Source: Micromonospora nigra (GTDB lineage Bacteria; Actinomycetota; Actinomycetes; Mycobacteriales; Micromonosporaceae). From it: 64,000 bases of DNA. Location: positions 2,403,501 through 2,467,500 of the forward strand of contig NZ_FMHT01000003.1 in NCBI RefSeq assembly GCF_900091585.1, read 5' to 3'. Of this stretch, positions 1-64,000 are shown piece after piece. Positions within the stretch are counted from its first letter, which is position 1; each line of letters begins with the position of its first letter. The notes under the pieces were generated by a model. That model searched no databases, was not told the origin of the DNA, and was given only the letters and a program-made list of their open reading frames with translations. The translations under genes and the position numbers were made by a program.

Positions 1-7
1 GGCTCAG

Positions 8-3000
8 TCAGAATCCACCTCCGAGCAAACCACCAGCAATCTGCGGCACCGCCGTCATCGGGTTGAAGGAGTATCCGTCGTTCACGAGCTGTACGACGTC
101 ATCTCTTGTGGTTGGAGCGACGGCCCCGACGACTCCAGCTGACAGACCACTCGGTGAGACAGCACCCTGTAGCACCATCCGGCCGGTTCCGAGTGCGATC
201 GCCGCATGCCCCTTGACCCCTCCACCGGCCTTGGCCGCATCGGCCGACCACTGCTGAACGCTGCCCCTGAAGAACGTGCCGAGGTTGTTGTTGGTTGATC
301 CGCCGATCGCTCGGCTGATCAGTGCTGGCGAGCCTTGTCGCGCGGCGGCGACCGTACCACGTCCCAGCGTAGTTAGGGCAGAGCCAGCACCTGGCGCGAC
401 GCCTCTGAGACCTCCCCCCACTAAACCGCCGAAGGCACCACCGAGAGCGGTGCCCGCAGCACCACCGACGATCCCAAGAAGTGCGCCAGCGCCCGTGTCG
501 AGAGCCAGACTGCCCGCTGAACAACGACTCTCGTCACCCCCGGCGCACTTCAGCCCGCCCGCGACGAGACCAGAAACCGCGCCACCGAGGGCACCGCACA
601 GGAGTGCCCCACTGCCACCGGTGATGACCGTGCAGGTGAGGCCGACAGCGACACCAGCGACCACGCCCACAACATCGGCGTTCTCCTTGGCCCAGTTCCA
701 GCCAGCGGCAGCGGTGCTCTTGGCTCGCTTACCGCTGCGGCACCAGAAGCTGGCCTGGCATTCGCGCTGTTTGCGTGCTGCTTCGGCGCGTTCGTTGCTT
801 GCCTGCCTGAACGCCTCACGTTGCGCCTGGCAGCTGGATCCGCAGGCCGGGGGAACGTACTTCTTGACGATCTTGGTCGATCGCTCCCCGGTGGAGGTGG
901 TGGTGACGTAGGCGCGGTCACCCGTGTCCTCGCTGTTCTCGGTGTGGTAAAGGCCGGTGGGGTCGGCGTTGTCGACAGGATTGTTCCCGCCGTACTGGTA
1001 GGCGTTGTACTGGTCGGGGTCGTCGGCCATGAGGACCGGGTCGACGGAGATGAAACGGCCCAGGATCGGGTCGTACTGTCGGGCGCCGACGTTGGTCAGG
1101 CCGGTGGGGTCGATGTCGCCACCGACGAATCCCTTGTTGTTGGCCCAGGTGGGGTTCGCGCCGCGTGGTGCCCCGTACGGCGTCTGCCGCCGGATGGAGA
1201 CGGCCTGGGTGCCGGCGTTGATCGCTGTCTGCTGGGTGCCCTGGTGATCGTGGTAGAGCCAGGTCAGGTCGGTCGACGCCGAGCCGCCCTTGCGGCTGGC
1301 GCAGACGTTGCCGGCGAAGCTGTAGTAGCGGGTGCCGGTGTTGACGGTGCCCTCGCGACGGATCTCCTGCCCGGGCAGGTAGAGGGTGGTGCCGCTGCTG
1401 TCGCGGCGGATGATCCGGGTGCCGTCGGCGTCGTAGATGTTGGTCTCGACGGTCTGTCCGCCGGCCGAGACAGTGGCGAGCTTGCCCTCGGCGTCCCAGC
1501 CCAGGGTCTGGCTGTTGGCCCCGGTGCCGCAGTTGTTGGCGGCGGTGCCGGCAGGGCGACAGGTGGTGTTGCCGGTGGCGTCGTAGGTGTAGTTGGTGAC
1601 GACGGCGCTCTGGCCGGGCGCCTCGGTCGTCATGGCGGTGACGGCGTGCGGTCGTACGACGTCCTGGCCGCCGACGGGCACCGCGTACGTGCGGGTGGTG
1701 TCGCCGCCGGCAGCGTGGCTGGTCTCGATCGTCCGCGAGGCGGTGCTGTTGAACGTCCATTCGAGCCAGTACGGTGCCGGGCCGCCCAGGTTCGCCACCG
1801 TCGGATCGGTCTGGCAGGTCACCCCGGCCTTGGGCGTCCAGGCGCTGCGGAGTTGACCGAGAGGATCCGACCGGAAGCACTGCGTGTCCGCCTGGCCAAC
1901 CTCAGGCTTCTCCTCGATGGAGGTGAAATTGCCGCTGTCGTCGTAGTAGTAGTTGCGGTCAGATACGGTGCCGGCCACGTTCTCACGGTGCACCGTGGTG
2001 CGTTTGACGCGACGGGTCGCCTCGTAGCGCTCGACGACGTCCTTTGCGTAGACCCCGCCGGGCAACTTGTACATCGAACCACTTCGCTCGCCGTAGGCCG
2101 TGTAACTGGCGGTGGCCATCGTGCCGGCCGAGCCGGTGAGACTGGTGTTCAGAGCCACGGGCATGCCGGTGGTGGCGTCGTAGTCGGTGGTGACCTCCTC
2201 GGTCACCAGACCACCTGCCGCGGGATAGGAGATCGACGTGGGGGCACCGGTCGCGGCCGAGTAGCCGTAGGTGTAGACGTAGGTGCCGTTCAGGCCGCTC
2301 TCGCTGGTGGGGATGACGTAGTTGACGCCCTTGGGCTGGTAGCGGTCGTCGAAGTTGCGCACCTGCCACCGGTACGCGTTGGTGCTGCCGGCCGGCTCGT
2401 AGCGGATCGCCTGGGTCAGTTGACCCCTGAACCCGCCCTGACCGGTGTAGAGGGTGTCGTACTTCCATTCCGTGCGGAGCGCACCGGTGGCCGAGTCGTC
2501 GCGCAGCTCCTTCTTCCGGCCGAGCACGTCGTAGCCGTGCCAGAGCACCTCGCCCCGCGCGTCGGTGGTGGTGACCAACTCGTCGGCGTCGTTGAAGGTG
2601 CTGACCGTCACGCCCTTGTCCGGGTCGGTGGAACGCCACAACCGGCCCTTGGCGTCGTACTCGTTGACCCACTGGTTGCCGGCGGGGTCGATCGTCTTGA
2701 CCTGCTGGCCCTTACGGTCGAAGACGTACTGGGTCTCCTGGTACGCACCGCCGACACCGGCCGCGGTGGTGTGCTGGCGCAGCTTGACGACGCGCCCCTC
2801 GGCATCGGTCACCGTCGTGGTCGGGGTGCCGCCCTGCGGCGGAGTGACCTTGGTCAGATCCCCCTCGTGCGCGGTGACGGTGCGCCACTTCTCGACCAGG
2901 TTGGTGACACCGTCACCGGCCAGGAGGATCGTGTTCGTGGGCCGTGACGCCCGGTCGAAGATGGTCTTGGACACGGCCGGCAGCGACCATTCCGGTTCCC

Positions 3001-6000
3001 ACCACAGCGTGCCGGAGGGCGTGCCGGGCTCGGCGTGCGCCCCGTAGGAGATCGAGGCGCGACCGAGGCTGTCGTGGAGGGTGTCGGTGACCACCCGGGC
3101 GCCCGTCCCGTCCGCCGCCGGGGTCTGGGTCTGCCGGGGGCGCAGCAGCCCGTCGAGGATCTCGTACGAGGTCAGGTAGTTGCCGTCCGCGTTCAGGGTC
3201 TGCGCCCTGACGAAGGGGTAGGCGTTACGGGCGGCAGCGAAGGTGTACGTGTACTGGGCCGACGGCGTGGTGGGGTTCGCCGCCTTGGGCCAGCCGAGTT
3301 CCCACACCTTGCTGACCCGCCCGAGCGCGTCGTACTCCACGTCCGCGATCACCCTGTTGTTGGGGTCGGTCGCCTTGACGGTTGATCCCCAGTAAGGGTT
3401 GGTGTCCGCCGACGAGGTCCAGTTGAACGGCGCCGGACCGGTGGTGGTCACCTTGGTGACCGGGCCGCCGACCGCGGGGGTGAAGGCGGTGGTGGAGACG
3501 TTGCCCTTGATGTCGGTCGAGCTGACCGGCCGGCCGGTGAAGTCGTAGCTGCCCTGGGACGTGGTTTGCCACACCGTGCCGGTGCCGGACGCCCAGTCCT
3601 TGAGCTGCTCGGTCTTCGTCACCGACCCGAATGTCGGCGCGGTGTCGACGCTGCTGGCCCCGTCGTAGTAGCTCCGGGCGTCGGAGATGACGTCATCGAC
3701 GGTGGACGGGTTCGTGCCGCAGGCCAACGCCGTGGTGGTGGTTCTCTTCACCGTACGGGTCAGGTTCTTGCCGGTGTTGCGGTTGTAGCTGTAGGTGATG
3801 CACTTCTCGTCACCGGTGACGTCGACGTCGCCGTCGTCCTGCGACCAGTTCACCGTGCCGTAGGTGTGGTCGAGGCTCTTGGTGCCCCGCGAGGTGCGCC
3901 AGCCGCGGCTGCCGTCGACGCCGAGGGCCGTCGCCTTGTAGGTGGTCTGGGTGTCGACGAACCGGGCCTCGACGGTGTCGCCGTTGACCGTCCGGCTGGC
4001 GGTCGGGTTGGACCGCCACGGCACGTTCACCGTCTTCGACACCGGCTTGGTGTCGACGCCGTTGTAGACGATCTGCTCGCGCACCTGACCGGCGAACTGG
4101 TCCTCGTCGTAGACCGTCTCCGAGCCCAGCGACGCGGGCACGGTCACGTTGCGGGTGCCGCCGGTGGGGCTGGCCTTGTCCCCGTGCATGCCGCGCAGAT
4201 ATTTGGTGACGGTCAGGGTCTGGGTCGCGGGGTCGTCCCCGACACGGGTGTTGACCTGGGCGTAGCCCCGCCACTGCGACCACGTCTTGCGGTCCGGCTT
4301 GGACAGGCCGTCGTCGTCGGCGTAGTGCCAGGCCGGGTTGCCGACGTACTGGTACCAGGTGTGCCTCGACGGCGCCTGGTGCCCGTCGGTGAGCTCTACG
4401 TCGTCCTCGGCCACATGCTCGACCCGGTGCTTGTGCCACCACTCGGTGATCAGGCGCTGCCCGGTCAGGTCGGTCGGGTCGGGAACCCGTACCGGGTAGC
4501 ACCGTCTGGTGTTCGTGTGCGGATCCAGCGTCTGCACCATGGCGGCGGTGCACTCGGGCAAGGCGTAGTCGACCTTGATCCGAGACCCGCTCTCGGTGAC
4601 GATGCTGGAGATCCGCAGCCAGTTGTCGGTCGTGCCGTGCTCGGTCAACACCCGGTTCGGCATCGACACCGCCTCGAACGTCACCGGCGGCAGGCTGACG
4701 GTCCCGCCGACGTGGCCGGCGTGGTCGATCCGGTCCAGCCACAGCCCGGTGTGGGTGGAGTCAGCGGTGGCCGCGAAGGTGTGGCTCAGCGTCCACGACT
4801 CCACGTCCTGCCAGGCCGGCGTGGCCTTGGTGGTGTCCCAGACCTTCGTGGTGATCTTCTTCAGCCGCTTCGTCGTCCAGAACGTGGGCGAGTACTGCTG
4901 CGGACACGAGGTCGCCGACGCCTTGCACTCCTGATCCCACGGAGTGTCCTTCCACGAATCCTCAACCGGGGCCGCTTCCGTGCCGCAGTTCGCGAAGCAC
5001 CGCATGTCAGTCTCGAAGACGACCTGGGCGTACGGGGTGACGTTTCGTTCGGTCACCCCGTGCGTGGCGAACGCCCGGTCGTACGTGCCGTAGTCGATTC
5101 GGTTCAGATACCCCGCGCGGTCGTAGGACACGTCGTCGGAGTCAGTGTCGTTGCGGGCGTACTTGTTGGTTTCCTTGCCGTACCACAGCGACATCGTGTT
5201 GCCGCGCACGTCCACGACGTAGTCGAGGTTCCACCGCCACGCCTGGGCGCAGCTAGAGTTGCTGTACGCACTCTGGTGGCAGGGCTCACCGCTGTGGTTA
5301 CCGAAGACCGGCACCGCCAGGGTGGAGTTCGTCTTCGCGGTGTGTCCGGGCAGCGAGTGCAGGCCGAAGAAGTACTGCGTGCCGTCGGAGGTGGTCACCT
5401 TCCAGTGCTCACCGTCGTTGTCGCCGTTCCCCGACGCGCCGGTCAGTCTCTCGATCTTCGAGCCGTCCTCCGACCCCGGATGCCAGCCCTTACCGGTCTC
5501 GAACACCAGCTCGGTGCTCCGCCCGTTCAGACTCATGGTCGCGTTGTGCGACCGCCAGCACTGGTCGCCGGTGTCGGCGGTGTTGTTGGCCCCGTTCTTC
5601 TTGTCCTCGGCGCACGGCACGTACCGGCGCTCGACGAATCCCGGCGAGTAGTCGAAGCCCTCGCCGAGCCACGACGGCTGGTTGTTCGTCACCTCCGACC
5701 GGCCGTCCACCGAGGCCGAGGAGTACGCGAAGTCGACCGAGGGCTCGGGACCGGTGGCCGGTGGCGTCCGCACCGGGTAGTTCCACGAGAAGTCACCGGA
5801 GGAACTGCCCGCCGACCAAGTCGAGGACGGCGACAGGGAGGTGGCGGTGAAATCGCCATCCGCACCGGAGCCACCCGCGGCGAGCGCCAGGAAGGTGCCC
5901 GTCGACGGTGCCGGCGCTTCACCCGCCAGTTCCGCGCGTCCCGTGGAAGTCGACGGAGGTGGGGCGGCGCCCACATCCGCGGTCGCCACCCCCGCACCGA

Positions 6001-6640
6001 GATCGTTCCTCGTGGGCAACGGCACCGACCGGCAACCGGGCTTCTCTGGCGTCGCCAGCGCACACGCCGGGACCTGCCACAACCGCAGGCGCGACGCCCA
6101 CGACCCACCCACGGCGTGCCGGAAGGAGCTGTAGTCAACCGACACCCTGGCCGTGCCGGGCGCCGCCCTGGTCGGTGCCGTCACCTTCATCACGAGGCCG
6201 TCACGCCAGGCGGCCGGAAGCGTCCTCCGGTCGAGCACCTGCACGTCCACGCTGGCCAACCGGGCACCGGCTGCCCCACCGGCGCGGGCGACCCAGACCG
6301 GCAGGTCTCCTGCCCTGGCACCTCGCCCGGCGGCTCCTGTCGCGCCGACCCGGACCCGCGCGGCCCCGGCCTCCGGCCACACCGGCCTGGGTGCCGGTGC
6401 GTCCTTCACCCGCTTCTGCGTCCACGCCCGCCCGGACACCGGACCACCGTGTGAATCCAACTTCTCCACCGGCGGTCGCGCCGGCTCCGCGGGCCGGGGG
6501 GCGGCTGGCGCTGGCGTACCGACCAGCAGGGATGCCACCAGTGAGGCGATCGTCATGGCGGTGATCCACCGGCGTGCACCCCGAATTCGGGGGGCGGGCG
6601 GTCGTAGCCGACGTGAGTGGTGGACAGGTCGCGCAATCAT
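8..6640 (-). CDS. RHS-repeat polymorphic toxin-type secreted protein
   Basis: A 2,210-residue protein with a Sec-type signal peptide (basic start, hydrophobic stretch, cleavage near TPAPAAP). A long RHS/YD-repeat body follows, with many 'YDALGR', 'YDxxGN' and 'DAEGR' type motifs. It ends in the RHS core signature (DPILGRFISVDP, then YGGNNPVDNADPTG). After DPTGLY comes a tip of about 310 residues with paired Cys residues, a Gly/Ala-rich hydrophobic stretch and a last 90 residues I cannot assign. In this family (established knowledge) the RHS body forms a cage around a C-terminal toxin. I chose the ATG at 6640 over upstream in-frame starts because GGGGAGG lies 8 nt before it and the signal peptide begins there. 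It follows the lectin gene on the same strand after 135 bp. The immunity gene, if there is one, would lie beyond the left edge. Confidence 0.85.
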   Translation of the reverse strand: MIARPVHHSRRLRPPAPRIRGARRWITAMTIASLVASLLVGTPAPAAPRPAEPARPPVEKLDSHGGPVSGRAWTQKRVKDAPAPRPVWPEAGAARVRVGATGAAGRGARAGDLPVWVARAGGAAGARLASVDVQVLDRRTLPAAWRDGLVMKVTAPTRAAPGTARVSVDYSSFRHAVGGSWASRLRLWQVPACALATPEKPGCRSVPLPTRNDLGAGVATADVGAAPPPSTSTGRAELAGEAPAPSTGTFLALAAGGSGADGDFTATSLSPSSTWSAGSSSGDFSWNYPVRTPPATGPEPSVDFAYSSASVDGRSEVTNNQPSWLGEGFDYSPGFVERRYVPCAEDKKNGANNTADTGDQCWRSHNATMSLNGRSTELVFETGKGWHPGSEDGSKIERLTGASGNGDNDGEHWKVTTSDGTQYFFGLHSLPGHTAKTNSTLAVPVFGNHSGEPCHQSAYSNSSCAQAWRWNLDYVVDVRGNTMSLWYGKETNKYARNDTDSDDVSYDRAGYLNRIDYGTYDRAFATHGVTERNVTPYAQVVFETDMRCFANCGTEAAPVEDSWKDTPWDQECKASATSCPQQYSPTFWTTKRLKKITTKVWDTTKATPAWQDVESWTLSHTFAATADSTHTGLWLDRIDHAGHVGGTVSLPPVTFEAVSMPNRVLTEHGTTDNWLRISSIVTESGSRIKVDYALPECTAAMVQTLDPHTNTRRCYPVRVPDPTDLTGQRLITEWWHKHRVEHVAEDDVELTDGHQAPSRHTWYQYVGNPAWHYADDDGLSKPDRKTWSQWRGYAQVNTRVGDDPATQTLTVTKYLRGMHGDKASPTGGTRNVTVPASLGSETVYDEDQFAGQVREQIVYNGVDTKPVSKTVNVPWRSNPTASRTVNGDTVEARFVDTQTTYKATALGVDGSRGWRTSRGTKSLDHTYGTVNWSQDDGDVDVTGDEKCITYSYNRNTGKNLTRTVKRTTTTALACGTNPSTVDDVISDARSYYDGASSVDTAPTFGSVTKTEQLKDWASGTGTVWQTTSQGSYDFTGRPVSSTDIKGNVSTTAFTPAVGGPVTKVTTTGPAPFNWTSSADTNPYWGSTVKATDPNNRVIADVEYDALGRVSKVWELGWPKAANPTTPSAQYTYTFAAARNAYPFVRAQTLNADGNYLTSYEILDGLLRPRQTQTPAADGTGARVVTDTLHDSLGRASISYGAHAEPGTPSGTLWWEPEWSLPAVSKTIFDRASRPTNTILLAGDGVTNLVEKWRTVTAHEGDLTKVTPPQGGTPTTTVTDAEGRVVKLRQHTTAAGVGGAYQETQYVFDRKGQQVKTIDPAGNQWVNEYDAKGRLWRSTDPDKGVTVSTFNDADELVTTTDARGEVLWHGYDVLGRKKELRDDSATGALRTEWKYDTLYTGQGGFRGQLTQAIRYEPAGSTNAYRWQVRNFDDRYQPKGVNYVIPTSESGLNGTYVYTYGYSAATGAPTSISYPAAGGLVTEEVTTDYDATTGMPVALNTSLTGSAGTMATASYTAYGERSGSMYKLPGGVYAKDVVERYEATRRVKRTTVHRENVAGTVSDRNYYYDDSGNFTSIEEKPEVGQADTQCFRSDPLGQLRSAWTPKAGVTCQTDPTVANLGGPAPYWLEWTFNSTASRTIETSHAAGGDTTRTYAVPVGGQDVVRPHAVTAMTTEAPGQSAVVTNYTYDATGNTTCRPAGTAANNCGTGANSQTLGWDAEGKLATVSAGGQTVETNIYDADGTRIIRRDSSGTTLYLPGQEIRREGTVNTGTRYYSFAGNVCASRKGGSASTDLTWLYHDHQGTQQTAINAGTQAVSIRRQTPYGAPRGANPTWANNKGFVGGDIDPTGLTNVGARQYDPILGRFISVDPVLMADDPDQYNAYQYGGNNPVDNADPTGLYHTENSEDTGDRAYVTTTSTGERSTKIVKKYVPPACGSSCQAQREAFRQASNERAEAARKQRECQASFWCRSGKRAKSTAAAGWNWAKENADVVGVVAGVAVGLTCTVITGGSGALLCGALGGAVSGLVAGGLKCAGGDESRCSAGSLALDTGAGALLGIVGGAAGTALGGAFGGLVGGGLRGVAPGAGSALTTLGRGTVAAARQGSPALISRAIGGSTNNNLGTFFRGSVQQWSADAAKAGGGVKGHAAIALGTGRMVLQGAVSPSGLSAGVVGAVAPTTRDDVVQLVNDGYSFNPMTAVPQIAGGLLGGGF
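11..946 (-). other. Variable C-terminal tip of the RHS protein (candidate toxin module)
   Basis: This is the part after the RHS core DPTG motif. It has a charged Cys-containing linker (PACGSSCQAQ, CQASFWCRSG), then a glycine-zipper-like hydrophobic region (runs of GGAxxG and GGLVGGG), then a terminal segment around GHAAIALGTGRMVL and NDGYSFNPM. I see no HNH, GHH, deaminase, ADP-ribosyltransferase or metallopeptidase motif. The Gly-rich segment could be a membrane-inserting or translocation part, so the effector activity is unknown. Confidence 0.5.
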
Positions 6641-6775
6641 GATCTGTGCCTCCCCGAAAAGGACAGCCGCACGGGACAAGAGGAGTCGATGGGATGCGCG
6701 TGGTCGACACGCGCGGGGTCTCCTGCCCGGCCCGGGCAACGCCGGGCCGAGCAGGAGGTGAGCTCTGGAGGCGGT

Positions 6776-9700
6776 TTACTGGCGGCGCCAGAGGACCTGA
6801 CCGTTGGGATCGAGCAAAACGAGATCACCGTCGTCGCGCAGGACGAGTTCAGTGGCGGCAGACAACCAGGTCGAGGTGTCCCAGATCGGGAAGCCGTCAC
6901 TGCGATAGATCACCACGTTGCCGTCGGTCTGGAACCGCAGCTCAGCACCAGGGTTGGGCCAGGTGAAGGTGTCCCACAGCGGATAGCCCGCCTGACTGAG
7001 CACCAGGTTGCCGTCCGCCTGCATCATCAGCAGGTAGTTGCCGCTGTTGGACCGCAGATACTGGTCCGTTGTCAATGTCTGCCCCTTGAGGAGCGTGTTG
7101 CTGCCCGGACCTGGCGGAATCTGCGAGTTGTGGAGCATGAACACCGACGTGTCGGTCATCGGCCCCTGGAACAGGGCTACGTCGTCGATGCCACCGGTCC
7201 ACTGGTCCATCAGCTGGCCCTGCCGCAGGGTCCGGCCCACCAGCAGCGGACCTGACGACGCCATCGGGGTGAAGGTGACGTTCTGCGTCGTCCCTTCCAG
7301 CACCCCGTTGACGTAGAGCCGGAGCTGCTTGCGCCCGGCGTCGTACACGCCCGTGAGGTGGGTCCACACGCCCTCCTCCGCGGGTGACGTGGAACTGATG
7401 CTCGCCGTGGTCGTGGGGGTGACGTCCTCGTCACTGACAACGAACTGCCACTTGCCCGACCCCGCCGTGTACTTGATCCAAGCGGCGCTCTCGTGAACAC
7501 CCCGTTGGGACACCGCCGTGCGTTCACCATCGAGCCGGTCCAGCATCACCCAGGCAGACATCGTGAACGACTGGTCCGTCCTCACCACGGGTTTGTCCTG
7601 CCACTGGGTGAACTCCAGACCATCGCCGTCGGGCGCAGTGGTGCCCGTCTTCACCGCGCTGCGGCCGTACTCCGCCGTACTCTCGGTGAAGCCCTCGTCC
7701 GGGAAGTACTGGTCGTCCAGCCACAGGCCCGAGCCGTTGGCGGAATGCCCCGTGCCGACTGCGGAGCCCCGCGTCAAGGCCAACCATCGCCCCCACGCGG
7801 TCACCGTGTCCGGCGCCTCGCAGGTGTCCTTCAGGTCTGCCAGGTAACAGGGTGTGGCGGACTCGAAGTTCCAGTCACCCACCTGCACCGGCGTCAGGAT
7901 TCCCGGCTCATGGAATCCGCTGGACTTCACGTCCTGTGCCAACTGACCGGTGAAGTCCTGCGGAACCAGCACCCGGTCGAACACCTGCACGTCGGCGATC
8001 TCGCCCTTGAAGTGGCCTCCGTAGTACCCGTACCCGCGGTCCCGGCTGATCTCGACCGGGCCGTCGGCGCTGAACCCGGCTCCACGGGTCGCCAGCCACG
8101 CGCTGCTCGGGGTGGTCGTCGAGGACAACATCCCATCCACGTACAGCTTGAGCTTCTGTTCTGGCTCGTCCCACACACCAGCGAGGTGCGTCCATCGACC
8201 CGTCACCGCGGGCTCGGACGAAATCGCATCGGCGTACTCCGCCAGGCCGACCTCACGGTCCGTGACGCGCCACGACCACTTGCCCGTCCAGCAGCTGTAC
8301 CCGAGCCAGAACGGGCTGAAGGCCGCGTCAGGGTCCTGCATGGATGCGGCGGTCATGTTGACGCATCCTTCGAAGGGCTGCAGTTTGACCCAGGCGGCGA
8401 CGCTGAAGGAGCCTGCCGTGTCCACCACCCGCGTCGAGGCCGACATCATGCTCGACGTCCCGTTGAAGCTGGCGGTCGTTCCGCCGATCAGGCGGGCGTC
8501 GTCAACCCAGGACACGCTCGTCGCGGTCAGGTTGGTGGCGCCGCCGAGGGTGGGTTGTTGATCGGCGAGTGCGGTGGTCTGGTTGACGCCGGGGTACGTC
8601 TCCAGGCCCCATTTGGCTACGGCCGGGGAGGAGCGGGGTGCGGTGAACGTGGCGGAACCGACGTTGCCGAGGTTGCCGGTCGCGTCGATGCCCCGCACCC
8701 AGAGGATGTTCTCGCCGAAACTCGGCACGGTGACGGTGAAAGTGGCTGTCTTCGGGTTGGTGCCGGTGGCGGCGATCTCGGTGGTGGGCGGGTTGGACCA
8801 GCCGTACCGGAACTTGGTCACATCGGTCGTGGCGGTGCTGACGGTGAACGTCATGGTCCTACCCGGTCCGCCGGCTGTGCCCGGGGTGACCGTCGGTGCG
8901 GGTGGCACCGCCGTATCCACGGCGAACTGGCACCACACCGACCACGGGCCGGTGATGGAGTACGGTGCCTTGTCGGTGCCTCTGGCGCGGAACGCGTACT
9001 TCGGGCCCTTCGCGACCGTCACCGCCGAACTCGTCGCGCGGCTGTTCGGCGTCACCCCCGTCTTCGCGGGCGGCGGGGACTTCCGCGTCGGGTAGGTGTC
9101 CGTCACCGCGCCGATTCCTGCGGCCGGCACCTCGATCCACTCGAACCTGCCGGTCAACGAGTCGCTCTTGTCAGCGTCAGGGAACACCGCGGAGAACGTC
9201 GGCGACAGGGTGCCGATCGTCAGTACCCCCGAACTGCACGCCACCCCCGCGGCCTGCAGGCTGTTCGGTGCCCCCGGCTTGGTGTCGTAGTCGACGATCA
9301 ACTTCGCCTGGTTCGGGTGGAACTTCTTCCACCGGTCCTGCGTCGATTCGCCTGACCCGTCCGATGCCCGCGCCGTGAAGCCCACCGTGATCGTGTTCCA
9401 GTTTCCGGTGGCCGCCGCCTGCACCTGGCTGGTGACCTTCGTCCCGCTGAAGTTCATGATCATGTCGGGCTGGATCGACGAACACCCACCGGCCTCGTTG
9501 GCGTTGCCCGTGGCCGCGTCCAGGAAGGACTTCAACGACGTCGACCAACTCGCCTTCGGCGTCGCGTTGATCGCCGACGTCCAGTACATCGACGCCACCG
9601 TCGGCCCGCACGACCACGAGTGGTCCAGCTTCATCTGCACGTACGCCGACTCGATGTGCTTGCCCTTCAGCGTTATCCCGTTCGCCGTCGTCGAGAACTC

Positions 9701-10741
9701 GAAGAACGACCGGTACAACGCACCCGTGTCCGGGTTCAACCCCACCCGGGCAACGCTGGTGTCGGAGTTCGACGAACCGTTGTTCGTCGCGTACGCCCAC
9801 TTGGTCTTGAACACCGACCACGCCGGGTCCACGAACAGCGGGAACACCGCCTCCGGGTCGTCGAGCAGCTTCGGGTCCGGACGCAGCACCAACTCGCCCC
9901 GGGACACCTCGGCTTCGACCCGGGCGACCCGGGCGGCGTCACCGGCCGCCGCAGCGGTCGACCGCTCGGCACCGTTCGAGCTCTGCGCCCTGGCGGCAGC
10001 ACCCGTCGTCGGGACGCTCCGCGAATCCCACATCACCGCCGGCTCGGCCGACGCGAGCACCGCGCTGCCGACGACCGCCCGCAACCCCCCGTCCGCGGTG
10101 GGAAGGATGGTCGCGTCGCCGTCGACCCGGAACCGCGGCGTCCGTACCGCGGGATGCTTGGCCGCCGCTGGCGTCTTCACCACCAGTACGTGCGTGAACC
10201 CCGTCCGGGTCGCCCGCACCACGAGGTCCACGTCGGTCAGCACGTTCGGGTACGTCAGCGAATCACCCGACATCATCGGCGCCGGAAGCGACCCCGGCCA
10301 GGACAGGCTGACGGCCCTGCCTTCCCGGGTCAGCGTCACCAACGGGCCGTCACCGCCGCCGGAGAACGCCACGTCGGCCACCGACACCGCCGGCCGCCAT
10401 CTGCCGTCCCCGCCCCGGTTCAGGTCCAGGTCGATCTCAGCCCACCCGCCGCTCTTACGCGTGCGTTGCGGCACCACCGCCGACGTGAATCGCAGCCGCC
10501 CAGCGGGCAGCGCGGTCACCTCCGCGAACTCTGTCCGGGATCCGTCCACCACCACCGGTTGCTGACACGAGACCGCCAGCCCCACCGCCTGGGCCTCGGA
10601 GCCGGCCACCGCCGGGCACACCGGTGCGGCTTCGGCCCGCCCAGGTCCGGGAACACCGATCAAGCCGACGACCACCAGAGCCGCCACTCCGCCAGCTGAA
10701 CCACGCCGCCAACGACCGCCCACGTCCGACCCCCGTCTCAC
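6776..10741 (-). CDS. Secreted LamG-domain protein with C-terminal bulb-type lectin domain
   Basis: A 1,321-residue exported protein. Order seen: signal peptide (ends near GRAEAAP); an N-terminal DNRLRE-type region (ALYRSFFEFSTT, HIESAYVQMKLDHSW) typical of actinobacterial wall-associated RHS partners; an Ig/fibronectin-like linker (PTVTPGTAGGPGRTMTFTVS); two LamG/concanavalin-like jellyrolls (each with a 'SFxxxAWV' strand and 'LKLYVDGxL' or 'LRLYVNGVL'); and a C-terminal bulb-lectin repeat with QADGNLVL, QTDGNVVIY and RDDGDLVLL. The last motif resembles the QxDxNxVxY mannose-binding signature. The GTG at 10741 has no good ribosome site. A GTG six codons downstream (10723) follows GGGGG and may be the true start. 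Probably co-transcribed with the RHS gene; likely a surface or carbohydrate-binding partner. Confidence 0.8.
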   Translation of the reverse strand: MRRGSDVGGRWRRGSAGGVAALVVVGLIGVPGPGRAEAAPVCPAVAGSEAQAVGLAVSCQQPVVVDGSRTEFAEVTALPAGRLRFTSAVVPQRTRKSGGWAEIDLDLNRGGDGRWRPAVSVADVAFSGGGDGPLVTLTREGRAVSLSWPGSLPAPMMSGDSLTYPNVLTDVDLVVRATRTGFTHVLVVKTPAAAKHPAVRTPRFRVDGDATILPTADGGLRAVVGSAVLASAEPAVMWDSRSVPTTGAAARAQSSNGAERSTAAAAGDAARVARVEAEVSRGELVLRPDPKLLDDPEAVFPLFVDPAWSVFKTKWAYATNNGSSNSDTSVARVGLNPDTGALYRSFFEFSTTANGITLKGKHIESAYVQMKLDHSWSCGPTVASMYWTSAINATPKASWSTSLKSFLDAATGNANEAGGCSSIQPDMIMNFSGTKVTSQVQAAATGNWNTITVGFTARASDGSGESTQDRWKKFHPNQAKLIVDYDTKPGAPNSLQAAGVACSSGVLTIGTLSPTFSAVFPDADKSDSLTGRFEWIEVPAAGIGAVTDTYPTRKSPPPAKTGVTPNSRATSSAVTVAKGPKYAFRARGTDKAPYSITGPWSVWCQFAVDTAVPPAPTVTPGTAGGPGRTMTFTVSTATTDVTKFRYGWSNPPTTEIAATGTNPKTATFTVTVPSFGENILWVRGIDATGNLGNVGSATFTAPRSSPAVAKWGLETYPGVNQTTALADQQPTLGGATNLTATSVSWVDDARLIGGTTASFNGTSSMMSASTRVVDTAGSFSVAAWVKLQPFEGCVNMTAASMQDPDAAFSPFWLGYSCWTGKWSWRVTDREVGLAEYADAISSEPAVTGRWTHLAGVWDEPEQKLKLYVDGMLSSTTTPSSAWLATRGAGFSADGPVEISRDRGYGYYGGHFKGEIADVQVFDRVLVPQDFTGQLAQDVKSSGFHEPGILTPVQVGDWNFESATPCYLADLKDTCEAPDTVTAWGRWLALTRGSAVGTGHSANGSGLWLDDQYFPDEGFTESTAEYGRSAVKTGTTAPDGDGLEFTQWQDKPVVRTDQSFTMSAWVMLDRLDGERTAVSQRGVHESAAWIKYTAGSGKWQFVVSDEDVTPTTTASISSTSPAEEGVWTHLTGVYDAGRKQLRLYVNGVLEGTTQNVTFTPMASSGPLLVGRTLRQGQLMDQWTGGIDDVALFQGPMTDTSVFMLHNSQIPPGPGSNTLLKGQTLTTDQYLRSNSGNYLLMMQADGNLVLSQAGYPLWDTFTWPNPGAELRFQTDGNVVIYRSDGFPIWDTSTWLSAATELVLRDDGDLVLLDPNGQVLWRRQ

Positions 10742-11071
10742 TGAGCAAGCAGTGGCAGGAACGGTAGGGGTCGATCCCTTGTCTCGTGTGCCCCCCCGAA
10801 TCCGGAGTCGAACCAGGCAGGAGACGAGTTACATAGTTAGATCTGGATGCATCAATGACTGCGGGATCGCACGATGCGCTCACTACGCAAGGTCACCTAG
10901 CCAGATAGATGCTAATCAATCAAATGACCTGCATCACGTTTGTTTGGGTGACTGGGCGTCTTTGGATGGTATCGGCCGAATTCTCCGATGGGGTGCGCCC
11001 CGACTGGTAAGGCACTCGCTCGACGCGTGCACCCCGCGTACGGGCTCACTCCCCGAACAGGAGTCGAGGAT
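10742..11071. other. AT-richer intergenic region upstream of the LamG/RHS pair
   Basis: About 330 bp without a convincing gene. Part of it (about 10825-10975) is roughly half A+T, far above the surrounding DNA. It should carry the promoter of the LamG-RHS unit and lies beyond the 3' end of the channel gene. A weak candidate promoter for the minus strand is TTGATG (10850-10855) with TAACTC (10826-10831), 18 bp apart. At 10796-10815 the minus strand carries a GGTTCGACTCC string resembling a tRNA T-arm. Confidence 0.4.
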
Positions 11072-12859
11072 CTACTCCTCTGCCACGCGGGGCACCGGGG
11101 CCCCCGCCGCCGGGGCCGGCGCCGGGGGCGGGCCCGCCTCGCGGAGCAGGGCGTTCAGCCCGGCGCGGCGCGCCACCACGGTGAGGCGATCACCGGCGAC
11201 GATCACCAGGCGGTCGTCGGGCGACCAGTCGCCGCGCTGCCCCGCGCGGGCGTGCGCCAGCAGCCGCACGCTGCCCGGCCGACGGACGGCGGCCAACGGG
11301 CGGCCGTCCAGCGCCGACCCGGCGGCCACGTGCACCTCGGTCACCAGCAGCGCGTGCCGGCCCACGGGGATGGTGGCGATCACCGCCCGGTCCAGCAGGG
11401 CGGCGGCGAACGCGGGCGCGGCGAGGTAGGACACGCTGCGCGAGGTGCCGATGCCGAAGGCCCGCTGGATCCGCTCGGCGAAGTCGCCGTCGAACAGCCG
11501 CAGCACCACCCGCAGCTCCTGGTCGAGGATCCGGGCGTTCAACGCCGTGCGTAGGTTCGCCCCGTCGTCGGTCGACACCACCACCAGCGCCTGGCAGGTG
11601 GCGACGGAGGCGGCCCGCAGGGTCTCCTCCAGCGCCGCGTCACCCACCACCAGCGGTACGCCCAGCCGCCGCGCCAGCCCTGCGCCCCGCGCGTCGGGAT
11701 CCTTGTCGATCGCCACCACCTCGACGCCGAAGTCGTTGAGCTGCGCCATCACCCGCATCCCGATGTTGCCCAGCCCGACGACCACCACGTGCCCCGAGCG
11801 TTCCGGCAGGATGCGCCCGGTGTGCAGGGCCAGTCGGGCGTTCACCACCCCGTCGACCACCACCGCCGTGATCAGCGGGATCAGGGCCAGGCCGGCGAGG
11901 TTCAGCACCACCTGCATGATCTGCTCGCCGGTCGACTTGGCCACGTCCGGGTCCTGCCCGGTGAGCGTGGTGACCAGGGTCAGGTAGATCGCGTCGGCCC
12001 AGCCGACGTGCGCGGCCGTGCCGTACAGGCCGCCGAGCGCCCCGATCACGGCGAGCAGCACCAGCACCGCCACGCCGATCTTCCGGGTGGCGAAGCTGCG
12101 GACCGCCCGCAGCACCATCGCCACCGGACGCCGCCTGCGTCGGGCCCGGCGCAGGCGACGCGCGGCCAGCTCGGTGCCGGGTGGCCGGCCGGTGGCCTCG
12201 GCGAGCACCACGTCGGCGGAGCCCTCGTCGGCGGGCAGCACCAGTTCCTGCTGCGGATCGCGGGTGTCGGCGACCCCGCAGACGACCTCACCGGGTCTGA
12301 CGTCCTCCCGGCGGGCCAGGTACAGGGTGCGCCCGGCGTGCCGGAAGTGGGTGGGGGCCACCTCACCGAGCGCGGCGGCCACGAACGCCGGGGCGGCCAT
12401 CGAGGCGTCCGACAGCACCGCCGAGTCGGGGAAGATCTGCCGCACCCCGTTGGCCAGACCCGTGTTGAACATCCGCACCACCAGACGCAGCCCGGGCTCC
12501 ACCTCCTGGGCACACAGCGCGGCCTGCATGTTGCCCACGTCGTCCTGGTGCAGCAGGGCCAACGCGTCGGCGCCGGCCAGCCCCGCCCGACGGAAGGTGC
12601 GCTCGTCGAGGCGGTCGGCCAGCACCACCTCGATGCCGTCGACGTCCCGCCCGTCGGGGCCGGACGAGGAACGACGCTCCGGCACGATCAGGGTGATCCG
12701 GGGACGTACGGCCCCGCCGGCGAGCAGCGACCGCAGCACCCAGTACGCGAGCGCGTCCTGCCCGCAGATCACGACGTGGGCCCGGGGGTCGCCGTTGGGG
12801 CGCAGCCGGCGGCCGGCACGCAAGGCCCGGTCGAGCAACGGCTCCGCCATGCGCCGCAT
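11072..12859 (-). CDS. Potassium-channel-like membrane protein with two TrkA/RCK NAD-binding domains
   Basis: About 595 residues. An N-terminal TrkA-N Rossmann domain (HVVICGQDALAYWVL) and RCK-C-like part is followed by a hydrophobic pore module (two TM segments flanking a pore loop) and then a second TrkA-N domain (HVVVVGLGNIGMRVMAQL, acidic end of beta-2 in VVAIDKD) with a C-terminal TrkA-C region. The fold fits an RCK-gated cation channel of the Castor/Pollux or BK-like type. The pore loop reads TLVTTLTGQDPD, not the canonical TVGYGD, so K+ selectivity is uncertain. An in-frame TTG at 12868 and an ATG at 12850 are alternative starts. A Pro/Ala tail ends the protein. Divergent from the glycosylase-like gene. 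Confidence 0.75.
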   Translation of the reverse strand: MRRMAEPLLDRALRAGRRLRPNGDPRAHVVICGQDALAYWVLRSLLAGGAVRPRITLIVPERRSSSGPDGRDVDGIEVVLADRLDERTFRRAGLAGADALALLHQDDVGNMQAALCAQEVEPGLRLVVRMFNTGLANGVRQIFPDSAVLSDASMAAPAFVAAALGEVAPTHFRHAGRTLYLARREDVRPGEVVCGVADTRDPQQELVLPADEGSADVVLAEATGRPPGTELAARRLRRARRRRRPVAMVLRAVRSFATRKIGVAVLVLLAVIGALGGLYGTAAHVGWADAIYLTLVTTLTGQDPDVAKSTGEQIMQVVLNLAGLALIPLITAVVVDGVVNARLALHTGRILPERSGHVVVVGLGNIGMRVMAQLNDFGVEVVAIDKDPDARGAGLARRLGVPLVVGDAALEETLRAASVATCQALVVVSTDDGANLRTALNARILDQELRVVLRLFDGDFAERIQRAFGIGTSRSVSYLAAPAFAAALLDRAVIATIPVGRHALLVTEVHVAAGSALDGRPLAAVRRPGSVRLLAHARAGQRGDWSPDDRLVIVAGDRLTVVARRAGLNALLREAGPPPAPAPAAGAPVPRVAEE

Positions 12860-12948
12860 GGTAGTCAACCGGTCGCCGGCCGCGCAGCCCCGCGATCAGC
12901 ACCCGACCCGTCGGGCATGGCCCGTCGGGGGACGGGTAGAGCAGGCGC

Positions 12949-13443
12949 ATGCAGACGTTCCTGCCGTACCCGGACTTCCTGGCCAGCGCCCGCGTGCTGG
13001 ACCAGAAGCGGCTCGGCAAGCAGCGGGTGGAGACCATCCAGGTGCTGCGCGGGTTGACCCGCCCGACGTACGGCTGGCGCAATCATCCGGCGGTGAAGAT
13101 GTGGGCCGGGTACGAGGAGGCACTGACCCGGTACGGGCTGGACATGTGCGCCGTGTGGTGCGAGCCGGGCCGGGCCGACACCTGCGCGGCCACCATGACC
13201 ACCGACCTGGCCGCCGCATGCGACGTCGACCGGATCCGCACCCAGCCGGAGCTGGCCGCCGCCGGCGAACTGCCACCCTGGCTCGGCCGCGACGACCTGC
13301 ACCGCAGCCACCGCTCGTCGCTGCTGCGCAAGGACCCGGAGCACTACCGGCCCCTGTTCGGCGACGACGAGCCGACCGACCTGGACTACGTCTGGCCCGC
13401 CTCCGATCGTGAACGGCGCTGCCTGCTGCCGGTCGACGACTGA
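12949..13443 (+). CDS. MSMEG_6728-type small protein, pyrimidine-dimer DNA glycosylase-like
   Basis: 164 residues beginning MQTFLPYPDF with ARVLDQKRLGKQRVE and GWRNHPAVKMW. These motifs are typical of the actinobacterial MSMEG_6728 family, which is related to T4 endonuclease V-type pyrimidine-dimer excision enzymes (Pyr_excise). Activity is inferred from family resemblance only. The C-terminal half is rich in charged residues (LHRSHRSSLLRKDPEHYRPLF), also typical of the family. It starts 89 bp from the divergent channel gene and ends 38 bp before the FAD oxidoreductase gene, so it may be co-transcribed with it. Confidence 0.7.
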   Translation: MQTFLPYPDFLASARVLDQKRLGKQRVETIQVLRGLTRPTYGWRNHPAVKMWAGYEEALTRYGLDMCAVWCEPGRADTCAATMTTDLAAACDVDRIRTQPELAAAGELPPWLGRDDLHRSHRSSLLRKDPEHYRPLFGDDEPTDLDYVWPASDRERRCLLPVDD

Positions 13444-13481
13444 CAGGGCAGACTGGAGGCTCCCGGTCGAAGAAGGTGCAC

Positions 13482-15023
13482 ATGGCGCTGTCGCAGGTGG
13501 TGGGTCGGCTCATCGGCGTACGCGAGCACGAGGTGGACCCCGGCGGTGGGGGTGCCCCCCGCGTGCCGCGCCCGGTCGGGGCCGTGGTCGTCGGCGGCGG
13601 GATCGCCGGGATGTCGGCGGCCGTGGTGCTCGCCGAGCGCGGCGTCGACGTGACCGTGCTGGAGGCCGCGTCCACCCTCGGCGGCCGGCTCGGCGCCTGG
13701 CCGGAGGTTCTGGCGGACGGCACCCGACAGCACAACGAGCACGGCTTCCACGCGTTCTTCCGGCAGTACTACAACTGGCGGTCGGTGCTGCGCCGCGTCG
13801 ACCCCGGCCTGGGTTTCCTCAGGCCGGTCCCCGGCTATCCGATCCTGTCCGCCGACTGGCCGACGGAGGAGTTCGGCAGGCTGCCCCCGGCCCCACCCGC
13901 GAACCTGCTGGCGCTGCTGGCCCGCAGCCCCAGCCTGCGCCTGGGCGACCTGCGCGGAATGGACCGCGACGCCGCCCTGCCGCTGCTCACCTACCACCCG
14001 GAGCGCACCTACGCCGAGTTCGACGACGTCACCGCCGACGAACTGCTCACCTCGCTGCGGCTGCCCGACCGGGCCCGGGCGATGCTGTTCGAGGTCTTCT
14101 CACACTCGTTCTTCAACCACGAGGCGGAGATGTCGGCCGCCGAGATGATCGCCCAGTTCCACTTCTATCTGCTGGGTAACCCGGAGGGGCTGGCCTTCGA
14201 CTGTCCCGACGACGACTACGCCACCACCATCTGGGAGCCGTTGACCCGCTACCTGGAGAAGCACGGCGGCCGGGTCGTCACCGCCGCCACCGCCACGGCC
14301 CTGCGCCGCAACGGCGACGGCTGGCGGGTGGTCACCGCCGACGGGTCGTACGCGGCCCGGCACGTGGTGCTCGCCGTGGATCCGCCCGCGCTCGCCGCGC
14401 TGGTCGCGGCCTCGCCCGGACTCGCCGAGGCCGCCCCCGAACTGGCGGCGCGGATGCCCGCGTTCGGTCGGCCCGGCCCGCCGTACGCGGTGGTCCGCCT
14501 CTGGTGCGACGGGGACGTCGACGCCGACCGGGCCGTGTTCAGCGGGGTGTCCCGGCAACCCACCCTGGACTCGGTGACGCTCTACCACCGGTTGGAGAAC
14601 TCCTCCCGCCGCTGGGCCGGGCGCACCGGCGGTTCCGTGGTGGAGCTGCACGCGTACGCCTGCGACCCCGGCGTGTCCGCCGAGGAGCTGGCCGAGCGGA
14701 TGCGCGCCGAGCTGTGCACGCTCTGGCCGGAGGCGGCGAAACTGCGGGTACGCGAGCTGCGCGCCCGGGTCGAGGCCCAGGCCCCGGCGTTCACTCCCGG
14801 CAGCCACGCCCGGCGACCCGGGGTACGCACCGACGCCGACGGGCTCTACCTGGCCGGCGACGGCATCCGCACGCAGTTCCCCAGCGCGCTGATGGAACGC
14901 TCGGCGGCGACCGGCATCATCGCGGCGAACCACATCCTGCGGGCCGAGGGCGGGGCGGCGGAGCCCGTGCGTTCGATCCGTCCGACCGGCCTGCTCGCCC
15001 GACGCTCGACGGCGCGCCGCTGA
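13482..15023 (+). CDS. FAD-dependent oxidoreductase, CrtU/phytoene-desaturase-like
   Basis: 513 residues. The N-terminal dinucleotide-binding motif (VVVGGGIAGMSAAVVLAERG, then VTVLEAASTLGGRLG) and the C-terminal FAD-closing motif (GLYLAGDGIRTQFPSALMERSAATG) define the amine-oxidase/phytoene-desaturase superfamily. HGFHAFFRQYYNWR and the later SFFNHEAEMSAAEM block resemble CrtU/CruE carotenoid ring-modifying enzymes. I see no other carotenoid genes (crtE, B, I, Y) nearby, so the substrate is unknown. ATG at 13482 is preferred over GTG at 13476 because AAGG sits about 5 nt upstream. Confidence 0.65.
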   Translation: MALSQVVGRLIGVREHEVDPGGGGAPRVPRPVGAVVVGGGIAGMSAAVVLAERGVDVTVLEAASTLGGRLGAWPEVLADGTRQHNEHGFHAFFRQYYNWRSVLRRVDPGLGFLRPVPGYPILSADWPTEEFGRLPPAPPANLLALLARSPSLRLGDLRGMDRDAALPLLTYHPERTYAEFDDVTADELLTSLRLPDRARAMLFEVFSHSFFNHEAEMSAAEMIAQFHFYLLGNPEGLAFDCPDDDYATTIWEPLTRYLEKHGGRVVTAATATALRRNGDGWRVVTADGSYAARHVVLAVDPPALAALVAASPGLAEAAPELAARMPAFGRPGPPYAVVRLWCDGDVDADRAVFSGVSRQPTLDSVTLYHRLENSSRRWAGRTGGSVVELHAYACDPGVSAEELAERMRAELCTLWPEAAKLRVRELRARVEAQAPAFTPGSHARRPGVRTDADGLYLAGDGIRTQFPSALMERSAATGIIAANHILRAEGGAAEPVRSIRPTGLLARRSTARR

Positions 15024-15102
15024 GCGACCGCGCTGCCGCCCGCCCGGGTTTGGCCTGCCGTGGTTCCCTGTCCGGGACGGGACGGTGGCACAGGAGGAAG
15101 CC

Positions 15103-16071
15103 GTGGCACGAAGGACGAACCTTCCAGCATCGAGCCCGGTGGACCAGTGGGAGGCGCTCGTCCTCGACGTCGAACGGCCCGCCCGCCCCGCGTTGCGGAT
15201 GGAGGTGGCCGGCCGTGGGCTGCTCGTGCTGCGTCAGGCCGACAGGGTCGTGCTGATGGCCGAGGTCGACGAGGGTCGGTTCGGCGTCGAGTACGCGCTG
15301 ACCGGTCAGTTCCGCCCGCCGGTTCCTCCCCTGCGCAGCTCGCACGTGGCAGCCCTCGGCAGCGGACCGGGCAGTGCATGGCAGGCGAGATGGGCTCACC
15401 ACGTCGCCACCGCGCTGATCGGGGCTCCCGGTGGGCCACTGCACACCGGCCGCTGGGTGATCAGCGCCGGGGCCGACCACCTGCCACCGACGTGCTGGCC
15501 GCGCGATGCGGCGCGACGGTGGACGCAGCTCCTGCTTCCCCAGGATCAGGGTTCGATCGACTGGTTCGCCTCGACCGGGGCCGGGCGGGTCCTGCCGCTG
15601 CGCCGGCTGCCGGGCCCTGACGACGGGCGGGTCAGGTCGTACCGGAAACAGGCCCGGGAGGGGATCCTCGCTCCGGTCCTGCTGTGGTGGATCAGCGGTC
15701 TGGACTGCCATGTGGTGCTGGACGGCCACGCCCGGCTCGTCGCAGCCCTCGCCGAGCACCAGGAACCGCCGCTGCTGGCGCTCTCGACGGTGTGCCGGCG
15801 GCAGGTGGCGCGCGACACCGAAGCCGCGGTGCACCACTACGCGGCGACCGCCGACGTCATGCGGCGGCAGGTGGCCGCGGGCACCCCCGGAGCGGTGCAG
15901 GCGCTCGTCGCCGTCAACCGCCGGTTCGCCCGCGACCTACGGCGTGTCGAGGCCGGTCACGGGGCCACCCGGGCCTGGCCGTTGCGGGGCGGTACGACGA
16001 CCTGGAACGACCTGGCCAGAGCCCACGTGGCCGACTGGTATGCAGAGGTCGCCACCGCCGACGAGCCGTGA
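15103..16071 (+). CDS. Unknown actinobacterial protein with a ParB-like DGHxRL motif
   Basis: 322 residues. I do not recognise the protein as a whole. A segment near residue 215 (CHVVLDGHARLVAALAEH) matches the pattern of ParB/sulfiredoxin-fold domains (DGHxRLxAA). The N-terminal third is beta-rich. No signal peptide or TM segments are visible. The GTG at 15103 is chosen over the earlier GTG at 15085 because AGGAGGA lies 5 nt before it. It begins 79 bp after the FAD oxidoreductase and is convergent with the enoyl-CoA hydratase. It could be a regulatory or nucleotide-binding protein; function not assigned. Confidence 0.55.
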   Translation: MARRTNLPASSPVDQWEALVLDVERPARPALRMEVAGRGLLVLRQADRVVLMAEVDEGRFGVEYALTGQFRPPVPPLRSSHVAALGSGPGSAWQARWAHHVATALIGAPGGPLHTGRWVISAGADHLPPTCWPRDAARRWTQLLLPQDQGSIDWFASTGAGRVLPLRRLPGPDDGRVRSYRKQAREGILAPVLLWWISGLDCHVVLDGHARLVAALAEHQEPPLLALSTVCRRQVARDTEAAVHHYAATADVMRRQVAAGTPGAVQALVAVNRRFARDLRRVEAGHGATRAWPLRGGTTTWNDLARAHVADWYAEVATADEP

Positions 16072-16107
16072 ATCCACGACCTCGCACCACGCCGAGCCGC
16101 CGCGTGG

Positions 16108-16872
16108 TCAGCGGACCGGCGGGGCCCAACCGAACCGGGGCGGGCGACGCTCGGCGAACGCGGTGACGCCCTCCCGGGCCTCGCCGCTGGCCCGGACCTG
16201 CCCGTGCCACCAGGCGACCCGGTCGTCGTCGGCGCGGCCGTCGACGATCTCCTTCGCGGCGGCGACCGTGAGTTGGGAGCGTTCGCCGATCGCGGCGGTG
16301 ATCGCCGCGACCCGGTCCGCCAGGCCGTCGCCCGGCAGCACCTCGTCGACGAGGCCGACCCGCAGCGCCCGCTCGGCGTCGACCAGTTCGCTCGTGAACA
16401 GCAGGAACTTCGCGGTGGACGGCCCGACCAGCCGAGCCAGCCGCCGGGTGGTCGGCGCCGGGTAGACCAGCCCGAGCCGGGCCGGCGGGACACCGAAACG
16501 GGCGTCGTCGGCGGCGAGGCGCAGGTCGCAGGCCACGGCGAGCTGACAGCCGCCGCCCACGCAGGCCCCGCGGATCGCGGCCACCGTCGGCTTGGCGAAG
16601 GCCGCCAGCCGGTCCTCCGCCGCCACGGCGATGCTGGCGTCCCCGGCGTCGAGCAGCTCGTCCAGGTCGCCGAGGTCCGCGCCGGCGCAGAAGGTGCCGC
16701 CCGCTCCGGTGAGCACGACCGACCGCACCGCCGGGTCGCCCTCCAGGCCGTCGAGGAGCACCGGCAGCTGCCGCCACATGCCGGGGGTCATGGCGTTGCG
16801 GCGCGCCGGGTGGTGGATCGTCACCGTCGCGACCGTGCCGGTCACCTCGACGGTCAGCTCCGCGTCCGACAC
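16108..16872 (-). CDS. Enoyl-CoA hydratase/isomerase family protein
   Basis: 254 residues of the crotonase fold. VTIHHPARRNAMTPGMW opens the domain. The oxyanion-hole motif GAGGTFCAGADL and the second one around AAIRGACVGGGCQLAVACDLRLA are intact, followed by FGVPPARLGLVYPAP. These predict hydration or isomerisation of a CoA thioester. Whether the acid/base Glu residues of true hydratases are present cannot be settled by eye, so the reaction is open. Three tandem GTG codons offer starts. The last (16872) has GGAAGGAG about 8 nt upstream and is used here. Downstream of the M4 peptidase gene on the same strand but separated from it by a terminator. Confidence 0.8.
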   Translation of the reverse strand: MSDAELTVEVTGTVATVTIHHPARRNAMTPGMWRQLPVLLDGLEGDPAVRSVVLTGAGGTFCAGADLGDLDELLDAGDASIAVAAEDRLAAFAKPTVAAIRGACVGGGCQLAVACDLRLAADDARFGVPPARLGLVYPAPTTRRLARLVGPSTAKFLLFTSELVDAERALRVGLVDEVLPGDGLADRVAAITAAIGERSQLTVAAAKEIVDGRADDDRVAWWHGQVRASGEAREGVTAFAERRPPRFGWAPPVR

Positions 16873-16965
16873 CGCCACCACTCCTTCCGTCCCGTCGGGC
16901 AGCCTGCTCCGGTGAGCCACCGCCCCGTCCACCGGCGGGTGCCGGCCCGGCGACCATAACGGCGC

Positions 16966-17004
16966 GGGCCCGGCGACCACCCGGGTGGGGTGGCCGCCGG
17001 GCCC
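16966..17004 (-). terminator. Hairpin terminator after the M4 peptidase gene
   Basis: Ten-bp G/C arms at 16966-16975 and 16995-17004, with an inner stem that is also largely paired, lie 12 nt past the peptidase stop codon. There is no long U-tract, as is usual in high-GC actinobacteria. Confidence 0.6.
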
Positions 17005-17016
17005 GGCGGCGTCACG

Positions 17017-19404
17017 TCAGGAGACGGCCACCGCCGTGTCGTCGACCACGAAGGACGTCTGCAGGGAGGAGTCCTCGGTGCCGGCGAACTTCACGGTCAC
17101 GGTCTGCCCGGCGTACGTGGCCAGCGAGAAGGTGCGCTGGGCGTAGCCGGGGGCGGCGTCCAGGTTCGAGTACGTGGCCAGGGTCGCCAACACCGTCCCG
17201 GAGGAGCTGACCACCTGCACCTTGAGCGTGTCGTACGCGGTGCCGGTGCTGGTCTCGGCGGTGTCGACGTGCAACCAGAAGCGGAACGTGTAGGTGGTGC
17301 AGCCGGTGGGCAGGCTCACCGGCTGGGTGAGGGTGTCGACCCGGGAGGTGCCGTAGCCGTTCAGCCAGGCGCTCCAGCTTCCGCTGCGGGCGGGTTGGGC
17401 GGTGTGCTGCCCGACGACCCCGAAGGTCTGCGCCCAGCCGGTCGCGCCGGACTCGAAGCCCGGGTTGCCGAGCTTCTGCCCGGGGCTGGTGCAGGTCCCG
17501 CCGGAGCCGTTCACGGTCAGCGTGTACGTCGCCGAGCGGGTGGTTCCGCCCGCCGTGCCGTTGACGGTTACGTGGTAGACGCCGGGCGGGGTGGCCGGGC
17601 TGGTGCTCAGGGTCAACGTGGACGAGGCACCCGAGGTGACCGTGGCCGGGGTGAAGGAGGCGGTCGCCCCGGCGGGCAGGCCGGTCGCCGACAGCGTCAC
17701 GGTCTGCGGGGAGCCGTTGGTGGTGGCCGTGGACACCGTGGTCGTGGCGGCACCGCCCGGGTTCACGGCGCCGGCCGTGGGCGACAGGGTCACCGAGAAG
17801 TGGCTGCTGGTGCCGCAGGCGACGTCGGTGCCGGCGACGTTCACCGAGGTCCACGCCGCCTGCACGGCCCGGTACTCGGTGGAGCAGGCACCGTAGAGGT
17901 CGGTGGCGGCCCGCAGGGTGTACGCCCGCGCGGTGTTCGCCGGGTTGGCGGAGTCGACGTACGACGTGGTGGAGGTGAAGTAGACGTCCAGCGCCCGCCA
18001 CCAGATCCTCTCGGCCTTCACCCGCCCGATCTTGGTGACGCCCGGGGCGGAACCGCACGGCGTCGAGGTGCCGTAGGGGGTGCTGCCGGTGCCCTCGGCC
18101 AGGTTGAAGAAGAAGTGGTTGGCCACGCCGGACGAGTAGTGCACGTCGGCGAACCTGGTGCTCGGCGACCAGCAGTTGTCGCTGGCGCCGTCCAGCGCCG
18201 GGTTGTGCATGTAGCGCAGCGGCGTACCGTCGCCGTTGATGTTGATCTTCTCGCCGATCAGGTAGTCGCCCGGGTCGGCGGCGTTGGCCGCGTGGAACTC
18301 CACGGCGGTGCCGAAGATGTCGCTGGTGGCCTCGTTCAGGCCACCGCTCTCGCCGGAGTAGACGAGCCCGCCCGGCACCACGTTGTCGGTGACGCCGTGG
18401 GCCATCTCGTGCCCGGCGATGTCCAGCGACACCAGCGGGTTGGCGTTGTCCACGCCGTCGCCGTAGGTCATCCGGGAGCCGTCCCAGAAGGCGTTCGAGT
18501 AGTTCTGGCCGTAGTGCACCCGGCTGGGCACGCCCCGCCCGTCACCGAAGACACCGTGGCGGCCGTGGACGTCCCTGAAGTAGGCGAACGTGACGGCGGC
18601 ACCGTAGTGGGCGTCGACCGCGGCCCGCTGACGCGCGTCGGTGCCGCCCCACCTGTTGTCGGTGTCGGTGACGATGGTGCAGCCGGCCGTGCCGTTGTTC
18701 ATGTCGCAGGTGGAGCCGTTGCCGTGCGACGGGTCGATCAGCTGGTAGGTGGTCGCCGCCAGCGTCGTGTCGAGGGCGACGGTGCCGCCGTAGACGCCGG
18801 TGCCGGTGCCGGCGATCGCCTCGATCTCGTCGTACGCACCGATGAGCGTGCCCGTGGTGGCGTCGGAGATGACGTGGAACCGCGACGGGGTCTGACCGTC
18901 GGGCTGCCAGCCGGTGATCACGGTCTCCCAGGCCAGCCGGCCCGTGCCGGAGCTGGCGTCGACGATCAGTTCCGGAGTGCCCACCTTCGTGATCGTCCCG
19001 GCGAACTCGGCCCGGGCGGCCCGCTTCGCGACGGTCGCCCTGACCTTCGCCGTGGTGCCGAGGGTGAGCGGGGCGGTCAGGCCGACGGAGGAGCCGGCGA
19101 AGCCGCCGTCGGCTCCGGTGTGGATGACGAAGTCGCCGCCGAGCACCCGCAGCCCCCGGTACGTTCGCGTGTAGCGGGTGTGGCCCGCGCCGTTCGCGTC
19201 CACCCTGGTGCTGTGCACCTGGTAGCTCTCGGCGTCGGTCCCCTGCACGGCCCCGGGGTTGGTCCGCAGCACGGTCGCCGCGCGGGCGGCCGGGGAGTCC
19301 GGCGCGGGGGCGGCGAGGGGTGTGGCGGGTGCCGCGGAGGCGACGCCGGTCACCAGGCCACTGGCGAGCAGGGCGGCACCGACGGCGGCCAGGGGTCTTT
19401 TCAC
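17017..19404 (-). CDS. Secreted M4 (thermolysin-family) zinc metallopeptidase
   Basis: 795-residue preproprotein. Signal peptide (VKRPLAAVGAALLASGLVTG, Ala-rich cleavage region), FTP/PepSY-like propeptide, then the M4 catalytic domain with HEMAH at residues 332-336, the third zinc ligand in GGLNEATSD, and the active-site His region DVHYSSGVANHFFF. After the catalytic domain come an Ig-like domain (NPGGAATTTV..., PGVYHVTVNGTAGG) and a C-terminal jellyroll (NPGFESGATGW to SFVVDDTAV) likely to bind substrate or wall polymers. GTG at 19404 follows AGGAGGGCAT, which decides the start; the long upstream in-frame extension is not used. Divergent from the emfourin-like lipoprotein over 151 bp. Confidence 0.9.
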   Translation of the reverse strand: MKRPLAAVGAALLASGLVTGVASAAPATPLAAPAPDSPAARAATVLRTNPGAVQGTDAESYQVHSTRVDANGAGHTRYTRTYRGLRVLGGDFVIHTGADGGFAGSSVGLTAPLTLGTTAKVRATVAKRAARAEFAGTITKVGTPELIVDASSGTGRLAWETVITGWQPDGQTPSRFHVISDATTGTLIGAYDEIEAIAGTGTGVYGGTVALDTTLAATTYQLIDPSHGNGSTCDMNNGTAGCTIVTDTDNRWGGTDARQRAAVDAHYGAAVTFAYFRDVHGRHGVFGDGRGVPSRVHYGQNYSNAFWDGSRMTYGDGVDNANPLVSLDIAGHEMAHGVTDNVVPGGLVYSGESGGLNEATSDIFGTAVEFHAANAADPGDYLIGEKININGDGTPLRYMHNPALDGASDNCWSPSTRFADVHYSSGVANHFFFNLAEGTGSTPYGTSTPCGSAPGVTKIGRVKAERIWWRALDVYFTSTTSYVDSANPANTARAYTLRAATDLYGACSTEYRAVQAAWTSVNVAGTDVACGTSSHFSVTLSPTAGAVNPGGAATTTVSTATTNGSPQTVTLSATGLPAGATASFTPATVTSGASSTLTLSTSPATPPGVYHVTVNGTAGGTTRSATYTLTVNGSGGTCTSPGQKLGNPGFESGATGWAQTFGVVGQHTAQPARSGSWSAWLNGYGTSRVDTLTQPVSLPTGCTTYTFRFWLHVDTAETSTGTAYDTLKVQVVSSSGTVLATLATYSNLDAAPGYAQRTFSLATYAGQTVTVKFAGTEDSSLQTSFVVDDTAVAVS

Positions 19405-19555
19405 ATGCCCTCCTGAACGGGGGATGGCGTGCCCGGAACGGTCACGCCGACTGCGAGGATGGAACGAGACGGGGGCGGCGCGGCGACGGCCGGCCCCGCG
19501 CGGGTGCCGAGGGCGAGGTGGGAACGGGATGGTCGTGCCGGGCGTCCGAGCGGGC

Positions 19556-20086
19556 ATGAGATCAGCCTCGAAGACCGGTGTCAAGATCGCGCTTGCGGCG
19601 CTGCTCCTGACGGGATGCTCAGCGACGGAACCGACGGGGACGATACCGGAGGAGGATGCTTCCGTGGGGGCGACCGTCCCCGCGTCCACGACGGCTGCAT
19701 CCACGCCCACGCCGGAAGTACCCACGCCCACGCCCACGTCGGGCACCCCGCTGGTGGTGCTCTCCCGATCCGGCGGCATCGCGGGTCGGGGCGACACCGT
19801 GACGGTGCACCCGGACGGCCGGTGGATCGCCGTGGACCGCGCCGGGACGACCCGCACGGGCACCCTGGACGCCGCCGAGCTGGACCGGCTGCGCCGGCTG
19901 GTCGCCGATCCCGAGCTGGCGGCCGAGGCGACCCGGTCGCCGGGCCCGACGGCGTGCCGGGACGCGTTCGACTACCGGCTTACCGTCGGGAGGACGGAGT
20001 CACACTGGTCGGACTGCCCCGTCGACTCCTACCGGCCGAGGGTGACCGCCGAGGTGGTCGAGCTGCTGGTGAGGGCCACCGGCTGA
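19556..20086 (+). CDS. Emfourin-like lipoprotein, candidate M4 peptidase inhibitor
   Basis: 176 residues. Short signal peptide with lipobox LLTGC (Cys21), a Thr/Pro/Glu-rich linker with repeated 'PTP', then a domain with VLSRSGGIAG, a hydrophilic strand, GTLDAAELDRLRRLV and CRDAFDYRLTVG. This order (SRSGG, a strand, 'TGxLDxxELxxLRxLV', 'DAFDYxL') matches my knowledge of emfourin, the protealysin inhibitor family often encoded beside M4 peptidases. The neighbouring divergent M4 gene supports this. An in-frame ATG at 19529 with GAGG upstream is an alternative start but would lengthen the leader by nine residues. Two Cys (CRDAF, SDC) may form a disulfide. Inhibition is inferred, not shown. Confidence 0.65.
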   Translation: MRSASKTGVKIALAALLLTGCSATEPTGTIPEEDASVGATVPASTTAASTPTPEVPTPTPTSGTPLVVLSRSGGIAGRGDTVTVHPDGRWIAVDRAGTTRTGTLDAAELDRLRRLVADPELAAEATRSPGPTACRDAFDYRLTVGRTESHWSDCPVDSYRPRVTAEVVELLVRATG

Positions 20087-20152
20087 GTCACGGACAGGTC
20101 GCCGCCTCGGCCGGGGCCGGTCGTGTCTACGCCGCCGCCGGAGCTGACGGTG

Positions 20153-20566
20153 TCAGAGGCGCTCGACCACCCGGAACCGCTCCAACACGGCGTACGTGTC
20201 GTCGTCCACGGTGAACTCCGGGTCACCCAGGTACGCCCGGAACTCGGACCCGTGCCAGAAGCCCTCGTGCCCGGCCCGCCACCGGGCCACCGAGGCGTAC
20301 CCCTCACCCTCGTCCCGGGCGTGCGCCAGGTCGACGTCGGCGAGCCGGACGACCCGCACCCCGGTCACCTCGATCACCGCGACCGGTCGGTCGTCCGAGT
20401 CGACCACCACCGACCGCGCGCCCGCCACGGGCAGCGGGTCGCCGTCGCGCTCGTACTCGATCAGCAGCCCGGTGGTGGACGTCTTGGCACCGGACAGGAT
20501 CGCGGCGACCAGTTGGTCCCGCAACGGGCCGGGGAAGGCGAACTCGGCCTTCGGCAGGTCGGACAT
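20153..20566 (-). CDS. ASCH domain protein
   Basis: 137 residues starting MSDLPKAEFAFPGPLRDQLVAAILSGAKTSTTGL. The pattern of a Lys-Thr-Ser/Thr after a helix (GAKTSTT), then a beta-barrel with VVVDSDDRPVAVIEVTGVRVVRLADVD and EGEGYASVARWRAGHEGFW, is that of ASCH proteins, a PUA-like RNA-binding fold. Some ASCH proteins hydrolyse modified cytidines, so that is one possible activity here. A TAACGT hexamer 7 nt upstream of the ATG and no Shine-Dalgarno suggest a leaderless start. Confidence 0.8.
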   Translation of the reverse strand: MSDLPKAEFAFPGPLRDQLVAAILSGAKTSTTGLLIEYERDGDPLPVAGARSVVVDSDDRPVAVIEVTGVRVVRLADVDLAHARDEGEGYASVARWRAGHEGFWHGSEFRAYLGDPEFTVDDDTYAVLERFRVVERL

Positions 20567-20573
20567 GAGCGCG

Positions 20574-20579
20574 ACGTTA
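20574..20579 (-). promoter_or_regulatory. Candidate -10 element (TAACGT) for the ASCH gene
   Basis: TAACGT lies 7 nt before the ATG with no ribosome site between, the leaderless arrangement. Confidence 0.4.
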
Positions 20580-20615
20580 GCCCGGATGCCCGCCCCGGCA
20601 CAGACCGTCAGAGGG

Positions 20616-21034
20616 TCAACTCCGGGGGTGGATCTGGCCGATCCGGATCCGGTTGCCGAACGGGTCACGGATGCCGAAGTCGATCCCGTACGGTCGCTCG
20701 GTCGGCTCGTCGACGACGTCGACGCCCTTGGCGACCAGGTCGTCGTACGCCTTCTGGGCGTCGCCGGTGGTCAGGCAGAGCCATCCGCTGAGCGCGCCCT
20801 TGGTGAGAAGTTCGCGGACCTGCTCGGCGGTCTCCGGGTCCAGGGCCGGCGGGCCCGGCTTCTCCAGCAGGATCTCGCGGCTGCGGTCGCCGGGGACGCT
20901 GACCTCAACCAGCGCATGAAGCCGAGATCCTGGTCGGTGTTCACCTCGAAGCCCAGCTTGCCGACGTAGAAGTCGAGGGCCTCGTCCTGGTCGAGGACGT
21001 AGAGGGCGGAGTGGGTGATCGCGTTGATCGTCAT
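20616..21034 (-). pseudogene. VOC/glyoxalase-family protein, frameshifted
   Basis: It begins MTINAITHSALYVLDQDEALDFYVGKLGFEVNTDQDLGFMRW, a typical VOC start. At about 20905 the reading frame breaks. The continuation (VSVPGDR, then FGIRDPFGNRIRIGQIHP, stop at 20616) is in another frame, consistent with one missing base between the TTGA and GGTC strings. With the base restored the product would be about 139 residues, normal for the family. Adjacent to a broken AraC gene, so the whole module may be decaying, or this break is a sequencing error. Confidence 0.75.
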
Positions 21035-21041
21035 GCCCAGG

Positions 21042-21047
21042 ACGCTA
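21042..21047 (-). promoter_or_regulatory. Candidate -10 element (TAGCGT) for the VOC gene
   Basis: TAGCGT lies 7 nt upstream of the ATG at 21034. No Shine-Dalgarno is visible. Confidence 0.35.
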
Positions 21048-21365
21048 CGGCCGGCCCGGCCGGGGCTGCTTATCCAAATCTGCTGGCCTGGTCCACGCCT
21101 TCGTGAAGCACGTCGGCACCGGTGCCGGCACGGGCGACCGTCGGCGATCTGCACCAGCAGGTGCATCGCCCGCTCCACCCTCCGGCGTTGCAGGTAGCGG
21201 TGCGGGGTCTCGCCGAAGGTGGCGCGGAAGGTGCGGATGAAGTGCGCCTCGGACGTGCGCGATGCGGGCCAGGGCCGGGATGTCCAGCCGTTCGGCGTAC
21301 GCACGGTCCATGGCGTCCCGGGCGCGCAGCATCGCCCGGTTGGACTGCTCCACCGCGTGACCCAT
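21045..21365 (-). pseudogene. AraC-family regulator remnant (frameshift and internal deletion)
   Basis: It starts MGHAVEQSNRAMLRARDAMDRAYAERLDIPALARIAHV, the first AraC helix-turn-helix. It then shifts frame after two missing bases near 21257. SEAHFIRTFRATFGETPHRYLQRRRVERAMHLLVQ follows in the second frame. The second helix-turn-helix is missing, and the gene jumps to the C-terminal tail VPTCFTKAWTRP in the first frame. An internal deletion of perhaps 30-40 residues plus the frameshift makes this a genuine pseudogene. Its likely former target was the adjacent VOC gene. Confidence 0.75.
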
Positions 21366-21390
21366 TCACCCTCGGGACGTCCGATTCATA

Positions 21391-21467
21391 TGGAGCCCCC
21401 GGCCGGGATCGAACCGGCGACATCTCGCTTACAAGGCGAGTGCTCTGGCCAGCTGAGCTACAGGGGC
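21391..21467 (-). tRNA. tRNA-Thr (anticodon UGU)
   Basis: A full 77-nt cloverleaf on the minus strand. The seven-bp acceptor stem starts GCCCCTG and closes with CGGGGGC. The D-arm is GCTC/GAGC. The anticodon stem CTCGC/GCGAG carries loop CTTGTAA (anticodon TGT, codon ACA). The variable loop is short, the T-arm is GCCGG-TTCGATC-CCGGC, and CCA is encoded. No att-site duplication was seen within the window. Confidence 0.97.
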
Positions 21468-21792
21468 GGGTGTGACGTGGTCAGCATAGCGACTGACGTC
21501 CGGATTTCCCGCTCGGCAGGGGTCCCGAGCACGGGAAACGTCCACATCTCGCACTGACGTGAGGCGATTGATGTCCGCCCGTGCCCGAGTGACCGGAATG
21601 CGTATGCCGTCCGTCCCATCCAGTGTTCTCCTTCTTGGCACGGCGGCTCCAGCCGTTTACGGTGCAGTGACACGGACGACATCCGGCCCGCCCGGCCGTC
21701 GCCCGTGGCGCCGGCACGGGCATCCGCGCCGGTCGCTCCTTCACTCGGATCGTCCGGCACGTTCCTGCCGGTGAAAGGAAGCGCACCCCCTC
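21468..21792. other. Intergenic region between tRNA-Thr and the ABC ATPase gene
   Basis: 325 bp with no supportable gene. It should hold the promoters of the divergent tRNA and ABC ATPase genes. I see no strong palindrome or -35/-10 pair. AAGGAAG near 21776-21782 is the likely, rather distant, ribosome site of the ATPase gene. Confidence 0.4.
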
Positions 21793-22884
<1,092 letters not shown>

Positions 22885-22891
22885 CGTACGA

Positions 22892-22929
22892 CGGAAGGGG
22901 CGGCCCGCCACGGCGGACCGCCCCTTCCG
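22892..22929 (+). terminator. Intrinsic terminator hairpin after ugpC
   Basis: Perfect 12-bp inverted repeat (arms 22892-22903 and 22918-22929) with a 14-nt loop, 8 nt after the ABC ATPase stop codon. It may also serve rlmB, which ends convergently at 22991. Confidence 0.8.
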
Positions 22930-22990
22930 GATGTCTCAGACTCGCCGTGGCACGGGAACCCGAGCCGCCTGGGCACAGGGTCGCCCTGAC

Positions 22991-24118
22991 TCAGCCCTCG
23001 ACGGCCCGACGCCGGGCCACCTCCGCGAGGGTCACCGCGGCGGCCACGCTCGCGTTGAGCGACTCCACCTCGGAGACCATCGGAATGCTGACGGTCAGGT
23101 CGCAGGTCTCGCCGACCAGACGCGACAGCCCCCGCCCCTCGGAGCCGACCACCACGACCAGCGGGCCGACGGCGGCCTCCAGGTCGTACAGCTCGGTGTC
23201 GCCGTCGGCGTCCAGGCCGACCACCACGAAACCCGCGTCCCGGCATGCCTTCAACGACCGGGTCAGGTTGGTCACCTGGGCGACGGGCACCCGGGCGGCC
23301 GCGCCGGCACTGGTCCGCCAGGCGGTCGCCGTGATCCCGGCGGCCCGCCGCTCCGGTACGAAGACCCCCTGCGCACCGAACGCGGCGGCCGACCGGATCA
23401 CCGCACCCAGGTTGCGCGGATCGGTGACCCCGTCCAGCGCCACCAGCAGCGGGGCGCTCTGCTCCAGTGCGGCGGCGAGCAGGTCCTCGAACGGCTCGTA
23501 GGCGAACGGCGGCACCTGGAGGCCGACACCCTGGTGCAGCACGCCGCCGGTCATCCGGTCCAGCTCGGCCCGGCTGATCTCCAGGATGGCGATGCCCCGG
23601 TCGGCGGCCGTCCGGACGATCTCGTTGACCCGGTCGTCCATGTCGATGCCCTGGGCGGTGTAGAGCGCGGTCGCGGGCACCGCGGCCCGCAGCGACTCCA
23701 GGACCGGGTTGCGCCCCACCAGCAGCTCCGGCGTGTCCCTGGCCGGGTTGGACTTGCGGCCCGGCGCCACCCGGGGGCCTCCCCGGCCGGCGGCCGGCCT
23801 GCCGCGACCGCCACCCGCGCTCCGGGCCGGAACCGCCCCCTTGGTGCCCTTGCCCCAGGTGGTGTCCTTGGTGCCCGGCTTACCGATCTTGGGGCTCCGC
23901 CCCTCCTCGGCGGCGGCGCGGCGCTCCTTGTCCTGCTTCCAGGCCGTGCGCTGGGGCAACTTCTCGGTGCCCGAGTACGCCTTGTGCCACGGCCGCTCGT
24001 CGGCGGGCAACGTCCTGCCCCGGCCGGTGAGGGAGTCCTTGTTCTTGCCACCGGAGCCCTTCGGGGCACCCGCCTTCGGCGTCAGTCGCCGGCCACGGCG
24101 CTGCGAGTTGCCGGCCAT
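22991..24118 (-). CDS. rlmB: 23S rRNA (guanosine-2'-O-)-methyltransferase RlmB (TrmH family)
   Basis: 375 residues. A long basic, Gly/Lys-rich N-terminal extension (about 140 residues, rich in GKGT and RG) precedes the SpoU substrate-binding domain ([22 protein letters not shown]) and the SPOUT knot with motifs [35 protein letters not shown] and [19 protein letters not shown]. It methylates a G of the 23S peptidyltransferase region (G2251 in E. coli). The ATG overlaps the cysS stop as ATGA, so the two genes are translationally coupled, the usual actinobacterial arrangement. Confidence 0.92.
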
Positions 24119-25533
24119 CAGTCCTGCTCTCCAATAGTCCAACGGGGGCCCTGGGGGGTGTCCTCGACCACCACGCCGGCCTGCTTGAGCTGGTCACGCA
24201 CCGTGTCGGCGGCGGCCCAGTCCTTGCGGCTGCGGGCCTGCGCGCGCTGCTCCAGGGCCAGCGCGATCAGGGAGTCCACCACGCCGCGCAGGTCGCTCGC
24301 GCGGCTGCCACCCGTCCAGGCCGGGTCGTGGGGGTCGACCCCGAGGATATCCAGCATGGCGCGGACGGAGCCGAGCGCCGTGCGGACGGTCACATCGTCG
24401 TTGCCGGTCAGCGCGGTGTTGCCGTCGCGCAGCACCTCGTGCAGCACGGCCAGCGCGGCGGAGGTGTTCAGGTCGTCGTCCATCGCGGCGGCGAACGCCG
24501 CCGGCAGTTCACCGAGCTGGCCGGCGCCCACCCGCTCGGCGGCCCGCTGCACGAACCCCTCGATCCGCCGGTACGCCACCGCCGCCTCGCGCAGCGCGTC
24601 CTCGGAGTAGTCGATGCGCGAACGGTAGTGCGCGGCGGCGTAGTAGTAGCGCAGCTCCACCGGCCGCACGCCGAGGGAGGCCACGTAGTCGAGGTCGAGG
24701 GCGTTCCCCAGCGACTTGCCCATCTTCGCCCCGCCGATGCTGAGCAGCCCGTGGTGCACCCAGTAGCGGGCGAACGGCAGGCCGGCGGCCTGCGACTGGG
24801 CGACCTCGTTCTCGTGGTGCGGGAAGGTCAGGTCGAGCCCGCCGCCGTGGATGTCGAACTCCGCGCCCAGATACCGCCGGCACATCGCCGAGCACTCGAT
24901 GTGCCAGCCGGGACGACCCCGGCCCCACGGCGACGGCCAGTACGCGTCGGCCGGCTCGTCAGGCTTGACGCCCTTCCACAGCGCGAAGTCGCGCGGGTCG
25001 CGTTTACCCCGGTCGGGGGCGTCCCCGGCGGACTGCATGTCGTCGGGCGACTGGTTCGACAGGGCCCCGTACGCCGGCCAGGAACGCACGTCGAAGTACA
25101 CGTCGCCGGAGCCGTCGGTGGCCGGGTAGGCGTGCCCGCCGGCGATCAGCTTCGCGATCAGCTCGTGCATCTCCGGGATGTGACCGGTGGCCCGCGGCTC
25201 GTACGTGGGCGGCAGCACGTTCAACGCCCGGTACGCCTCGGCGAGCCGCAGCTCGTTGGCGTACGCGATCGACCAGAACGGCCGCCCCTGCTCCTGCGCC
25301 TTCACCAGGATCTTGTCGTCGATGTCGGTCACGTTGCGGATGAAGGTGACCTCGTTCTCGGCGGCGAGCAACCAACGACGCAGCACGTCGTAGTTCACAC
25401 CCGAGCGAAGGTGACCGATGTGCGGCGGTGCCTGGAGGGTGAGACCACACAGGTAGACCCCCACCTTGCCGGCTTCCCGCGGGACGAAGTCCCGCACCGA
25501 TCGGGTGGCGGTGTCATACAGGCGTAGCGTCAC
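24118..25533 (-). CDS. cysS: Cysteinyl-tRNA synthetase
   Basis: 471 residues, the normal length for a class I CysRS. HIGH motif in [10 protein letters not shown], zinc-binding Cys near the start (YLCGLTLQ) and in [17 protein letters not shown]-type motif in [11 protein letters not shown], and a C-terminal anticodon-binding helical domain. It charges tRNA-Cys with cysteine. The GTG at 25533 is preferred over the far-upstream in-frame start. There is no Shine-Dalgarno, but TACCCT lies 6 nt upstream, pointing to a leaderless mRNA. Overlaps rlmB by four bases. Confidence 0.95.
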
Positions 25534-25539
25534 CGTACA

Positions 25540-25545
25540 AGGGTA
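25540..25545 (-). promoter_or_regulatory. Candidate -10 element (TACCCT) for cysS-rlmB
   Basis: TACCCT ends 6 nt before the cysS GTG. No ribosome site is present, so a leaderless transcript is likely. Confidence 0.5.
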
Positions 25546-25583
25546 GCCGTCCGCGCTTTTCCGGATCGGCCGGAGCCGGGTCG

Positions 25584-25589
25584 TACGCT
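25584..25589 (+). promoter_or_regulatory. Candidate -10 element (TACGCT) for the IclR gene
   Basis: TACGCT lies 7 nt before the GTG at 25597. It sits inside the 63-bp divergent region shared with cysS. Confidence 0.45.
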
Positions 25590-25596
25590 GCGTGCT

Positions 25597-26316
25597 GTGG
25601 ACACGGCGGCGCGACCCGGCAGCGACCCGACGGCACCGACCGGCGCGCGGGCCGGCATCCGGTCGGGAGGGGAACCGACCGCCCGGGGTGGTGAGACGGC
25701 GCAGACGCTGGACCGGGGACTCCGGTTGCTGCACCTCGTCGCGGACGCCGCCGGTGGCCTGACGGTCACCGAGGCGGCGAACCGGCTCGGCATCGGCAGG
25801 GCGGCGGTCTACCGGCTCGTCGGCGCGCTGGCCGGACACGGCATGCTGCGCCGCGACGCCGATGGCCGACTGCGCCTCGGCGCGGGGGTGCTGCACCTGG
25901 CCCGGCGGGCCCAGCCGCTACTCGCCGAGGGGGCGTTGCCCGCGCTGCGGCGACTCGCCGAACAGGCCGGTGCCACCGCCCACCTGACCGTGGTGGAGGG
26001 CGACGAGGGCGTGGCCCTGGCCGTGGTCGAACCGAGCTGGACGTCGTTCCACGTCGCGTACCGGACGGGGGCCCGGCACCCGCTGGAACGGGGAGCCGCG
26101 GGGCGGGCCATCCTCGCCGGCCGGGCAGGCGCCGCCGACCCGGTGACCACCGTCGGGGAGTTGCAGGCCGGGGCGTACGGGGTGGCCGCGCCGGTGCTGG
26201 GCGTACCCGGTCTGGAGGCGAGCGTCGGCGTGGTGGCGCTGGCCCCGTTGGACGCCGAGGCGGTCGGGGCGCAGGTGCTGGCCGCCGCCACGGCCATCGC
26301 CGCCGCCCTCGGCTGA
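25597..26316 (+). CDS. IclR-family transcriptional regulator
   Basis: 239 residues. A 33-residue low-complexity start precedes the winged helix-turn-helix ([48 protein letters not shown]) and an IclR effector domain ([35 protein letters not shown]). The effector domain is shorter than usual in its C-terminal half. Repressor or activator of an unidentified operon. The divergent neighbour cysS is a housekeeping gene and not an obvious target. IclR regulators often control aromatic catabolism, and a homogentisate pathway lies about 20 kb away, but no link is visible. Confidence 0.85.
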
Positions 26317-26668
26317 GCCAAGCCCGCACGACCCTGCCAACGGTCAGGATCGCGGGCAGGTCGGATAGGTCGCGCGCGCGGGTCGCGGAATGTCGGGGTA
26401 TCAGATGGCCGGGAAGCCGCGACATGCCGCAACCCACGCCCACCATCCACCGCCCACCACGCACCGCCACCACCCACCGCCCACCACGCATCACGCGACA
26501 CGCACCGCGGTATCGGCACCGTGCTAGAGCGTGCACCGGGCGGAACCGGGTCGCCTATACCACGCTTCGCGCCTCGATGGCCGGCTGTCCACAGCACCTC
26601 CGCGTAGCCCTGCCCTCGGTTGTCCACAGGGGTGTCGCGGGCGTACCGGCAACGCGCACGCTTCCCAC
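26317..26668. other. Intergenic region with short direct repeats
   Basis: About 350 bp without a gene. It holds two identical 17-bp copies (26447-26463 and 26474-26490, 27 bp apart) of an AC-rich string in a wider low-complexity CCACC tract. The remaining sequence shows nothing specific. Confidence 0.4.
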
Positions 26669-27763
26669 ATGCCCCCTCACGCGTACCGGCCCGAGGCCCT
26701 GGCCTGGCAGGTCTTCCGCGGCTCGGCCGCCGTCCGTCGCGACCTGCTCACCGCACACCAACTCCGCAGCTCCGCGTGGGTACGACTGCGCCACGACGTG
26801 TACGCCGACGCGCGACTCGCACGAGACCATGCCCTGGCCTGTCGTGCCGTCGCACTGCAACTGCCCGCCGGATCGGCGATCGCCGGCCCGTCGGCGGCGT
26901 TCCTGCACGGCGTCGCGCACGCCGCCAAGTTCACCGACGACGTCCACGTGGTCGTGCCGGCCGGTGCCGGGCTGCGCAGCCAGCGCGGCCTGCGGGTGCA
27001 CACGGCCGGCTCACCGCAGGGTTTCGTCCCGGCCAGCGTGACCATGAAGTCTGGTGCGGGGCAGGGCGGCGAACAGTGCCTCCGTGCTGGTCACGGCACG
27101 TCTGGCGCACTCCACCGTCGGGCTGGCACCCACCAGCCACGCGACGGTGATGGTGCCACCATGACCCGCGCGGATCCGTGGCCGGCCACCGCAGACCTGA
27201 CCAGCGTTTCCGCAGCAGCACGCGCGGGGTCTCCCCTTCTCCCCCGCACGGATCCCACAGCAGCCGCCTGGGAGTCGGCCGTCTGGCTGGAGCCGCTCCG
27301 TTCCGTCGCCATCGTCGACAGCTTGCTCGGCCGAGGGCTGACGACCGCCGTCGCTCTCGCCGAGGTGGCAGCGGCGTACGCCCACCGGCCCGGCGCCCGG
27401 CGGGCCCGATGGGTGTTCGGCCTGGCCGATGCTGGCGCGCAGTCGCCACCAGAGTCCCAGCTGAGGGTCCGGCTGGTGCTGGCCGGGATTCCCCGCCCGG
27501 TCACCCAGCACCCGGTGCGCGTGCCTGGCGGTCCGGTCCTGCACCCGGACCTGGCCTGGCCGGAATACCGGGTGGCGGTGGAGTACGACGGGCTGTGGCA
27601 CGCCGGCCGGGAGCACCTGCACCGGGGCCGGCAGCGCCTCAACCAGCTCGTGGGTGCCGGCTGGCTGGTGCTGCACGTCACCAGCCAACGCCTGTACCGC
27701 GACTTCCCCGCTGTCGCCCGCGAAGTCCGTGCCGCACTCGTCTCCCGGGGGTGGCGTCGATGA
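26669..27763 (+). CDS. DUF559 (Vsr-like nuclease fold) protein with an in-frame internal insert
   Basis: 364 residues. The N-terminal part resembles the AbiEi-type helix-turn-helix seen in this actinobacterial family (VRRDLLTAHQLRSSAWVRLRHDVYAD). The C-terminal part has the DUF559 pattern PDLAWPEYRVAVEYDGLWHAGR, then QRLNQLVGAGWLVLHVTSQRLYRD, with acidic residues at the expected nuclease-fold positions. Between SVTMKSG (about 27050) and AAWESAVWLEPLRS (about 27270) is an atypical stretch of roughly 70 codons that keeps frame but looks unlike family sequence. The function of this abundant family is not established. No ribosome site decides the start. Confidence 0.7.
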   Translation: MPPHAYRPEALAWQVFRGSAAVRRDLLTAHQLRSSAWVRLRHDVYADARLARDHALACRAVALQLPAGSAIAGPSAAFLHGVAHAAKFTDDVHVVVPAGAGLRSQRGLRVHTAGSPQGFVPASVTMKSGAGQGGEQCLRAGHGTSGALHRRAGTHQPRDGDGATMTRADPWPATADLTSVSAAARAGSPLLPRTDPTAAAWESAVWLEPLRSVAIVDSLLGRGLTTAVALAEVAAAYAHRPGARRARWVFGLADAGAQSPPESQLRVRLVLAGIPRPVTQHPVRVPGGPVLHPDLAWPEYRVAVEYDGLWHAGREHLHRGRQRLNQLVGAGWLVLHVTSQRLYRDFPAVAREVRAALVSRGWRR

Positions 27764-27958
27764 CGGGGCGCTACGGGACTCCGCTCCGCTCGGCGACGAC
27801 CCGACCCGGCTTGCGGCAAGCCGCGGTATCCCCCGGCCCGGAAACCGCACTGTGCCGCAACCCGGCCCACACTCACCCGGGCCCTCCCCGCACACCCGCC
27901 CAGGCCCGCCGTATACCCGTCCGGGCTCTCCGAACCCCCGCCTGGGCAGTGCGCGCAG

Positions 27959-27989
27959 CGGCCCGGTCGAGATCGACTCGACCGGGCCG
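27959..27989 (-). terminator. Strong terminator hairpin after the subtilase gene
   Basis: Perfect 13-bp inverted repeat (27959-27971 and 27977-27989) with a 5-nt loop, 13 nt beyond the subtilase stop. It may act in both directions between the convergent DUF559 and subtilase genes. The rest of the 27764-28002 gap is low-complexity C-rich sequence. Confidence 0.75.
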
Positions 27990-28002
27990 CCGTGGCCGTC
28001 CG

Positions 28003-29697
<1,695 letters not shown>

Positions 29698-29752
29698 ATC
29701 GGATCCTCTCGTTGAGGGACGTGGCAGCCATCAGACATCAATGAATGGCAGT

Positions 29753-30472
29753 TCACCAGATCACCGCCGGAGTTACGGGGGAAGATTCGTTTTGCCCGGA
29801 CCAACGGGCGAGCAGGGCGGGCAGGTCCGCCACCGTGGACAGTTCGGCGTCGGGGGTGACGCCGGGCGGTCGGGCGACACCGAGCCGGTTGAGCCAGACC
29901 GCGCGCAGGCCGGCACGCTGCGCCGCGACGACGTCGTGGGCCGGGTTGTCGCCCACGTGCACGACCTGCTCGGCCCGCGCCCCTGACGCACCGACCACGG
30001 CGGCGAAGAACTCCGGGGCGGGCTTCTTCGGCAGTCCGTTCTCGTGCGCGTACCGTTCGAACGCGAACTGCCGGGCGAGCCCGCAGCGTTCGGCACGGCT
30101 GTTGCCGTTGGTGGCGAAACCGAGTGTCCACCGGCCACGCAGCGCAGCCAGCGCAGGCAGGACGTCGGGAAACGGCCGGGTCAGCGCGTACCGGCGGGCG
30201 AAGAACACCGCTGCCAGCTCGTCCAGGTGGGATCGGAGCCCCGCCCGGGCTGCGGACCGGGCCAGCGCCGCCCGCCTGATCTCCACCACCGGGGCGGCCG
30301 CCCACTCGCCGAGGACGGCACCCCAGTCCGACTCCAGATCCGCGAGCGTGACCTCGGCCGCCGCCGGGGTCAGCCGCCGCATCTGTTCCAGTACGGCCAC
30401 CAGGCCCCCGGTCACCGCCGGGCGAAGGTCGACCAGAGTCTCGTCGGCGTCGAACACGACGGTGGTCAGCAC
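29753..30472 (-). CDS. HAD-superfamily hydrolase
   Basis: 239 residues. Motif I FDADET (nucleophile Asp8), motif II in LGFATNGNSR, conserved Lys in GLPKKPAPEFF and motif III HVGDNPAHDVVAA. An inserted helical cap (residues 15-95) makes it a subfamily I enzyme. Likely a small-molecule phosphatase; the substrate is unknown. Its GTG start follows a G-run. It lies 13 bp downstream of the EamA gene and is presumably co-transcribed. Confidence 0.85.
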   Translation of the reverse strand: MLTTVVFDADETLVDLRPAVTGGLVAVLEQMRRLTPAAAEVTLADLESDWGAVLGEWAAAPVVEIRRAALARSAARAGLRSHLDELAAVFFARRYALTRPFPDVLPALAALRGRWTLGFATNGNSRAERCGLARQFAFERYAHENGLPKKPAPEFFAAVVGASGARAEQVVHVGDNPAHDVVAAQRAGLRAVWLNRLGVARPPGVTPDAELSTVADLPALLARWSGQNESSPVTPAVIW

Positions 30473-30485
30473 ACCCCCCAGGGTC

Positions 30486-31484
30486 TCACGGAAGCGTGGC
30501 CGTCGGGACGGCCGTCGGCCTCGGCTCGGCGGCCGTCGGCACCAGCTCGACGGCCGTCGGCCCCAGTGCGGGCACCCGGAGTTCGTCGACCCGGACCAGG
30601 GCCACCCCGGCGACGATCAGCGCGCCTCCGAGGAGCTGGACGGCGGTGGGCAGCTCGCCCAGCACGAGCCAGGCGATCAGCACCGCGAACATCACCTCGG
30701 TCAGCCCCACGAACGAGGCGAGCCGGGAGCCGAGCACCCGGGTGGCGGCGATTCCGGCGAGGTACGCGACCACGGCCGCCACCAGCACCAGCCCCACCAC
30801 CGGCACCAGCCAGCTGGTATGCAGGCCGCCGAAGTCGACCGAACCGAGGGTGACGCTCAGTGGCAGCGCCCCGACGACGCCGAGCAGCAGAAGCACGCTC
30901 GCCCCGACGGCCATCCCGCCGCTGGCCAGCACGACCGAGGGCAGGCCCTCGTCGACCCGTCCGGCCAGCACGAAGTACCCGGCCAATCCCACGGCCGCGC
31001 CGAGCCCCCACAGCACGCCCACCGGGTCGAGGCCGCCGGCACCCGCCACGTCGAGCACCAGACCCAGTCCGACGAGCGCGGCCACCGAGCCGGCCACGGC
31101 GAGGCGTCGGGGGCGCTGGCCGTGCACCAACCACATCCAGCCCACGACGAGAACGATGCCGAGGAACTCCAGCAACAGGGCGATCCCGACGGGCAGGTAC
31201 CGCACGGCGTTGAAGAAGCAGACCTGGGCGAGTGCGACACCGAGCAGGCCGAAGACACCGATCGTGGCGAGGTTGCGGCGCAGCACCGCCCACCGGCCAC
31301 GCAGCGCGAGCGCCGCCGGGGCCGCCAGGATGAGAGCGGCCAGGCCGACGCGGACGACGACGAGAGCCGGGGCCGACCAGCCGCCGTCGATCAGCGGGCG
31401 GGCGAACGTACCCGAGGTGGCGAAGGTGACCGCAGAGAGCAGAGCCAGGGTCAGGCCGACAACGGCGGTGGGAGGTTGGCGCAT
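30486..31484 (-). CDS. EamA/DMT-superfamily transporter
   Basis: 332 residues with ten predicted TM segments in two five-helix EamA repeats (first ending near GIVLVVGWMWLV, second near LLGGALIVAGVALV). This is the RhaT/YdcZ-type exporter of amino acids or metabolites. The C-terminal 35 residues are a soluble Pro/Thr/Ala-rich tail built from a short repeated DNA string. AGGAG precedes the ATG. Divergent (76 bp) from a CGNR zinc-finger regulator that may control it. Confidence 0.85.
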   Translation of the reverse strand: MRQPPTAVVGLTLALLSAVTFATSGTFARPLIDGGWSAPALVVVRVGLAALILAAPAALALRGRWAVLRRNLATIGVFGLLGVALAQVCFFNAVRYLPVGIALLLEFLGIVLVVGWMWLVHGQRPRRLAVAGSVAALVGLGLVLDVAGAGGLDPVGVLWGLGAAVGLAGYFVLAGRVDEGLPSVVLASGGMAVGASVLLLLGVVGALPLSVTLGSVDFGGLHTSWLVPVVGLVLVAAVVAYLAGIAATRVLGSRLASFVGLTEVMFAVLIAWLVLGELPTAVQLLGGALIVAGVALVRVDELRVPALGPTAVELVPTAAEPRPTAVPTATLP

Positions 31485-31508
31485 CGGAACCGCTCCTGGC
31501 TGTCATGA

Positions 31509-31531
31509 GTCATCGGAATTAGGATGATGAC
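31509..31531. promoter_or_regulatory. Imperfect inverted repeat between the EamA and CGNR genes
   Basis: GTCATC (31509-31514) and GATGAC (31526-31531) are inverted around an AT-richer spacer that includes TAGGAT, a possible -10 for the CGNR gene. Candidate operator; weak. Confidence 0.3.
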
Positions 31532-31560
31532 GCTAGGCGGGTCCGACGACAGGAGTCAAG

Positions 31561-32103
31561 TTGCTTTTCACCCATGACACCAACTGCGCGTTGATCACCG
31601 CCACCGCCCTGGTCAACACCGCTGGCCCCAACCACGAGGGATTGCCCGACGCTGCGGCACTCGCCGCCTTCCTCGCCACTCACGCGTTCACCGGCCGTCA
31701 TGAACGCACCCAGGCCGAGCTGCGATCGGTGCGGGCGCTGCGGCCCCGGCTGCGCCAGATCTGGGACGCCGACACCGACGAGGTGGTCTCGATCGTCAAC
31801 GGTCTGCTCCGCAAGCACCGCGCGTTGCCGCAGCTCATCACCCACGACGACGAGCCGTACCACCTGCACGCCGTCCCTCGGGACGCGCCGCTGGCCACCC
31901 GGATGGCGGTCGAGGCGGCGATGGCGACGGCCGACCTCGTCCGCGCCGGTGAACTGCGCAGGCTGCGGCGCTGCGACCACCCGGACTGCGACAACGTGTT
32001 CGTGGACCTGTCGAAGAACCGTTCCCGTAGGTTCTGCGACACCGGCTGCGGCAACCGGGTCGCCGTCACCGCCTACCGGGCCCGCCGCTCCGCCCGCCCC
32101 TGA
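31561..32103 (+). CDS. CGNR zinc-finger transcriptional regulator (ABATE domain)
   Basis: 180 residues. The N-terminal ABATE-type domain (FTHDTNCALITATALVNT, LRPRLRQIWDADTD) is followed by the CGNR zinc finger (RRCDHPDCDNVFVDLSKNRSRRFCDTGCGNRVAV). These proteins are DNA-binding regulators. The start is a TTG supported by AGGAG 5 nt upstream, an unusual codon but the only one with a ribosome site. Divergent from the EamA gene, the likeliest target. Confidence 0.88.
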   Translation: MLFTHDTNCALITATALVNTAGPNHEGLPDAAALAAFLATHAFTGRHERTQAELRSVRALRPRLRQIWDADTDEVVSIVNGLLRKHRALPQLITHDDEPYHLHAVPRDAPLATRMAVEAAMATADLVRAGELRRLRRCDHPDCDNVFVDLSKNRSRRFCDTGCGNRVAVTAYRARRSARP

Positions 32104-32346
32104 CCCACCGCCCCGCACCGCACCTCCCTGCGCCGCGCCGCACCGGGTCACACCACACCCGCACGACGACGCACCCACGGTGCCGCACCACCCTGCGCCG
32201 CACCGCGCCGGAGCGAGCCGCCGCGTCGGTGAGAGCACAAACGCACTCAGCTCGGGAGGCACCAGCCAGCAGCTAGCAGGAGGGCGGTCAACAGGTAGCG
32301 GTCGACAGGAGGGCGGGCAGGCAGCGGTGGTCCCACCGGGCGAGGG

Positions 32347-33747
32347 TCAGGGATGGGTCATCCGGAGCAGGTCCAGGGTCTCGTCGAGCTGGGTCTCGGT
32401 GAGCGTGCCCGAGTCGACGTGCCCACGGGCGATCACCACCTCCTTGATGGACACCTGCCTGGCCAACGACTCCTTGGCGATGGAGGCGGCCTCGTCGTAC
32501 CCGAGGTAGTGGTTGAGCGGGGTGACGATCGACGGCGAACCCGCCGCGTACGCCAGGCAGACCTCGGCGTCCGCGACCACGCCGACCACGCAACGGTCCG
32601 CCAGCAGCCGGCTCGACGCGGCCAGCAGCTTGATCGATTCCAGGATGTTGCGGGCCATGACGGGCAGCATGACGTTGAGTTCGAAGTCGCCCTGCGAACC
32701 GGCGAAGGCGATGGTGGCGTCGTTGCCGATCACCTGGGCGCAGACCTGCCGCACGGCCTCGCAGACCACCGGGTTCACCTTGCCGGGCATGATCGACGAG
32801 CCGGGCTGGAGGTCGGGGATGCGTAGTTCGCGCAGGCCCGCCCGAGGGCCGGAACCCATCCAGCGAATGTCGTTGGCGACCTTGTAGAGCCCGACGGCGA
32901 CCGTCCGCAACTGGCCGGACGTCTCCACCAGGGCGTCCCGGGCCCCCTGCGCCTCGAAGTGGTTGCGCGCCTCGGTCAGCGGCAGCCCCGTCGAGTTTCG
33001 CAACCTGTCGATGACCCTCTCCGCGAACCCGAGCGGAGTGTTGATGCCGGTGCCCACGGCGGTGCCGCCCAGGGGCAGCTCGGCCAGCCGGGGCAGGGCC
33101 CCTTCCAGCCGCTCGATGCCGTAGCGGACCTGCGCGGCGTACCCACCGAACTCCTGGCCGAGCGTGACGGGGGTGGCGTCCATCAGGTGGGTACGCCCGG
33201 CCTTCACCACCGTCTCGAACTCCTCGGCCTTGGCCTCCAGGGCCTGCGCCAGGTGGGCCAGGGCGGGCAGCAGGTCCCGCGCGACGGCCTCGGTGGCCGC
33301 CAGGTGGATCGAGGACGGGAAGACGTCGTTGCTGGACTGGGAGGCGTTGACGTCGTCGTTCGGATGCACGTCCCGACCCAGCTCCCGGCTGGCCAGGGTG
33401 GCGATGACCTCGTTGGTGTTCATGTTCGACGAGGTGCCGGAGCCGGTCTGGAACACGTCGACGGGGAACTGGTCGTCGTACCCGCCGTCGGCCACGTGCG
33501 CCGCCGCCGCGGCGATCGCCGCCGCCACGTTCGCGTCGATCACGCCCAACTCGCCGTTGACCTCGGCCGCCGCGCCCTTGATCTGGGCCAGTGCCCGGAT
33601 CTGCGCCGGCTCGATCCCCCGGCCGGAGATCGGGAAGTTCTGCACCGCCCGCTGGGTCTGCGCCCGCCACAGCGCGTCGGCGGGCACCTCCACCTCGCCC
33701 ATCGAGTCGCGTTCGATCCGGTAGCCCGTCGCCTCTGGAGTCGTCAC
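32347..33747 (-). CDS. fumC: Fumarate hydratase, class II
   Basis: 466 residues, the normal length. Fumarase/aspartase superfamily with [15 protein letters not shown], the [17 protein letters not shown] region and the signature [11 protein letters not shown]. The iron-independent enzyme interconverts fumarate and L-malate in the TCA cycle. GTG at 33747 is preferred to ATG at 33756 on ribosome-site spacing (CAGGATGG). It follows the AfsR-type regulator gene on the same strand. The 240-bp region downstream (32104-32346) has no gene, only C-rich sequence and two CAGGAGGGCGG copies. Confidence 0.93.
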
Positions 33748-33805
33748 GCGTACCATCCTGCCGCGCCGCGCCCCGCCGTGCAGATGATCGGGCCAGCGGG
33801 CGGGC

Positions 33806-36784
33806 TCAGCCCAGTTCGACGAGCAGCCGTCGCACCTCGAGCCGGTCCGGCACGTCGAGTTGCTCGAACAGCGCCAGCGCCCGGGTCCAGTGCGAGCGGG
33901 CGGCGACCGGCTCGGTGGGCCGCAGGCAACGGGCGATCCCGTCGAGCGCACGGGCCTGCTCGTACCGATGGTTGATCTTCGTGGTGTCGCGGAGCACGCG
34001 ACGGAACAGGTCAAGCGCGCTCGGCATGTCCCCCAGTTCCAGGAGCGATCGGGCCAGCAGGTTGCGGGAGGCACACTGCCCCACCCGGTCACCGGCCTCG
34101 GTGATCGCGATCAGCGCCTCCCGGTGCAGGGCCGCAGCCTCCTCGGGCCGCCCCGACTCCCGCTCGATCACCCCCAGCTCGTTGAGCACCTCCCCCTCGT
34201 TGAACCGGTTGCCCAGCGCGTGGTGCCGGCGCAGCGCCGCCCGCAACAGCCGCCGGGCTGGCACCAGGTCGCCCATCCGGCGGCGGGCGGCTCCGGTGTG
34301 CCCCAGCGCGTTCGCCAACTCCCGGTGGTCGGCCATCTCGCGTGACAGCATCAGGTGTTTCCGGCAGATCCGCAGCGCCTGCTCGTGGCGTCCCCAGTGC
34401 AGGTAGGCGTAGGCCACGTTGTTGAGCAGCGCGGTCACCTCGGCGCTGCGGTCGATGCTCTGCAACAGCCGCGCCGCCTCGTTGAAGTAGTCGATGGCGC
34501 GCTGGTGATTGCCCTCGGCCACGCACGCGCTGCCCAGGTTCCACAGGATGTTCGCCAGCGGACCGTCCGGCCCCTGCCGCCGGCTCAGCTCCGCCGCGCG
34601 CTCCATCAACCGCACCGCGTGCGGGAACCGGGCCAGCCGGAAGTAGCCGGACGCCAGATAGTTGAGCATCAACGCCACCGCCGGCTCGTCGCCCAGCGCC
34701 TCCGCCGCCCGCAACCCGACCGTGTGCATCTCGATCAGCTCGTCGAGCTGCCCACCGTTGAAGTAGGGCCGCCAGCAGGCCCGCGCGAGCTGCCAGCAGT
34801 GGCGTGGGAAGTCGTCCTCCGCCAGCCGCGCCAGCGCGGTCAGCGTCGCCCGGTTCTCGTCGAGCCAGCCGAGCCCCTGCGGCGTACACACCGCGACCAG
34901 GTCGGGACGGGGCGGATCGGGCAGCACGAAGTTACGGCGGTTACCCGGCGACTCGACCGTACGGGCGATCGCGGCGGCCACGTGCAGGTGGTGGTCGAGC
35001 AACCGCTGCACCGCGGCGCGGCGCTGCACCGCGTGGGCTGGCTCGGCCAACAGGGTCCGGGCGTACTCGCGGACCAGGTCGTGCAGGCAGTACCGACCCG
35101 GCGCCGGCTCGTCGACCAGGTGGGCGTCCACCAGTTCGTCCAGCACGTCCTGCGCCTCGGGCATGGGCAGGTCCGCGAGCGCGGCGGCGACGGTGTTGTC
35201 GAACCGGCCACCCGGGTGCAGCCCGAGCAGCCGGAGCAGGCGCTGCGCCGCCACCGACACCTGGGCGTACGACAGGGCGAAGGCGTCGCCGACGGAGCGC
35301 TGCCCGGCGGCCAGCTCCGCCAGCGGGTCGCTCGCCTCCCGCAGGCGCTCGACCAGGTCGGTGATCCGCCAGCGGGGACGGTGGGCCAGGCGGGCGCCGG
35401 CCAACCGGATCGCCAGGGGCAGGTAGCCGCAGCGGTGGGCCACCTCGGCCGCCGCCTCCGGTTCGGCCGCCACCCGCACCTCCCCGGCCACCCGGCCCAG
35501 CAGCTCGACCGCCTCCTCGGGTTCGAGGACCGGCAACGAGGAGGGGCGGCCCTCGTCCAGGCCCACCAGCCGGCGACGGCTGGTGATGAGGGTGAGGCAG
35601 CCGCGGCCGGTGGGCAGCAGGGGTGCCACCTGGTCGGCGTCCGCGGCGTTGTCCAGCAGGAGCAGCGCACGTCGGCCGGCGAGTTCGGTACGCCACAGCG
35701 CGAGGCGGTCGTCCGGGTCCGGGGGGATCCGCTCCTGCGGCACGCCCAACTGCCGCAACAGGGCCGCCGAGGCCGTCGCCGGGGTCAACGGCGCGCGGTC
35801 GCTGTGCCCGTGCAGGTCGATGAAGAGCTGGGCGTCCGGGTACCGGTCGGCGAGCCGGGTCGCGAGGTGCACCGCGAGGGTGGTCTTGCCGCTGCCCGCC
35901 ATCCCGTCGACGAGTTGGATCCGGGCGCGGTTCTCCTCGATCTCCTTGACCAGGCGCGCGATCGTCTCCTGCCGTCCGGTGAAGTCGCTGATCGCCCGGG
36001 GCAGTCCCCGGGCGGGTGCCGTCGCCGCCCGCCCGGGGTCGACGACGGCCAGGTCTCCGGCGAGCACCCGCTGGTGCAACTCCTGCAATGCGGCCCCCGG
36101 CTCGATGCCCAACTCCTCGGCGTAGAGCCGGCGACCGTCGCGGTAGGCGGTGAGCGCGTCGGCCTGCCGGCCGACGGCGGACAGGGCGAGCATGAGCTGC
36201 CCCCGCAGCCGGTCCCGCAGCGGGTGCCGCTGCACCGCCTCGGTCAGCTCGTCGACCAGGTGAGCGGCCAGGCCGAGACGCAGCTCGACGTCGACGCACT
36301 CCTCCAGCACCGCGAGCCGCTGCTCGTCGAGGGCCTGGGCCCGCCCTCGTACGCTGCGGACGGTGACGCCGGCCAGCGCCGGGCCGCGCCACAGCGCCAG
36401 GCCGGTCCGGTAGTGCCGGCGGGCCTCGGCGGTGCGACCGTTGTCGACGGCGGTCCGGGCGGCGTCCACGGCGCGGGCGAAGACCTCGGCGTCCAGGTCC
36501 TGCGGCCCGATCCGGGCCGCGTAGCCGACGGGGTCGGTGACGATCGTCTCCGGCGGCAGGCCGAGCCGGGCGAGCCGCTGGCGCAGCCGCGACACGCAGG
36601 TCTGCAACTGGGCCCGGGCGGTGGCCGGCGGACGCTCCTCCCACACGGCGTCGACCAGTTCCTCGACGGCGACGACGCGGTTGGCGCGCAGCAGCAGCAC
36701 CGCGAGGACGGTCCGGTCCCGCCCGGCGGAGACGGTGGCTTCGCCCCCACCGACCCGGAGTGGCCCCAGGATCTGAAACCGCAT
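33806..36784 (-). CDS. AfsR/SARP-family regulator (BTAD + NB-ARC + TPR)
   Basis: 992 residues. An OmpR-like winged helix ([34 protein letters not shown]) and BTAD domain occupy about 1-250. The NB-ARC ATPase follows with P-loop [15 protein letters not shown] and a Walker-B-like [11 protein letters not shown]. The C-terminal third is TPR-like helical repeats (residues about 700-980). This is the AfsR layout: a transcriptional activator with signal-gated oligomerisation. Ser/Thr kinases of the AfsK type are not visible nearby. ATG 36784 is chosen because the winged helix begins there and GGGGGAG precedes it closely. It sits between two fumarase genes, an unusual position for a SARP. Confidence 0.88.
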
Positions 36785-36937
36785 CCGCTCCCCCGCCCCG
36801 GATCCGCGCACCTCCGCCAGAGTAGTCCGACGGTCACAGAAGTCGCTCACCGGCGTGATAGCGATGTGAGAGTGGATCGACAGCAGCGGTCACCACAATC
36901 GTCGCGGGTCGTCGGCGCATCGACGACCGACGGGGGC

Positions 36938-36975
36938 GGTGCGCCCGGCGGTCCCCTGTGGCCGGCGGGCGCACC
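36938..36975 (-). terminator. Terminator hairpin after class I fumarase
   Basis: Ten-bp inverted repeat (36938-36947 and 36966-36975) with an extended imperfect inner stem, beginning 8 nt past the fumarase stop codon. Confidence 0.6.
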
Positions 36976-36983
36976 GATGTCGG

Positions 36984-38654
<1,671 letters not shown>

Positions 38655-38662
38655 GAGCGGAA

Positions 38663-38668
38663 AGCCTA
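38663..38668 (-). promoter_or_regulatory. Candidate -10 element (TAGGCT) for class I fumarase
   Basis: TAGGCT ends 8 nt before the ATG at 38654, leaderless-type spacing. Confidence 0.4.
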
Positions 38669-38798
38669 GGGCAGAAGGGTCGATCAGTCCCACCCGCCGG
38701 GTCGGTCCTGGGACTCCGCTCTCATCCGGCGGCGTCTCATCCGGCGCCGTTTCACATCCGGCGGCGGCGTGGACCCTCGGCCGGAGCCACTCCGCCGG

Positions 38799-40244
38799 TC
38801 ACCCGTCCTTGCCGGGCTCGTCGCACCGTTCGTTCTTCGGACCACAGCTGCCCTGCGGGGCCGGATTGGGTCCGCCGGAGCCGGGGTCGCCCGGGTCCGG
38901 GTCGCCGCCGTCGCCGGACCGGGTCGGCTCGCCGGGGCCGCCGCCGAAACGGGCGTACCCGATCTCCCGCCCCTCGCCGATGATCATGCCACTGGGGCCG
39001 ACGGCGAGGACGTTCGCGGCGGTCCGCAGCACCGCCAGCTCGCGCCCGCTGCGCGGGTCCAGGGCCACCACGCGGGACGGCTTCTCGTCGACGATCACGG
39101 CCGCGTACGGGGTGAGCACCGCCCCCGCCTTCCCGCCCGCCGGCCGGGTCCACCGGGTACGCCCGCCGCCGAGCTCCCGGGCGGCCACCGCGTTGCCGTC
39201 GGCCGTACGGACCAGCGCGTGGCGGTCGTCGACCGCGAGCAGCCGCTCCCCGTCGCCGGTGACCAGCAGCAGCCGCCCGTCGTACCCGTCGAGGACCGCC
39301 TCCCGGCCGTCGGGTGCCACACCGATCAGGACGCTCCGCGCCCCCTGCGGGTCCTGGCGCTGCACGCAGCCGGCGTTGTCGGCGGTACGCAGGTTCAGCC
39401 CGGAGCGCTGCCACGCCTCCCGGCCGGTGGCCGGGTCCCGGCCGCTGAGCGCGAAGTAGCAGCTGCCGTCCCGCGAGACGGCGGACAGCCGCAGCAGCCG
39501 GCCGCCGATCACCGCGAGCCGCTCGTCGCGGCCCGGCTCCACGTTGACCAGCACCCGGCCGGTGGCGGTGTCGACCACGTGCACCCGCCCGTCGACGGGG
39601 AAGCCGAGCAGCGGCGGCACCGGCTCGGGTCCGGCGACCTGCTCGTCGACCCGCCGGGCCCCGAGCCGGCGGGTGTCCAGCAGGTTCGGGTTGTCGGCGA
39701 ACAGGCCGGTGCTGACGCCGGGCAGAAACGCCGTCCACAGCGGTTGCGTGCCGCGCGGATCCCAGGCGCGCAGGGTGCAGTCGGTGGCCTCGAAGCAGCG
39801 GGCGTCGAGCAGCAGGTTCCGGTACGTCCACACGGCCACCGCGTCGTCGTCGCGCCGCCGGGTCACGCCGGTGGTGGGGTCGAGCACCTCGTACCCCTTG
39901 ACCAGCAGCTTGCCCACGACGACGACCGCGTCCTTCTCACCGCCGGTCACCGCCGCCCAGTCGGCCTTGCGGTCCCACAGCGGGGTGCCGTCGGCGAGAC
40001 GGCGGGCCTCGACCCGGGTGCGCTGCTCCACGAGGACGGTGTCGCCGGCGAAGGTGACGCTGCGGGGGGTGCCGCCGATGCGGTGCTGCCAGGCCACGTC
40101 CGGTTCGGAGATCGGGGAGCGCTTGTTCACCCAGTCCCACATGCCGGGGAAGGGGTTCCACACCCCGGTGGCGGCGAGCACCACCACGACGATCAGCCCG
40201 AGCAGCAGCCCGCCACGTACGCCGGGGCCGCCCTCCTTCGCCAC
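38799..40244 (-). CDS. Membrane-anchored PQQ-type beta-propeller protein
   Basis: 481 residues. One N-terminal TM segment (GGLLLGLIVVVVLAATGVW) anchors an extracytoplasmic beta-propeller of repeated 'xVxALDPRSGREL', 'VxVLDTATGRVL' and 'RRLADGTPLWDRK' blades. Cys pairs (CFEATDC, DNAGC) suggest oxidative folding outside. The C-terminus is a Gly/Asp/Pro-rich tail. Function unknown. A second, shorter protein of the same architecture lies at 47163-48410. GTG start with TACCGT 6 nt upstream and no ribosome site. Confidence 0.7.
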   Translation of the reverse strand: MAKEGGPGVRGGLLLGLIVVVVLAATGVWNPFPGMWDWVNKRSPISEPDVAWQHRIGGTPRSVTFAGDTVLVEQRTRVEARRLADGTPLWDRKADWAAVTGGEKDAVVVVGKLLVKGYEVLDPTTGVTRRRDDDAVAVWTYRNLLLDARCFEATDCTLRAWDPRGTQPLWTAFLPGVSTGLFADNPNLLDTRRLGARRVDEQVAGPEPVPPLLGFPVDGRVHVVDTATGRVLVNVEPGRDERLAVIGGRLLRLSAVSRDGSCYFALSGRDPATGREAWQRSGLNLRTADNAGCVQRQDPQGARSVLIGVAPDGREAVLDGYDGRLLLVTGDGERLLAVDDRHALVRTADGNAVAARELGGGRTRWTRPAGGKAGAVLTPYAAVIVDEKPSRVVALDPRSGRELAVLRTAANVLAVGPSGMIIGEGREIGYARFGGGPGEPTRSGDGGDPDPGDPGSGGPNPAPQGSCGPKNERCDEPGKDG

Positions 40245-40250
40245 CGGACC

Positions 40251-40256
40251 ACGGTA
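40251..40256 (-). promoter_or_regulatory. Candidate -10 element (TACCGT) for the 481-residue propeller gene
   Basis: TACCGT ends 6 nt upstream of the GTG at 40244. Confidence 0.4.
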
Positions 40257-40302
40257 GCCACCCGGGTGGCCGGCGTCGGTCCGCCCTCCGGCGTGTCGCC
40301 GG

Positions 40303-41649
40303 TCAATCTCCGTGACGCGGGGCGAGCACCGGCCACAACGCGAGGGTGGCGAGCAGCGAGGCCACCCCGGCCAGCGCCATCACGGTTCCCGGCGCGAGCA
40401 CCTCCGCGACCGCACCCGCCCCGGCCGCCGCGAGCCCCTGCACCGCCATCAGGCCGGTGCTGACCAGCCCGAACGCCTGCCCCCGCCGGTCGGCCGGCAC
40501 GGCGTCGAGGAACCGCCGGGCCAGGCCGAGCTGATAGGCGAAACCGGCGGTGGCCACCGCGAACAGCACCGCCCCGGCGGCGAGGCCCGGCCGGGCCACG
40601 AACGCCAACATGGGTACGCCGAGCAGCACGGCCAGCCACGGCGTCCACCGCTCCCGGCGGGCGGGTGCGACGAACCGGCCGACCACCAGGTCCCCCACGA
40701 GCATCCCGGCGGCCCCGGCCATCAGCAGCACCCCGGCGCTGGCTCCCGGACCGAGTCCGGCGGCGTACGGCACGGCCACCGCCTCGGCGCCCACCAGCAG
40801 CGAGCCGGGCAGCCACTGGGCGAGCAGCAGCCCCCGGATCCGGCGGTCGGCGAGCAACTGCCGGTTGACCCGCAGCGTCTCCCGCACCGCCCCGGCCCGC
40901 ACCGGCCCGGCCGGGGCCGCCCCCGCCGGCCCGCTCGCGCCTGCCGGCGCCGGCCCGGCCGGACCCGCGGTCACCGACGTTGCCGGACCCGCGGCCACCG
41001 GCACCGCCGGATCCGGAGCCGGTGGCGTGGGCCGGGCCCGCGCCGGCCGGTCGCCCAGGCCGGCACCCACCAGTAGCGCCGACAATCCACAGGTGGCGGC
41101 GGTCAGCCAGAGCGCGCCGTACGGGCCGACGAGACCGAGCAGCAGGCCGCCGACCGCGAACCCGGCGACCTGGGTGCCGCCGGCGGCGACGGTGAACAGC
41201 GATCTGCCCAGCACGTACGCGTCGCCGTGCAGCACCTCCGGCAGGAGTGCGCTGCGGGCGGCACCGCTGACCGGGGCGAACAGGCCGACGACGGCGACCA
41301 GGCCGAGCATGGCGGGCGGGGCGAGCACCCCGCTGGCGAGCACCGCCACCATGGCGAGCCGGAGCAGGTCGTAGGAGACGATCAGGGTACGCGGCGGCCA
41401 GCGGTCGGCCAGGGCGAGCAGGAACACCCCGCCGAGGGCGTGCGGCAGGAACCCGGTCACGTACGCCAGTGCGGCCAGCAGCCCGGAGCCGGTGCGCTCG
41501 TAGACCAGCACGGACAGGGCGAGCATCTTGACCGTCTCGCCGATGAGGAAGGTCCCGAATCCGGCGAACAGCACCCGGAACTCGGCGACGCCGAACACGT
41601 CCCGATAGGTGGCGGCCCGCTGCTCGACGGCGCTGCTGGTGGTGGTCAC
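40303..41649 (-). CDS. MFS transporter
   Basis: 448 residues with about 12 TM segments. The N-terminal half carries FRVLFAGFGTFLIGETVKMLALSVLVYERTGSG and the loop motif ALADRWPPRTLIV, as in the enterobactin-exporter/drug-efflux branch. A long Ala/Pro/Gly low-complexity cytoplasmic loop (about residues 205-260, repeated PAGPAP and GPAG) separates the halves. The GTG start is chosen for position after AGG. Divergent from the DUF5937/ArsR regulator with a palindrome between them, so it is very likely the regulated efflux pump. Confidence 0.85.
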   Translation of the reverse strand: MTTTSSAVEQRAATYRDVFGVAEFRVLFAGFGTFLIGETVKMLALSVLVYERTGSGLLAALAYVTGFLPHALGGVFLLALADRWPPRTLIVSYDLLRLAMVAVLASGVLAPPAMLGLVAVVGLFAPVSGAARSALLPEVLHGDAYVLGRSLFTVAAGGTQVAGFAVGGLLLGLVGPYGALWLTAATCGLSALLVGAGLGDRPARARPTPPAPDPAVPVAAGPATSVTAGPAGPAPAGASGPAGAAPAGPVRAGAVRETLRVNRQLLADRRIRGLLLAQWLPGSLLVGAEAVAVPYAAGLGPGASAGVLLMAGAAGMLVGDLVVGRFVAPARRERWTPWLAVLLGVPMLAFVARPGLAAGAVLFAVATAGFAYQLGLARRFLDAVPADRRGQAFGLVSTGLMAVQGLAAAGAGAVAEVLAPGTVMALAGVASLLATLALWPVLAPRHGD

Positions 41650-41682
41650 CCGGTCAGCCTGCCCACCCGGCTCCGGCCGCAC

Positions 41683-41688
41683 TATCCT
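41683..41688 (+). promoter_or_regulatory. Candidate -10 (TATCCT) for the DUF5937/ArsR gene
   Basis: TATCCT abuts the left arm of the palindrome at 41688-41705. A repressor bound there would occlude it. Confidence 0.45.
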
Positions 41689-41705
41689 TTCGCCAAGTGG
41701 CGAAA
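41688..41705. promoter_or_regulatory. Palindromic operator candidate between MFS and ArsR genes
   Basis: TTTCGCCA-AG-TGGCGAAA, a perfect 8-bp inverted repeat with a 2-bp centre. It lies in the 97-bp divergent region and overlaps the TATCCT promoter element, as expected for autoregulation by the adjacent ArsR-type protein. Confidence 0.65.
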
Positions 41706-41746
41706 CGAGGGATGCCCGTCGCTCCGCGACGAACCGGGGAGGCGAC

Positions 41747-42737
41747 GTGCGGATCGAGGTCACCCCGGCCGACATCGCGGCCAGCAGGTTCGCGGTCTCC
41801 CCGCTGATCGAGACGATGGCGGCGCTGCGGCTGTGCTCCGGCAACCACCACCAGGCGCCGGCCCTGGTCCCCTGGGTGGCCCGGGTCCGTCCGGAGTTCG
41901 ACCGGCTGCGCCGGGAACTGCCCGCGCTGGGCGCCCTGCTGGCGTTGCAACGCCGGCGTGCCTACAACGCGGACTTCGTCCAGCCTCCGCCGGCCGGGCT
42001 CGACCAGGACTTCGCCGCCGAACTGGCGGTGGTGCGGGCCACCCCGCTGGCCCGGGCCCGCGCCGAACTCGCCCGCAACCTGGCCGGTCACCGGACTCCG
42101 CCCGGGTACGCCCGCCGGGTCTACGACTCACCGGACGTGGTCGACCGGCTGGCCGACGCGATCGAGGCGGCCTGGACGACCCTGGTGGAACCGGACTGGC
42201 CCCGGCTGCGGGCGATCCTGGAACGGGACCTGGTGCAGCGGGCCGGCCGGCTGCTCGCGTACGGCTGGGGGGCGGTCGTCGGCGACCTGGACCCCCGGCT
42301 GCGCTGGGTGCCCGGTGGCGCGTCCGGCGCGATCGAGGTGGCCGACCGCGACCCCCAGGACCACGCGCTGGGCGGCCGGGGCCTGCTGCTCGTCCCCACC
42401 GTCTTCGGCTCGATGATGAACTACGTGGAGCCGCCCTGGCCCGTCGCGATCGTCTACCGGGCCTCCGGCGTGGCCGAACTGCTCGGGCCGCCCGACCCGG
42501 ACCGCCCCGAAGACGCCCTCGACCGGCTGGTCGGCCGGTCCCGGGCCGCCGTCCTGCGGGCGCTGACCGTGCCGGCCACCACCAGTCAGCTCGTGGTCAC
42601 GCTCGGGATGAGCCTCGGCGGCGTCGGCGACCACCTCGCGGTGCTACGCGACGCGGGCCTGGTCACCCGGCTGCGCGCCGGCCGGGCGGTCCGTTACCGC
42701 CGCACCGCCCTCGGCGACGCGCTGGCCGGGCAGCCGG

Positions 42738-42757
<20 letters not shown>
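41747..42757 (+). CDS. DUF5937/ArsR-family helix-turn-helix regulator
   Basis: 336 residues. The large N-terminal DUF5937-type domain (residues 1-250, beginning MRIEVTPADIAASRFAVSPLIET) is typical of a Micromonospora/Streptomyces subfamily. A C-terminal ArsR winged helix (RAAVLRALTVPATTSQLVVTLGMSLGGVGDHLAVLRDAGLVTRLRAGRAVRYRR) follows. Autoregulator and repressor of the divergent MFS gene is the likeliest role. GTG start with GGGAGG 4 nt upstream. Its 3' end overlaps the convergent Lrp gene by 20 bp. Confidence 0.88.
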
Positions 42758-44584
<1,827 letters not shown>

Positions 44585-44840
44585 GACTGTCGAGCGTGAT
44601 CCCACCTCCGCACCCGACGTCGCCGGCCGGCGGGCCACCGCCCGCGGCCGGCGACGTCGCGCCGCCGTCCGTACCCCCGCAGTTCGCCGACCGGGCGTTC
44701 GGGCCCGGTTTCCGCCACCCCGACGGCTCCCCGCGGCAGGGCCGCCACAAGGTCTCCGGGCGGCAGGGTCACCCCGACGGCTCCCGGCGGCAGGGCCGCC
44801 ACGGCAGGTTCGCCGGTCGAGGCGTCGTTAAGGTGGCACG
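44585..44840. repeat. Intergenic region with two 33-bp direct repeats
   Basis: Copies at 44716-44748 and 44770-44802 (32 of 33 bases identical, start-to-start 54 bp). Each carries a GGCGGCAGGGCCGCC-type potential stem. No gene is supportable here. It may act as 3' structure for hpd or as a local duplication. Confidence 0.6.
44829..44834 (+). promoter_or_regulatory. Candidate -10 (TAAGGT) for the RDD gene
   Basis: TAAGGT ends 6 nt before the GTG at 44841. It also overlaps an AAGGTG that could serve as a ribosome site, so the two readings compete. Confidence 0.3.
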
Positions 44841-45761
44841 GTGAGTGTCGCTCCCGGCTGGTACGTCGACCCGGCCGATCCGCAGACCCGCCGTTACTGG
44901 GACGGGGAGGGTTGGATCGGCGCGCCGATTCCCGTGGACGCCACCCCGCCCCACGGCCCGCCGCCCCCGGAACCCGAACCCGAGCCCGAGCCGCCGACCG
45001 CACCTCCGGTCGTCGTCGCCCCGGCCGGCACGTCGCCCGCCGGTGGACCGGCCCCGTCGCCCACTGCGGGGCAGCCGGGCCCTGCGGGGCAGCCGGGCAC
45101 CGCACCCGGGTACGACCCGCGGCACGGCCCCCCGCCCGGCTGGCCCTACCCGACCTGGCCGGGCCGGCCACCCGAGCCGCGCCCGCACGGGCTGCCGTTG
45201 GCCGGCTACTACGAGCGGTTCGTGGCCCGGCTCATCGACTTCGGCATCGTCTTCCTGCTCAACGCCCTGGTCAACGGCTGGTTCGTCTGGCGGTTCCTCC
45301 AGGAGCTCTCCCCGTCGCTGAAGGAGGCCTGGCGCCGGATCGAGAACCAGGAGCAGACCACCGAGCCGCTCCCACCGGCCGGTGAGCAGGCCAGCGCCCT
45401 GGTGGTGACCATCCTGCTGATCGCCACCGCGCTGTGGCTCGCGTACGAGGTGCCGGCGATGGCCGCCAACGGGCAGACCTTCGGCAAGCGGGTGATGCGG
45501 ATCAGGGCGGTGCCGGTGGACGCCGACGCCCCGCTCGGCTTCGGCCGGGCCCTGCGCCGTTGGAACACCCTCGGCCTGCCGACCCTGCTCTGGTACTGCT
45601 GCGGCCTCGGCCTGCTGCTCCAGCTCGTCGACGCGGTGTCCCCCCTGTTCGACCAGCCGTTGCGGCAGGCGCTGCACGACAAGCGGGCCCAGACCGTGGT
45701 GGTCCGGGCCCCCCACCCCGCCCCGAACGACCGTGCCGAACCCCCGGGAGACACCCCATGA
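44841..45761 (+). CDS. RDD-family membrane protein with DUF2510 and Pro-rich linker
   Basis: 306 residues. It begins with a DUF2510 motif (PGWYVDPADPQTRRYWDGEGW). A Pro/Glu-rich linker of about 90 residues follows, then an RDD domain with three TM segments (RLIDFGIVFLLNALV, VVTILLIATALWLAYEV, LLWYCCGLGLLLQLV) and the GQTFGKRVMRIR loop. Function unknown; a small membrane protein common in actinobacteria. Its stop overlaps the pat start as ATGA, so the two are translationally coupled. The coupling to an aromatic aminotransferase may be coincidental. Confidence 0.82.
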   Translation: MSVAPGWYVDPADPQTRRYWDGEGWIGAPIPVDATPPHGPPPPEPEPEPEPPTAPPVVVAPAGTSPAGGPAPSPTAGQPGPAGQPGTAPGYDPRHGPPPGWPYPTWPGRPPEPRPHGLPLAGYYERFVARLIDFGIVFLLNALVNGWFVWRFLQELSPSLKEAWRRIENQEQTTEPLPPAGEQASALVVTILLIATALWLAYEVPAMAANGQTFGKRVMRIRAVPVDADAPLGFGRALRRWNTLGLPTLLWYCCGLGLLLQLVDAVSPLFDQPLRQALHDKRAQTVVVRAPHPAPNDRAEPPGDTP

Positions 45762-46861
45762 CCGACACCGGACGTCCCCAGCCGGCGCTGCGGCTGACCC
45801 GCGCCGACCTGGAGGCGCTGCCCAACTACGTGCCCGGCCGCAGCCCGGCCGACCTGGCTCGGGAGCTGGGCCTGCCCGAGGCGATCAAGCTGGCCAGCAA
45901 CGAGGTCCCGTACGGGCCGCTGCCCGGTGTGGTGGAGGCGGTCGCCGAGGCGGTCGCCGGGGCGCACCGCTACCCGGACATGGGCGTGGTGGCGCTGCGG
46001 GCCGCGCTGGCGCAGCGGTACGGCGTGGACGCCGACCGGATCGCCACGGGCTGCGGGTCGGTGGCGCTGGCCGAGCACCTGGTCCGGGCGACCTGCCTGC
46101 CGGGTGACGAGCTGCTCTACTCGTGGCGCTCGTTCGAGGCGTACCCGATCGTCGCGGCGACCAGCGGCGCGACCAGCGTGCGGGTGCCGAACGACGCCGG
46201 GCACGGGCACGACCTGGCCGCGATGGCGGCGGCGGTGACGGACCGCACGCGGATGATCCTGGTCTGCAACCCCAACAATCCGACCGGTACGGCGGTACGC
46301 CGGGCCGAGCTGGACCACTTCCTCGACACCGTGCCGGACGACGTGCTGGTGGTGATCGACGAGGCGTACCGGGAGTTCGTGACGGACCCGGAGGTGCCGG
46401 ACGGCTTGACCTACGCCGACCGGCCGAACGTGGCCGTGCTGCGCACCCTGTCGAAGGCGTGGGGGCTGGCCGGCCTGCGGATCGGCTGGCTGGTGGCGCA
46501 GCCGGCGGTGGCGGCGGCGGTCCGCAAGGTCGTCACGCCCTTCTCGACGAGCATGGCTGCGCAGGCGGGGGCGCTCGCGGCGTTGGCCCAGGCCGACGAG
46601 GTGGAGCGCCGGTGCGCCCTGGTCGTCGCCGAGCGGAGCCGGGTCACCGAGGCGCTGCGCAAGTTGCTGCCGGACGTGCCGGACAGCCAGGCCAACTTCG
46701 TCTGGCTGCCGCTGGGCGACATGGCGGTGGACTTCGGCCGGGCGTGCGAGTCGCGGGGGGTGATCGTGCGGCCGTTCCCCGGCGACGGGGTGCGGGTCAC
46801 CATCGGCACCCCCGCCGAGAACGACGTCTTCCTCGCCGCCGCCGAGGCGGCGCTGGCCTGA
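45758..46861 (+). CDS. pat: Aromatic amino acid aminotransferase (Pat/HisC-like)
   Basis: 367 residues of aminotransferase fold type I. PLP-binding Lys in LRTLSKAWGLAGLRIGW, CNPNNPTGTAV, VIDEAYREF and the phosphate-binding Arg in FPGDGVRVTIGTP. YSWRSFEAYPI and the short N-terminus PNYVPGRSP match the Pat (phenylalanine aminotransferase) branch better than histidinol-phosphate aminotransferase. Placed next to hpd, it probably supplies 4-hydroxyphenylpyruvate from tyrosine. Start overlaps the RDD stop; GGGAG is 8 nt upstream. Confidence 0.8.
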   Translation: MTDTGRPQPALRLTRADLEALPNYVPGRSPADLARELGLPEAIKLASNEVPYGPLPGVVEAVAEAVAGAHRYPDMGVVALRAALAQRYGVDADRIATGCGSVALAEHLVRATCLPGDELLYSWRSFEAYPIVAATSGATSVRVPNDAGHGHDLAAMAAAVTDRTRMILVCNPNNPTGTAVRRAELDHFLDTVPDDVLVVIDEAYREFVTDPEVPDGLTYADRPNVAVLRTLSKAWGLAGLRIGWLVAQPAVAAAVRKVVTPFSTSMAAQAGALAALAQADEVERRCALVVAERSRVTEALRKLLPDVPDSQANFVWLPLGDMAVDFGRACESRGVIVRPFPGDGVRVTIGTPAENDVFLAAAEAALA

Positions 46862-46925
46862 TTTCGGGCCGGCGCGAGCCGTAGAACGACGCCTGAGATC
46901 GTGCCGGCCCGGGCCACGACGGTGG

Positions 46926-46964
46926 TCCGGGCCGGTCCGCCATCCCCCAACGGACCGGCCCGGA
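46926..46964 (-). terminator. Bidirectional terminator between pat and the small-peptide gene
   Basis: Perfect 14-bp inverted repeat (46926-46939 and 46951-46964) with an 11-nt loop, 4 nt beyond the small-peptide stop codon and about 65 bp past the pat stop. Confidence 0.8.
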
Positions 46965-46968
46965 CGGC

Positions 46969-47100
46969 TCAGGCCGCCACGACGGGCCCGACATCTTCGG
47001 TCAGCGGCACCAGCGCCGTCCGGGCGCTCGGGGCCGCATCGGCAGGCGAGGCCGTCAGCAGGATCAGGAAGGCCCCCAGAAGGGCAGCAAGCAGACGCAC
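46969..47100 (-). CDS. Small secreted peptide (43 residues), leaderless
   Basis: A 43-residue reading frame: VRLLAALLGAFLILL, then TASPADAAP (a classical signal-peptidase site) and a mature C-terminal peptide of about 20 residues (SARTALVPLTEDVGPVVAA). A well-formed promoter precedes it: TCGACA at 47132-47137, 18 bp, TATAGT at 47108-47113, then only 7 nt to the GTG. A perfect hairpin follows the stop. The independent promoter and terminator argue for a real gene. Product unknown, perhaps a signalling or wall-associated peptide. Confidence 0.6.
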   Translation of the reverse strand: MRLLAALLGAFLILLTASPADAAPSARTALVPLTEDVGPVVAA

Positions 47101-47107
47101 GCCTGAG

Positions 47108-47137
47108 ACTATAAGTAACTTATGTCCGTTTTGTCGA
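47108..47137 (-). promoter_or_regulatory. Promoter of the small-peptide gene (TCGACA-18-TATAGT)
   Basis: The -35 (47132-47137) and -10 (47108-47113) are 18 bp apart in an AT-rich patch within very GC-rich DNA. The +1 would fall at or near the GTG. Confidence 0.7.
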
Positions 47138-47162
47138 GTCGATCGGCTCTCGGCGTGGCGCG

Positions 47163-48410
47163 TCACGTGGCGGCGAGAATCACCGGCTCCGAGGTGAGGT
47201 AGTAGCGGTGGTCGTCCCCCTGCGGGTCGACCGGCCGGCGCAGCCGCTCCACGGCCACGTATCCAGCTTCCGCGTACGCCGCCCCCGGCGACCAGCCCGT
47301 GCCGTCCCGGCCCACGTCGAGCGGGAACCTCGACCGCACCGTGCCCGACCCCGGGTCGAGCGTCACCAGGTCGTTGGTCTCGGTCAGCACGTGCACCCGC
47401 CCCGGCTGCCCGGCCAGCACCCGACCCGGCCCCAGCACGACCCGCCACCGCTGTGCGCCGTCGCGCGCCGCCCGCCCCGTCAGGACGCCGTCCACCAGCA
47501 CGACCGCCGTCCCGTCGACCAGGTCGGCGTCCGCCCGGTCGAGGGCCGGCACGGCGACCGGCCCGCCGGGCCCGAGCAGCCAGCCCCGCCCCGGCTCGTC
47601 GCCGGGGCCGGAGGTGCGCAGCGCGGTGCAGCCCGACCGGGCCACGCCGCAGCCCACCGGGGTCACCACCAACTCCTCCCCGGCCCCCGGCGGACGCCAA
47701 CGGACCCCCACCCGGCCGGTCCGCGCGTCCCGGAACTCGACCTCCGCCGGCCCGTCGCAGGCGTCGACGGTGACCAGTTCCCCCGAGTCGGTGGTGGCCA
47801 GCGGCTTCCGGCAGGCGGAATCCTGCGCGGCCGACCACAACCGCTCGCCGTCGGTCAGGTCGAGGGCGGCCACCTCGTCCTCGCCCGTCGCCACCACCAC
47901 GCGCCGGCCGTCGACCCCCGTCAGGTGCAGGCCGTGCGGCGTCCAGACCGTGGCGGCTCCGGTGCGCCGGGGCTCCGGTCCGGTGCCCGGCACCGGCCCG
48001 TCGGCCCGCCAGGCCACCCGACCCGTACGCGCGTCCAGCGCCACCAGCCGCCCGTCCGACCACCGGCTCACCACCGTGGTCCCGTCGGCCACCACCCCGA
48101 CCAGTTCCGCCGGCCAACGCCGGTACGACCAGAACGGGGTGGTGCGGTGCCGGCCGTCCGCCGGCCGGTCCGCGTAGACCTGGCGCTGCGCCGCGTACAC
48201 CCGCAGCCGGCCGTCCACGATCAGCGGGGCGACCGGGAGGCGGCCGACCACGCCGACGGCGGGGGTGACCGGCGGTGGGTAGTCGTCGGCGGCGGGGGTT
48301 ACCACCTCGGCCGGGGCCAGCACCCGGTAGGCGGTGACCGCGACCGCCACGGCGACGACCAGCGTCGCCACCACCACCACGATCCGTCGCCGGCTGCCCG
48401 CCAACCCCAT
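47163..48410 (-). CDS. Membrane-anchored PQQ-type beta-propeller protein
   Basis: 415 residues. Basic N-terminus and one TM segment (RRIVVVVATLVVAVAVAVTAY), then an extracytoplasmic propeller of PQQ-like blades (VALDARTGRVAWRADG, VAALDLTDGERLWSAA, VTLDPGSGTVRSRF). Cys pairs (DSACRKP and VDACDG; VGCGVARSGC) are placed as in secreted proteins. Same architecture as the 481-residue protein at 38799-40244, with low visible sequence identity. Role unknown. GAGGTG lies just upstream of the ATG. Confidence 0.7.
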   Translation of the reverse strand: MGLAGSRRRIVVVVATLVVAVAVAVTAYRVLAPAEVVTPAADDYPPPVTPAVGVVGRLPVAPLIVDGRLRVYAAQRQVYADRPADGRHRTTPFWSYRRWPAELVGVVADGTTVVSRWSDGRLVALDARTGRVAWRADGPVPGTGPEPRRTGAATVWTPHGLHLTGVDGRRVVVATGEDEVAALDLTDGERLWSAAQDSACRKPLATTDSGELVTVDACDGPAEVEFRDARTGRVGVRWRPPGAGEELVVTPVGCGVARSGCTALRTSGPGDEPGRGWLLGPGGPVAVPALDRADADLVDGTAVVLVDGVLTGRAARDGAQRWRVVLGPGRVLAGQPGRVHVLTETNDLVTLDPGSGTVRSRFPLDVGRDGTGWSPGAAYAEAGYVAVERLRRPVDPQGDDHRYYLTSEPVILAAT

Positions 48411-48556
48411 GCCGCACCTCCGCCCGGCACCCTACCCAGCGACGCTGTGCGGACCCGTGGCACGCCTCCCGGTCGTCGGATCGGCCCTCGACCGGCACAG
48501 GCGGCGGCATCGCCCCGCACCTCGCGGATCGACCGCCGCCCCGCCCGACCCGCGGG

Positions 48557-49036
48557 TCAGGCCGCCTCGCGCGTGGGTGCGCCGAGCACGGCGGCCAGAT
48601 CGGCGAGATCCCGCCGCAACGCGCCCTCCACCGCCCGGGCGGCCAGCCCACCGAGCAGCAGGGCGACGGCCCGCCCGAACGGCGCCGTGGGCACCGCCTC
48701 CTGGGTCAGCCGGACAGCGGTACGGCGGCCCTCCCGCCGCCGTACCTCGCGCAGCGTCCAGTCGATCCGGTAATCCGCCCCCACGCCCGGAGAGGCGAGC
48801 ACGAGTCGCCGGGACGGCTCGGCCACCAGCACCACGAACTCCTCGACCAACGCGGTTCCGTCGGGGCGCGACCGGGTCTCCCGCCAGGCCGTGCCGGGCG
48901 CGAACGGGCCGGGGGTCAGCACCTCGACGGCGGAGGTGCCGGTGAACCGGCCGGGGCGGGCCGGCAGGTCGGCGAGCAGCCGCCACACGTCGGCCGCCCG
49001 CGCTGCCAGCAGGCCGTTGACCGTCACCGTCGACAT
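48557..49036 (-). CDS. SRPBCC-family (START/polyketide cyclase-like) protein
   Basis: 159 residues. N-terminal MSTVTVNGLLAARAADVWRLLADLPARPGRF and a central GTAWRETRSRPDGTALVEEFVVLVAEPSRRLVL are typical SRPBCC helix-grip signatures. The C-terminal helix (ALLLGGLAARAVEGALRRDLADLAAVL) closes the ligand pocket. Binds a hydrophobic ligand; no substrate can be named. ATG with GGGAGGTGG upstream. The gap from the propeller gene (48411-48556) holds nothing recognisable. Confidence 0.85.
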   Translation of the reverse strand: MSTVTVNGLLAARAADVWRLLADLPARPGRFTGTSAVEVLTPGPFAPGTAWRETRSRPDGTALVEEFVVLVAEPSRRLVLASPGVGADYRIDWTLREVRRREGRRTAVRLTQEAVPTAPFGRAVALLLGGLAARAVEGALRRDLADLAAVLGAPTREAA

Positions 49037-49141
49037 GCCACCTCCCGTGGCGTCGACGGTACGCCCGGTGAGCACCGCGCGGGACCCCGGAACGGGAAAT
49101 TCCACCGGGCCCCGCCTGACGTCACCGGACACCGGCCGCGC

Positions 49142-49351
49142 TCAGCGGTCGAACCGCCCCGCCCGGATCGCATCGACGAACGCGGTCCAGCCGGGCGGGC
49201 TGACGGCCAGTACCGGGCCGGCCTGGTCCTTGGAGTCGCGTACGCCCACCACCCCGACGGACGCGGCGAGGTTGTCCGCCACCTCCACGCACAGACCCTG
49301 GTCGTTGGAGCGGCTGCTGGTACGCCACACGGCACCCACGAGATCGCTCAT
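49142..49351 (-). CDS. DUF397 protein, orphan
   Basis: 69 residues with the family pattern VGAVWRTSSRSNDQGLCVEVAD, VGVRDSKDQAGPVLAVSPPGWTAFVDAIRAGRF. DUF397 proteins normally sit next to a Scr1-type XRE regulator and modulate it. No such partner lies within several kilobases here. GAGGGAG lies upstream of the ATG. It could act on a regulator elsewhere. Confidence 0.88.
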   Translation of the reverse strand: MSDLVGAVWRTSSRSNDQGLCVEVADNLAASVGVVGVRDSKDQAGPVLAVSPPGWTAFVDAIRAGRFDR

Positions 49352-49533
49352 CGTTCGTCATCTCCCTCAGCTCGACGGGACGCCGGGCACCGGCCGGCCC
49401 GACCGGACGGACACCGGCCGACCCGGCGCGGCGTGGCGTCGGAATCCGGAGCGATCAACGAACGGAGTGACGGTTCCCGATCGCACAGCCGGTGCGACCG
49501 GGAAGCCGGGGCGGGAAACGGCCGGTTCGGGGA

Positions 49534-50730
49534 TCAGCGGGCGGGCAGGATCGTCCCCGTCACCTCACCCAGGGCGACGGTGGTGCCGTCCGGGCCGGGT
49601 GCCGTGGCGGTGATCGTCACCGTGTCGCCGTCGGCGAGGAAGGTCCGTTCCGCGCCGCCGACCCGCACCGGCTCGGCGCCGCCCCAGGTGAGTTCGAGGA
49701 ACGAGCCCACCTGGTCGCGTTCCGGGCCACTGACGGTGCCGGAGGCGTAGAGGTCACCGGTGCGCAGGGACGCGCCGTTGGCGGTGAGGTGCGCGAGCTG
49801 CTGTGCCGGCGTCCAGTACATGCCCGCGAACGGCGGCTCGCTGACCAGCTCACCGTTCCAGGTCACGGCCAGCCGCAGATCCAGGCCCAGGTGCGGGGTG
49901 TCGCGCAGGTAGTCGGCGACCGGCGGGTCCTGCGCGGGGGCCGGCACGAACGCGTGCGCCAACGCGTCCAGCGGGGTGACCCAGGCCGAGACGGAGGTGG
50001 CGAACGACTTGCCCAGGAACGGGCCGAGCGGCTGGTACTCCCAGGCCTGGATGTCGCGGGCCGACCAGTCGTTGACCAGCACCACGCCGAAGACGTGGTC
50101 GGCGAGGTCGGCGGCGGCCACCCGGCTGCCCAGCGGGCTCGGTACGCCGACGACGAAGCCCACCTCCGCCTCGATGTCGAGGCGTACGGAGGGGCCGTGG
50201 ACCGGGCCGTCCGGGGTGGCGCGCTGCCCCTGCGGGCGTACCACCGGCGTGCCGGAGACCACCACCGTGCCGGCCCGGCCGTGGTAGCCGATCGGCAGGT
50301 GCCTCCAGTTCGGCAGCAGCGGCGGCTGGCCGGGCCGGAAGATCTGCCCGACGTTCGTCGCGTGGTGCTCGGAGGAGTAGAAGTCGACGTAGTCGGCCAC
50401 CTCGAACGGCAGCGCCATCCGCACCTCGTCCAGCGGCACCAGCAACGGCTCCACGTCGGCCCGGTGGGTCGGGTCGGTGAGCAGTTCGGTGACGCGCTGC
50501 CGGACGGCCAGCCACTGCGGGCGGCCCAGGGACATGAACTGGTTCAGCGTGGGCCGGCCCAGCGTCCCGGCGGCGAGCACCAGGCCCGCCGCCTCCGCGC
50601 CGGCCAGGTCCAGCACGAGATCCCCCACGCGTACGCCCACCCGCGGTTCTGCGCCGTCGCGCCGGAACACCCCGTACGGCAGGTGGTGCACCCCGTACGG
50701 CGACCCCTGCGCACCCGTCACCCAGGTCAT
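49534..50730 (-). CDS. fahA: Fumarylacetoacetase
   Basis: 398 residues. FAH domain with N-terminal SH3-like part (MTWVTGAQGSPYGVHHLPYGVF), the catalytic core VADYVDFYSSEHHATNVG, metal-binding EAEVGFVVG and VFGVVLVNDWSARDIQAWEYQPLGPFLGKSFATSVS. Hydrolyses fumarylacetoacetate to fumarate and acetoacetate, the last step of homogentisate catabolism. Its ATG overlaps the stop of the upstream frameshifted gene (ATGA), so translation is coupled. Confidence 0.95.
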   Translation of the reverse strand: MTWVTGAQGSPYGVHHLPYGVFRRDGAEPRVGVRVGDLVLDLAGAEAAGLVLAAGTLGRPTLNQFMSLGRPQWLAVRQRVTELLTDPTHRADVEPLLVPLDEVRMALPFEVADYVDFYSSEHHATNVGQIFRPGQPPLLPNWRHLPIGYHGRAGTVVVSGTPVVRPQGQRATPDGPVHGPSVRLDIEAEVGFVVGVPSPLGSRVAAADLADHVFGVVLVNDWSARDIQAWEYQPLGPFLGKSFATSVSAWVTPLDALAHAFVPAPAQDPPVADYLRDTPHLGLDLRLAVTWNGELVSEPPFAGMYWTPAQQLAHLTANGASLRTGDLYASGTVSGPERDQVGSFLELTWGGAEPVRVGGAERTFLADGDTVTITATAPGPDGTTVALGEVTGTILPAR

Positions 50731-51646
50731 GCGTCGACTCCCCCGTTCACCAGCCCCAGCCGGATCAGATCGGTCAGTGGTTCCTCGATGCTGCACGAGC
50801 CGAAGCCGATCCACAGCGGACGCGCCGTGTCCCGCCGGGGCTGCGTCCACTCGACCAGTGGTCGCTCGTCCTGCATCGTGAGCAGATCGGCCACGGTCGC
50901 CAGGTCGGCGCCCTCGGCGGCGGCGAGTGCGGCGGCGAGCACGTTGCCGAAGCCGTGGTGCGTGAAGCCGGTCTCCGGGTCGAGGTGGCGCACCGCGTGG
51001 TGCAGCCCGGCGGTCAACTTGAAGGGCACCGCCCGGTCCCGGCAGGCGCAGATAACCGCGGCCAGCTCGGCGGGGTGGGGAAGAGTTCCGCGGCCAGCCC
51101 GCCGGTGCGGAACTTGGCCGCCACCGGGACTCCCTCGGCGCGGGCGGCGGCGAGCGCGTCCAGCGCCCCCATCAGCCCGAAGGTCAGCGGCAGCTCGGCA
51201 TAGACAGTCGGGTTGGCGTCACGGTGCCGGTCGCCGTCACGGTGCCGGTCGGCGTGGGGCGGGCGGTCGGCGTGGTCCGGGTGGGCGTGCCGCCGGGCCA
51301 GCTCGACGAGCCGAGCGAGGCCGGGCAGCGGGTCCTCGCCCCGCTTGCCGACGGCCGCCTCCAGCTGCCGGACGTGGATGCGCCCGTCGCCCGGGTCGGG
51401 GTCGAGCCGATCCAGGGGGATGTCGCCGACGACGCCCACCTCGATGCGTTCCTCGGGGCCGAGCAGGTCGGCCAGCCGGGGCAGCGCGGTGGCGGGGACG
51501 AGCAGGGGGCCGACGAGGCCCGCGTACCAGGCGGTGCGGTGCCGCCGGTGGGCGACCACGGCGGCGGGCAGCGGCGCGCTGCCGGGCGGGAAGACGGCGG
51601 CGTCGTCGACCAGGCCGTCGACGAGCGCGGGCAGCTGCGTTGACAC
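50727..51646 (-). pseudogene. Conserved protein of unknown function between hmgA and fahA, frameshifted
   Basis: The first part (VSTQLPALVDGLVDDAAVFPPGSAPLPAAVVAHRR, through GLAAELFPTP) and the second part (AELAAVICACRDRAVPFKLTAGLHHAVRHLD..., to the stop at 50727) are in adjacent frames. They join perfectly if one C is restored in the ACCCC string at about 51072-51080. A full product would be about 306 residues. I do not recognise a named domain, but its place between homogentisate dioxygenase and fumarylacetoacetase, with an ATGA overlap into fahA, ties it to the pathway. GTG start with TAGATT 8 nt upstream. Either a real break or an assembly error. Confidence 0.8.
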
Positions 51647-51654
51647 GAGACAAG

Positions 51655-51660
51655 AATCTA
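51655..51660 (-). promoter_or_regulatory. Candidate -10 (TAGATT) for the linker gene-fahA unit
   Basis: TAGATT ends 8 nt before the GTG at 51646 and is adjacent to the divergent hmgA promoter region. Confidence 0.45.
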
Positions 51661-51685
51661 CGGGACGCTACAAGGAGCGGACAAC

Positions 51686-51704
51686 AGCGTCCGATTATCG
51701 GACG
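51686..51704. promoter_or_regulatory. Palindromic operator candidate upstream of hmgA
   Basis: GCGTCCGATTATCGGACGC, a perfect 9-bp inverted repeat around one base, in the 84-bp divergent region between the linker gene and hmgA. Its position suits control of both directions of the homogentisate locus. Confidence 0.65.
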
Positions 51705-51730
51705 CGCCAGGCTGGTGACCGGGAGACGAC

Positions 51731-52897
51731 ATGCCGTACTACCGCAGCGTCGGCGAGGTGCCGCGCAAGCGCCACACCCAGTTCCGCAAGCCCGACGGCA
51801 CCCTGTACACCGAGGAGCTGATGGGCCAGGAGGGGTTCTCCTCCGACTCGTCCCTGCTCTACCACCGGCACGCGCCGACCGCGATCGTGGCCGCCGAGGA
51901 GTTCACCCCGCCCCCGGTCACCCGCACCCCCAACCTGCCGCTCAAGCCCCGCCACCTGCGCACCCACCAGCTCGCCACCGGCGGGGCCGACCCGGTGCTC
52001 GGCCGGCGTCACCTGCTCGCCAACGACGACGTGCGCATCGCCTACGTGGTCGCCGACCGGCCCTCCCCGCTGTTCCGCGACGCCACCGGCGACCACTGCC
52101 TGTACGTCGAGGCGGGCACGCTGCGCGTCGAGTCGACCTTCGGCGTGCTGGACGCGGTGGCCGGCGACTACGTGATCATCCCCACGTCGACCATCCACCG
52201 CCTCGTCCCCACCGGCGAACAACCCGTCCGCCTGCTGGCCGTCGAGGCGGCCGGGCACATCGGCCCGCCGAAGCGCTACCTCTCGGTGCGTGGGCAGTTC
52301 CTGGAGCACTCGCCGTTCTGCGAGCGCGACGTCCGGGGACCGGACGCCCCGCTGCTGGTCGATGGCACCGACGTCGAGGTGCTGGTGAAGCACCGACGCG
52401 GGTGGACGAGGTACGTGTACGCCGACCACCCGTTCGACGTCGTCGGCTGGGACGGGCACATGTACCCGTGGGCGTTCTCGATCCACGACTTCGAGCCCAT
52501 CACCGGCCGGATCCACCAGCCGCCGCCGGTGCACCAGACCTTCCAGGGCCCCAACTTCGTGATCTGCTCGTTCGTGCCGCGCAAGGTCGACTACCACCCC
52601 GACGCCATCCCGGTGCCCTACCACCACCACAACGTCGACTCCGACGAGATGCTCTTCTACACGGGCGGCAACTACGAGGCCCGGCGCGGCTCCGGCATCG
52701 AGCAGGGCTCGATCTCGCTGCACCCGTCCGGCTTTACGCACGGCCCGCAGCCGGGCGCGGCGGAGCGTTCCATCGGGGCGGACTTCTTCGACGAACTGGC
52801 CGTCATGGTCGACACGTTCCGCCCGCTCGACCTGTGCGACGCGGCCGGAGAGTGCGAGGACGACGGCTACGCCTGGACGTGGTCCCGCCGCCCCTGA
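51731..52897 (+). CDS. hmgA: Homogentisate 1,2-dioxygenase
   Basis: 388 residues, shorter than the roughly 430-residue mammalian form but normal for actinobacteria. Cupin-type fold; Fe(II)-binding segment VPYHHHNVDSDEMLFYTGGNYEARRG and the later SLHPSGFTHGP supply the His/Glu ligands. Cleaves homogentisate to maleylacetoacetate. ATG with GGGAG upstream. The palindrome at 51686-51704 lies 27 bp before the start. Confidence 0.95.
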   Translation: MPYYRSVGEVPRKRHTQFRKPDGTLYTEELMGQEGFSSDSSLLYHRHAPTAIVAAEEFTPPPVTRTPNLPLKPRHLRTHQLATGGADPVLGRRHLLANDDVRIAYVVADRPSPLFRDATGDHCLYVEAGTLRVESTFGVLDAVAGDYVIIPTSTIHRLVPTGEQPVRLLAVEAAGHIGPPKRYLSVRGQFLEHSPFCERDVRGPDAPLLVDGTDVEVLVKHRRGWTRYVYADHPFDVVGWDGHMYPWAFSIHDFEPITGRIHQPPPVHQTFQGPNFVICSFVPRKVDYHPDAIPVPYHHHNVDSDEMLFYTGGNYEARRGSGIEQGSISLHPSGFTHGPQPGAAERSIGADFFDELAVMVDTFRPLDLCDAAGECEDDGYAWTWSRRP

Positions 52898-52943
52898 CCG
52901 CGCCGCCGCCCCTGACCAGGCTGCCGCGCCGACGTCGTCCCGG

Positions 52944-53974
52944 TCAGCGGGAATCGAGGGCGCGGGAGAAGACGGCCAGCTCGGCGACGGTGGCCGCCGC
53001 GATGGCCAGGACCAGCGGCCACGGCGTGCCGACCAGCGCGTAGAGCAGGATCAACGCGGGAGCGGCGGCCGTGGCGTAGACCGCCACCGCCAGGGTGCGG
53101 TCGGAGCGCAGCAGGCTCGGCAGGACGGTCCGGGCCAGGCCCGGCAGTTTCGCCGCGGACCGCCACACCACCAGGCCGCCGATGCCGGCCGCCAGCACCG
53201 CCACCACCCGGGAGGTCCCCCACCCGTGGCGGCGGCGCAGGCCACCACCACGGCGGCGATCAGCGACCAGCCCGCGCCGTACAACACGAGCTGGCGGATG
53301 CCGGCGGAGATGGTACGGCCCGAATCCACCCGCCCCGGGCTCATCGCCGCCGCCTCGGCCAGGTGTTCCAGCGCCTCGCTCCAGCGCCGCTGCTCCATCC
53401 GCAGCACGCCGATGTCGTGTCGCGCCTCGGCGAGCTGCGGGTCCAGCCGCAGCGCCTCCCGGTAGGCCCGCTCGGCCAGGTCGAACAGCTGCATGTTGGC
53501 GGCGACCAGTCCGAGGACCAGGTGCGCCTGTGGCTCCTCGGGGGCCAGTTCCACCCCGCGCCAGGCCGCGTTCAGCGCCGGCTGCCCGTTGCGGGAGCCG
53601 GCCAGGATCGCCGCCGCGCTGCGCTGGGCGTACGCGTCGTCGGGCCCGAGCGCCAGGATCTCGTCGGCCGTACGCGCGGCCTCGGCGTACCGCTCCAGGT
53701 CGCCGAGGGCCAGCCCTCGGGCCACCAGGGCGTACAACAGACCGGGGGCGGCGGCGCAGGCGGACTCGGCGGCGGTGAGCGCCTCCGTCGGGCGGCCGGC
53801 CGCCAGGTGCACCCGGGACAGCATGGTCAACGCGCCGGCGTCGGCCGGGTCGAGAGCGACCGCGTACCCGAGTTCCTCGGCGGCCTCGTCGTAGCGGCCG
53901 AGTTCGGCCAGGAGCTGGGCGCGTTGCAGGTAGCCCTCGGCGGAGGAGCGGTCGGAGTCGGCGTCGCTGGACAT
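52944..53974 (-). pseudogene. TPR protein with C-terminal membrane part, frameshifted
   Basis: The N-terminal 245 residues carry several TPRs (AELGRYDEAAEELGYAVALDPADAGAL, LFDLAERAYREALRLDPQLAEAR, RWSEALEHLAEAAAMSP) and a TM start (LVLYGAGWSLIAAVVVACAAA). At the C5 run (53217-53221, five G's on the coding strand) the frame shifts. VVAVLAAGIGGLVVW and a second TM pair continue in the next frame to the stop at 52944. One G restored gives about 343 residues. Start ATG at 53974 with TAGGCT 7 nt upstream. True decay or sequencing error. Confidence 0.8.
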
Positions 53975-53981
53975 CGCGGCG

Positions 53982-53987
53982 AGCCTA
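53982..53987 (-). promoter_or_regulatory. Candidate -10 (TAGGCT) for the TPR gene
   Basis: TAGGCT overlaps the ispF stop codon and ends 7 nt before the ATG at 53974. Confidence 0.35.
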
Positions 53988-54467
53988 GGCGGCCGGGGCG
54001 TCGTAGACCAGCGCCACCGCGATCCCGGTGAGCCCTTCGCCACGGCCGGGGAAGCCCAGTCCGTCGGTGGTGGCCGCGGAGACGGTGACCGGGGCGCCGA
54101 CCGCCTCCGACAGCACTCGCTGCGCCTCCTCCCGGCGCGGGCCGATCTTCGGCCGGTTGCCGATCACCTGCACGGACACGTTGCCGATCGCGAACCCGGC
54201 CGCCCGCACCCGACGCGCGCTCTCCCGCAGCAGGGCCACCCCGCTCGCGCCGGCCCACTCCGGCTGACCCACCCCGAAGTTCGACCCGAGGTCACCCAGG
54301 CCGGCGGCGGAGAGCAGGGCGTTGCAGGCGGCGTGCGCGGCGACGTCGGCGTCGGAGTGGCCGGCCAGGCCGTCCTCGTCGGGCCAGTGCAGGCCCGCCA
54401 CCCAGCACGGCCGGCCGGCCTCGAACGCGTGCACGTCGGTGCCGATGGCCACCCGAGGAACGATCAT
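53985..54467 (-). CDS. ispF: 2-C-methyl-D-erythritol 2,4-cyclodiphosphate synthase
   Basis: 160 residues. Metal ligands in the GTDVHAF motif (Asp11, His13) and the downstream [10 protein letters not shown] (His45). Substrate-binding motifs [15 protein letters not shown] and [17 protein letters not shown] are intact. The middle loop ([14 protein letters not shown]) is the actinobacterial variant of the usual DIGxHFP. Cyclises CDP-methylerythritol diphosphate in the MEP isoprenoid pathway. Follows ispD after 17 bp, in which TACCCT lies 7 nt before its own ATG. Confidence 0.93.
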
Positions 54468-54474
54468 GGAATCG

Positions 54475-54480
54475 AGGGTA
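54475..54480 (-). promoter_or_regulatory. Candidate internal -10 (TACCCT) for ispF
   Basis: TACCCT in the 17-bp ispD-ispF gap, 7 nt before the ATG at 54467, may give a leaderless ispF transcript in addition to read-through from ispD. Confidence 0.4.
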
Positions 54481-54484
54481 CGCG

Positions 54485-55180
54485 TCAGGCGCCGGTCGCC
54501 AGCAGGTGCTCGGCCAGCGCCAGGTCGAACGGCCGGGTGATCTTCAGCGCGTGGTCGGAGCCGGGCACGCAGAAGACCGGCACGCCCTGCTTCTCGACCA
54601 GCCCCGCGTCGTCGGTCAGCGGATCACCGGCGGCGGCGTGCGCGGCGGCCAGCACGGCCCGACGGAAGCCCTGCGGGGTCTGCACGGCGCGCAGCGCGCA
54701 GCGGTCGACGGTGCCGAGGACCCGCTCAGCCGCGTCGACCTCCTTGATCGTGTCGACGACCGGCAGCACGGGGATCACCGCGTCGTGACCGGCGCGGACC
54801 GCCCCGGCGACGGACTCCACGAGCCCCGGCGGAGTCAGTGCACGGGCCGCGTCGTGCACCAGCACGATGTCGGGACCGGGCGGCACGACGGCCAGGGCGG
54901 CGGCCACGGACGCCTGGCGCTCCGCCCCGCCGGGCACCACGGTCACCGGGGCGACGGGAGCCAGCAGCTCGCGCACATCGTCGACGTCGGCCGCCGGAGC
55001 GGCCACCACGATCGTGTGCACCGAGGCCGCGGCAGCCAACCGCCGGACCGCGTGCACCAGCAGCGGCTCACCGCCGAGCAGGCGCAGGGCCTTGGGACGG
55101 CCGGGGCCGAGGCGTACGCCGGCACCGGCCGCAGGCACGAGGACCGCGACGTCACCGCGCGGATTGAGCTGCGCGGTCAC
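54485..55180 (-). CDS. ispD: 2-C-methyl-D-erythritol 4-phosphate cytidylyltransferase
   Basis: 231 residues. Nucleotide-binding motif [43 protein letters not shown], and the CTP/Mg part [20 protein letters not shown]-terminal [17 protein letters not shown]. Makes CDP-methylerythritol in the MEP pathway. GTG start with GAGGA 7 nt upstream. Between carD and ispF, the usual actinobacterial order. Confidence 0.93.
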
Positions 55181-55236
55181 GTCGCGGTCCTCGGTGGTTT
55201 CTTCGCCAGGAATCGGGTACGACGATGCTGTGCGGA

Positions 55237-55722
55237 CTAGGCCTCGGTCAGCACCTTGTCGAGCAGCGTCTCCGCCTCGTCCTTGGTGCTCTTCTCCGCC
55301 AGCGCCACCTCGCCGACGAGGATGTCGCGGGCCTTGGCGAGCATGCGCTTCTCGCCCGCGGACAGGCCCCGCTCCCGCTCCCGGCGCCACAGGTCACGGA
55401 CGACCTCGGCGACCTTCAGCGGGTTACCGGAGGCCAACTTCTCCAGATTCGCCTTGTAACGCCGCGACCAGTTGGTCGGCTCCTCGGTGTGCGGAGCCCG
55501 GAGAACGTCGAAGACCTTGCCCAGGCCCTCTTCGCCGACCACCTCGCGCACACCCACGATCTCGGCGTTCTCGGCGGGCACCCGGACCGTCAGGTCACCC
55601 TGCGCGACCCTCAGGACGAGGTACTGCTTGGGCTCGCCCTTGATCACCCGAGTCTCGATTGCCTCGATGAGTGCGGCCCCGTGGTGGGGGTAAACAACGG
55701 TCTCGCCGACACTGAAAACCAT
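55237..55722 (-). CDS. carD: CarD-family RNA-polymerase-binding regulator
   Basis: 161 residues. N-terminal Tudor-like RNA polymerase-interaction domain ([39 protein letters not shown]) and a C-terminal helical DNA-binding domain with the W-containing [34 protein letters not shown]. It stabilises open promoter complexes at rRNA and other promoters, and is essential in mycobacteria. AAAGGGG lies upstream of the ATG. A candidate promoter upstream has TACCCT about 17 bp from a GAGACA. Confidence 0.95.
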
Positions 55723-56048
55723 AGGTTCGAAACCCCTTTCGCTGTGTCTAGGGTAACACGCTCAGGCACCGATGTCTCACCGCTGTCCTGATCGTTGGCG
55801 CAGCTCAGGGGCCCTGTGAGAGGTATTTCTTCGGCTTGACAGGTCGCCAAACCAATGGTTCGAACACTCTCCGTAAGGAAGTTATGACACCCGGCACGGA
55901 GGGAAGAAACGTCGAGATCAAGGGCTATGCGCTCGTCCCATGGTAGCCCGCCCGTCGCGACCCCGCCGAGGTGTGGCGGGAGCAGGCCCGGTGCGGGACG
56001 CTGGAGGGCGACCGCTGTCGGCTCACCGAGACACTCCAGGGGGTCGGT
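55723..56048. other. Intergenic region between carD and the membrane protein gene
   Basis: About 325 bp. It holds the carD promoter and probably that of the divergent membrane-protein gene. I see no gene or strong repeat. An in-frame upstream extension of the plus-strand gene (55971-56048) is not supported by a ribosome site. Confidence 0.4.
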
Positions 56049-56741
56049 ATGGGCAAGGCGGACGCGGACGGCCCCGAGCTGCCCGACCTGCCCCCGGAAT
56101 GGGGCCGGGTCGTCGTGCCGGACGATGCCGCCGCGCTGGCGGCGGAGGCCGCCCAGGTCCGCCGTGAGCTGCGCGGGGCGGCCCGCGGCCGCACCCGACG
56201 GCCCGCCCTCGCGTACCCCGCGCTCGTCATCGTGGTGGCACTGCTGACCACGATCGGCGGGCTGCTCGTCGCCACCTGGCCGCGCACCGGACGCTCCACG
56301 GGCCTGACCACCACGACCCCCGACCCGACACCCGCCGGGCTCGCCGGCCGGCCGCTGCCCGCCCTCGACCTGGTCGACGCCGGGCAGGCCCCGGTGCCCC
56401 TGCGCGGGCTGCTGCCCGCCGTCGTCCTCCTGGTCGACGGGTGCCCGTGCCCGGACCGGGTGGTCGAGGCCGCCGCCGCCGCACCGCCCGGCGTGACGGT
56501 GGTCACCGTCTCCGGTGGGCGCACCCCCACCGGCCCACCTCCGCCGGGGGTACGGGCGCTGGCCGACCCGGCCGGCGGGCTGCGGGCCTTCGTGAACCTG
56601 CCCGCCCGGCCGGACAGCGCGACCGTGCTGCTGGTGGACCGCGGTGGCCTGCTCGTGCGGGTCGTCCCGGCGGCGAGCACCGTCGAGGAGTACCGCGCCG
56701 ACCTGACCCGCCTCGCCCCGGCCGCGACCCCGACCGGCTGA
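56049..56741 (+). CDS. Single-TM membrane protein with thioredoxin-like C-terminal region
   Basis: 230 residues. A cytosolic N-terminal 70 residues, one TM segment (YPALVIVVALLTTIGGLLVATW), then an extracytoplasmic domain. That domain carries LPAVVLLVDGCPCPDRVVEAAAAAPPGVTVVTVSGG, and its CPCP resembles a redox motif of a peroxiredoxin/thioredoxin-like fold. ATVLLVDRGGLLVR would then be a later strand. Function unknown. ATG with AGGGGGT upstream. An alternative reading is a tether without redox activity. Confidence 0.6.
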   Translation: MGKADADGPELPDLPPEWGRVVVPDDAAALAAEAAQVRRELRGAARGRTRRPALAYPALVIVVALLTTIGGLLVATWPRTGRSTGLTTTTPDPTPAGLAGRPLPALDLVDAGQAPVPLRGLLPAVVLLVDGCPCPDRVVEAAAAAPPGVTVVTVSGGRTPTGPPPPGVRALADPAGGLRAFVNLPARPDSATVLLVDRGGLLVRVVPAASTVEEYRADLTRLAPAATPTG

Positions 56742-56756
56742 CCGCCGGCGAACCGC

Positions 56757-57464
56757 TCAGGGCAGGGCGACCAGTTGGGCCTCGACCTCGACCCCGGCCG
56801 TCTCGGACGACAGACCCACCAGCACCCAGGTGCCGGCACCCACCACCTCCGCCCCCGTGACCCGCCCGTCACAGCTGACCCGGTGCTGCTCGCGAGCCGT
56901 ACGCCCACCCTCGACCCGCACCGTCAGCCAGCCCCGCCCGGCGCAGCGGAACTCCAGCAGCAGCCGGTCGCCGTCCCGCGCCCGCACCTGCCGGGTGATC
57001 TCGTTGCGCGGCGTCAGCGGGGCCCGCTCCGTCCACAGGGTGTTCGGCAGCCGGGCCATGCCCAGCGTGCGCTCCAACGGGTCGGCCAGCAGGGCCTCAC
57101 CCGTACGCGGATCCACCTGCCAGACCTCGCCGGAACGCGCCCCGGGCACCCCGGACCCGTCCGCCGCGTCCGGCTGCTCGTCACCGAACCCGGTGCGGGT
57201 CGTCTCGCCCGTCGCCGGATCGACCTCCCACACCTCCGAACGGTGCGGCCCGGCCGGCACCCCGCCGCCGGCCGGCCCACCGTCAGGTTCCACGGCGCTG
57301 CGCGGCACCGCCGGAACGAAGCGCAGCCCGGCGGTCGCGATGTCGACGGAGGACGCCGGGACCGGGGCGTTCGCCTGCCACCACGAGCCGCCGCCGGCCA
57401 CCGCCAGCAGACCCGCCACGGTCAGCACGGCCCCCCGGGCCCGGCGGGCGACATCGACGTCCAT
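56757..57464 (-). CDS. Secreted or membrane-anchored protein of unknown function
   Basis: 235 residues. N-terminal TM/signal anchor (RGAVLTVAGLLAVAGGGSWW), then an extracytoplasmic region with two short similar strings (SEVWEVDPATGETTRTGF and GEVWQVDPRTGEALLADP) reminiscent of a minimal beta-propeller blade, and a C-terminal beta domain with a Cys pair (FRCAGRG, VSCDGRV). No family named. TACGCT lies 7 nt before the ATG with no ribosome site. Convergent with the preceding plus-strand gene. Confidence 0.6.
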   Translation of the reverse strand: MDVDVARRARGAVLTVAGLLAVAGGGSWWQANAPVPASSVDIATAGLRFVPAVPRSAVEPDGGPAGGGVPAGPHRSEVWEVDPATGETTRTGFGDEQPDAADGSGVPGARSGEVWQVDPRTGEALLADPLERTLGMARLPNTLWTERAPLTPRNEITRQVRARDGDRLLLEFRCAGRGWLTVRVEGGRTAREQHRVSCDGRVTGAEVVGAGTWVLVGLSSETAGVEVEAQLVALP

Positions 57465-57471
57465 ATCTTCG

Positions 57472-57477
57472 AGCGTA
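57472..57477 (-). promoter_or_regulatory. Candidate -10 (TACGCT) for the 235-residue gene
   Basis: TACGCT ends 7 nt before the ATG at 57464. Confidence 0.4.
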
Positions 57478-57504
57478 GCCCGGAACTCGCACGTGGCCCC
57501 GGAG

Positions 57505-58554
57505 TCAGTCCTCGCGCTCCAGCAACGCCGCGTACAGGGTCAGGCCCGGACCGAAGGCCAGCATCACCACCTGCCGCGGCGGCACGTCGGCGCGCAGCAG
57601 CCGGTCCAGGATCAACAGCACCGTCGGCGACGAACAGTTGCCGTGCTCGTCGAGGGTGGCCCGCGAGGCGGCCAGCGCCGCCTCCGGCAGCCCCAGCTCC
57701 CGCTCCACCACGTTGAGGATGCGCGGGCCCCCCGGGTGCACCGCCCAGCCGTCCACCCCGGACAGGGCGTGGCCGTGCCGTGCCAGCAGCTCGTCGACCA
57801 GGGCGCGGACGTGCGTGGACAGCACCTGCGGCACCTTCGGCGACAACCCCATCCGGAAGCCCGTGTCGGTGACGTCCCACGTCATGTGGTCGGCCGTGGA
57901 GGTGTCCGTCACCGAGGTGACCTCGCGCACCGCGTACCCCCGGCCCCCCGGGACGAGCACGGCGGCGACCGCCGCGTCCGAGAAGAGCGCGTGGGAGATG
58001 ATCTGCTGGGTGTCCACCCGCGCCGACGACGGCTGGATGTGCAGGCTGGTCAGCTCGGCGCAGAGCAGCAGCGCCGGACGCCCCCGGGCGGTCACGAAGT
58101 CGCCCGCCGCGCCCAGCCCCGGCAGCGCCGCGTAGCAGCCCATGTGGCCGACGAACATCCGCTGGGTGGCGGGCGCCATGCCCAGGTCACGGGCGAGCAT
58201 GATGTCGAGCCCCGGGGTGGCGTACCCGGTGCAGGAGCACACCACGAACAACCCGACGTCCCCGGCGGAGAGCCCGGCGGCGGTCAACGCCCGCCCCACC
58301 GCCTCCTTGCCCAACGGCAGCGCCTCCACCTGGTAGCGGCGCATCCGCCGCTCGGTCGACCAGTCCGAGACGTCCTCCAGGAGCGGGTTCACCGCCGCCT
58401 GCCGCCGGCTCACCCCCGAGTTCGCGAAGATCCGCTCGGCGAGCGCTCTGGTGGTGCCGGAGAAGTGCCGGGAGAAGAAGCGGTCCCACAGCTCGCCCTG
58501 CGCGGCGGACGGCGGATGCGCCGTACCCAGACCCGCGATCACCGGTACGGACAC
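57505..58554 (-). CDS. Type III polyketide synthase
   Basis: 349 residues. Thiolase-fold homodimeric PKS with the catalytic triad Cys140 (GHMGCYAAL), His273 (WAVHPGGPRIL) and Asn306 (DEHGNCSSPT), plus the C-terminal GFGP-like loop AFGPGLTLYAALL. Condenses acyl-CoA with malonyl-CoA units to alkylresorcinol or pyrone type products. Neighbours on the same strand are an acyl-CoA-dehydrogenase-like gene and a methyltransferase, with a divergent UbiA prenyltransferase. This combination resembles the alkyl-O-dihydrogeranyl-methoxyhydroquinone loci of Actinoplanes and Micromonospora. Preceded by GAGAGGTGGGG. Confidence 0.9.
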   Translation of the reverse strand: MSVPVIAGLGTAHPPSAAQGELWDRFFSRHFSGTTRALAERIFANSGVSRRQAAVNPLLEDVSDWSTERRMRRYQVEALPLGKEAVGRALTAAGLSAGDVGLFVVCSCTGYATPGLDIMLARDLGMAPATQRMFVGHMGCYAALPGLGAAGDFVTARGRPALLLCAELTSLHIQPSSARVDTQQIISHALFSDAAVAAVLVPGGRGYAVREVTSVTDTSTADHMTWDVTDTGFRMGLSPKVPQVLSTHVRALVDELLARHGHALSGVDGWAVHPGGPRILNVVERELGLPEAALAASRATLDEHGNCSSPTVLLILDRLLRADVPPRQVVMLAFGPGLTLYAALLERED

Positions 58555-58588
58555 GGCCCCACCTCTCCCTCTCGCCTACGTCCCACCG

Positions 58589-59755
58589 TCACCAACGAGG
58601 GGCCGTCCCGTCCCGGTCCGGGTCGCCGCCCAGAGCGGCCACCCCCAGCCAGTCGGCGCACACGTCGGACGTCGCCGGATGCAGTGAGCCGCACCGGGCG
58701 TCCCGGTAGAGCCGCTCCAGCGGGTGGCCCCGCCGGGTCGCCGACGTGCCCGCCGCCTCCAGCACCGACGCGGCCACCTCGGCGGCGGTCGTGCCGGCCA
58801 GCAGCTTGGCCCGCCACACCCAACGGTTGGTCTCCGCGTCGCCGGGGGCCTCGTCCACCCGGCGGGCCGCCTCCGCCACCGTCAGGTGCGCCGCCGCCAC
58901 CGCCGCGTCGGCACGCCCCAGCCGGGCCCGCACCGCCGGCAGGCCGGCCAGGTTCCGGGTGTTGGCGTGCTCGGCCGCCGCGTCGACGGCCGCCCGCGCC
59001 ACCCCGACGTAGACGGCCGCGTAACTGGCCACCAGCCAGTGCGGCATGAGCTGGGCGACCACCAGGGCCAGCCCCTCCACGCCGCCGAGCAGCCGGTCCG
59101 CCGGGACGGTGACGTCCAGGTGCAGGTCGTGCGAGGAGGTGGCCCGCATGCCCAGCGAGTCCCAGGTCGGCTCGACGGTCAGGCCGTCGCCCGCCGGCAC
59201 CAGGAACTGGGAGACCAGCGACGGGTCGGCGGCGCTGCGTGCGGCGACCAGGTAGCCGTCGGCGTGCCCCGCGCCGGAACAGAACGTCTTGCTGCCCTTG
59301 ACCCGCCAGCCCCCCTCCACCGGCTCGTAGACGGTGCTCAGCTGGGAGAGTCGGGCCCCCGCGCCGCGCTCGCTCATCGCCACCGCGTACCAGGATCCCT
59401 CGGCCGCCGCCCGCAGCAGCCGGTCGCGGGCGGCCAGCGCCTCGTCCGGTACGCCCAGAGCCTCGGCCAGTTCCTCGGTGACCGCGCCGAGGGCGCCGGT
59501 GACCGAGGCGTGCATGTTGAACACCAGCGCGGTCGCCCCGTTGCCCCGGGCCAGCTCGGTCGCCACCGCCGCGTACTCGGCGAACGTGGCACCCGCCCCG
59601 CCCAGTTCCCGGGGGACCATCAGCCCGAACAGGCCGGCCTCCCGCAGGTCGCGGAAGTCCTCGACCGGGAACGCGCCGTCGCGGTCGTACTGTCCGGCCC
59701 GGGCGGCCAGCCGCGGCGTCAGCCGGCGGGCCGCCTCCAGCGCGTGCACCGTCAT
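58589..59755 (-). CDS. Acyl-CoA dehydrogenase-like flavoprotein lacking the catalytic Glu
   Basis: 388 residues with the acyl-CoA dehydrogenase fold: N-terminal helices, middle beta-domain (AMSERGAGARLSQLST, WRVKGSKTFCSGAGHADGYLV), C-terminal helical bundle. The family's catalytic base lies in a YEGTS-type string after the RDAR motif. Here the region reads YRDARCGSLHPATSDVC, with no Glu. That pattern is known from the flavin-dependent monooxygenase branch (DszC-like), so hydroxylation of the type III PKS product is a reasonable inference. GAAGGGGG precedes the ATG. Confidence 0.75.
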   Translation of the reverse strand: MTVHALEAARRLTPRLAARAGQYDRDGAFPVEDFRDLREAGLFGLMVPRELGGAGATFAEYAAVATELARGNGATALVFNMHASVTGALGAVTEELAEALGVPDEALAARDRLLRAAAEGSWYAVAMSERGAGARLSQLSTVYEPVEGGWRVKGSKTFCSGAGHADGYLVAARSAADPSLVSQFLVPAGDGLTVEPTWDSLGMRATSSHDLHLDVTVPADRLLGGVEGLALVVAQLMPHWLVASYAAVYVGVARAAVDAAAEHANTRNLAGLPAVRARLGRADAAVAAAHLTVAEAARRVDEAPGDAETNRWVWRAKLLAGTTAAEVAASVLEAAGTSATRRGHPLERLYRDARCGSLHPATSDVCADWLGVAALGGDPDRDGTAPRW

Positions 59756-59798
59756 GGAACCCCCTTCTCACCCAACCCTGTACCCCCGCGTCGGCCCG

Positions 59799-60536
59799 CT
59801 ACCCGCCGCGGACCCCACGACCCTGGTAGAGCACCGCCGTCGACCACGTGGGCACCATGCGCGGCACCCGCCGGGCCGGTCGTGCGCCGCCACGTGCCCG
59901 CCGGACCAGCCAGCCCACCAACCCGCGGATCTCGGGCCGTACGCCGCGCACCCGCAGCGTCACCCCGTGCCGGGCGCACTCGGCGACCAGCTCACGGTCG
60001 TCCACGAACAACCGTGGATCGTGGATGCCACGCGGCACCGTCGGCAGCCGCTCGCCGACCTCCACCGCGACCAGCCGGGCCAGCAGGGTGTCGTTGAGGG
60101 TGTCCAGCACCAGCAGGCCGCCGGGACGCAGCAGGCGGCAGGCCTCGGCCACCGCGCTGCGCCAGTCCGGTACGTGCTCCAGGATCTCCCCGGCGGAGAC
60201 CACGTCGGCGCAGCCGTCGGCCAGCGGCACCGCCGTGGCGTCGCCGTTGACCACCGTCACCCCGTGCGCGGCGGCCTGGGTCAGGGCCGAGCGGGTGAGG
60301 TCGACCCCCACGTGGGTGTAGCCCCTGCCGGACAGGTGCGGGGCGAGCAGACCGGCACCGCAGCCGAGGTCGACCAGCACCGCCCCGGGCCGGGTGGCCG
60401 GGGGGACCAGCGCCGCCCGCGCCGCCGCCAGCCAGTGCAGCATCGCGAACGCTCCGTCGGGACGCCACCACTCGCCGGCCAGGTCGTCGTACTGGCGCGG
60501 ATCGTTGCGGGGCAGCGTACGACCTGCGATCGGCAT
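59799..60536 (-). CDS. Class I SAM-dependent methyltransferase (UbiG-like)
   Basis: 245 residues. It starts MPIAGRTLPRNDPRQYDDLAGEWWRPDGAFAMLHWL, which resembles UbiG-type O-methyltransferases. The SAM-binding motifs are VLVDLGCGAGLLAPHLSGRG and VTVVNGDATAVPLADGCADVV. The C-terminal stretch is basic. Likely O-methylates the aromatic product of the adjacent PKS. On the same strand as the flavoprotein and PKS genes. Confidence 0.82.
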   Translation of the reverse strand: MPIAGRTLPRNDPRQYDDLAGEWWRPDGAFAMLHWLAAARAALVPPATRPGAVLVDLGCGAGLLAPHLSGRGYTHVGVDLTRSALTQAAAHGVTVVNGDATAVPLADGCADVVSAGEILEHVPDWRSAVAEACRLLRPGGLLVLDTLNDTLLARLVAVEVGERLPTVPRGIHDPRLFVDDRELVAECARHGVTLRVRGVRPEIRGLVGWLVRRARGGARPARRVPRMVPTWSTAVLYQGRGVRGG

Positions 60537-60582
60537 GCCCCCGAGCGTGGCACGACTCCCCGGTAACGACCAGACTTCCGTT

Positions 60583-61410
60583 ATGTCGTCGAGGGTGTTA
60601 GGGCTGGTCAGAGCAAGTCATCCGGAACCCGCCGCCGCGGTCACCACAGTGGCCGGACTCCTGGCCGTCGGGGTCGGACACTCCCCGCGGGGGGTCGTCA
60701 CCGTGGTGGTGACGGTGGCGGCCAGTCAGCTGGCGGTGGGCTGGAGCAACGACGCCCTCGACGCGGGGCGGGACGCGACGGTGGGGCGTACCGACAAGCC
60801 GGTCGCGGCGGGTGTGGTCGGCCGCCGCGTCACGGCCCTGGCCGCGCTGGTGGCCGCGGTCACCACCGGCGCGGTCGCCCTCACCACGAACCCGGTGGCG
60901 GCGTCGTGGGCCATGGTCGGCCTCGTCTCGGCGCTGCTCTACAACTGGCCGCTGAAGTCCAGTCCCGTGTCGGTGCTGCCGTACGCGGTCTCGTTCGGCG
61001 CGCTGCCCGCCTTCGTGGTGCTCGCGCTGCCCGACGCCCCCGCGCCGCCGGCCTGGCTGGTGGCCGCCGCGGCGTGCCTGGGGGCCGGGGCGCACTTCGC
61101 CAACGTGCTGCCCGACCTGGCCGACGACGCCCGCACCGGGGTCCGTGGGCTGCCGCACCGGCTCGGCCCGGTGGGCAGCCGCGCCGCCGCCGCCGGGCTG
61201 CTGCTGGCCGCCACCGCCACGCTGGTCCTGGGGCCGCCGGGGCCACCGTCGGGCGTCGGCCTCGCCGCCGTCGCGGTCGCCGTCGTGGTGCCGCCCCTGA
61301 GCTGGTACGCCGGCCGTGCCGCCACCCGCCCCGTGGCCGCCTTCCGGGCGGTCATGCTGGTGGCGCTGATCGATGTCGTCCTGCTGGTGACGGCCGGCCG
61401 GGTGGGCTGA
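60583..61410 (+). CDS. UbiA-family prenyltransferase
   Basis: 275 residues with about eight TM segments. The first Asp-rich motif is NDALDAGRD; the second is expected around NVLPDLADDART. These bind the prenyl diphosphate-Mg complex. Transfers a prenyl chain to an aromatic acceptor. Divergent from the methyltransferase, PKS and flavoprotein genes, completing a candidate prenylated quinone/phenol locus. No ribosome site is evident before the ATG. Confidence 0.85.
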   Translation: MSSRVLGLVRASHPEPAAAVTTVAGLLAVGVGHSPRGVVTVVVTVAASQLAVGWSNDALDAGRDATVGRTDKPVAAGVVGRRVTALAALVAAVTTGAVALTTNPVAASWAMVGLVSALLYNWPLKSSPVSVLPYAVSFGALPAFVVLALPDAPAPPAWLVAAAACLGAGAHFANVLPDLADDARTGVRGLPHRLGPVGSRAAAAGLLLAATATLVLGPPGPPSGVGLAAVAVAVVVPPLSWYAGRAATRPVAAFRAVMLVALIDVVLLVTAGRVG

Positions 61411-61551
61411 GCGTCACCGTGGCAGGTGGCTTCGCCGGGTCCGCGTGCGGGCCCCGATCAGGCCCCACTACCCTGGAGCGCGGTCTGCGCGGGCATGGCC
61501 ATCGTGCCCGGCGGCGTACGACCGGGTGTGATCGTGACGAGGAGGACCGAC

Positions 61552-62259
61552 GTGACGGGCTCGATCAGGGGGCGGGCGGCCCTGCTGCTGTCCGGGATGG
61601 CGGCGGCCGGTCTGCTGCTGTCCGGGTGCGGCGCGGGTCAGATCTCCGAGACCGCCCTCAAGGAGCCGTCCATCCAGGGCGTCAACCTTGAGGCCGAAGA
61701 CGGCGAGTACGCCATCCGTGGCCTGCTGGTCGCGTTCCCCGGCATCGACGGCTACGAGGCCGGCGACAACGCCGTGCTCAACGCGGTGATCTACAACGAC
61801 TCCCGGGATCCGGTCACGGTGACCATCACCACCGAGGACGCCCGCGACGTCGTGATCGTCGACACCGACACGGCCACCGCCAATCCGTCCGTCGTGCCGT
61901 CGCCCACCCCCACGGAGAGCGGGGCACCGTCGCCCACCCCGACGGAGCCGGGGGCGACCAGCCCCACGGCGACGCCGAGCCCGTCCGGGTCGCCCGCGGC
62001 CCCGGCCGGTCAGCCCGCCCGGATCGAGATCCCGCCGTTGAGCTTCGTCCAGCTCAACACCGAGGGCGAGCAGGTGCTCGGGCTCATCGGCCTGCGGGAG
62101 AGCCTGCGCTCCGGCCAGAACGTCATGATGACGTTCGACTTCGGCAACGGCGTCGTCATCACCGGCCCCGCCCCGGTCGCCGTGCCGCTGACCGCCCCGC
62201 CCGCACCGCCGCCGGTGATCGAGCGGCACACGGAGTTCGAGGGCGAGGACGGGCACTGA
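61552..62259 (+). CDS. Lipoprotein of unknown function with Ser/Pro/Thr repeat linker
   Basis: 235 residues. Signal peptide with lipobox LLSGC (Cys26). A beta-sandwich-like domain follows (QGVNLEAEDGEYAIRGLLVAFPGIDGYEAGDNAVLNAVIYNDSRDPVTVTI), then a central low-complexity linker of repeated 'PSPTPTE', then a C-terminal beta region ending in an acidic tail. The fold resembles the copper-chaperone PCuAC-like group, but no metal-binding His/Met cluster is visible, so the function is open. GTG with AGGAGGA 6 nt upstream, a convincing start. Confidence 0.75.
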   Translation: MTGSIRGRAALLLSGMAAAGLLLSGCGAGQISETALKEPSIQGVNLEAEDGEYAIRGLLVAFPGIDGYEAGDNAVLNAVIYNDSRDPVTVTITTEDARDVVIVDTDTATANPSVVPSPTPTESGAPSPTPTEPGATSPTATPSPSGSPAAPAGQPARIEIPPLSFVQLNTEGEQVLGLIGLRESLRSGQNVMMTFDFGNGVVITGPAPVAVPLTAPPAPPPVIERHTEFEGEDGH

Positions 62260-62335
62260 GCGCCACCCCCTGATCGTCCGACGCCGTCGGCGTGGTGAAG
62301 GCCACGTCGGCGGCGTCTTCGTCGTACCGGCGGGT

Positions 62336-62341
62336 TAGCGT
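62336..62341 (+). promoter_or_regulatory. Candidate -10 (TAGCGT) for radA
   Basis: TAGCGT lies 6 nt upstream of the GTG at 62348. No Shine-Dalgarno is seen, so a leaderless start is likely. Confidence 0.45.
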
Positions 62342-62347
62342 CCGGGG

Positions 62348-63799
62348 GTGAGCACCTCCCGAGCGACCCCCGCGCGGGGCGCGGCCGGCGGGCGCGGCCG
62401 GGCCGCCGCCCGCGAGCCCCGTCCCGCCTACGAGTGCGACGCCTGCGGCCACCAGCCCCCCAAGTGGGTCGGCCGCTGCCCGGAGTGCGGCGAGTGGGGT
62501 TCGGTGGTCGAGTGCACCGTCACCGGCCCGACGGTGTCCGGCCGCGTGGTCAGCTCCCGGGTGCCCGCCGAGCCGGCCCGGCCGATCGCCACCATCAGCG
62601 CCGCGCCGGCCCGCGCCCGGCCGACCGGGGTCAGCGAACTCGACCGCGTGCTCGGCGGCGGTCTCGTGCCCGGCGCGGTGGTGCTGCTCGCCGGCGAGCC
62701 CGGGGTCGGCAAGTCCACCCTGCTGCTCGACGTGGCGCAGCAGTGGGCCGCCGGGGCGGGCAGCCCGTCGTTGGTGGTCAGCGGTGAGGAGTCGGTCAGC
62801 CAGGTGCGGCTGCGCGCCGAGCGGATGGGCACGCTGCACGACCAGCTCTACCTGGCCGCCGAGAGCGACCTGGCGGCCGTGCTGGGTCACCTCGACGCGG
62901 TCAAGCCCGGTCTGCTGGTGCTCGACTCGGTGCAGACCATCTCCACCACCGGCACGGAGGGCGTGCCCGGCGGGGTCACCCAGGTCCGCGCGGTCACCGC
63001 CGCGCTGGTCGCGGTCGCGAAGGAACGCGGCATCGCCACCGTGCTGGTCGGCCACGTCACCAAGGACGGCCAGGTCGCCGGTCCACGCGTGCTGGAGCAC
63101 CTGGTCGACGTGGTGCTGCACTTCGAGGGCGACAAGCACTCCTCCCTGCGGATGGTGCGCGGGGTCAAGAACCGGTTCGGCGCGGCCGACGAGGTGGGCT
63201 GCTTCGAGATGCACGAGGGCGGCATCAGCAGCCTCGCCGACCCGTCCGGGCTGTTCCTCACCCGCTACTCCGAGCCGGTCCCCGGCACCTGCGTGACGGT
63301 GGCGATGGAGGGGCGTCGGGCGCTGGTGACCGAGGTGCAGGCGCTGATCGGAGCGACGGTGGCCGGGTCTCCCCGGCGCACGGTCTCCGGGCTCGACTCG
63401 GCCCGGCTGGCGATGGTCCTGGCCGTGCTGCAACGTCGCACCGAGCGGCTGACCCTGCACGACCGGGAGGTCTTCGCCGCCACCGTGGGCGGCATCCGGG
63501 TGGTCGAGCCGGCCGCCGACCTCGCCGTGGCCCTCGCGGTGGCGTCGGGCGGCCTCAACCTGGCCATCGCCCCACACCTCGTCGCGATCGGCGAGGTCGG
63601 GCTGACCGGTGAACTCCGGCGGGTGGGCGCGGTGCCCCGGCGGCTGGCGGAGGCGGCCCGGCTGGGCTTCCGGCTGGCCCTGGTGCCACCCGGTTGCGGC
63701 CCGGAGAGCACCGGCGCCGGCCCCGAGCAGATGCGCGTGATCGAGGTCACCGACGTGCGGGCGGCGTTGCAGGCGGCGGCCCGCGCCTCGGCGGAGTGA
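62348..63799 (+). CDS. radA: DNA repair protein RadA (RadA/Sms)
   Basis: 483 residues. N-terminal C4 zinc finger (Cys30, Cys33, Cys44, Cys47 in CDACGHQPPKWVGRCPEC), RecA-like ATPase with Walker A GEPGVGKST at 116-124, the RadA-specific motif KNRFGAADEVGCFEM, and a C-terminal Lon-protease-like domain (VAIGEVGLTGELRRVGAVPRRLAEAARLGF). Processes recombination branch intermediates. The family's housekeeping neighbour in actinobacteria is often disA, which is not seen in the sequence available. GTG start supported by the -10-like TAGCGT. Confidence 0.93.
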   Translation: MSTSRATPARGAAGGRGRAAAREPRPAYECDACGHQPPKWVGRCPECGEWGSVVECTVTGPTVSGRVVSSRVPAEPARPIATISAAPARARPTGVSELDRVLGGGLVPGAVVLLAGEPGVGKSTLLLDVAQQWAAGAGSPSLVVSGEESVSQVRLRAERMGTLHDQLYLAAESDLAAVLGHLDAVKPGLLVLDSVQTISTTGTEGVPGGVTQVRAVTAALVAVAKERGIATVLVGHVTKDGQVAGPRVLEHLVDVVLHFEGDKHSSLRMVRGVKNRFGAADEVGCFEMHEGGISSLADPSGLFLTRYSEPVPGTCVTVAMEGRRALVTEVQALIGATVAGSPRRTVSGLDSARLAMVLAVLQRRTERLTLHDREVFAATVGGIRVVEPAADLAVALAVASGGLNLAIAPHLVAIGEVGLTGELRRVGAVPRRLAEAARLGFRLALVPPGCGPESTGAGPEQMRVIEVTDVRAALQAAARASAE

Positions 63800-63883
63800 C
63801 CGCGGTGACGACACACCCAGGTCAGGCCGGGACATCGTGACACATCACAGTAACCACGACAGCACCCACCGCAGGGCAGTCCG

Positions 63884-63889
63884 TAGACT
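63884..63889 (+). promoter_or_regulatory. Candidate -10 (TAGACT) for the gene at the right edge
   Basis: TAGACT ends 6 nt before the GTG at 63896. The 85-bp gap after radA contains no other clear signal. Confidence 0.45.
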
Positions 63890-63895
63890 GTGCCA

Positions 63896-64000
63896 GTGCC
63901 GATTGACCGCGACACCACCAAGCCTGCCGGCGCGACGCCCCACGCCCGCACCGGTGCTGTGGGCTCGCCGGCCCGTCCGATCAACGTGAGCGTGACCGGG
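63896..64000 (+). CDS. Start of an unidentified gene (truncated by the window edge)
   Basis: A reading frame of 35 codons beginning VPIDRDTTKPAGATPHARTG is open to the window end. The leaderless-type promoter arrangement and frame openness are the only support. No domain is recognisable in the visible part. It is not the start of a typical DisA (diadenylate cyclase), which often follows radA. Confidence 0.4.
   Translation, partial: MPIDRDTTKPAGATPHARTGAVGSPARPINVSVTG

Follow-up and report, generated by a model that had tools for sequence, protein, structure and literature searches.

The M4 protease and lipoprotein genes

The window (the whole stretch of 64,000 nucleotides of Micromonospora nigra DNA that was analysed) carries two divergent genes, one for an M4 metallopeptidase and one for a lipoprotein with an emfourin domain, whose starts are separated by 151 bp, as the original prediction had it (Table 1). 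The protease gene begins with a GTG codon preceded by AGGAGG, and its product consists of a signal peptide (assigned by eye), an FTP propeptide (48 bits in Pfam), the thermolysin catalytic (Peptidase_M4, 159.3 bits) and alpha-helical (Peptidase_M4_C, 144.3 bits) domains and a C-terminal extension. Translation and Pfam bear out the earlier reading of an intact catalytic domain with HEMAH at residues 332–336, and the features that identify an M4 peptidase, namely HExxH with a downstream glutamate, the FTP propeptide and both catalytic domains, are all present. This protein is the only match to PF02868 (Peptidase_M4_C) at E ≤ 0.001 in the 6.36-Mb genome, and the lipoprotein is likewise the only match there to PF20242 (Emfourin); no NCBIfam model matches either of them above its cut-off. 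We note that window positions 19405–19520 lack most of a GGGGGTAGTCACGCATGTAGATATA-centred block that is common to relatives upstream of the protease gene, and M4 regulation in this strain may differ from that in the relatives.

Table 1. Features of the divergent gene pair and its surroundings (positions in the window)
Feature	Position	Strand	Basis or remark
Flank gene resembling enoyl-CoA hydratase (named by eye)	16108..16980	-	Adjoins the lipoprotein gene where the M4 gene is absent
Secreted M4 metallopeptidase, 795 aa	17017..19404	-	Pfam FTP, PF01447, PF02868; HEMAH 332, NEATSD 357
ECF-sigma-type promoter GGAAC-N17-CGTCCGA	19521..19549	+	CGTC ends 9 nt before the ATG
Emfourin-domain lipoprotein, 176 aa	19556..20086	+	PF20242, AF2 model, hhalign
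SRSGGIAG, the GGxxG motif common to canonical emfourins	19763..19786	+	Alignments
Cys134 to Cys154, pair flanking a predicted beta hairpin	19955..20017	+	Invariant in alignments A1 and A3

The ATG at 19556 was taken as the start of the lipoprotein gene because it gives a lipobox, has a promoter just upstream and matches the arrangement in relatives; it was preferred to the 275-codon open reading frame 19259–20086, which is over-long. The predicted protein is, as first described, a lipobox-anchored protein carrying SRSGGIAG: a lipobox LTGC with its cysteine at residue 21 is followed by a Thr/Pro-rich linker of ~40 residues (about 22–62) and a domain (about 63–176) in which SRSGGIAG begins at residue 70, GTLDAAELDRLRRLV at 102 and CRDAFDYRLTVG at 134. 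Two alignments of its Micromonospora relatives were used. A1 (42 rows) leaves out nine of 50 fetched loci of the window type (L103, L105, L111, L121, L126, L129, L136, L139 and L141), and A3 (38 rows) leaves out four of 41 loci from named genomes (L160, with an unread base, L174 and L184, with no start, and the incomplete L190). G73, G74 and G77 of the motif are invariant in both, and the two invariant cysteines, which lie on either side of a hairpin modelled by AF2 as strands 138–144 and 147–152, could possibly form a disulfide.

The emfourin domain

Emfourins are small inhibitors encoded with M4 proteases. The lipoprotein matches PF20242 over residues 93–171 with 35.3 bits (E 1.6e-8; cut-off 27), so that the comparison with the family HMM proposed as a check came out in its favour, and all 42 rows of A1 match the same model at E ≤ 0.1. 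When its profile was compared by hhalign with that of 24 canonical emfourins, the probability was 98.3 (E 2.3e-14); the canonical profile in turn finds the solved structure 6zyg, the emfourin (M4in) of Serratia proteamaculans, at E 1.1e-4, and the tie between the lipoprotein and 6zyg is thus indirect. PDB searches with the lipoprotein alone or with A1 returned matches in the linker or signal region and did not match 6zyg directly, nor was 6zyg retrieved with an emfourin from genome G057 alone as query. The AF2 model of the lipoprotein has pLDDT values of 86–98 per ten-residue block from residue 61 on; a fold search with it gave Mago nashi as the nearest solved fold and did not single out emfourin. 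Membership of the domain in the emfourin family is supported by these sequence profiles. A tblastn search of plasmids with the lipoprotein or with one canonical emfourin found nothing, and a scan of genome contigs with the single lipoprotein confirmed no relative.

The canonical emfourins in the 31 best-scoring loci are 83–142 aa long by the starts chosen, show no signal to the eye, and have an M4 gene nearby in 30 cases. In their alignment (24 rows, seven of the 31 being left out) GGxA has invariant glycines and an invariant alanine, the final glycine of the motif is almost invariant, and no cysteine is conserved. The short actinobacterial PF20242 emfourins and 6zyg share with the window lipoprotein the Pfam family, the M4 neighbour, (S/T)GGxAG after the first strand, a helix and a DxFxY strand. 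The window lipoprotein differs from the canonical proteins by the addition of a signal peptide, a lipobox, a Thr/Pro tether, an extra hairpin and the invariant cysteine pair; its gene, moreover, is divergent and has an ECF-type promoter to itself. PMC9505478 describes protealysin as intracellular and its operon as encoding emfourin. No lipoprotein emfourin is described in the accessible portions of the literature searched, a set that does not include the primary emfourin papers.

Promoter of the lipoprotein gene

In 47 of 48 Micromonospora lipoprotein genes a GGAAC-N17-CGTC pattern lies upstream of the ATG and ends 8 nt (39 genes) or 9 nt (8 genes) from it; the 48th (L111) is truncated by the end of a contig and retains CGTCCGA. 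The intergenic alignment likewise places GGAACC...CGTCCGA immediately upstream of the ATG, and a looser form of the pattern occurs 80 times in the 1.16 million positions of these loci, genuine sites counted in. Because the -10 element lies so close to the ATG, the lipoprotein mRNA is predicted to be leaderless, and probably is. The promoter resembles GGAAC-N17-18-cGTT, the consensus that PMC10012870 gives as common to SigH and SigE of C. glutamicum, the latter being a cell-surface-stress sigma factor; the lipoprotein -10 is CGTC against cGTT there, and CGTC is named as a -10 element of ECF promoters in PMC3397946. These likenesses suggest stress-type, ECF-sigma control of the lipoprotein transcript.

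The window genome has 49 matches to PF08281, and the looser promoter pattern occurs in it 36 times, against 3 times for a reversed control. Among the 31 of these 36 sites whose downstream genes were inspected, 11 have the exact N17 spacing, the 8–9 nt distance and an ATG, and six of the 11 head genes that look by eye like lipoprotein genes: the window gene, L309 (=L323), L310, L317 (=L325), L321 (=L324) and L322. Codon bias is lost after the start of L317/L325, which is maybe misread. The layout shared by L309, L310, L317, L321 and L322 raises the possibility that surface lipoproteins form an ECF regulon. The L294 gene was considered as a self-regulated sigma factor and rejected, its N-terminus looking by eye like that of a LuxR-type response regulator.

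The gene pair within Micromonospora

Among 81 Micromonospora genomes, the window genome included, 35 have matches to PF20242, 47 to PF02868 and 73 have lipoprotein-like proteins by phmmer; a whole-genome scan puts PF20242 above its cut-off in 25. The phmmer matches fall into group A (the window type), present in 51 genomes, and group B (29–40% identity), present in 71. With the 50 A loci fetched and the window added, an M4 gene whose product is 67–74% identical to that of the window is the divergent neighbour in 37 of the 51 genomes that carry the lipoprotein; the M4/lipoprotein neighbourhood originally noticed in one genome is therefore recurrent, and the divergent pair is a conserved unit in Micromonospora. 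A lipobox cysteine is found at positions 20–24 in 48 of the 50 fetched loci by a script that sought lipobox-bearing starts; of the other two, L129 has none and L139, a fused frame, was not counted. We note that in L139 (genome G014) the end of the A gene is continuous in one reading frame with an unrelated gene that precedes it, through recombination or misassembly.

In ten of the 51 genomes the flank gene adjoins the lipoprotein gene and the M4 gene is cleanly absent; three further loci are unreadable (L111, at a contig end, L138 and L139). Nine of these ten genomes have no PF02868 match at all, and G024 has one elsewhere. In genome G021 (L129) M4 is reduced to a remnant, indicating that deletion of the M4 gene does occur, and the lipoprotein gene lacks its N-terminus, the only broken one among the M4-less loci. 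The promoter is kept in ten of 11 M4-less loci, the 11th being L111. With A1 as query, named genomes yielded 41 loci, Micromonospora throughout; in nine of these the lipoprotein gene directly adjoins the flank gene and M4 is missing (M. parastrephiae, parva, foliorum, tarensis, alfalfae, chokoriensis and veneta and strains U21 and H61). Only veneta and U21 were not already in the 81-genome set, so seven of the nine are not further cases.

Some of the M4-less species are closely related to each other, and the ten genomes are not ten independent cases. A flank-gene tree was built from 64 rows, of which 50 have M4 and 14, the remnant locus L129 among them, do not (11 of 96 loci skipped, identical flank proteins merged). 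The M4 state changes seven times on it, starred branches forcing three of the changes, and there is one sizeable M4-less species group; the tree is quick and unrooted with many weak branches, and gain and loss of M4 are therefore not distinguishable on it.

Sequence change with and without the M4 gene

PF20242 recognises the A locus (E ≤ 1e-3) in 31 of 37 M4-bearing genomes and in two (G040 and G030) of the ten clean M4-less genomes by hand count. That recognition tracks M4 presence supports a functional link between the two genes; by the same comparison the copies without M4 appear to have drifted from the family profile, which counts against an unchanged function there. The median dN/dS of the domain is 0.44 in the M4-less species (78 pairs from 13 sequences, among them L157, L260 and L111, whose genome has no PF02868 match), and 0.32 (10 pairs, 5 sequences) and 0.63 (45 pairs, 10 sequences) in two M4-bearing groups; that of the linker is ~0.8 in all three (L129, L136, L139 and L141 left out). 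Eleven of the 13 M4-less copies have SGGFAG as their motif, L101 has TGGFTG and L107 has SGGFTG. From the dN/dS values and the motif, the gene is not decaying where M4 is absent, and its pace of change has no clear shift. Across 48 M4-bearing loci (L136 and L141 left out) the distances of lipoprotein and M4 correlate beyond those of the flank gene with a partial r of 0.24, a value reached by 11 of 2000 permutations, which lends weak support to co-evolution of the two proteins.

Other genera and related proteins

The A1 profile matches 118 of 200 family genomes in 32 of 44 genera, B-like and weak matches included, and PF02868 is present in 125 of the 200. A script that looked for lipobox starts found one in 31 of 36 loci from other genera (the exceptions are L226, L241, L245, L255 and L256). 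The promoter layout (N17–18, 8–9 nt) is present in ten of the 36 (L222, L223, L229, L230, L242, L243, L246, L248, L252 and L254). By tblastn an M4 gene is present in ten (L222, L224, L227, L231, L232, L235, L240, L241, L248 and L250), as a close divergent neighbour in six of them (L231, L232, L235, L240, L241 and L250), and none was found in the fetched stretch of the other 26. Four of the loci from other genera (L225, L226, L245 and L257) have two adjoining relatives of the lipoprotein.

The window genome also has a group B paralogue (G000:C3:2363232-2363663; L148, L326), about 60 kb away and outside the window. Group B is present also where M4 was not found, and the GGxxG motif is missing from the four B copies read (L148–L151). 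Another type of emfourin is exported and ~145 aa long, with a signal and no lipobox by eye (L004, L005, L007 and L146 5969–6403); L146 matches PF20242 at 32.4 bits, a profile scan of proteins including it gave DUF6438 matches below cut-off, and the window-type M4 is absent from the stretches of L143–L147. One Micromonospora genome (G057:C5) has, in addition, a short canonical emfourin (L142, 80 bits) that lies ~250 bp from another M4 gene on the same strand.

Possible functions of the lipoprotein

The original prediction was of a surface inhibitor that restrains an exported protease. The emfourin profile, the lipobox and the M4 neighbour speak for it; it leaves unexplained why the gene is retained without M4 and why it has its own promoter. 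Since ten of 51 genomes keep the lipoprotein gene without the M4 gene, and behind its own ECF-type promoter, control of the co-encoded M4 alone is an insufficient account, and persistence without an own M4 suggests either foreign M4 targets, as for an immunity protein or shield, or a changed job. Our preferred reading, which we regard as evenly poised between right and wrong, takes the protein to be an emfourin that is exported, is tethered to the membrane and holds M4 proteases in check in its vicinity, those of the cell itself and, perhaps, foreign ones. The lipoprotein would be exported and probably lipidated on Cys21, and the flexible Thr/Pro tether would hold the inhibitor domain in the wall zone, where it could bind thermolysin-type proteases close to the membrane and so protect surface proteins, protease that diffuses away remaining active. 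In genomes with the M4 gene, that of the window among them, the protease encoded divergently would be the first client; in genomes that lack it, the inhibitor may be retained against the M4 proteases of neighbours, and the ECF-sigma-type, probably leaderless promoter would be likely to raise its level under envelope stress. The tether, the cysteine pair and the ECF-type promoter are in keeping with a protein that resides outside the membrane.

Parallels exist among known inhibitors. The SSI family (e.g. SSTI 6i0i) comprises secreted Streptomyces inhibitors of exported proteases, and the likeness is that of an exported actinobacterial inhibitor with exported targets. MliC/PliC and bacterial alpha-2-macroglobulin are membrane-tethered lipoprotein inhibitors of external hydrolases that guard the envelope; they have other targets and are a parallel in the way they work.

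Were the lipoprotein a regulator of its own protease only, checking the secreted M4 at the membrane, the M4-less copies would be leftovers on their way out. The conserved divergent pairing, the weak co-variation, the M4 genes at 30 of 31 canonical loci and the poorer match of M4-less copies to the Emfourin profile all agree with this; yet the seven M4 state changes, three of them forced, with one sizeable M4-less group, and M4-less lipoproteins that are intact in every case except L129 (G021), with a dN/dS of 0.44 and their promoter kept, speak against it, and we think it improbable. The converse, that an emfourin-related lipoprotein has taken on a new envelope job with another protease or a wall protein as partner, the M4 neighbour being historical, we also consider unlikely. 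It would account for retention of the gene without M4, the drift of the M4-less copies from the family profile, the six lipoprotein-like genes behind the 11 exact-layout promoter sites, the presence of paralogue B in 71 of 81 genomes and Mago nashi as the nearest solved fold; against it, A copies keep the canonical GGxxG that the four B copies read do not have, and divergent M4 neighbours recur in other genera. That the genes are neighbours by chance, and the Emfourin call a weak false positive, is highly improbable in view of the PF20242 score above cut-off, the A1 matches, the hhalign result, the link to 6zyg and the recurrent pairing, and of the pair being the only PF20242 and the only PF02868 matches in the genome.

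On the boldest reading, the lipoprotein might be an extracellular immunity protein of the Micromonosporaceae, a shield induced by envelope stress that guards them both from their own thermolysin-type proteases and from those of competitors; this is a tentative proposal, and a somewhat doubtful one. If it is true, M4-bearing strains would be producers and the M4-less keepers of the lipoprotein resistant non-producers, as in toxin-immunity systems, and these natural producer and non-producer species make the idea of a surface defence testable. The ECF-type, leaderless-looking promoter, the persistence of lipoprotein and promoter without M4 and the profile matches in 32 of 44 genera are new, and with a lipidated, tethered branch the emfourins would look less like an internal safety catch and more like a means of surface defence.
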